Source: an uncultured Treponema sp. (GTDB lineage Bacteria > Spirochaetota > Spirochaetia > Treponematales > Treponemataceae). From it: a stretch of 34,353 nucleotides of DNA. Below, piece after piece: positions 1 through 34,353 of the stretch; the stretch's first letter is position 1; each line of letters opens with the position of its first letter. The DNA lies in assembly GCA_945915085.1 (NCBI GenBank), contig CAMEET010000016.1, positions 1-34,353 of the forward strand, in the 5' to 3' direction. The notes below the pieces were generated by a model that saw only the letters and a list, made by a program, of their open reading frames with translations, was not told the origin of the DNA and did no database searches. The translations under genes and the position numbers were made by a program.

Positions 1-736
1 GTCGTACAGCAGAGTCTGTGGTATTAACACACTGACCACCAGGACCACCGGCACGCATAACATCAACACGAACATCATTCATATTAATATTGATTTCAGT
101 TTCTTCAGCTTCAGGCAAAACAGCAACTGTTGCAGTAGAAGTTTGCAGACGTCCCTGACTTTCTGTTTGAGGAACACGCTGAACACGATGCACACCACTT
201 TCCCAACGCAAAGTTCCGTAAACAAATTTTCCAGAAATAGAAGTGACAATTTTATTAAAACCACCAACTTCAGTTTCCTGAGCTTCCATAGTTTCAGTTT
301 TCCAGCCTTTTCTATCAGCAAGATGAGTGTACATTTCCCACAAATCACGCACAAAAAGCGAAGCTTCGTCACCACCAGCAGCAGAACGTATTTCCAAAAT
401 GATATTTTTTTCATCAAGAGGATCAGGCGGAACAAGTTTCAGTTTTATTTCTTCTTCAAGTGCAGGCTGACGCTCTTCCAGTTCTTTAAGTTCCTCGCGC
501 GCCATTTCACGCATTTCAGCATCATCTTCTGCAGTAATCATTTCTTTTGCGTCCTGAATACCAGACAAAACCTTTTTATATTCATCGTAAAGCGCACAAA
601 CTTCACTCAAATAACCATGCTCACGCATAGTATCCTTATATTTTTTTGCATCTTTGACCAGATTTGGGTCCATTACAAGATCACTTACAACTTTAAAGCG
701 ATTCTCACATTCTTCAAGCTTTTTAATCAAATCCAT
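1..736 (-). CDS. prfA: Peptide chain release factor 1 (partial, C-terminus outside window)
   Basis: Minus-strand translation from ATG at 736 reads [17 protein letters not shown]...; the GGQ region reads [24 protein letters not shown]. ORF runs off the window edge, so it is absent from the ORF track. Confidence 0.93.
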   Translation of the reverse strand, partial: [245 protein letters not shown]

Positions 737-801
737 AACAAACATTATAACATTTTTGTTTAGTTTTTTCAATTAATAGAAAAGCTGCAAGGTCTGCCCA
801 T

Positions 802-883
802 GGCTCGTGCAGAATCACTTCCTCACCAAGAAAAATTTTTGTTCGCACGAGCCGCGAGTTTTTTAACGCTGCGCTAAAACTCG
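802..883. repeat. 82-bp dual-hairpin intergenic repeat, copy 1
   Basis: GGCTCGTGC (802-810) pairs with GCACGAGCC (845-853), followed by CGAGTTTTTTAACGCTGCGCTAAAACTCG (855-883). Inverted homologue at 9652-9733. Confidence 0.85.
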
Positions 884-949
884 TGAAAACAAGGTTTACA
901 TGCAAGCTCTGCACTTTCTATTTTCCCAAAAATATGCTAAAATTATCTT

Positions 950-2194
950 ATGAAAAAGGTATTGATTTCTGACAACTATCCGCTTTTTAGGGACTTTTTA
1001 AAACAAAAACTTTCAGAAGAACAGATTGAAATTATCACGACACAAAAAAACCGCGATTTGTATACAAAACTCATCACAAATCTGCCGAATCTCCTTATTC
1101 TGGATTTATCAGATGAAGATTCTCTTGACATGGATTTCCTTCAAAAAAAACTTTCAGATTCAAATACCGCAAACATTCCCATAATCATCACAGGTCCTCG
1201 CAAAGACCGTTCCTCAATTGCATCCCTTGCAAAATATGGAGTAATCAAATATTTTGAAAAACCAGTTCAGTTTGATTTACTTTTCAAATCAATAGGAAAC
1301 ACAATCCACGTTCCTATCCCAATGGACACAACTCCTTGCGTGCTAGATTTACATCGCAACAACAAAGTCATCTTTATTGAACTTGCACTCGGCTTAAATC
1401 GAGAAAAAATGTCACTCATGCGTTTCAAACTTTCAGAAATGATAGAATCCGAAAAAATCGAAAGTCCAAAAATCGTAATCATGCTCACAAACTTGGAATT
1501 AACATTCGTGGACGGCTACAACCTTGAGTTTTTGATTGACAATGTTCTTTCCTGCCCTCGAGTTCATAATAAAAATGTAAAAATACTTTCGCTAAGTCCA
1601 TTTGTAAAAGAACTTTTAGACGGTCATCCAAATTACTCAGAAATTGAAATGTCGAACAATCTTTCACGAGTTTTAAATGACCTTGTAGACACATCACTTT
1701 CCACAAATATCCCGGATATCATCACAAGTCAAATCCTCACAAAAACAGATATCGAAAGAATGGATAAAGACAGCATGGCAACAAGATTTTCTTCCGATTC
1801 AATCGATAAAACAATCAAGAATAATGCTGGAACTGTTTTAAGCGTTGCCATAATTGACAGTGATGAAAGCACACTCGAAATCTCCAAAAACAGTTTCGAA
1901 CAAATCGGCGCAATCTGCCAATGTTTTACAAAAGGCAAACAGTTTATCGAAAATTATGCAGAAGGAAAATTTGATTTAATAGTATTAGATGTCCTTCTCG
2001 AAGATAAAACAGGACTTTCACTTCTGCAGGTTTTACAGAAACGACCTCATTCACCGCCAATCATCGTTTATTCACAAAGCCTGCAAAAAGAAATTGTTGT
2101 AAAAGTTTTGAGCAGCGGAGCAAAATCTTACATCGTCAAACCACAAAAACCAGATGTTTTCGTAAGAAAAGCACTCGCTGTATTAAAAAATTAA
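950..2194 (+). CDS. Two-receiver response-regulator-like protein (REC - STAS-like middle - REC), no DNA-binding output domain seen
   Basis: N-terminal REC: ISDNYPLF, LLILDLS, IIITGP, KYFEKP. C-terminal REC: IIDSDES, LIVLDVLLEDKTG, IIVYSQS, SYIVKP. Middle part (VIFIELALGLNREKMSLMRFKLSEMIE...VIMLTNLELTFVDGYNLEFL) resembles a STAS fold. Confidence 0.75.
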   Translation: MKKVLISDNYPLFRDFLKQKLSEEQIEIITTQKNRDLYTKLITNLPNLLILDLSDEDSLDMDFLQKKLSDSNTANIPIIITGPRKDRSSIASLAKYGVIKYFEKPVQFDLLFKSIGNTIHVPIPMDTTPCVLDLHRNNKVIFIELALGLNREKMSLMRFKLSEMIESEKIESPKIVIMLTNLELTFVDGYNLEFLIDNVLSCPRVHNKNVKILSLSPFVKELLDGHPNYSEIEMSNNLSRVLNDLVDTSLSTNIPDIITSQILTKTDIERMDKDSMATRFSSDSIDKTIKNNAGTVLSVAIIDSDESTLEISKNSFEQIGAICQCFTKGKQFIENYAEGKFDLIVLDVLLEDKTGLSLLQVLQKRPHSPPIIVYSQSLQKEIVVKVLSSGAKSYIVKPQKPDVFVRKALAVLKN

Positions 2195-2229
2195 TAAGCC
2201 AAATGTTGAGTTTTAAATTTTATAATTTA

Positions 2230-2419
2230 GGTGGCTTTTGGTTAGTTTGTTTCCTTCGCTCCCTTCGAGTTTATTTTCTTCAAGTTCGTTTCCTTAGATA
2301 TCGCGCAGGAACCAAACCAACCAAAAACAGGCTATTCGGGGTTCCGCTATCGCTCCAGCCGCTTCCCTCGCTTTGCTCAGTCCAGTGGCTGCCTTCGGCA
2401 CCCCTACTATCCTTGCCAC
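2230..2419 (+). repeat. GC-rich mosaic interspersed repeat, copy A
   Basis: Shares GTGGCTTTTxG, AAAAACAGGCTATTCG, CCGCTTCCCTCGCTTxGCTCAGxCCAGTGG and CCTTG with copy B (9529-9634), and GGGGTTCCGCTxTCGCTCCAG with the reverse complement of copy C (22620-22745). Confidence 0.8.
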
Positions 2420-2486
2420 GAGTTAAAAATCGAAAACTCGAAATTAAAGCAAATATATTCAAATTATATAAAAAAAAGAGTCCATT

Positions 2487-3374
2487 ATGATCAACAAAAA
2501 TTTTCAAAACAATAATAAAATAAGCCATTCGATGACAGAAGGAAAAATAAATTTTCATACTCACAGCACTTTTTGTGATGGAAAAAATTCCCCCGAAGAA
2601 ATAATTCAAACCGCCATAAAAAAAGGATTTTCAGTTCTGGGATTTTCCAGTCATTCCATTTATCCTTTCGCAGAAACATGGCACATTTCTCCAAACGAAC
2701 ATCATCACTATGTTGAACAAATCAGACAACTTTCTCAGAAATATCAGAATGAAATAAAAATTCTATGCGGATTTGAAGCAGATTTTTTACCGCCTTACTC
2801 TAAACTCCAAGAAAATCAATTTGCAGCTTTTGAACCAGATTATTTGATTGGAGCCGTTCATTACGTTTCAAATCAAAACGGATGGCTTACTGTAGATGAT
2901 TCAGCCGAAAATGTCCAGAAAGGAATTGACCAGATTTTTCAAGGTGATGGAAAAGCCTGTATATGCGAATATTTTGAAACACAGCGAAAAATGATTTCAA
3001 CAGGAAGATTCAATATTCTGGCTCACCCAGATTTACCGCGCAAACGAAACGGACTTCTCCACTTTTTTGATGAAACAGAAACCTGGTATAAAGAACAGAT
3101 TATTCAAACAGTTCGTACAATTGCAAAAACAAATCTTACAGTCGAAATAAACACTGGCGCAATTGCCCGTGGTGTCATGGACGACGTATATCCGTCACAA
3201 TTTTTCTTGGAAAAACTGTTTGAGGCAAAAGTTCCAATCTGCATAAACTCAGACTGCCACAATGCCCCACAACTAGATGCCGCTTTCGACAAAGCACAAT
3301 CAATCGCCAGAAAAATCGGCTACAAAGAACTCGTCTACCCTACTTTCAAGGAAGACTTCATCGTCAGATTGTAA
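2487..3374 (+). CDS. PHP-domain histidinol-phosphatase (HisJ/HisK type)
   Basis: INFHTHSTFCDGKNSPEEII N-terminal PHP motif, CGFEADF, LIGAVHYV, ILAHPDL, INSDCHNAPQLD. AGAG upstream of ATG. Confidence 0.85.
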   Translation: MINKNFQNNNKISHSMTEGKINFHTHSTFCDGKNSPEEIIQTAIKKGFSVLGFSSHSIYPFAETWHISPNEHHHYVEQIRQLSQKYQNEIKILCGFEADFLPPYSKLQENQFAAFEPDYLIGAVHYVSNQNGWLTVDDSAENVQKGIDQIFQGDGKACICEYFETQRKMISTGRFNILAHPDLPRKRNGLLHFFDETETWYKEQIIQTVRTIAKTNLTVEINTGAIARGVMDDVYPSQFFLEKLFEAKVPICINSDCHNAPQLDAAFDKAQSIARKIGYKELVYPTFKEDFIVRL

Positions 3375-3411
3375 CAGAATTTTTGCAATGCCTTTTTTTA
3401 TTACAAAAATC

Positions 3412-3768
3412 CTATCTATTGCGTCGCTCTTCCGCACTTGCACATTGAATACACATCAATGCATAAGGGAGAACTTCGAGTCTTTCTTCAGGGATTTCTT
3501 TTCCACATTTTATGCAGCGTCCATATTTATCCTGATTAATTCTATCCAGTGCATTTTCTATCTGCTGCAATCTGATTGCGTCCTGTGTTCCAATTGAAGT
3601 CAAAAGCTGGCGGTCAATTACATCGGCTGCAACATCAGCTTCATCCCCCGACTCTACTGTTTTTACAAGGTTTTTCATATCTTCGCTCTGGTCTGCAAGA
3701 GAATCCAAAAGAGTTTTCTTTTGTTCCAGAAGTTTTGCCTTCATATTTTCCAAAAAAGTTTTATCCAT
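3412..3768 (-). CDS. TraR/DksA family C4 zinc-finger protein
   Basis: GRCIKCGKEIPEERLEVLPYALMCIQCA. ATG at 3768 preceded by AGGAGGCAACTT; the ORF-track extension to 3840 is probably not translated. Confidence 0.88.
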   Translation of the reverse strand: MDKTFLENMKAKLLEQKKTLLDSLADQSEDMKNLVKTVESGDEADVAADVIDRQLLTSIGTQDAIRLQQIENALDRINQDKYGRCIKCGKEIPEERLEVLPYALMCIQCASAEERRNR

Positions 3769-3969
3769 AAGTTGCCTCCTAAAACCACTAAGAAGTAAAA
3801 TCTGCAAATTGAAAATCATTTTTGATGATTTATTACACATTTTTTAATTTATCACTTTTTAGTATGTTGTAATGAAATTATTTTTTGTATATAATAATAT
3901 AAATGTAAAATCTCAAAAAGACAAATACTTTTTTTGAAATTACATAAATTTATTTTTTTAAGGTTTAAC

Positions 3970-4188
3970 ATGGCAAAAGAAGAAGCTATCGAAGTTGAAG
4001 GAGTAGTAAAAGAAGCACTTCCTAACACTACATTCCGCGTTGAATTGCAGGGTGGTCACGTTATTTTGGCTCACCTTTCTGGAAAAATGCGCAAACATTA
4101 TATCAGAATCGTTCCTGGTGATAATGTTAAAGTTGAACTTTCTCCTTATGATTTGAACAAAGGTCGCATTGTTTTCCGCGAACGTTAA
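3970..4188 (+). CDS. infA: Translation initiation factor IF-1
   Basis: [72 protein letters not shown]. Confidence 0.97.
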
Positions 4189-4340
4189 TTTTATGATGAA
4201 CTTGAAAAACACTGCCCGTTGGGCTCAAAAAATCAATTCCTCAATGTTGGCTTACCTTTATTATAGTTTATCTCTTTTTTCTCAGGAAGGCTGACCTTGT
4301 GTGTTTTGATTTTTTTACAAAACCTATTATGGTAATTACA

Positions 4341-4370
4341 AGTCTTCCAAAGCGGAAGACTTTTTTTATT
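4341..4370 (+). terminator. Rho-independent terminator between infA and tyrS
   Basis: AGTCTTCC-aaagc-GGAAGACT followed by TTTTTTATTTTT. Confidence 0.85.
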
Positions 4371-4429
4371 TTTAAATCTCAATTTTTGAGTTTGAACCGT
4401 AAAAAGAACAAAGGAGGTGTGATAAAAAT

Positions 4430-5662
4430 ATGTCACTTTATGAAGATTTAAAATGGCGCGGACTTATCAAAGACGTTGCCGGGGAAGAAAGCGAATTACA
4501 GAAAGTCCTAGATGGAAAACCTTTTGCATTTTACTGGGGGACAGACCCTACTGCAGATTCTCTGCACATCGGTCACTATTCATCACTTTGTATGGCAAAA
4601 CGCCTTGCCAATGCTGGTCATCATCCTGTTTTACTTTGCGGTGGTGCAACTGGACGCATTGGAGATCCTCGTCCTACAGCAGAACGTGAAATCATCTCAG
4701 AGGAAAAAGTAAACAATAATATAGAAGGTATTCGCCAGCAGATTAAAGCTTTGGTTCCTTCTGCCGAACTTGTTGACAATTATGATTGGATGAAAGATTA
4801 CACTTTCCTGAACTTTTTGCGCGACATCGGAAAGTATATCAATGTAAATTACATGCTTGATAAAGACATTATCCGCCGCCGTCTGGAAAACGGCATTACT
4901 TTCGCAGAATTTTCTTACATGCTTTTGCAGGGATTTGATTTCGTTCATCTTTATCAGGAAAAAAACTGCATCATGCAGGTTGCTGGTTCTGACCAATGGG
5001 GAAACATTACGACTGGCGTTGATTTAATCCGCAAGATGCTCGACAAACCAGCTTATGCTTTCACAATGCCTTTGATTCTTGATGCAACAGGCAAAAAATT
5101 CGGAAAATCTGAAGGAAATGCTCTTTGGCTCAACAAAGAAAAAACTGCTCCATACGCAATTTATCAGTATCTTATAAATTCTGATGATTCAAAAGTGCTT
5201 GAATATCTGAAAGTTTTCACATTCCTTTCACGCGAACAGATTGAAGAAATCTACGCACAGCATCAGCAGGCTCCAGAAAAACGAATTGCTCAAAAAACAC
5301 TTGCATGGGAAATTGTAAAAGATTTGCACGGACAGGCAGAAGCCGACAACGCAGTTCAAGTCAGCGAAAAACTTTTTGCAGGAAATTTTGAAGGACTTTC
5401 AGTTCGTGATATTATGACTGGAATGAAAGGAGTTCCAACTTTTAAATATGAAAGTGAACTTTCACTAGTTGATTTGCTCGTGAACAACAAAATTGCTTCA
5501 TCCAAACGAGAAGCACGCGAATTCATCAAAGGAAATGCAATTTCAATAAACGGAAAAATTTTCAACGATGAAACACAAATTATCACAAAAGATTTAGCAC
5601 TTGAAGGCAAAGTGATAATAATCAGACGCGGAAAGAAAAAGTACTTCCTTGCAGAAGTATAA
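4430..5662 (+). CDS. tyrS: Tyrosyl-tRNA synthetase
   Basis: FYWGTDPTADSLHIGH, KFGKSEGNALWL, C-terminal S4-like domain (SSKREAREFIKGNAISINGK). AAAGGAGGTGTG upstream. Confidence 0.96.
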   Translation: MSLYEDLKWRGLIKDVAGEESELQKVLDGKPFAFYWGTDPTADSLHIGHYSSLCMAKRLANAGHHPVLLCGGATGRIGDPRPTAEREIISEEKVNNNIEGIRQQIKALVPSAELVDNYDWMKDYTFLNFLRDIGKYINVNYMLDKDIIRRRLENGITFAEFSYMLLQGFDFVHLYQEKNCIMQVAGSDQWGNITTGVDLIRKMLDKPAYAFTMPLILDATGKKFGKSEGNALWLNKEKTAPYAIYQYLINSDDSKVLEYLKVFTFLSREQIEEIYAQHQQAPEKRIAQKTLAWEIVKDLHGQAEADNAVQVSEKLFAGNFEGLSVRDIMTGMKGVPTFKYESELSLVDLLVNNKIASSKREAREFIKGNAISINGKIFNDETQIITKDLALEGKVIIIRRGKKKYFLAEV

Positions 5663-5674
5663 AAATTCAAAAAA

Positions 5675-5710
5675 AATCTGCACATTTGCAAAAAAGCTTA
5701 TGTGCAGATT
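5675..5710. terminator. Hairpin between convergent tyrS and J-domain gene (likely bidirectional terminator)
   Basis: AATCTGCACAT ... ATGTGCAGATT perfect 11-bp arms. Confidence 0.65.
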
Positions 5711-5733
5711 CCCAAAATTTTCTTTTCCTAAAC

Positions 5734-6315
5734 TTAATTTTTGATGCGGCGCAACCCTCTGATTGCTTCAAAAATTCCAGAAATACCGTTAATCATTACA
5801 CCAAGACAAATAAAAAATCCGAACGGAATAAAAAACGAAATCCTGAACATGAGAAGGGCTGCCAAAGTTTGCAGACTTTTTGAAAAAAGCATAGATTTGT
5901 ACGAACTTTTTGTGCGCTTTTTGTAATCCTGAGAATCATAATGCTGATTGTAATTCTGCTGTGAATTATTCTGGTTTGCAGCATTCTGACGATTTGCACC
6001 ACCAAACCATTGCCAGAAATTTTCATCACCAAAAGGATTTTGATAAGTGTATTGATATTGACGCTGATATTGAGCATTCGAATTTGCATTAGAATAAGCT
6101 GACTCAGAATAACCGCCTAAATCATAATTCCTACGCTTTGCCTCATCACCAAGGACATCATAAGCTGCAGAAATCTGTTTAAATTTTTCTTCAGCAGCTT
6201 TGTCACCAGGATTTCTGTCAGGATGATATTTAAAAGCTAAATTTCTGTAAGCCTTTTTAATTTCGTCAGTAGTCGCGTTTTTAGAAACACCAAGTATTTG
6301 ATAATAATCATTCAT
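5734..6315 (-). CDS. J-domain (DnaJ-like) protein with hydrophobic C-terminal segment
   Basis: [55 protein letters not shown] incl. HPD; Gln/Asn-rich linker; [26 protein letters not shown]. Confidence 0.9.
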
Positions 6316-6387
6316 ACTTATAAAATAACCATTTTTCCATAAAGTTACAAGGTAATTTTTTAACAGATTTTTAGATGTGAAAATAAT

Positions 6388-6451
6388 TGAAAAATGGGGT
6401 ACGACCTTGATTGTTCGAGGAAAGGCTAATGAAAAATGGGGTACGACCTTG
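6388..6451. repeat. Two 22-bp direct repeats TGAAAAATGGGGTACGACCTTG (6388-6409, 6430-6451)
   Basis: Exact repeat with 42-bp period in the intergenic region upstream of the J-domain gene. Confidence 0.9.
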
Positions 6452-6474
6452 CGACCTTGTTTTTTTTAAATAAA

Positions 6475-6505
6475 AAAAGCCAATCCGAATACCTCAGACT
6501 GGCTT
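6475..6505 (-). terminator. Terminator downstream of GH115 gene
   Basis: Minus strand AAAGCCAGTC...GATTGGCTTT followed by TTTTATTTAAAAA. Confidence 0.7.
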
Positions 6506-6577
6506 TAAACTTCACAGATTTTTTTTCGAACTGTACCTGTTTAATCAAGTTTCATTCTTTCAATTGTTATTCAATTT

Positions 6578-9502
6578 CTATTTAATTCTGAAAGTTTCAG
6601 GTGCTCCCAAATACGATTTTGGCATTTCTTTTCCAGCATCATAAATCACAATTTTTTCCAAAACTACATTTGGAGTCACAGGATAAATTCTTAATGTGTT
6701 AATTCCATCACTACAACCGGATGCAACTGTACAAATTCGGATGTTATTTGTGATGTCATTTCCCCAAGTGTACTGATTATCCCCAACTGTAAATCCTTTT
6801 TTTGCGGCAACCACAGTCATTTTTTCACCATTTATTTCGGCAATAAATTCTACGCCACATGATTTATACGCTGGATTCGAAGGATTAATATAAAAATCAA
6901 ATACTTTTGTACCAGCCGATTTTGGAACAAATTTATATTCCACAAAAGGAGCTTTTTTTCCTTCATCATAAGAATTTATCACAGGATAAGCTTTCACTGC
7001 ACCCAAAGTTTTTCCATAACCTTCAAGCACTTCAAAATGACCATTTACAACGCCCGATTTTTCTTCTTCCAGTGATGAAGTTTTTACAAAATGTTCTGCT
7101 TCCATGCTGATGTAATTTTCTGTCTGCACAAATGTTCCCACTGGATATTCCATTTCTGCCACAGCCGCATCAATTTCCACAAACACTTTAATTCCAGCAC
7201 CATGTCCGTCTTTTGCTTCAAAAATCAAAGTATCTTTTTTGTTTGATGATTTTGCAAGTTTTTCACGGTCAACTGTCACAACAATCTGATCAATCTGAGA
7301 AACACAAGGTTCGCCCCAGCATGATTCGTGTTTTTCAATTTTTGCTGCTAAGAACAGTTCATTAGGATTTTTTTCATTTGCAAAACTGATTTTGTATGAT
7401 GGCAATTCTTTTCCACAGTTTGCAACATTCAGTTTGAATTCCGCAGTTTCAGGATTTTTGAATCCATCATATTTAAATACTCTGTTTGTCCAATCCTGAC
7501 CACTCGTAGTTACATCGCTGCCATCCAACCAGAATAAACAGCGTCCTTTTCTCGTTGGTTCAACATAAGTGTATGTCGGATAATGACTTTCAGCTTCACA
7601 CCAGTTTTTAAATCCAAAATGTTCAGACCAACCGGATGCAAAGAATTTTCCACCGTCAACAGCATCACATTCATCCACAAGTTTCTGGTCGTACTCATAA
7701 CATTCTTTTACTTTCTGTGCGTACCAGTTTGCAGCCAAAGCACCATGTTTTGCAAACCAAACATTTTTTCCGCTGTAAAGCTGCATGCGCAGAACATTCA
7801 TAACTCCGCAAGCCGGCAGATAAACTTCCAGGAAATAACCTGGCAACAAATTTTCAGGCATTTTTGATTTCAAATTTTCAGCTTTTTCTATAATTCTGTT
7901 TGCTTTTTCTAGCAAAATATCACTTTCATTAAAATTCACAGGAGCATAAGTGTCATTTTGAATACACTCAGTTCGACGCATATTTGCAATCTTTGTAAAA
8001 TCATTTAAAATTTCACAGATTTCTTTTTTATCACCTGTTTCCAATCCACCAAAATTCCTGTTGACCCAAGCTGCAGTATAATCAAAAGTGCTTTGAACAC
8101 TTGTTTTTTCGTAGTTGTAAGCTAAATCAAGGAAATAAGCGAGAGGAAATTCGTTTGTCATCACATCACCGACATTTACAATCCACAAATCACGAATTCC
8201 AAATTCATAAGCAGCACACATCTGTTCTTTTACTTTTGGCAGATAATTTGTATTAAACCATTCGTAGCTGAAAGGCCATCCATGATAATCAAAATGATAA
8301 TACATACCATATCCGCCTTTATGATTTCTCATTTTTTCAGTCGGCACAGTACGGAGATTTCCATGGTTATCATCACAAAGCATGAGTGTCACACCTTCAA
8401 GTTCAGGACTATCCATAAGTCCCTGCGTTGTGTCATCACCATAAAAATACGGTTCAACTTCCTTGTATAAAGCAAGCATTCTAGGCACATTATCAAGATT
8501 TTCATCAACATTTTCTTTGATAAGCTGATTTTGTGTTTTCAAAACATCACGGAGCAAATCAATATTATCTTTCAAAGTTGCATTCTGCATGATTGCAGTG
8601 TCAGCTTCACCACGCATTCCCACTGTGATAACATTTTCAAATTTTCCGTTACGTTTCAAACCGTCTTCCCAGAATTTTGTAATACCTTTTTCATTCGAAC
8701 GGAAATTCCAAGCATCACCATAAACAGAACCAGGACCACGAAGATATTTATATTCTTCACCGGCACGGCAACAAGGTTCGTGATGGCTAGCTCCCATAAT
8801 TATGCCAAGTTCATCAGCAAGTTCAGCATTTTCAAGGCCAGGACCATCATCACTAAAACGAGAAGCCCACATTGCAGGCCACAAATAGTTACCTTTCAAG
8901 CGCAGTAAAAGTTCAAAAACATGCTCATACATCTTAGCATTAACGCCACCAAAATTATGTCCGCTCCAGTTTCCAAAAGCAGGCCATTCATCATTAATAA
9001 AAAATCCGCGAAAGCGCACACTCGGTTCATTCGCATAAAAATCAATTTCAGGAATTTCCACACAATCTTTATGCTCAGGAAGCAAATCAGCCCAATCTAC
9101 TAGCGGAGAAACTCCCATCAGTTCAGAAAGATGAAAAAGACCATAAATTGTTCCACGCTTGTCCGACCCAATTATAATGATACTATCGCAAGAAACTGCA
9201 AAAACATAACATTCACGCTTACCGCGAATTCTTTCCAATTCAAGATTGTTTTCTTTCGCAATTTTTTCAATTTTTTCAAGATTTTTTCCTGCAGGATTTG
9301 AAATCGTAGCAAAAAAAACTTTTGATTTTAACACATCGTTGGAAATATTCTCCGATTCTTCAAGACAAGGCTTTTTTCCAGTAACACGTTCCACATCAAG
9401 ACAAACTTTTTGTGCAATTTTTTTTACTCCAGAAAATTCATCATCAAAACAACAAAAACTTACAGATGATTTTCCATTAATTTCTTCTATTTTAAACATC
9501 AT
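6578..9502 (-). CDS. Glycoside hydrolase family 115-like (xylan alpha-1,2-glucuronidase)
   Basis: SDKRGTIYGLFHLSELMGVSPLVDWAD, RFRGFFINDEWPAFGNWSG, LLRLKGNYLWPAMWASRF, MGASHHEPCCRAGEE, GMRGEADTAI. About 974 aa, typical of GH115. Confidence 0.88.
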   Translation of the reverse strand: MMFKIEEINGKSSVSFCCFDDEFSGVKKIAQKVCLDVERVTGKKPCLEESENISNDVLKSKVFFATISNPAGKNLEKIEKIAKENNLELERIRGKRECYVFAVSCDSIIIIGSDKRGTIYGLFHLSELMGVSPLVDWADLLPEHKDCVEIPEIDFYANEPSVRFRGFFINDEWPAFGNWSGHNFGGVNAKMYEHVFELLLRLKGNYLWPAMWASRFSDDGPGLENAELADELGIIMGASHHEPCCRAGEEYKYLRGPGSVYGDAWNFRSNEKGITKFWEDGLKRNGKFENVITVGMRGEADTAIMQNATLKDNIDLLRDVLKTQNQLIKENVDENLDNVPRMLALYKEVEPYFYGDDTTQGLMDSPELEGVTLMLCDDNHGNLRTVPTEKMRNHKGGYGMYYHFDYHGWPFSYEWFNTNYLPKVKEQMCAAYEFGIRDLWIVNVGDVMTNEFPLAYFLDLAYNYEKTSVQSTFDYTAAWVNRNFGGLETGDKKEICEILNDFTKIANMRRTECIQNDTYAPVNFNESDILLEKANRIIEKAENLKSKMPENLLPGYFLEVYLPACGVMNVLRMQLYSGKNVWFAKHGALAANWYAQKVKECYEYDQKLVDECDAVDGGKFFASGWSEHFGFKNWCEAESHYPTYTYVEPTRKGRCLFWLDGSDVTTSGQDWTNRVFKYDGFKNPETAEFKLNVANCGKELPSYKISFANEKNPNELFLAAKIEKHESCWGEPCVSQIDQIVVTVDREKLAKSSNKKDTLIFEAKDGHGAGIKVFVEIDAAVAEMEYPVGTFVQTENYISMEAEHFVKTSSLEEEKSGVVNGHFEVLEGYGKTLGAVKAYPVINSYDEGKKAPFVEYKFVPKSAGTKVFDFYINPSNPAYKSCGVEFIAEINGEKMTVVAAKKGFTVGDNQYTWGNDITNNIRICTVASGCSDGINTLRIYPVTPNVVLEKIVIYDAGKEMPKSYLGAPETFRIK

Positions 9503-9528
9503 TTCCTCACTTAATTTTTTTTTATTCG

Positions 9529-9634
9529 GGTGGCTTTTTGCTTCGCAAAAAACAGGCTATTCGCCCTTCACTAACGCTCATCCGCTTCCCTCGCTTCGCT
9601 CAGCCCAGTGGACTGCTTCGCAACTGCCACCCTT
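9529..9634 (+). repeat. GC-rich mosaic interspersed repeat, copy B
   Basis: Shared blocks with copy A: GTGGCTTTTTG, AAAAAACAGGCTATTCG, CCGCTTCCCTCGCTTCGCTCAGCCCAGTGG, CCTTG. Confidence 0.8.
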
Positions 9635-9651
9635 GTAAAAATCTTTTTTTT

Positions 9652-9733
9652 GCGAGTTTTAGCGTAGCGTTAAAAAAACTCGCGGCTCGTGCAAACTGCA
9701 TCAAAGTTGAAGTGCTAATCTATAGCACGAGCC
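9652..9733. repeat. 82-bp dual-hairpin intergenic repeat, copy 2 (inverted relative to copy 1)
   Basis: CGAGTTTTAGCGTAGCGTTAAAAAAACTCG (9653-9682), then GGCTCGTGC (9684-9692) pairing with GCACGAGCC (9725-9733). Confidence 0.85.
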
Positions 9734-9794
9734 ATCCTTGCCACAGTTTAAACTTTCTGCCACAGTTTACCCATATCCTCACATCTTACAGAAA

Positions 9795-10892
9795 CTAGTA
9801 GCTCTGATATTTTCCACTCAAAGCTAAAATTGCAAAAAAGTAAAGACAATTGTCATAATAACGGCGGCGACCAATACGCATTGGAGTATCCCACAAACGT
9901 TTCACAGCAGCCTTTGCTTTTCCCACAGCTTCACTGTCATTTTCGTCCACCGCAAGAGCAGCTTCAGCAACAGTTGCAATCAAACCGATTGGATGACGCG
10001 CATTTTTCTTTAATTCGCGACCATCAATCATATAATCTTTCAATTCTTCAGGTTTCTTGCCATCAAAGAATTTTATGATATTCGAAGCAATTTTTGAAAG
10101 TTCAGGAGTTTTTCCGCACCACAAAGCATCCAGCCCAATATTTGCAGCCACACGATAAGAATCGCTGAAGAAAGTTCCGTGCATTTTTTTCTCCAAAGGT
10201 TCACCTTCATCAGTTGCATATTCAGCAGCCAGTCCAGTTTCAGGATGACAAGCTTTTACAAGATATTTTCTGCTTGCCTCAGCAGCCGAAAGCCAGAATT
10301 CCTTATCACAAGAATCTGCATATTTTGCAAAAAGTTCATAAAAATGAGGAAGATGATAAGACGGGTCAGTAAAAGGACAGTTGCACACAAATCTGATATG
10401 ATGATATTTTTCATCCCACATTTTGCTAGGACCGTGAACAGCAGTTCTCAAAATCGCACGAGCTTCTTCCGTGTAATTAAAAATACCTTCACCATTTCCC
10501 CAGCGGTTTGCGGCAAAAAACAAAGCCATTGCAAAATATTCTTCGCCATCAGGAGCAGGTCCTTCCGCATTCTTTTTTCCGTCAGTTTGATTTGACCAGC
10601 AGAAAAATCCTTTGTTCGGACCATCTTCCAGATACATATTCACCCTAGCCCATTTCCAAATCCTGTCAAAGATGTCTTTTCTGTTCATCTGCAAAGCCAT
10701 CATCATACCATAAGACATACCTTCAGTACGAGCGTCATCGTTTCCAGTATCTTCCATGTAACCAGTATTATCAGGAGCATCAAAATAAAAATGATTAGGA
10801 TTTTTTGGATCAAAAATCTCATTCCAGCAGTCAATAACTTTGTTTTCAATGTCAAATTTCGAGTAACCGTACTCTTCAAATAAATTTCTCAT
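9795..10892 (-). CDS. Glycoside hydrolase family 8, reducing-end xylose-releasing exo-oligoxylanase-like
   Basis: YMEDTGNDDARTEGMSYGMMMALQM, FCWSNQTDG, APDGEEYFAMALFFAANRWGNG, FFSDSYRVAANIGLDA; no signal peptide. AAAGGTAG upstream of ATG. Confidence 0.88.
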   Translation of the reverse strand: MRNLFEEYGYSKFDIENKVIDCWNEIFDPKNPNHFYFDAPDNTGYMEDTGNDDARTEGMSYGMMMALQMNRKDIFDRIWKWARVNMYLEDGPNKGFFCWSNQTDGKKNAEGPAPDGEEYFAMALFFAANRWGNGEGIFNYTEEARAILRTAVHGPSKMWDEKYHHIRFVCNCPFTDPSYHLPHFYELFAKYADSCDKEFWLSAAEASRKYLVKACHPETGLAAEYATDEGEPLEKKMHGTFFSDSYRVAANIGLDALWCGKTPELSKIASNIIKFFDGKKPEELKDYMIDGRELKKNARHPIGLIATVAEAALAVDENDSEAVGKAKAAVKRLWDTPMRIGRRRYYDNCLYFFAILALSGKYQSY

Positions 10893-10965
10893 AAAAAAAA
10901 TACTACCTTTAATTATTTTTCAAGTCTATCAAAGAATTCACCTAATTTGGAAACCCTCAAAAAAA

Positions 10966-11006
10966 AACGCCCCAAACAAAAAAAGCTTGGAACGTTTGTT
11001 TTTTTT
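10966..11006 (-). terminator. Terminator downstream of phosphofructokinase gene
   Basis: Minus strand AAACGTTCCAAG...TTTGGGGCGTTT (with G-U pairs) followed by a T-run. Confidence 0.65.
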
Positions 11007-11016
11007 TAATTATTAT

Positions 11017-12423
11017 TTATTTTGATTTTTTTTGTTCGCTTGGTTTCGATTTTGCACCAGCAACGGCTGCAGCCATTTTTGCCTGAGCTTTTTCCATATC
11101 GTTTACCATCAAAACTGGCTGACCTGTAGCGTCCAAAGCATCTCGCCACAAAGAACCTTCAGGATCAACAGCATTTCTGTGAGCAGTTACAGCCTTAATT
11201 GGCAAATGCACAAATTTATCATGAACAAGCCCGATAACACATTTTGTTTTACCAGCCATAGCAGCATGCACCGCATTATTTCCAAGTCTTTCACAGTAAA
11301 TAGAATCACTTGCAGTTGTAACAGAAGCTCTTACCTGATAAGAAGGATCAATATATTTCAAGTTGATTTCGATATTCTTTGCTTTGAAATATTTTTCGAT
11401 TTCTGTTTTCAAGAAAATTCCGATATCAGCAAGTTTTTTATTTCCAGAAGCATCAGTTGCATTTGTTGTAACGAGCAAATCCTGACCTGCACCTTCAGAA
11501 ACAACAATAACTGCATGTCCACGTTTTGCAAGACGTCGTTCCAGACAAGCCAAAAATCCGTGTTCACCTTCCATTTCAAAAGGAACTTCTGGAATCAAAC
11601 AGAAATTTGTTTCATGACTTGCCAAAGCAGCTGCAGTTGCAATAAATCCAGCTTCACGTCCCATAAGTTTTACAAGACCAATTCCGTTTATCTGACTTGC
11701 AGCTTCCATATGAACGGCAGCAACAGCTTCTTTTGCACGCTGAACAGCAGTTTCAAAACCAAATGAACGGTCAATAAACATCAAATCATTGTCTACAGTT
11801 TTTGGAACTCCAACAACTGCACATTTTAAACCGCGTTTTTCCACTTCGCAGGCAATATCATAAGAACCACGCTGAGTTCCGTCACCACCGATGATAAACA
11901 GCATATTGATTCCGTCGCGTTCAAGACAATCAACAATTTCAGAAACTCTCTGACCGCCGCCACGGCTAGTTCCAAGATAAGTTCCACCGATTTTATGGAT
12001 TTCATCAATCAAATAACGGTCAAGTTCAATTGGTGCATAACCAGATTCAGCAAAAAATCCATGGAAACCAAACTGATATCCTTTTACAGTCTTCACACCA
12101 TAACGAGTATTCAAACAGCGCACAATCGCACGTATAACATCATTTAAACCAGGACACAAACCGCCGCAAGTACAAATACCGGCTTTTGCATGAGTCGGAT
12201 CAAAATAAATATTCTGACGAGGACCTGCTTTTTCAATCAAATTTGAAGAATCAAGAACAACAGGTTTTGTTTTATCATAAACATTCACATTAGAAATCAC
12301 ATAAGAATCATCACTAACATAATTTGCAGTATAGTCCCCATGTTCAGTTGACAGTTTAATTGGAGAAGGAATAGTACAAGGTCCCAAACTATCTATAGAA
12401 AAATCAAATTTTTCTTCAGCCAT
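11017..12423 (-). CDS. 6-phosphofructokinase, spirochete/plant/trypanosomatid-like clade, probably ATP-dependent
   Basis: [40 protein letters not shown] at 12423 with GAGGTG; the longer ORF uses TTG. Confidence 0.88.
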
Positions 12424-12506
12424 AACACACCTCAAGTATTAAAAAAATGCACTCTATCCTTTAAAATATCATAAATCACAAAAATCTTCAATAATAAAAG
12501 AATTCT

Positions 12507-14069
12507 TTAAAAAATTTCTTTTACCACATTCATAAATTGATTTCCTCTGTCAAATTCATTTGCAAACATTCCAAAAGAAGTTGCTCCAGGACTAAAAACG
12601 ACAATTTCTGAATCATCTGTATCACTTTCTTCTATTATATTGTTTATATTTTCCTGATTTTTATCCTGATGTAAATCTTCATGACAAATTCCGTTACTTC
12701 CTTCATCATTCTGATTTTCAAGATTGTTTTTGAGCACATTCAAAAGGTCGGCAAGACTTGCAAACGGACCGAAATAATGAACTCCGTTTTGATTCAAAAC
12801 AGGAATGATTTTTTGAGTTGCCGTTCCATCCAGAAAATAAATCTGCTTTACGCCAAAAGAAAGTTTTCCGCAGAGAGCCTGCACTAGTTTATCAAGGTCG
12901 AGTCCCTTATCAGTTCCACCAGTTATCAAAATGACAGGTTTTTCAAAAGCCTGAGTTGCTGCAGCCGCAGCTTCTGGGACAGTCGCACAAGTATCATTAT
13001 AAAATCTATATTCAATTTCGCATCTTGATTTTTTTGTAGAATCAAAATTTTTTTTCCAGCTGTGAAAATACTGCAGACGGTGATTGATTCCCGGCCAAGT
13101 CTGCAAAATCTTTACAATTTTATCTTTCGGAACATTCATAAGCTGCATTACAAGAGCCGCATTTTGTGCATTTGTCTGCATGTGTTTTCCAGGAACAAGA
13201 AGTTTCCCCAAATCATAACGAGGTTTGTCAGCATTGTAACGCAAGACAGTCGCCTTTGACTCACTTGCAAACAAATCACCCCAGCTTGCAATTCCAGGAT
13301 GCAAAGCAGAATCAGGGGCAGTCCCCTCTTCATCACCACCTTCATCAAAAATCGAATAATCACCACTATCCTGATCAGCGTAAATCAGTCGTTTGTCCGC
13401 AACATAATCTTCCATATTTCCATACCAGTTCTGATGGTCAGGAACGATTTTCGTAATCAAACTAATATGAGGTTTCAAAACTTTTCTGCCCCGCAAATCA
13501 GCAAGTTGCCACGAAGAAAATTCAATCACCACAGGTGTGTCAGCAGAAACTTCATCAAAAAAAGTTAATGGACTCACAGTGATGTTTCCACCCAAAAAAA
13601 TTTTGTAACCAGCCTTCGAAAGCCCATAATAAATCGCACTCACAGTCGACGATTTTCCCTTGCTTCCAGTCACTGCAATAATCGGACAGTCTGTAAAACG
13701 CAGGAAAATACTCAAATCAGTTTCGATAGCCTTAGCCGCCGCCAGATAAATATTTCCTTCATATTTAACGCCAGGATTTTTGATAACACAATCAGCATTT
13801 TCAAAATCTTCAACACGATGTTCGCCAAGCCTGTAAGTCAGCCTCGAAACATCAATCGTTGAATCCGCCTGAATTCTGTCAATTGTCGGCTGCAACTGCT
13901 CCTGTGTTTTCATATCAGTCACAAGGACAAACGCGCCTTTTTTCAAAAAAAATTTAACAGCAGCTTCTCCGCCTCCATTCAGCCCCAGTCCCATAACAGT
14001 AACATGTTTATCTTTGATATCATCAATCGATTTAAAAGGACAAACCTGCGAATACGAATGAAATTCCAT
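12507..14069 (-). CDS. murD: UDP-N-acetylmuramoyl-alanine--D-glutamate ligase
   Basis: VTVMGLGLNGGGEAAVKFF, AVTGSKGKSSTVSAI, NITVSPLTF, DHQNWYGNMEDYVADKRLIY, LPGxNHRLQ-like GINHRLQ, ITGGTDKGLD, SPGATSFGMFANEFDRG. Start at 14069 (GGAG upstream); the track's upstream extension is translated tRNA. Confidence 0.93.
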   Translation of the reverse strand: MEFHSYSQVCPFKSIDDIKDKHVTVMGLGLNGGGEAAVKFFLKKGAFVLVTDMKTQEQLQPTIDRIQADSTIDVSRLTYRLGEHRVEDFENADCVIKNPGVKYEGNIYLAAAKAIETDLSIFLRFTDCPIIAVTGSKGKSSTVSAIYYGLSKAGYKIFLGGNITVSPLTFFDEVSADTPVVIEFSSWQLADLRGRKVLKPHISLITKIVPDHQNWYGNMEDYVADKRLIYADQDSGDYSIFDEGGDEEGTAPDSALHPGIASWGDLFASESKATVLRYNADKPRYDLGKLLVPGKHMQTNAQNAALVMQLMNVPKDKIVKILQTWPGINHRLQYFHSWKKNFDSTKKSRCEIEYRFYNDTCATVPEAAAAATQAFEKPVILITGGTDKGLDLDKLVQALCGKLSFGVKQIYFLDGTATQKIIPVLNQNGVHYFGPFASLADLLNVLKNNLENQNDEGSNGICHEDLHQDKNQENINNIIEESDTDDSEIVVFSPGATSFGMFANEFDRGNQFMNVVKEIF

Positions 14070-14079
14070 ATCAATCTCC

Positions 14080-14108
14080 AAAAAAAAAGCCCCCTTAAAC
14101 AAGGAGGC
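14080..14108 (-). terminator. Terminator of tRNA-Leu, directly abutting murD ribosome-binding region
   Basis: Minus strand GCCTCCTTGTTTAAGGGGGC followed by TTTTTTTTT. Confidence 0.8.
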
Positions 14109-14111
14109 CAT

Positions 14112-14197
14112 TGCCGGGAACCAGAATCGAACTGGCACGTCAATTGCTTGACACAGGATTTTAAGTCCTGGGCGTCTACCAATTCCGCCATCCCGGC
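14112..14197 (-). tRNA. tRNA-Leu (UAA)
   Basis: Minus strand GCCGGGATGGCGGAATTGGTAGACGCCCAGGACTTAAAATCCTGTGTCAAGCAATTGACGTGCCAGTTCGATTCTGGTTCCCGGCA; 7-bp acceptor stem, anticodon loop CTTAAAA, long variable arm; CCA not encoded. Confidence 0.96.
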
Positions 14198-14265
14198 AAG
14201 TGAAATTTATTATATTACAATGAAAAGATATTTTCAAGTACTTAATAATAATATATAATGCTATT

Positions 14266-14748
14266 ATGATAAAAAATTACTTTATTATATTTTTGATTTC
14301 CATGGTTCCATTAATTGAACTTCGAGGAGCCATTCCAGTATCACAGGCAATGCAGTTACCAATTATTCCATCTTACATCATCTGCATTTTAGGAAATATG
14401 ATTCCAGTTCCAATTATCTATCTGTTTGCAAGAAAATTTTTGGAATGGGGTCAGGACAAAAAAATTATCGGTGGAATCTGCCGTTTTTTTCTGGAAAAAG
14501 GTACAAAAGCTGGAGAGAAACTTCAGTCAAAAGCAGGTCGCGGAATATTTCTGGCACTTTTGCTTTTTGTAGGAATTCCGTTGCCGGGAACAGGAGCATG
14601 GACAGGAACGTTGGCAGCAAGTTTTTTGAATATGAAATTTAAACAGACTGTCATAGCCGTTATGCTTGGAGTTTTACTTGCCGGTCTTATCATGATGGCA
14701 GGTTCACTCGGACTGTTTTCAGCAATTTTTGCCGTATTTGGAAAATAA
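14266..14748 (+). CDS. COG2426-type putative small multidrug export membrane protein
   Basis: MVPLIELRGAIPVSQAM, LGNMIPVPIIYLFAR, GIPLPGTGAWTGTLAAS. Confidence 0.8.
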   Translation: MIKNYFIIFLISMVPLIELRGAIPVSQAMQLPIIPSYIICILGNMIPVPIIYLFARKFLEWGQDKKIIGGICRFFLEKGTKAGEKLQSKAGRGIFLALLLFVGIPLPGTGAWTGTLAASFLNMKFKQTVIAVMLGVLLAGLIMMAGSLGLFSAIFAVFGK

Positions 14749-14774
14749 TTTTTAATTTTGTTTGAGGCAGAAAA

Positions 14775-15692
14775 ATGTATATTCTTGTTACAAAACAATT
14801 AATCACGATGTTTTTAATCATGCTTTGCGGATATGTTTTTGCAAAAGTGTTTAAAGTTCAGGAAGTTGAACGCAAGTTTTTGAGCAAACTTTTGCTTTAT
14901 TTAATCAATCCCTGCATCATCATAAATGCGTTCAACAAAGAATTTAACAGTGATGAACTTAAAAAACTGCTTTTTGTAGTTCTGATTTCACTTTTCATCA
15001 CACTTATCATGATTTTAATTGGAATTCTTACTTCCAAAAATATTATCGACAGACTGTGCATAGCGTTCACAAACTGCGGTTTTATGGGCATCCCTTTGAT
15101 TCGCGGAGTTTTTGGGGAAGAAGGTGTTTTCTATTTAATGGGTTATCTTGTTATTTTCAACTTTATGGTTTGGACTTACGGATACTGCCAGATGAGCGGT
15201 TCATTCAATATCAAAAAAATAATCTTCAATCCAAATATTATCTGCATTTTTGTGGGAATCATTCTTTACTGTATGCCGTTTACGCTGCCACAATTTATCC
15301 AAAAACCACTTGTGATGATTGGAGATTTAAATACTGCTGTAAGCATGATTTTGATTGGTGTTCTGCTCGCCGAACTCAAAATTGCTGAAGTGAAAAAATA
15401 CTGCTGGAGCATCGTAAAATTCTGTTTTATCAGACTTATTCTCTGCGGTCTTATCAACATTCTGATAATTTTTGTCGTAATGAAAGTTTTTGGCGGCAAT
15501 TTCGGCAATGCAAGACTTTTGTGCTATGTCGTTCTGATTTGCTCTCTTTGTCCTGCAGCAACTTCCATTCCAGGTCTGGCGTGCGTTTTCAACAAAAATG
15601 CATCTTACGCGAGCCTTATCGTTTCCATTTCCAGTGTCGTTTGCATCGCAACCATGCCATCTTTGATTGCACTGGCGGAACTGATGTTTTAA
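14775..15692 (+). CDS. AEC (auxin efflux carrier-like) family transporter
   Basis: Multi-TM protein with FLSKLLLYLINPCIIINAF, AFTNCGFMGIPLI, CPAATSIPGLA. Confidence 0.82.
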   Translation: MYILVTKQLITMFLIMLCGYVFAKVFKVQEVERKFLSKLLLYLINPCIIINAFNKEFNSDELKKLLFVVLISLFITLIMILIGILTSKNIIDRLCIAFTNCGFMGIPLIRGVFGEEGVFYLMGYLVIFNFMVWTYGYCQMSGSFNIKKIIFNPNIICIFVGIILYCMPFTLPQFIQKPLVMIGDLNTAVSMILIGVLLAELKIAEVKKYCWSIVKFCFIRLILCGLINILIIFVVMKVFGGNFGNARLLCYVVLICSLCPAATSIPGLACVFNKNASYASLIVSISSVVCIATMPSLIALAELMF

Positions 15693-15804
15693 GATTATTT
15701 TTTTTTGAGAAAGGCAAGTCATTTTTTCATTCATAACTATTTTTAAAAATTACTTTTTAAGAAAATCACTTGACTTATTTTTACTATACGGTTATATTAT
15801 ATTT

Positions 15805-16866
15805 ATGAAGTTTTACGGCGAACTTTTGATTTTTGTACTGCTTTTTATCACAAATTTTCGAGTTTTTTTTGCTAAAAAACCGCGAAGAGACCCTCTGACT
15901 GTTGTTGCCCCGTTTACATTTCTGCTTTCAATTCTTCAGATTATTGCATGGGGAGTAGAATTGCTGACGGTTTTAGGATTTGTGATTGCATTTCTTGTAC
16001 TTATTTCAAATTTTCATGCACTTTTCCGGTATTCTGAGCAGCTTTACATCGACCGTTACAGTCCACTTATGAAATTTTGGGCAGTTTTAACTACTTTTTT
16101 ATCCACAGTTGCAATTGCTGCCACATTTTTAACGGCACCTGTGGAATTTTCTCCCAGTGAATTAAATGTTCAGAAAAATCTCACAAATTATAATGGAAGT
16201 TTCCGTGCTGGTTTTCAAAAAGCAAATCTTTTTTCATATACTAATGTAAACTTGTATACATTTTCTCCTGAAGAAAATAATAAGAATATTTTGAAAACAG
16301 ACTCGCAGGACGAAGAAAAACCTGTTATTCTGTTTTTTCCTGATAAACGTGCTGACACTCAAAATTATATTCCTTATCTTCAGCTTTTGGCTCAAAAAGG
16401 TTTTACTGTGATGTCAGCTGATTTTTTCTGTGATGATGTCAAATGGATGCATTCTTTTGAGGATTTTAAGCTTTTACGCCAAACTGCATTAGTAATCCAA
16501 AGTCTGCAGGATAACCAGAAATTTATGGCTCAGAGGGAATTTTATTCCTATAATATTTTGCAGGAATGTCAAGCCATGCTTCAGTTTGTTGACCAGAATC
16601 TTTCTCCACAAACAAAAATTTTTCTTGTGAGTGATGTGATGGGAAATTCTGCTATAAGTGATTTTGCAAAAATGAACAGTTCCAGAGTTAATTCAGTATT
16701 TTTTCTGGATTCTGTAGAAGAATATAAGACTGCAGGATACGGTTGTGTGGAGCAGACATCACCGCTTACAGCTTATTTGCTTGGTCAAAAACGTGAAAAA
16801 ACTTTTTACACGCCAAAAATTCTTGCAGAACGAACTTATCAGCATTTTTGTAAAAACAGTTTATAA
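15805..16866 (+). CDS. Membrane-anchored protein with alpha/beta-hydrolase-like C-terminal domain
   Basis: Three to four N-terminal TM helices, then KPVILFFPDKRADTQNYIPYLQLLAQKGFTVMSADFF (hydrolase-like beta3/alphaA) and FLVSDVMGNSAIS at the nucleophile-elbow position. Confidence 0.55.
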   Translation: MKFYGELLIFVLLFITNFRVFFAKKPRRDPLTVVAPFTFLLSILQIIAWGVELLTVLGFVIAFLVLISNFHALFRYSEQLYIDRYSPLMKFWAVLTTFLSTVAIAATFLTAPVEFSPSELNVQKNLTNYNGSFRAGFQKANLFSYTNVNLYTFSPEENNKNILKTDSQDEEKPVILFFPDKRADTQNYIPYLQLLAQKGFTVMSADFFCDDVKWMHSFEDFKLLRQTALVIQSLQDNQKFMAQREFYSYNILQECQAMLQFVDQNLSPQTKIFLVSDVMGNSAISDFAKMNSSRVNSVFFLDSVEEYKTAGYGCVEQTSPLTAYLLGQKREKTFYTPKILAERTYQHFCKNSL

Positions 16867-16926
16867 ATGAAAAACTTTTTTTACAGTTAATCAGGCAACT
16901 TTTAGCCTAATTTTTTTGGAGACGAT

Positions 16927-17694
16927 ATGAATTTATTTGATTTTAATAATTATCTAAACAGTTTTTTATGTAAAGAAAATTTTTTACCTGATCCTTCAAA
17001 AAACGGTATTCAGATTCAAAATGCAGAACCTTTATCTAAAGAAATAAAAACTGTAGCTTTTGCCGTTGATGCCTGCGAGGAATCAGCTTTGACTGCAGCT
17101 CAAAATCATGCTGATGTTCTTGTCTGTCATCATGGAATTTTTTGGGGAAACTGCTCTCCGATTGTTGATTCACATTACAAACGCATCTCAACTTTTATCA
17201 AAAATGATTTGGCTTTGATTGCGTATCATTTACCTTTGGATGCAAATAATCCTTATGGAAATAATTTTGGTCTGGCAAATAAAATCGGTCTCAAAAATAC
17301 AGAACAGTTTGGTTTTTGGCACAATATGAAAATCGGAGTTCGCGGAGAATTTGAGTCCCCTTTATCTATAGAAGAAATATCTCATTTGGTTGGAAAACAC
17401 ACTCACACAGAACCAATTTTATTCCCATTTGGAAAAAAGCAGATTAAAACTGTGGGAATTTCTTCGGGTGGTTCAAGTGATTTAACGCAACAGGCTGCAG
17501 ATGAAAAATTGGATCTTTTCATTTCCGGCGAATTTGCACACGAAGACTATCATTTGGCACAGGAACTTGGCATTAACGTAATTGCAGCAGGTCATTATGG
17601 TACTGAAATTATTGGAGTTTCACTGTTAAAAGAAAAAGTTGAAAAAGAACTGGCACTCAAAACTTTTTTTATTGATTTGCCGACAGGTTTATAA
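16927..17694 (+). CDS. Nif3-like dinuclear metal centre protein
   Basis: PSKNGIQI, VLVCHHGIFWG, AYHLPLDAN, GNNFGLA, SGGSSDL, DLFISGEFAHEDYHLAQELGINVIAAGHYGTE. Confidence 0.9.
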   Translation: MNLFDFNNYLNSFLCKENFLPDPSKNGIQIQNAEPLSKEIKTVAFAVDACEESALTAAQNHADVLVCHHGIFWGNCSPIVDSHYKRISTFIKNDLALIAYHLPLDANNPYGNNFGLANKIGLKNTEQFGFWHNMKIGVRGEFESPLSIEEISHLVGKHTHTEPILFPFGKKQIKTVGISSGGSSDLTQQAADEKLDLFISGEFAHEDYHLAQELGINVIAAGHYGTEIIGVSLLKEKVEKELALKTFFIDLPTGL

Positions 17695-17759
17695 TTCAAT
17701 TTTTTGTTTTTCTGTGTTTTTTCCTTTAAACATAAATTATAAAGAGGTATATTTAAAAT

Positions 17760-18290
17760 ATGGACAAAAATCTTAAATCTAAATTATTGCCGTTGAGTTT
17801 AGCATTATTTGTTATCATTCTTGATCAAATCACAAAAACACTTGTTGTAAAAAATATTCCGCTTTACACAATTGGTGCAGAGTTTTTCGGTGATTTTTTG
17901 AGAATTATTCATGTTTCAAATACTGGAGTAGCTTTTAGCGTTGGGGCATCATGGTCTGATATAGTTCGTTTTGCCTCATTTGTAATAGTTCCTGTTATTG
18001 TCATCGTTCTCGTTTTTATCGTATATTTCAGAAATAATGAATGGACAGTTTTACAGCGATGGGCAATTATGGGAATTGTTGGCGGTGGAATTGGAAATTT
18101 GATAGACAGAGCTTTTAGAGATGAGGGTGTTGTTGATTTTATTGATGTAAAATTCTTTGGCATTTTTGGATTAGAAAGATGGCCAACTTTTAATGTTGCT
18201 GATTCTGCAATAATTGTTTTCGGTATTTTACTCGCAATTACATTTATCATTTCCATAAAAAAAGATAAATCAACAGAAAAATCTAAATAA
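17760..18290 (+). CDS. lspA: Lipoprotein signal peptidase (signal peptidase II)
   Basis: LDQITKTLV, SNTGVAFSVG, GGIGNLIDRAF, VVDFIDVKF, FNVADSAIIVFG. Confidence 0.95.
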   Translation: MDKNLKSKLLPLSLALFVIILDQITKTLVVKNIPLYTIGAEFFGDFLRIIHVSNTGVAFSVGASWSDIVRFASFVIVPVIVIVLVFIVYFRNNEWTVLQRWAIMGIVGGGIGNLIDRAFRDEGVVDFIDVKFFGIFGLERWPTFNVADSAIIVFGILLAITFIISIKKDKSTEKSK

Positions 18291-18314
18291 AACAAATAAA
18301 TTTTGAGGTGAACT

Positions 18315-18701
18315 ATGAACATGGACAATTTAGACGAAGAAGAAAAAGCAAGACATAAACAGGAAAAGATTGAATACCGCAACAAAAAACGATTTTCTTC
18401 TATTTTTTTGTTTATTGCAACAGTTTTTGAAATAATAGAAACATTTCTTATCATTCTTTTGTTGATTATTGGTTCAGTTGCCATTACTACACGATTTGTT
18501 GATGTAAACAGTGCTTTGTTTTCAAACATTCTTGGCATAATTATCATTGTTTTTTCTCTTGGTGGACTTATAATCGGTTTCATCATTTACAAAAAAGCAA
18601 TGGGTTGGGCTATAAATAAGTTTAATCTACAGGATAAACTTCTCGAAGATGTAACTTCACACTATATCAAAAAAAATGAAGAAGAGGAAAAACTTAGATG
18701 A
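18315..18701 (+). CDS. Small protein with two TM helices, unknown function
   Basis: Charged N-terminus and two hydrophobic helices; GAGGTG upstream; stop overlaps the mtnN start (ATGA). Confidence 0.75.
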   Translation: MNMDNLDEEEKARHKQEKIEYRNKKRFSSIFLFIATVFEIIETFLIILLLIIGSVAITTRFVDVNSALFSNILGIIIIVFSLGGLIIGFIIYKKAMGWAINKFNLQDKLLEDVTSHYIKKNEEEEKLR

Positions 18702-19387
18702 TTGGAATAATTGGCGCGATGGAAAGCGAAGTTAAAGCAATTTATGAAAAAATGACTTCAAAGCAGGAAATAAAACTCTGCGATTTAACTTTCTACAAAG
18801 GTTTTCTTTGGGAAAAAGAAGTTGTCGTTGTAAAATGCGGTGTGGGAAAAGTGAACGCAGCTCTTTGCACTCAAATTCTGATTTCAAATTTTCATCCAGA
18901 CCAGATGATTAATACTGGAATTGCAGGAGCTACAGGAGAAGGGCTTAAAATTTATGATTTTGTGATTTCAACAGAATCTGTTTATCACGATTTTGACACA
19001 GTTGCATTTGGATACAAACTCGGTCAGGTACCGGGACTTCCTGAAACATTAAAAGCTGATGAAAAATTAATCTGCACTTTTGAAAATGCTTTTTATAAAA
19101 CAGATTTTTCTGCATCGCATAAAATTAAAAAAGGAACAATTGCCAGTGGAGATCAGTTTATTTCTGATTCCGAAAAAAAATCTTTCATTGTTCAGAATTT
19201 TCATCCTGAATGTGTAGAAATGGAAGGTGCTGCAATTGCACAAACTTGTTATAAAAATCAAGTGCCTTTTGTAATTGTCAGATGTATGTCTGATTGCGCC
19301 GATGACAATGTTCAGTCAGTCTATGATGAAGAAAAAGCAGCAGATTTTAGCAGCAGATTTCTTTTGGAAGCAGTCAGTAAAATGTAA
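18698..19387 (+). CDS. mtnN: 5'-methylthioadenosine/S-adenosylhomocysteine nucleosidase
   Basis: MIGIIGAMESEVKAIYEKM, VVVKCGVGKVNAALCTQ, NTGIAGA, GTIASGDQFI, VEMEGAAIAQTC, RCMSDCAD. Confidence 0.94.
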   Translation: MIGIIGAMESEVKAIYEKMTSKQEIKLCDLTFYKGFLWEKEVVVVKCGVGKVNAALCTQILISNFHPDQMINTGIAGATGEGLKIYDFVISTESVYHDFDTVAFGYKLGQVPGLPETLKADEKLICTFENAFYKTDFSASHKIKKGTIASGDQFISDSEKKSFIVQNFHPECVEMEGAAIAQTCYKNQVPFVIVRCMSDCADDNVQSVYDEEKAADFSSRFLLEAVSKM

Positions 19388-19503
19388 AATTTAGCTTTCT
19401 GTCTGATTCTGATGTTTTTTAGATTTGTAAAAAAAACATTCGGCCAGTAATCTAGATTGTAGATTGATTGATAGAGATTTTTTGAAAAAAAAAGAGGTAT
19501 TTT

Positions 19504-19971
19504 ATGGAAAAAAAATATAATGTTGACAGTTTTAATCTTGATCATACAAAAGTAAAAGCTCCTTTTGTGCGACTTGCAGGAACAAAAAAAGGAACAAAAG
19601 GTGATATTGTTACAAAATTTGACATTCGCTTTTGTCAGCCAAACAAGGAATTTATGTCTACAGGAGCAATTCATACTCTTGAACATCTGATGGCAGAATA
19701 TATTCGTGACGAAATGGATGGCGTAATTGATTTAAGTCCTATGGGATGCCGAACTGGTTTTTATTTCACAGTGTTTGGAGAACACAACGAAGAAGAAATT
19801 TCAAAAGTATTTTTAAGTGTTTTGGAAAAAGTTTCTGTCTGGGATAAACCTGTTCCTGCTACAACAGAAGCAGAATGTGGAAATTATCGTGACCACGATC
19901 TGGAAGGAGCAAAAAAATATGCAAAACAGTGGTGCGATGGAATTAAACAAAAAGGTTGGAGTGCATTTTAA
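19504..19971 (+). CDS. luxS: S-ribosylhomocysteine lyase (AI-2 synthesis)
   Basis: SFNLDHTKVKAPFVR, GAIHTLEHLMAEYIR, SPMGCRTGFY, ECGNYRDHDLEGAK. Confidence 0.97.
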   Translation: MEKKYNVDSFNLDHTKVKAPFVRLAGTKKGTKGDIVTKFDIRFCQPNKEFMSTGAIHTLEHLMAEYIRDEMDGVIDLSPMGCRTGFYFTVFGEHNEEEISKVFLSVLEKVSVWDKPVPATTEAECGNYRDHDLEGAKKYAKQWCDGIKQKGWSAF

Positions 19972-20004
19972 TCATCATTAAATTAACAATATAAAAGGAA
20001 TGAT

Positions 20005-21495
20005 ATGAACCTTCTTACAAAACTTAAAGAAACAGCCATTTCTGTTTTTCCCGTTATGTTAATAGTTTTGATTCTGGGACTTTTTATTGTTCCAATCGAT
20101 AAAACATTGTTATGCGGATTTATTGTGAGTGGAATTCTGCTTACTTTGGGATTGACAATTTTTCTTTTAGGTGTAGATTTGGGAATTCAGCCCATGGGAG
20201 AAAGAACTGGTGCCGCTTTGACAAACAAAAAAAATCTCTTTCTTCTATTATCTTGTGCTTTTGTAATTGGATTTATTGTCACTGCAGCAGAACCTGATAT
20301 TCAGGTTTTTGCTTCGCAGGTGAAAAATCATTTTCCGAGCATTTCAAAACCTGTTTTTACAATTGCTATTGCAACTGGAGTAGGATTATTTATCACAATC
20401 GGACTGTTAAAAACTGTTTTGAATTGGTCACTTAAATGGACACTGTTCATTTTCTATGTTATTTTATTTACGATTTTAACTTTTGTTTCAGACAGTTTTG
20501 TTGGCATTGGTTTTGATTCTGGCGGCGCAACAACAGGACCAATGACAGTTCCTTTTATCATGGCACTTGGACTTGGTGTTTCTTCCGTTCGTGCCACAAA
20601 CGACAACAAAAACTCTTTTGGATTAACTGGAATAGCCTCTTTAGGACCTGTGATTGCTGCTCTGATTTATTCTTTTTTTGTGAATCAAAATATAAATGTA
20701 GCAGAGAATTCTACTGCACATGCAATTACAGTTGCACAAACAGGATTTTTAGCCAAAATTTTTCTTCCTTTTGCACAATGCTTTTTACATGTTTTACAGG
20801 AAGCGTTAATTTCCATTTTACCGTTGTTCGTTTTGTTTATCGTTTTTCAAATCTTCCTTTTAAAAATGACAAAACGACAGGTTATCAGAATGACGATAGG
20901 TTTTTTCTATAGTTTTACAGGACTTTTATTATTTCTAGTTGGTGTGAACGGTGGATTCATGCAGACCGGAGAAGTTCTTGGCAAAACTTTGGGAGAAATG
21001 GTTGCACAAAACGGTGGAATCTGGTATCTCATTTTGATTGTAACAGGACTTTTACTTGGTGCCATTATTGTTTGTGCTGAACCAGCAGTATGGGTTTTGA
21101 GCGAACAAGTTGAAGCTGTAAGCGGAGGTACAATCAAACGAAAAGTGCTGCTTGTTTTTCTGTCTGTTGGAACTGCCATTGCCATAGGTCTTTCTTTATG
21201 GCGTTCAATTGCAGGAGTAAATCTGCGTTTCATTTTAATTCCAGGATACATCATTGCTTTTATACTGATGATTTTTTCTCCAGATTTATTCACAGGAATT
21301 GCGTTCGATTCAGGCGGAGTTGCTTCAGGACCATTAACATCAACATTTGTACTTTCTTTTACAATAGGAGCTGCAAACGGATGTGGAAAAACCAATGATT
21401 CATTTGGTGTGATTTCGCTAGTAGCACTCATGCCGTTGATTGCCATTCAGATTATGGGAATTATCTTTAAACTAAAAACAAAAAAGAGAGGGTAA
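20005..21495 (+). CDS. Membrane protein with two DUF1538-type repeats
   Basis: Internal duplication: AAEPDIQVFASQV / CAEPAVWVLSEQV and GIGFDSGGATTGPMTVPFIMALGLG / GIAFDSGGVASGPLTSTFVLSFTIG. Confidence 0.85.
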   Translation: MNLLTKLKETAISVFPVMLIVLILGLFIVPIDKTLLCGFIVSGILLTLGLTIFLLGVDLGIQPMGERTGAALTNKKNLFLLLSCAFVIGFIVTAAEPDIQVFASQVKNHFPSISKPVFTIAIATGVGLFITIGLLKTVLNWSLKWTLFIFYVILFTILTFVSDSFVGIGFDSGGATTGPMTVPFIMALGLGVSSVRATNDNKNSFGLTGIASLGPVIAALIYSFFVNQNINVAENSTAHAITVAQTGFLAKIFLPFAQCFLHVLQEALISILPLFVLFIVFQIFLLKMTKRQVIRMTIGFFYSFTGLLLFLVGVNGGFMQTGEVLGKTLGEMVAQNGGIWYLILIVTGLLLGAIIVCAEPAVWVLSEQVEAVSGGTIKRKVLLVFLSVGTAIAIGLSLWRSIAGVNLRFILIPGYIIAFILMIFSPDLFTGIAFDSGGVASGPLTSTFVLSFTIGAANGCGKTNDSFGVISLVALMPLIAIQIMGIIFKLKTKKRG

Positions 21496-21499
21496 CTTT

Positions 21500-22147
21500 A
21501 TGTATAAATTGATTATAAGTATTGTGCCTCATAATTGCGGAGAAATAATTACAGGTGCAGCAGTTGAAGCAGGTGCAACAGGCGGAACAATTTTGATGGG
21601 GCGCGGAACAGCACAAAACAATATTTTACAGTTACTCGGATTAGGTGAAACTTCGAAAGATATTGCATACATTCTGACGAAAACAGAACAGACTTTGCAA
21701 ATCATTGAAAAAATAAAGGAAGTTACTGGTTCTAGAAAAAATCATTTTGGAATTCTTTTTACAGTAAATGTTAATGCTTTTATAAAAAGTGGTGAAGCAA
21801 AATTCAAGAAAAATGGAGGTGATTTTATGGAAAACAACAATGAATCTTACGAAATGATAAATGTTATAGTAAATAAAGGTTATGCCGAAGACGCAATGGA
21901 TGCCGCAAGAAAAGCAGGTGCTGGCGGCGGTACAATCATAAATGCACGTGGAACTGCAAAACCAGGCGATGCAACATTTTTTGGTGTTGACATCATTCCT
22001 GAAAAGGAAATGTTATTTATTTTGACCGAAAAAAACAAAAAAGACGATATCATAAAAGCAATTTCTTCGTTGGAGTGTTTTAAGAAAACAGGAAGCGGAA
22101 TAATCTTTTGCAATCAGGCAGAAAATTTTACTTTTCTTGGAAAATAA
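21500..22147 (+). CDS. Tandem-fused PII-like (P-II family) protein
   Basis: Two PII-like halves: EAGATGGTILMGRGTAQ...IAYILTKTEQTLQIIEKI and KAGAGGGTIINARGTAKPGDATFFGVDIIPEKEMLFILTEKNKKDDIIKAI. Confidence 0.82.
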   Translation: MYKLIISIVPHNCGEIITGAAVEAGATGGTILMGRGTAQNNILQLLGLGETSKDIAYILTKTEQTLQIIEKIKEVTGSRKNHFGILFTVNVNAFIKSGEAKFKKNGGDFMENNNESYEMINVIVNKGYAEDAMDAARKAGAGGGTIINARGTAKPGDATFFGVDIIPEKEMLFILTEKNKKDDIIKAISSLECFKKTGSGIIFCNQAENFTFLGK

Positions 22148-22165
22148 ATTTCTTTCTAAAAACAC

Positions 22166-22181
22166 TTGAATAATTATTCAA
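22166..22181. promoter_or_regulatory. Candidate ArsR/SmtB-type operator
   Basis: Perfect 16-bp palindrome TTGAATAATTATTCAA (TGAA-N6-TTCA core) upstream of the ArsR-family gene. Confidence 0.6.
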
Positions 22182-22237
22182 ATGATATTATATTCTACTC
22201 AGATAATATTGATTGCAATCAGATAGTTGGAGGCTGC

Positions 22238-22609
22238 ATGAAAAAATCTGAAAATCTGGACATTTGCTGTGAAATTCACAGAGAAACTGTTCATGAAATT
22301 GGAAAAATATTTCCTCAGGAACAAACTATGTTCTCTCTTTCTGATTTTTTTAAGCTTTTTGGGGACAACACTAGAATCAAGATTCTTTATTCACTTTTGA
22401 AAAATGAATTATGTGTATGCGACATTGCAGCGTTATTAAAAATGACTGTCTCTGCTATTTCCCATCAATTAAAATTGTTGAGGGAAGCAAATCTTGTAAA
22501 AACAAGGCGCGATGGCAAAGCAATTTTTTATTCGTTGGCTGATGAACATGTTTCAAAGATTATTGAATTTGGAATGGAACACATATTCGAAAAAGTTGTA
22601 GCGGAATAA
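22238..22609 (+). CDS. ArsR/SmtB family metal-responsive repressor
   Basis: LFKLFGDNTRIKILYSLLKNELCVCDIAALLKMTVSAISHQLKLLREANLVKTRRDGKAIFYSLAD. ATG at 22238 with GGAGG; the longer ORF in the track overlaps the putative operator. Confidence 0.9.
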   Translation: MKKSENLDICCEIHRETVHEIGKIFPQEQTMFSLSDFFKLFGDNTRIKILYSLLKNELCVCDIAALLKMTVSAISHQLKLLREANLVKTRRDGKAIFYSLADEHVSKIIEFGMEHIFEKVVAE

Positions 22610-22619
22610 TCGGGTTCAA

Positions 22620-22745
22620 AACCTGTGAGCGCTGGGAGGGGCGCCGAAGGCGGTCACCGCAACGACGGGAGGAAACGTAGTGAACGACCAGAGTGAGGAG
22701 ACTGGAGCGACAGCGGAACCCCGTACATAGCGTCCTCGAAGAGGC
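22620..22745 (-). repeat. GC-rich mosaic interspersed repeat, copy C
   Basis: Reverse complement contains GGGGTTCCGCTGTCGCTCCAG and CGCCTTCGGCGCCCCTCCCAG, matching GGGGTTCCGCTATCGCTCCAG and TGCCTTCGGCACCCCTACTAT of copy A. Confidence 0.75.
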
Positions 22746-22773
22746 ACAGCCAGATAAATCTAAAGAGGTTTTT

Positions 22774-24825
22774 ATGAAAGAAAAAGATAACGAACATAAT
22801 GAAAAATGCAGCTGTCATGAACATTCATATGGCGGTCATTCTCACAGAGGTCATTCGCACGAACATAGTCACGAACATGGACACGAGGGCAAGGAGCTTT
22901 CAACAAAAGGTTTGATTTTGGCGGCGTGTCTGTATGTCTGTGGAATTATTGTGGAACATCTGCCGGTGGAATCTTGGTTTGGTTTTTCGCAGTCTGTTCA
23001 CGAGGCGGCTGTTTTGGTTCTGCAGTTTTTTGCATACATAATTGCTGGAAAAAAAGTAATTTTGAATGCTGTAAGCAACATTATTCACGGCGAGTTTATG
23101 GACGAAGCGTTTTTAATGACGATTTCTTCTATTGGTGCGATTATTTTGGGAAAAGTCGAAGAGGCTACGGCTATTATGGTGCTGTATCAGGTGGGCGAAA
23201 AGTTTGAAGATTTTGCGGTGGATAAAAGTCGTCATTCTATCGAAGAAATTGCAAAATTGCGGCCTGACCATGCAACTTTGAAGTTGGAAAACGGTACTAA
23301 AAATGTGGCTGCAGATGAAGTTTCTACGGATTCTATCATTATTGTAAAACCTGGTGAACGTATTCCTATTGATGGTATTATTTCGGATGGCGAAAGTTTT
23401 CTGGATACTTCGGCATTGACTGGGGAAAGCATTCCAAAAAGGGTTTGTGCTGGTGACGAAGTTCTTTCTGGTTCTATTAACATTCAGGGAGTCTTGGAAA
23501 TTCGCACTACAAAACAAGCAGGAGATTCTGCTTTGTCTAGAATTCTTGAACTGGTAGAAAATGCTTCGGAAAATAAAACAAAATCTGAGCAGTTTGTTTC
23601 GCGTTTTGCAAAAGTTTACACTCCGATTGTTGTGTTTGCCGCACTTGCTGTGGCTGTAATTCCAGGTCTGGTGACTGGTTTTGCAAGTGGAAACTGGGCT
23701 TATGAGTCAAACTGGAGCATCTGGATTTACAGAGCATTGATGTTCCTTGTTGTCAGCTGCCCTTGTGCGCTTGTTATTTCTATTCCTCTTTCTTTCTGCG
23801 GTGGAATTACTTCCTGTGCGCGTCGTGGAATTCTGGTAAAAGGAAGCACTTATCTAGAAGCTCTTGCGAATACAAAAACTGCTGTTTTCGATAAAACTGG
23901 AACTTTGACTAAAGGAAATTTTGTTGTAACTCATATTCATGCAACGAATTCTGAAATCACGGAAGATGAGCTTCTTGCGCTTGCAACTCATACTGAAATG
24001 TTTTCAACTCATCCAATTTCTACTTCTCTCAAAGCTGCTCATCACGACAAATGTTGTGATACGGTTGTTCTTGAAGATGTTAACGAAATTACGAGCAAGG
24101 GAATCAAGGCTATTGTAAACGGCAAAGAAGTTTTGGCTGGAAACACAAAACTCATGAATGATTTTGCCATTGAATATAATGAATGTGCTGAACATCAGGA
24201 TGGAACTGTGATTCATGTAGCTTGCAACGGAATTTATTCTGGTCATATTGTAATCAGTGATGAAATAAAAGATGACAGCGAACTTACTGTAAAAGGTCTT
24301 AAGTCTGCTGGCGTCGAGAATATTGTAATGCTCACTGGTGATAATGAAAAAGCTGCTTACACTGTTGCATCAAAACTTGGACTTCACAAGGCTTATGGTC
24401 AGCTTTTAAGTGCTGATAAGCTTGCAAAAGTTGAAGAACTTCTCGGTGATCTTTCAAAAAATGGAAAAAAACGAGGTTCGCTGATTTTTGTTGGTGACGG
24501 TATTAATGACGCACCTGTTCTGGCACGCGCTGATGCTGGAATTGCAATGGGAGCAATGGGCTCTGATGCTGCCGTAGAAGCCAGTGATGTTATTATAATG
24601 GAAGATAAACCTTCCAAAATTGTGGAAGCAATTAAAATCAGCCGCAAAACGTTGAAAATCGTGTATGAAAACATTATCGGTTCGCTTGGAATAAAAGGTG
24701 CAATTCTGATTTGTTCTGCGTTTGGAATAACAAACATGTGGCTTGCAGTTTTTGGTGATGTCGGAGTTACAATTCTGGCTGTTTTGAATGCACTTCGACT
24801 TTTAAAAAAATCTAAAAAGTGTTAA
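22774..24825 (+). CDS. P1B-type heavy-metal (Zn/Cd/Co-type) transporting ATPase with His-rich N-terminus
   Basis: VSCPCALVISIPLSF, DKTGTLTKG, TGESIPK, MLTGDNEKAA, VGDGINDAPVLARADAGIAMG. ATG at 22774 after AAAGAGG; the 27 aa upstream in the track come from the repeat through a GTG. Confidence 0.94.
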   Translation: MKEKDNEHNEKCSCHEHSYGGHSHRGHSHEHSHEHGHEGKELSTKGLILAACLYVCGIIVEHLPVESWFGFSQSVHEAAVLVLQFFAYIIAGKKVILNAVSNIIHGEFMDEAFLMTISSIGAIILGKVEEATAIMVLYQVGEKFEDFAVDKSRHSIEEIAKLRPDHATLKLENGTKNVAADEVSTDSIIIVKPGERIPIDGIISDGESFLDTSALTGESIPKRVCAGDEVLSGSINIQGVLEIRTTKQAGDSALSRILELVENASENKTKSEQFVSRFAKVYTPIVVFAALAVAVIPGLVTGFASGNWAYESNWSIWIYRALMFLVVSCPCALVISIPLSFCGGITSCARRGILVKGSTYLEALANTKTAVFDKTGTLTKGNFVVTHIHATNSEITEDELLALATHTEMFSTHPISTSLKAAHHDKCCDTVVLEDVNEITSKGIKAIVNGKEVLAGNTKLMNDFAIEYNECAEHQDGTVIHVACNGIYSGHIVISDEIKDDSELTVKGLKSAGVENIVMLTGDNEKAAYTVASKLGLHKAYGQLLSADKLAKVEELLGDLSKNGKKRGSLIFVGDGINDAPVLARADAGIAMGAMGSDAAVEASDVIIMEDKPSKIVEAIKISRKTLKIVYENIIGSLGIKGAILICSAFGITNMWLAVFGDVGVTILAVLNALRLLKKSKKC

Positions 24826-24834
24826 AACATATTT

Positions 24835-25572
24835 ATGAAACTTTCTGATATTGTTATTGTACTTGATCATCCAGATGAATCGCGGAATATTGGTGCGGCG
24901 TGCCGTGCCATGGCAAACAATGATATTTGTGATTTGCGCATTGTAGGAAAAAAAGATGATTATGATATTGAGCATATTCATGTGCTTGCAATTCATGCCA
25001 GTGGAATTTTTGACAATGCACATTTTTATGATTCCATTCGTGATGCGACAAAAGACTGTGCAATTTGTGCAGGAACTACGCGAAGACGCGGCAAAAAAAG
25101 GGGAAAACTGCTTTTACCTGAAGAATTTGCAGATTTTGCTGATTTACAGACTTCAAATGGTGCAAAAGTAGCCGTTGTTTTTGGTAATGAACGCACTGGA
25201 TTAACTGATTCTCAACTTGATGATTGTAATGTCGGCGTAACTATTCCTTCTTCCTCTGATTTTGGTTCGTTAAATCTCAGTCACGCTGTGCAGATAATGA
25301 GTTATCACCTTTTTAGAAAATCACTTTCTGCCAAGAATGTTGTTCAAGCCGGTTACACTCCCCTTTCGCTTGAACGTATTGACAAAACTGTGCAGAACAT
25401 TACCGATGATATGCAGAAAATTGGATTTTTTAAAATGCCAGGTCGCGAAGATATGGAAAATTTCTGGCGGAGCATTTTATCACGGGCAAGTCTTTCTGAA
25501 GGCGAAGCAAAGTATCTGGAAAAAACTTTCTCAAAAATTGCTGGTTTATCCAAAAAAAATCTGATAGAATAA
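24835..25572 (+). CDS. TrmJ-like SPOUT RNA 2'-O-methyltransferase
   Basis: IVLDHPDESRNIGAACRAMANN, CAGTTRRRGKKRG, VVFGNERTGLTDSQL, IPSSSDFGSLNLSHAVQIMSYHLF. Confidence 0.9.
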   Translation: MKLSDIVIVLDHPDESRNIGAACRAMANNDICDLRIVGKKDDYDIEHIHVLAIHASGIFDNAHFYDSIRDATKDCAICAGTTRRRGKKRGKLLLPEEFADFADLQTSNGAKVAVVFGNERTGLTDSQLDDCNVGVTIPSSSDFGSLNLSHAVQIMSYHLFRKSLSAKNVVQAGYTPLSLERIDKTVQNITDDMQKIGFFKMPGREDMENFWRSILSRASLSEGEAKYLEKTFSKIAGLSKKNLIE

Positions 25573-25576
25573 AATT

Positions 25577-26272
25577 ATGAAAATTTCTCATCTCCTTTTT
25601 GATTTAGACAATACGTTGTATCCTTCAAGTTCGCAGATGGACGCTGGAATTACACGCCGCATGCTTGAATGTGTTGCAGAATATTTTAAATGCGATTTTG
25701 AAACTGCCGTGGAGTTGCGCAAAAAAAATATCATTCATTTTTCTACAACACTCGAATGGCTGCGTGCAGAAGGTTTTACTGATATTGAAGCTTTTTTTGC
25801 TCACGTTCATCCGAAAAACGAAGCTGACGAACTGCAGCCTCAACTTGGGTTCCGCGAATTTCTGCTTTCCCTTGATTATCCCAAATCCATTCTGACGAAT
25901 GCGCCCATGGAACATGCTCAACGGGTTTTACAAAAATTAGGCATTTCTGACCTTTTCGATAACATTACTGATATTCGTGACGCAAAACTTCTTGGAAAGC
26001 CTTATCCTCACTCTTATTCTGCAGCTTTAAAAAAATCGGGGACAAACCTTGAAGATACGCTTTTTTTTGATGATATGCAAAAATATACTGACGGCTGGAC
26101 TGCAATGGGCGGAACTGCGATTTTGATTGGTGACAAAAACGGTCGTCCTCTTTCTGATGACGCAGAATCTCTTTTACAAGCTCGGAAAATGAATTCTGGC
26201 AGATCTGGAAAAACAATCAGACTTAGTTCAATTTATGATTTTCCTGCAATTATTGATACATTGAAAGACTAA
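25577..26272 (+). CDS. HAD-superfamily pyrimidine 5'-nucleotidase-like hydrolase
   Basis: LLFDLDNTLYPSSSQMDAGITRRM, SILTNAPMEHA, GKPYPHSYSAALK, LFFDDMQKY. Confidence 0.85.
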   Translation: MKISHLLFDLDNTLYPSSSQMDAGITRRMLECVAEYFKCDFETAVELRKKNIIHFSTTLEWLRAEGFTDIEAFFAHVHPKNEADELQPQLGFREFLLSLDYPKSILTNAPMEHAQRVLQKLGISDLFDNITDIRDAKLLGKPYPHSYSAALKKSGTNLEDTLFFDDMQKYTDGWTAMGGTAILIGDKNGRPLSDDAESLLQARKMNSGRSGKTIRLSSIYDFPAIIDTLKD

Positions 26273-26289
26273 AGTTAGGAGCGTTAATT

Positions 26290-27240
26290 ATGAAAATTCT
26301 TTGCATCTGTTTAAGTTCGACTATCCAGCGAACAATTCATTTTGAAAATCTGATGCTTTCAAAAGTAAATCGTTCAAGAAATTATCGTCAGGACGCTTCT
26401 GGAAAAGCAGTGAATTCCGCACGAGTTTTGAATCAACTGGAAAAGAATTGTACAATAACTTTATGTCCGTTGGGTGAAAAAAATCTGGAACTTTTCACAA
26501 CGCTAGCGCAAAAAGACGGTTTATCTCTAAAAACTCTTTCCATTCCAGGTTTTACACGCGAATGTTGGACTTTGCTCGATGATTCAGCAAACACGACCAC
26601 AGAACTTGTTGTAAGTGAACCAGTATTATCATTGAAAAATAATAATTTTACTCAAAAAGAACTTGAACTACTTCAAAATATAAATGAAAAGTTTTTAGAA
26701 CTTGTAAAACAAACTATTTGCGATGTGGATGCCGTTTTGCTCGCTGGAAGCAGACCAGATTTTTGGGATAAAAATTTATACGCCGACATTTCTTCGATTG
26801 CAAAACAAATGGACAAATTCTTTTTGGCTGATTTCATTGGTGATGATTTGAAAAATGTCATCGAAAAAGCAGTTCCTTCTGTCATTAAGATTAATGATGA
26901 AGAATTCCTGCAGACTTTTTCAAAATCAACTTCTTTATCGCAGAATCAGATTACCGATTTGGAATTCAAAGAATTGATTTGTCAGAAAAGTGCAGAATTA
27001 AAAAATATGATAATTGTGACACGCGGAACAAAATCTACGTATGCAGCAAACAAAGGGATTTTTTTTGAATGTCCAACTGAAAAAGTTTATCCTGTAAATA
27101 CAACAGCATGTGGTGACAGTTTTAACGCAGGATTTCTATATGAATATTTAAAAACAAATGACTTTGAATCTTCCCTCAAAAAAGGAACTTGGTGCGCAGC
27201 CCGCAATGCTGAAAGAGATTGTCCAGGTACAATTTATTAA
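26290..27240 (+). CDS. PfkB-family sugar kinase (1-phosphofructokinase/tagatose-6-phosphate kinase-like)
   Basis: DASGKAVNSARVLNQL, VTRGTKSTYAA, NTTACGDSFNAGFLYEYL. Confidence 0.85.
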   Translation: MKILCICLSSTIQRTIHFENLMLSKVNRSRNYRQDASGKAVNSARVLNQLEKNCTITLCPLGEKNLELFTTLAQKDGLSLKTLSIPGFTRECWTLLDDSANTTTELVVSEPVLSLKNNNFTQKELELLQNINEKFLELVKQTICDVDAVLLAGSRPDFWDKNLYADISSIAKQMDKFFLADFIGDDLKNVIEKAVPSVIKINDEEFLQTFSKSTSLSQNQITDLEFKELICQKSAELKNMIIVTRGTKSTYAANKGIFFECPTEKVYPVNTTACGDSFNAGFLYEYLKTNDFESSLKKGTWCAARNAERDCPGTIY

Positions 27241-27249
27241 CAAATCAAT

Positions 27250-27290
27250 AATAAAAAAAGGATTTACAACTTTAATTATTGTAAATCCTA
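27250..27290 (-). terminator. Terminator downstream of the CAU tRNA
   Basis: GGATTTACAA...TTGTAAATCC 10-bp arms; minus-strand T-run follows. Confidence 0.75.
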
Positions 27291-27295
27291 AAAAC

Positions 27296-27368
27296 TGGGC
27301 CATCTTAGATTTGAACTAAGGACCAAAGGATTATGAGTCCTCTGCTCTAACCGCTGAGCTAATGGCCC
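27296..27368 (-). tRNA. tRNA with CAU anticodon (tRNA-Ile2 lysidine type or elongator Met)
   Basis: Minus strand GGGCCATTAGCTCAGCGGTTAGAGCAGAGGACTCATAATCCTTTGGTCCTTAGTTCAAATCTAAGATGGCCCA; the GACTCATAATC..TTGGTC pattern resembles E. coli ileX, but identity is not certain. Confidence 0.9.
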
Positions 27369-27455
27369 GAATTGAAATAAATTATATCATAAAACTTGTG
27401 GTTTAGTCAATAATTCAATTCATAATCTGTCAACAATCAATATCCAAATTAACTG

Positions 27456-29300
27456 TTATTCTACTGTTACTGATTTTGCAAGATTCCTTGGTTTATCAGG
27501 GTCGTAACCGCGCTGAATTGCACAATAATATGCAAAAAGCTGTGTCGGAATAACGGTGAGCAAGCTTGCCAAAGTTGAAGAACATTCTGGAATCTGAAAA
27601 ATCTCGTCTGCTTTTCCATCAAATGCACCAGTTTTATCCTGAGTGATTACAAGGACAGTTGCGCCACGGCTTTTTACTTCAACCATGTTGGAACCAATTT
27701 TTTCATAAAGGTCAGGTTCACTTGCAATAGCAACGACAAGTGTTTTATCATCTATCAACGCGATTGGACCGTGTTTCAATTCTCCTGCTGCAAACGCTTC
27801 TGAATGCATGTAAGAAACTTCCTTTAACTTCAAAGCTGATTCCAATGAAGTTGCACTGTCAAACTGACGTCCAATATAAAAAATCTTATCTTTATTAAAT
27901 TGTCGGCTTGCAAATTTCTGAATTGTTTCCTTGCCATCCAAAATTGTCTGGATTTTTTCTGGAATTGATTCCAACTCTGTTAAAAGTTTTACAGAATCTT
28001 CTTCCGAAAGTGTACCGCGTAGTTTTCCAGCTTTAATTGCCAAAAGGAACATGCACAAAACTTGTGTTGTATACGCCTTTGTTGAGGCAACTGCAATTTC
28101 AGGACCGGCCAATGTATAAATTACATCATCAGCTTCACGGCTTACTGTTGAACCAACGCAGTTTGTGATGGCAACAACTTTCAGACCGTTCTGTTTTGCA
28201 AGACGCAAAGCACTAAGCGTATCAGCAGTTTCTCCAGATTGTGAAACAACAATGAATATATCATCTTTATCTAAAATAGGATTTCTGTAGCGGAATTCTG
28301 ATGCAACATCAACATCAACTTTCATGCGTGCAATTTTTTCAAAAGCATATTTTGCAACTACTCCGGCATGGTATGCAGTTCCACACGCTGTAATCACAAC
28401 GCGGCGAGCTTTTTTCCATGCTTCATCCATTTTATTTTCTTCGAAATAAACATCAGTTGGGTTTCCGTTACCATCTTTTATGATTCTTGGACGCATTGTA
28501 TCTGTCAAACCTTTTGGCTGTTCATGAATTTCTTTAATCATAAAATGTTCATAACCGCCTTTTTCCGCAGCATCCATATCCCATTCAACATGGCTTGGTT
28601 CCTTGATGATTTTTTCGCCTTCAAAATTAAACAAATCAACATGATCTGTATAAAGAACGGCGAGCTCTTTTTCTCCAAGATAATAAACATCACGAGTATG
28701 TTCCAAAAGAGCCGGCACATCTGATGCAATAAAGTTTTCGCCTTTTCCAAGTCCAATTACAAGAGGACTTTCTTTTCGGCAGCAAATCACTCTGTCCGGA
28801 TAATCTTTACAGACAACTCCAAGTGCATAAGAACCTTCAACCACATGAAGAACTTCCAGCACTGCTTTAAAAATATCTTTATGCTGTTTGTAAGCTTTAT
28901 CAATCAGATGAACAACAACTTCTGTATCAGTTTGCGATTTGAAAACAACACCCTGTGCCTGCAGTTTTGCTTTAAGTTCCGCATAATTTTCTATAATTCC
29001 ATTGTGAACAATTGAAATTGAACCGTCCATGCTTGCATGTGGGTGACTGTTTGTATCACTTGGCTCACCGTGCGTGGCCCATCTTGTATGCCCGATTCCA
29101 ACAGTTCCTTTTATAACTTCGTCTGCAATTTTTTCTTCCAAAAACTTCAAAGCACCTTTACATTTTCTCACAATAATATCTTCGCCTTCAATTATTGCAA
29201 TTCCAGCACTGTCGTATCCACGATACTCAAGTTTTTTAAGAGCATTTATCAAAATCTGTGATGCATTTTTACATCCGACATAACCTACAATACCACACAT
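27456..29300 (-). CDS. glmS: Glutamine--fructose-6-phosphate aminotransferase (isomerizing)
   Basis: MCGIVGYVG, LEYRGYDSAGIA, GHTRWATHGEPSDTNSHPH, VSQSGETADTLSALRLAK, KPRNLAKSVTVE C-terminus. Confidence 0.97.
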   Translation of the reverse strand: MCGIVGYVGCKNASQILINALKKLEYRGYDSAGIAIIEGEDIIVRKCKGALKFLEEKIADEVIKGTVGIGHTRWATHGEPSDTNSHPHASMDGSISIVHNGIIENYAELKAKLQAQGVVFKSQTDTEVVVHLIDKAYKQHKDIFKAVLEVLHVVEGSYALGVVCKDYPDRVICCRKESPLVIGLGKGENFIASDVPALLEHTRDVYYLGEKELAVLYTDHVDLFNFEGEKIIKEPSHVEWDMDAAEKGGYEHFMIKEIHEQPKGLTDTMRPRIIKDGNGNPTDVYFEENKMDEAWKKARRVVITACGTAYHAGVVAKYAFEKIARMKVDVDVASEFRYRNPILDKDDIFIVVSQSGETADTLSALRLAKQNGLKVVAITNCVGSTVSREADDVIYTLAGPEIAVASTKAYTTQVLCMFLLAIKAGKLRGTLSEEDSVKLLTELESIPEKIQTILDGKETIQKFASRQFNKDKIFYIGRQFDSATSLESALKLKEVSYMHSEAFAAGELKHGPIALIDDKTLVVAIASEPDLYEKIGSNMVEVKSRGATVLVITQDKTGAFDGKADEIFQIPECSSTLASLLTVIPTQLFAYYCAIQRGYDPDKPRNLAKSVTVE

Positions 29301-29389
29301 ATATCCCCCATCATCTTAGAAAAAAAATATGACTTCAAATATTCATTAATTATAACTAAATTATTATAACAAGTTTTTGCCATTTTCTC

Positions 29390-29434
29390 AATCAAAATGA
29401 TATTAAATTACTTTGATTAAAATACATTTTGATT
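29390..29434. repeat. Inverted repeat (10-bp perfect arms) downstream of the glucosaminidase-like gene
   Basis: AATCAAAATG (29390-29399) and CATTTTGATT (29425-29434). Confidence 0.7.
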
Positions 29435-29435
29435 A

Positions 29436-30074
29436 TCACTTTTTTATATTTTTTATAAAAAATTCCATTCTTGAAAGAATTTCATCTATTTTATTTCCAT
29501 AATTTGGATCCGTTGCCCATGTTCCTGTCAGACCAAAAATATCTGTTACGAATTTTGTTTTGTGAACCCAATGATAACGTGGATCAATCAGCTGATTATT
29601 TAACTGAACGTCCTGTGTTGTTGCGTAAGCCTGAAGATGCTGAATGTGAGCCCGTACACCAAGTTGTTCAGTTTCAAATTTTTCACCTGGATGATCTGCG
29701 TCCATCGCTCCTAGTCCACAATAATTATGAAAATCAGGTTGAACCAGTCCTCCAAATCTCAAAAAACCTGTTTCTAGACACATCTGTGCAAAAGCAACGT
29801 CGGAATTAATGTTTTCCATTGCAGCTTCTTGAATATAAAAACCTGCAAATTCCAAAATAAAATCTTTTTCTATCTGCTGATTATTCATCAGAAAAAAATC
29901 TGCAAGTTCCACAGCGGAAAACTGCCCCGCACCTAAAATTTCTCGTGAAAGTTTTATTTCTTTTTCAGGGGGCGTTGGAACAGTTTTACAGGAAAAAAAA
30001 CAGTTCAAAATCATCAGAAAGAATACACTTGAAATCCATTTTCCAAAATAATTTTTTATCTTTTTGCTATTCAT
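29436..30074 (-). CDS. Putative lipoprotein with glucosaminidase (peptidoglycan hydrolase)-type domain
   Basis: Signal/lipobox-like FLMILNCFFSCK; AMENINSDVAFAQMCLETGFLRFGGLVQPDFHNYCGLGA, ATDPNYGNKIDEIL. Start at 30074 better spaced from AAGG than 30080. Confidence 0.8.
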   Translation of the reverse strand: MNSKKIKNYFGKWISSVFFLMILNCFFSCKTVPTPPEKEIKLSREILGAGQFSAVELADFFLMNNQQIEKDFILEFAGFYIQEAAMENINSDVAFAQMCLETGFLRFGGLVQPDFHNYCGLGAMDADHPGEKFETEQLGVRAHIQHLQAYATTQDVQLNNQLIDPRYHWVHKTKFVTDIFGLTGTWATDPNYGNKIDEILSRMEFFIKNIKK

Positions 30075-30217
30075 ATTCATCCTTTTTTTTAATCGTGGTT
30101 ATATTTTTTTTCATTATCGGATAGAAAAAAACACTTCTAAAAAAAAATTTAATCTTTTTTTGCAATTTTTTTTATTTTTATGTCTATTTTTGATATAGTT
30201 AATCCAAATTTATATAT

Positions 30218-30883
30218 ATGAAAAAAATAAATTTAAATAAACCTGATATTCGGGAAAAATCATTAAAATTTGGAATGTCATATCCTTTTGATGAAGAACT
30301 GGTTATGCTTATTCTTGGCTCGGGTTCAAAACAAGTTCCAATTGAAATAATGTCTGAAAAAATCATTGACGTGCTTGACTGTTCTGATGCAAATGAAATT
30401 GTTAAAAATCTCATGCAGATTAAGGGCGTTGGAGAAAGTAAAGCTCTGGCTGTAGCTGCAGCTCTGGAACTTGGTCGCAGACGAAGCAGGCATTTAAGAG
30501 CTCCAATTAAAACACCGCAAGACATACTTTCTTTTGTGCGGAATTATTCTGTCAGTCAAAAAGAACACTTTCTTGTGGTGACATTGAACGGAGGGCATGA
30601 AATTATTCAGATTCATTGTGTTTCTGTTGGTACACTGAATAAAACTTTAATTCATCCCCGTGAAGTTTTTGAACTGGCAATAAAAGAAAATGCTGCTGCA
30701 ATTATTTTATGTCACAATCATCCTTCTGGAAACTGTAATCCTTCATCGGAAGACATCGAAACTACAAGAACTCTACTGGAAGCTTCGTTCATCATGGGCA
30801 TAAAGATTCTGGACCACATAATAATTGACTGTGAAAACTATTTTAGTTTTGTAGAACACAATCTTCTGTTTCTTGATGAATAA
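30218..30883 (+). CDS. radC: RadC family JAB/MPN-domain protein
   Basis: IKGVGESKALAVAAALELGRR, HPREVFELAIKENAAAIILCHNHPSGNCNPSSEDI. Confidence 0.93.
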   Translation: MKKINLNKPDIREKSLKFGMSYPFDEELVMLILGSGSKQVPIEIMSEKIIDVLDCSDANEIVKNLMQIKGVGESKALAVAAALELGRRRSRHLRAPIKTPQDILSFVRNYSVSQKEHFLVVTLNGGHEIIQIHCVSVGTLNKTLIHPREVFELAIKENAAAIILCHNHPSGNCNPSSEDIETTRTLLEASFIMGIKILDHIIIDCENYFSFVEHNLLFLDE

Positions 30884-30924
30884 AAAATCGTTTCTCTTCA
30901 TTTTTTTTACTTAAGAAAACAAAA

Positions 30925-30965
30925 CATGCGGAAACACTCAAAAAATTTATTTTCAGTGTTTCCTG
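30925..30965 (-). terminator. Likely terminator downstream of uvrB
   Basis: GGAAACACT (30930-30938) and AGTGTTTCC (30955-30963). Confidence 0.55.
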
Positions 30966-30975
30966 AATATTTTTA

Positions 30976-32970
30976 TCAGCCGTATTGTTTTTGGATTTCT
31001 GCAATCTGGTCACGATAAATTGCTGCCTGCTCATATTCCATGCGTTCAGCACAGGCTGTCATTTCTTCAGTCAGCCGTTTAACCAGTTTTTTGCGGTCAG
31101 AAGCTTTGAAAAGGTTCAGACCTTTTTTAAGAACTTCCAGATCCATATTTGCAGAATCTAAAGCTTCTTCTTTTTGATGTTCCAGAATATCTTCAATTGC
31201 TTTTTTTACAGTGACCGGTGTAATTCCATGTTCTTCATTGTAAGCCTGCTGAATTTCACGACGATGTTTTGTTTCCTCAATTGCAACTTCCATTGCCGGA
31301 GAAACATGATCAGCATACATTACAACCATTCCATCCGCATTTCGAGCTGCACGTCCAATTATCTGAATCAAACTGGTTGCACTTCGCAAAAATCCAATTT
31401 TGTCGGCATCCAAAAGAGCAATAAAACTGACTTCCGGCAAATCAATTCCTTCTCTCAAAAGATTGATTCCAATCAAAACATCTATTTCACCAGTTCGAAG
31501 TGATTTTAAAATTTCAACTCGCTCAAAAGTATCAATTTCAGAATGAATATATTTTACTTTTAAATCAAGTTCTGTCAGATAATCTGTCAAATCTTCAGCC
31601 ATTTTTTTTGTCAAAGTCAAAATCAAACTGCGCTCGTGACGTTCAATTCTGAGTTTTACTTCTTTATAAATATCTTCCATCTGACCTTCACTTGGACGCA
31701 CCTCAATAATTGGATCCAAAAGTCCAGTAGGTCTGATGAGCTGTTCCACTACCTGAGTACTTTGTTTAATTTCTTCGGGACGTGGAGTAGCCGTAACATA
31801 AATAATCTGATTCATTTTTGCATCGAATTCTGCTTTTTTTAACGGACGGTTGTCAAATGCAGATGGCAGACGGAATCCAAAATCAATCAAATTCTGTTTG
31901 CGGCTGCGGTCGCCTTCATACATCGCACCAATCTGCGGAACTGTAACATGCGCTTCATCTATCAGACACAGAAAATCATCAGGAAAATAATGCAGAAGTG
32001 TTGCAGGAGGTTCGCCGGGTTTCCGTCCAGAAATCGGCCCAGAATAATTTTCAATTCCAGGGCAAGTTCCCATTTCCTTGAGCATTTCGATATCATAAGT
32101 AGTGCGAGTTTTCAGCCGTTCGGCTTCGAGCATTTTTCCTTGCGAACGGAGTTCTTCAACACGCTCTTCCATTTCTTTTTGAATTCTATCAGTTGCACCA
32201 ACCAACTGTTCTTTCGGTACGACAAAGTGTTTTGCCGGATAAAAAACAGTTTCATCAAGTTCGCCAGTTACATTACGATTCAAAACATTAAATCTTTTTA
32301 TTCTGACTATCTCTTCCCAATCAAGTTCAATACGGTATGCTTCGTCAGTTTCCATGTAAGGAGGATAAACTTCTATTACATCACCTTTTATTCTAAAATT
32401 TCCTCTGTCCAAAACATCATCGTTTCTTTGATATTGAAGTGAAATCAGTGATTGTGCAAATTTTTTTATATCAAGAGTTTGACCAATCTCAACATGAATG
32501 CGCATTTCTTTATACAAATCTGGCATTCCAAGACCATAAATACAGCTGACAGTTGCTACAACAATTACATCACGTCTTTCCATCAAACTATATGTTGCTT
32601 TTAAACGAAGCTGGTCAATCTCTTTATTTATATCACAGTCTTTTTCTATATATAAATCTCGTGCCGCAACATAAGCTTCCGGTTGATAATAATCGTAATA
32701 AGAAACAAAATATTCAACGGCATTGTTCGGAAAAAAAGATTTAAACTCTTTGTAAAGCTGCGCTGAAAGAGTTTTATTGTGACTGATTATCAATGTGGGA
32801 CGCTGCACTTTTTCAATGATTTTTGCCATTGTGAAGGTTTTTCCAGAACCAGTTACACCTTTTAGTGTTTGAAATTTATCACCACGCAAAAAACCTTCGC
32901 TCAGTTTTTCAATAGCCTGCCCCTGGTCACCACTTGGTTCAAAAGGCGATACCACTTCAAATTTTCTCAT
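30976..32970 (-). CDS. uvrB: Excinuclease ABC subunit B
   Basis: FEPSGDQGQAIEKL, LKGVTGSGKTFTMA, YYDYYQPEAYV, LIDEAHVTVPQIGAMYEGDRSRKQNL, IGINLLREGIDLPEVS, IQIIGRAARN. Confidence 0.97.
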   Translation of the reverse strand: MRKFEVVSPFEPSGDQGQAIEKLSEGFLRGDKFQTLKGVTGSGKTFTMAKIIEKVQRPTLIISHNKTLSAQLYKEFKSFFPNNAVEYFVSYYDYYQPEAYVAARDLYIEKDCDINKEIDQLRLKATYSLMERRDVIVVATVSCIYGLGMPDLYKEMRIHVEIGQTLDIKKFAQSLISLQYQRNDDVLDRGNFRIKGDVIEVYPPYMETDEAYRIELDWEEIVRIKRFNVLNRNVTGELDETVFYPAKHFVVPKEQLVGATDRIQKEMEERVEELRSQGKMLEAERLKTRTTYDIEMLKEMGTCPGIENYSGPISGRKPGEPPATLLHYFPDDFLCLIDEAHVTVPQIGAMYEGDRSRKQNLIDFGFRLPSAFDNRPLKKAEFDAKMNQIIYVTATPRPEEIKQSTQVVEQLIRPTGLLDPIIEVRPSEGQMEDIYKEVKLRIERHERSLILTLTKKMAEDLTDYLTELDLKVKYIHSEIDTFERVEILKSLRTGEIDVLIGINLLREGIDLPEVSFIALLDADKIGFLRSATSLIQIIGRAARNADGMVVMYADHVSPAMEVAIEETKHRREIQQAYNEEHGITPVTVKKAIEDILEHQKEEALDSANMDLEVLKKGLNLFKASDRKKLVKRLTEEMTACAERMEYEQAAIYRDQIAEIQKQYG

Positions 32971-33080
32971 AAACAAAAATCTCCAATTTTTTTCTGAAAA
33001 TGACAGTTTTTAATAAATCAAAAAAATAATAAAAAAGACAAAAACAACGAAAAATCATATTAAAATGCAACTTTCAAATT

Positions 33081-34343
33081 TTATTCAGCCAGAACAACTT
33101 CCATCTGAACATTCTTTTTGTTACGACGCACAGTCACCATGACAGAATCTCCAGGACGTTTACTTTCCAAAGCAGAATAATAATCAGCAAGCGAAGTGAC
33201 ATCAATATTATCAATTTTGATGATGACATCCCCACCGATGTAAATAATATCTCTGCGCGAACCGTAATAAGCAGCTTCCGTACCACCACATAAACCAGCT
33301 TTTTGAGCATTTCCATTTTCAGTGACTTCAGAAATCATTACACCTTGAGAAATGTCATAACCAGCATACTGTGCAATTCTTTTATTCAATTGAATAATGT
33401 TCGCCTGAATCACTCCGCGCTTAACTTCACCATATTCAAGCAAATCTGCAACTACACGAACAGCCGTTTCCGAAGGAACTGCAAAACCAACACCAGCCGA
33501 ACTGCCCGAACTGCTTTTTATCATCGTGTTGATTCCAATCATTCTACCAGCTGTGTCAAGCAAAGGTCCGCCTGAGTTTCCAGGATTTATTGCAGCATCA
33601 GTCTGAACCATATTGCGGATAATTCGTTGATTTGAATTCTGGATAGGACGTCCAAGCCCCGAAACGATTCCTGTTGTCATTGTTCTTTCCAAACCAAAAG
33701 GATTTCCAATTGCAATAACTCTCTGACCAACCTTCAAATCTTCAGATTTTCCAAAAGGAATAGTTTTGAGTTCAATATTCCTTGGCGGTTCAAATTTAAT
33801 AACCGCAAGATCACTGTCCAAATCAGTACCTACAACCTGCGCTTTATATTGCGAACCATCATGCAAAGAAACATAAATTTCAGAAGCACCCTGAATAACA
33901 TGAACATTTGTTAAAATGTATCCGCGTTTATCAATAATAGAACCGCTTCCACTGCCGCCGTCCTGAACATAAGGCTCCAAAAACCAGTTGTAATTCATCA
34001 CTTTTGTAGTGATATTCACAACAGCTTCGTTACACATTTCATAAACATAAATATTCTGGGCTTCTTCCTGTGAATATATGGAAAAATCAAAATCACCGTT
34101 AGCAGAAATTTTTTGTTGAGAAGAATCATTTGTTTCTAAAATGTTTTCCAGACGCGATTTATTTTCTGTCGCTCCGAGTTGAGCAGAATTCTCACCTGCA
34201 TTACTATCAGAAGAACTGCTTTTTTCAGTTTTGGAGCCAGATTTTCTGCTGCAAGCCAAAAACAGCATTGAAGTCAAAAAAACAGTCAGAACAAATATTA
34301 TAATAGAAAGTTTTACAACTTGTACACGCGAATAAAGTTTCAT
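33081..34343 (-). CDS. HtrA/DegP-like trypsin-family serine protease with PDZ domain, probable lipoprotein
   Basis: Lipobox LFLAC; ILTNVHVI (His), DLDSDLAVIKF (Asp), AAINPGNSGGPLLD (Ser); one PDZ-like C-terminal domain. Confidence 0.92.
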   Translation of the reverse strand: MKLYSRVQVVKLSIIIFVLTVFLTSMLFLACSRKSGSKTEKSSSSDSNAGENSAQLGATENKSRLENILETNDSSQQKISANGDFDFSIYSQEEAQNIYVYEMCNEAVVNITTKVMNYNWFLEPYVQDGGSGSGSIIDKRGYILTNVHVIQGASEIYVSLHDGSQYKAQVVGTDLDSDLAVIKFEPPRNIELKTIPFGKSEDLKVGQRVIAIGNPFGLERTMTTGIVSGLGRPIQNSNQRIIRNMVQTDAAINPGNSGGPLLDTAGRMIGINTMIKSSSGSSAGVGFAVPSETAVRVVADLLEYGEVKRGVIQANIIQLNKRIAQYAGYDISQGVMISEVTENGNAQKAGLCGGTEAAYYGSRRDIIYIGGDVIIKIDNIDVTSLADYYSALESKRPGDSVMVTVRRNKKNVQMEVVLAE

Positions 34344-34353
34344 AAAGATAATT

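Follow-up and report, generated by a model that had tools for sequence, protein, structure and literature searches.

A conserved internal start signal in a tandem PII gene of Treponema may provide the third domain of a PII trimer

Few signal proteins are as widespread as the PII proteins, which act as trimers and are generally described as homotrimers. What, then, is to be made of an open reading frame (ORF) which encodes two unequal PII domains in tandem and carries a second set of start signals between them? Such an ORF occurs in the stretch of DNA analysed here (the window: 34,353 nucleotides of contig CAMEET010000016.1, from an uncultured Treponema sp.), downstream of a gene for a DUF1538 membrane protein. 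An earlier note on this DNA had offered two readings of the internal signal: a relic ribosome-binding site (RBS), left when two PII genes were joined through loss of a stop codon, or a working RBS from which a free second domain is made alongside the tandem protein. We favour the second, as part of a broader explanation to which we would assign a probability of about three in four: two proteins are made from one mRNA, the shorter completes a trimer, and the trimer gates the antiporter-like protein encoded upstream.

Layout of the gene and identity of its domains

The features concerned, all on the plus strand, are as follows.

20005-21495, plus strand: membrane protein with two DUF1538 domains (UmpA-UmpB-like fusion), the likely PII target; PF07556 matches in two stretches, 403 bits; ends 4 nt before the PII ORF
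21485-21492, plus strand: Shine-Dalgarno (SD) sequence of the full-length PII protein, AGAGAGGG, within the 3' end of the DUF1538 ORF; SD energy at the start of this ORF in 130 relatives, median -11.2
21500-22147, plus strand: tandem PII ORF (sequence, ORF list, Pfam), long product D1-D2, 215 aa
21500-21793, plus strand: PII domain 1 (D1), fast-evolving (Pfam and same-genus alignment)
21794-21859, plus strand: hypervariable linker holding the internal start signal, 16-38 codons in relatives (same-genus comparison)
21815-21823, plus strand: internal SD, GGAGGTGAT; anti-SD duplex energy -15.5 kcal/mol
21827-21829, plus strand: internal start codon, ATG, codon 110
21827-22147, plus strand: predicted short product, free PII domain 2 (D2), 106 aa (Pfam, tree)

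Direct reading of the sequence bears out the internal SD and in-frame ATG which the earlier note had placed between the two domains. The linker sequence AAATGGAGGTGATTTTATGGAAAAC has GGAGG at 21815-21819 and an ATG at 21827-21829 in frame with the ATG at 21500, and the inter-domain sequence AATGGAGGTGATTTTATG consists of a nine-nucleotide match to the anti-SD, GGAGGTGAT, together with the in-frame ATG at 21827. The gap from GGAGGTG to this ATG had been put at about 7 nt; it is 5 nt, or 3 nt when the full nine-nucleotide match is counted. Two same-genus genomes carry the standard anti-SD, TGGATCACCTCCTT. Within the window the nine-mer GGAGGTGAT occurs once, against 0.06 expected, while the pattern GGAGG-N5-10-ATG occurs twice, against 2.3 expected, and is not significant by itself. 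Because this window-only count matches chance, the weight of the case rests on conservation.

Both halves of the ORF are PII-like. Pfam PF00543 matches it in two stretches at 41 bits (cut-off 25); taken singly, D2 lies above that cut-off at 30.4 bits and D1 below it at 17.3 bits, and mean pairwise identity within the genus is 0.47 for D1 against 0.67 for D2. The canonical GlnB/GlnK motifs, those for T-loop uridylylation and for the C-terminal GDGK (PROSITE PS00496, PS00638), were found in none of 130 tandem ORFs and none of 133 domains. An AlphaFold2 monomer model of the tandem protein, built from an input of three sequences, was of low confidence (pLDDT 50). The Foldseek list obtained with it includes single PII chains, at target TM-scores of about 0.45-0.6, amid other ferredoxin-like repeats, and tells us no more than that the fold is a repeat of this kind. 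The PII-like protein BB0017 of Borrelia was set aside, as it belongs to a different family.

A canonical PII domain is found elsewhere in the same genome, at the C-terminus of an ammonium-transporter-like protein with an open frame of 587 aa (L296; G000:C48:3966-4280). It is the sole other PII match above the cut-off in this genome, and it does match the second canonical motif, the C-terminal GDGK.

Conservation of the internal start signal

The gene was found in 181 of 196 same-genus genomes, with no internal stop among the matches listed. We compared 130 of these same-genus loci, which form 91 clusters at 80% identity. An in-frame linker ATG with an SD is present in all 130, at a median duplex energy of -9.3 kcal/mol, and 98% of the linker SDs lie at or below -6 kcal/mol. 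The corresponding median is -11.2 at the start of the ORF and the energy is -2.4 at other in-frame ATGs; the nearby conserved methionine of 'EMIN' gives -0.8. RNA openness is 0.57 at the internal ATG against 0.44 at random codons, a difference to be read alongside the higher A+T content of the linkers. A stop codon would be expected from base composition in 71 of the 130 linkers and is seen in none, so the long product is under selection as well.

SD-like sequences between domains may also serve to slow the ribosome for folding, without any initiation, and folded domains do lie on either side of this linker. A pause, however, would not call for a start codon at a set distance, whereas here the spacing of SD and ATG varies little (standard deviation 1.45 nt) and that of SD and domain far more (8.5 nt); the SD therefore tracks the ATG and not the domain boundary. 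GTG, moreover, substitutes where the ATG has been lost (L057, L059, L213, L224 and L300), and ORFs with three PII domains, described below, have similar linkers but no SD. We regard ribosome slowing as a most improbable account of the site.

A further concern is that the nucleotide signal might be a by-product of the peptide. The pattern GE..M or GD..M is common among same-genus linkers, and a motif G-[DE]-x-x-M might be retained for reasons of protein function, the SD being accidental; resampling of synonymous codons does already yield fairly strong SDs (mean -7.71, sd 0.18). The observed value of -9.63 is nonetheless about ten standard deviations stronger than this null, and none of 500 draws reached it. 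The SD is mostly read in frame as GGA-G.., but roughly one locus in five has it in another codon frame, and several such linkers lack the motif altogether: L015, in which the SD AAGGAGGTG encodes KEV (linker KEVNPM), L087 (NKEDKM) and L030 (EQEGKAM). As clostridial linkers, furthermore, have no peptide in common, we reject conservation of a peptide, the least credible of the alternatives considered.

The signal extends well beyond the genus. The arrangement of a fused DUF1538 gene and, after it, a two-domain PII ORF whose linker holds an SD and a start occurs in other genera of the family, in other families of the phylum and in Clostridia, the clostridial loci being taken from annotated plasmid records. 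In a wider deduplicated sample, with a signal threshold of -6 or below and counts that depend on HMM-based linker borders, it is present in 154 of 158 loci of the genus, 30 of 33 from other genera, 24 of 28 from other families and all five from Clostridia. The 28 include L245 and L265, counted as tandem, which look like triple ORFs incompletely matched; without them the figure is 24 of 26. The five clostridial linkers, among them that of Vescimonas fastidiosa (GTAGGAGGAGGTAAAACC-ATG), have no peptide in common with the spirochaetal ones, and all carry the signal. One two-domain locus, L252, has a weak SD (-3.5) and no known third domain, and seven other tandem loci have energies from -4.8 to -5.9. 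The earlier note had named relatives lacking the GGAGG-ATG at the linker as contrary evidence; nearly all two-domain relatives have the signal, and most of the exceptions encode a third PII domain elsewhere.

Domain phylogeny bears on the possibility that the RBS is an unused relic of two PII genes joined by stop-codon loss. In the main tree all D1 domains, spirochaetal and clostridial alike, form one clade (98/95), while D2 groups with the single-gene PII of split-UmpAB operons (98/95); in a second tree, with the three-domain proteins included, D1 is again one clade (99/95), and the position of the single proteins shifts. D1 is thus the added, faster-evolving copy. The kinship of D2 with single-gene PII is what a relic would lead one to expect, as is an ATG at the position where a single PII would start. 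Since the D1 clade spans spirochaetes and Clostridia, however, the tandem is old, the fusion having taken place before spirochaetal and clostridial genes parted. A relic would be expected to decay in a linker whose pairwise identity is 30%, yet SD and start are kept in nearly all two-domain genes, despite wide divergence and a changing distance to the domain.

A search for relatives with two separate PII genes brought up none; the split-UmpAB operons carry just one. Methylocystis and Chelativorans encode their UmpA- and UmpB-like proteins in two genes, after which comes a lone PII gene, and one genome (G212) has both a split-type locus with a single PII (L035) and a fused-type locus (L291). 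The junction between the two DUF1538 domains in the same operons offers an internal comparison: its median energy is -2.6, and 12% of those junctions with an ATG lie at or below -6. The lack of an SD-ATG there implies that fused genes in these operons do not simply keep their old start signals. A linker that changes freely, SDs in differing frames and the interchange of ATG and GTG together argue for selection on the start signal and not on the peptide, and we reject the relic, which we consider very unlikely.

The alternative offered in the earlier note, a working RBS giving both the tandem protein and a free D2, is by the same token strongly supported by comparison among genomes. The internal start at 21827 is, we believe, very probably used in the cell.

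A count of three PII domains

The use to which a free D2 might be put is suggested by loci that lack the internal start. Among more distant spirochaetes, at phylum level (L245-L264, L270 and L273), the PII ORF has three PII domains, of which Pfam detects one or two per ORF, weakly, while each matches the D2 profiles in profile-profile comparison at about 99% probability. An internal start signal is present in 2 of 24 of their linkers. Three-domain proteins branch apart from D1 and D2 (94/97; midpoint-rooted tree) and therefore look like a separate amplification. At two further loci, L274 (G475) and L299 (G264), a tandem PII ORF without an internal start is followed by a DUF1538 protein which itself ends in a PII domain, weak in Pfam at 14.3 bits; a second locus in G264 is without this fused domain and has GGGAG-GTG at its linker. 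Three PII domains would thus be available at each kind of locus, whether as two domains and an internal start, as three in one chain, or as two and one on the transporter, a pattern that rests on few independent lineages.

The DUF1538 proteins encoded upstream of three-domain PII ORFs are unusually long, at about 550-750 aa against about 500.

As PII proteins are trimers, a D1-D2 chain together with a single free D2 gives exactly the number of domains that one trimer requires. We accordingly envisage the following scheme. Ribosomes starting at 21500 would make the two-domain D1-D2, and those starting at the internal RBS and ATG (21815-21829) would make free D2, both products being under selection. 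One chain of each would form an asymmetric D1:D2:D2 regulator, which would dock on the DUF1538 protein encoded upstream, a UmpAB-like cation/proton antiporter, and the binding of a small molecule would allow the trimer to gate it. Other lineages may have reached the count of three by other evolutionary routes, through a triple chain or a two-domain chain with a transporter-fused domain.

The steps of this scheme differ in strength. Gene order makes control of the putative DUF1538 antiporter by PII likely and suggests direct contact between the two. The single D1:D2:D2 trimer, suggested by domain counts in few lineages, we hold to be evenly poised between true and false. The internal start might instead work while free D2 homotrimerises or alters dosage, D1 and D2 assembling separately, for example as a dumbbell of a D1 trimer and a D2 trimer, and the recurrence of three being coincidence. 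The grouping of D2 with single PII proteins, presumably homotrimers, lends this some weight, but it leaves unexplained both the absence of the internal start from three-domain ORFs and its loss beside a transporter-fused third PII domain. We treat separate homotrimers as a serious, if somewhat less probable, possibility.

Should the asymmetric trimer prove correct, a large group of spirochaetes and clostridia would possess a PII regulator whose composition is set by two starts in one gene. This would add a case of one gene encoding two proteins which annotation pipelines have missed, listing a single P-II family protein, and would connect the DUF1538 antiporters, a family with no regulator in the literature searched, with signalling by PII. 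The loci would also form a natural series (one domain, two plus a start, three, two plus a fused domain) for testing the role of trimer asymmetry.

Related systems and genomic surroundings

PII proteins are known to adjoin, or to be fused to, transporters, as in GlnK-AmtB and SbtB-SbtA. The present locus resembles these pairs in encoding a PII-type domain with a transporter, of which it is probably the gating partner, and departs from them in having two unequal domains per chain with an internal start, no canonical PII signatures and a different transporter. Mixing of two kinds of PII subunit within one trimer has a precedent in the GlnB-GlnK heterotrimers of E. coli (van Heeswijk 2000, cited in PMC5448240); their subunits, unlike those proposed here, are each encoded by a gene of their own, and the mixing varies.

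The closest parallel for the internal start is Cas11, the product of such a start inside cas8 or cas10d in type I-B, I-C and I-D CRISPR-Cas systems (cases reviewed in PMC11899642). As is proposed here for PII, one ORF there gives a long protein and, through an in-frame internal SD start, its C-terminal portion as a free subunit of the same complex, and the tandem PII ORF shares with the Cas11 cases a conserved in-frame SD and start codon at a domain border. The proteins are unrelated, however; the short product here is a PII domain, and alternatives exist in which the third domain is supplied in cis or on the transporter. An internal start that adds a subunit to its own complex is thus a known principle, the use of which in PII is, as far as we could find, undescribed: literature searches for DUF1538 together with PII, and for tandem PII, returned nothing.

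UmpAB of Halomonas zhaodongensis is a two-component Na+(Li+,K+)/H+ antiporter of the DUF1538 type (PMC5484666), described in a paper whose text does not mention PII. The upstream gene in the window is likewise DUF1538, with one UmpA-like and one UmpB-like half, but the halves are fused. They match the NCBIfam UmpA and UmpB models at 150.1 bits against a cut-off of 490 and 148.4 bits against a cut-off of 500, respectively; as these equivalog cut-offs are missed, the protein is best described as a DUF1538 homologue and not as an assured UmpAB orthologue. DUF1538 genes at L280, L281 (G489) and L289 (G495) have no recognisable PII gene within the several kb fetched.

On the 3' side of the PII ORF lie two genes that look like a unit of their own, one for an ArsR-type regulator and one for a heavy-metal P-type ATPase. 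The ATPase (22693-24825), with a His-rich N-terminus, HEHSYGGHSHRGHSHEHSHEHGHEG, adjoins the ArsR/SmtB-type regulator, and the two are probably a metal-efflux pair. Between them, at 22610-22692, is a G+C-rich stretch in A+T-rich surroundings, perhaps a repeated element.
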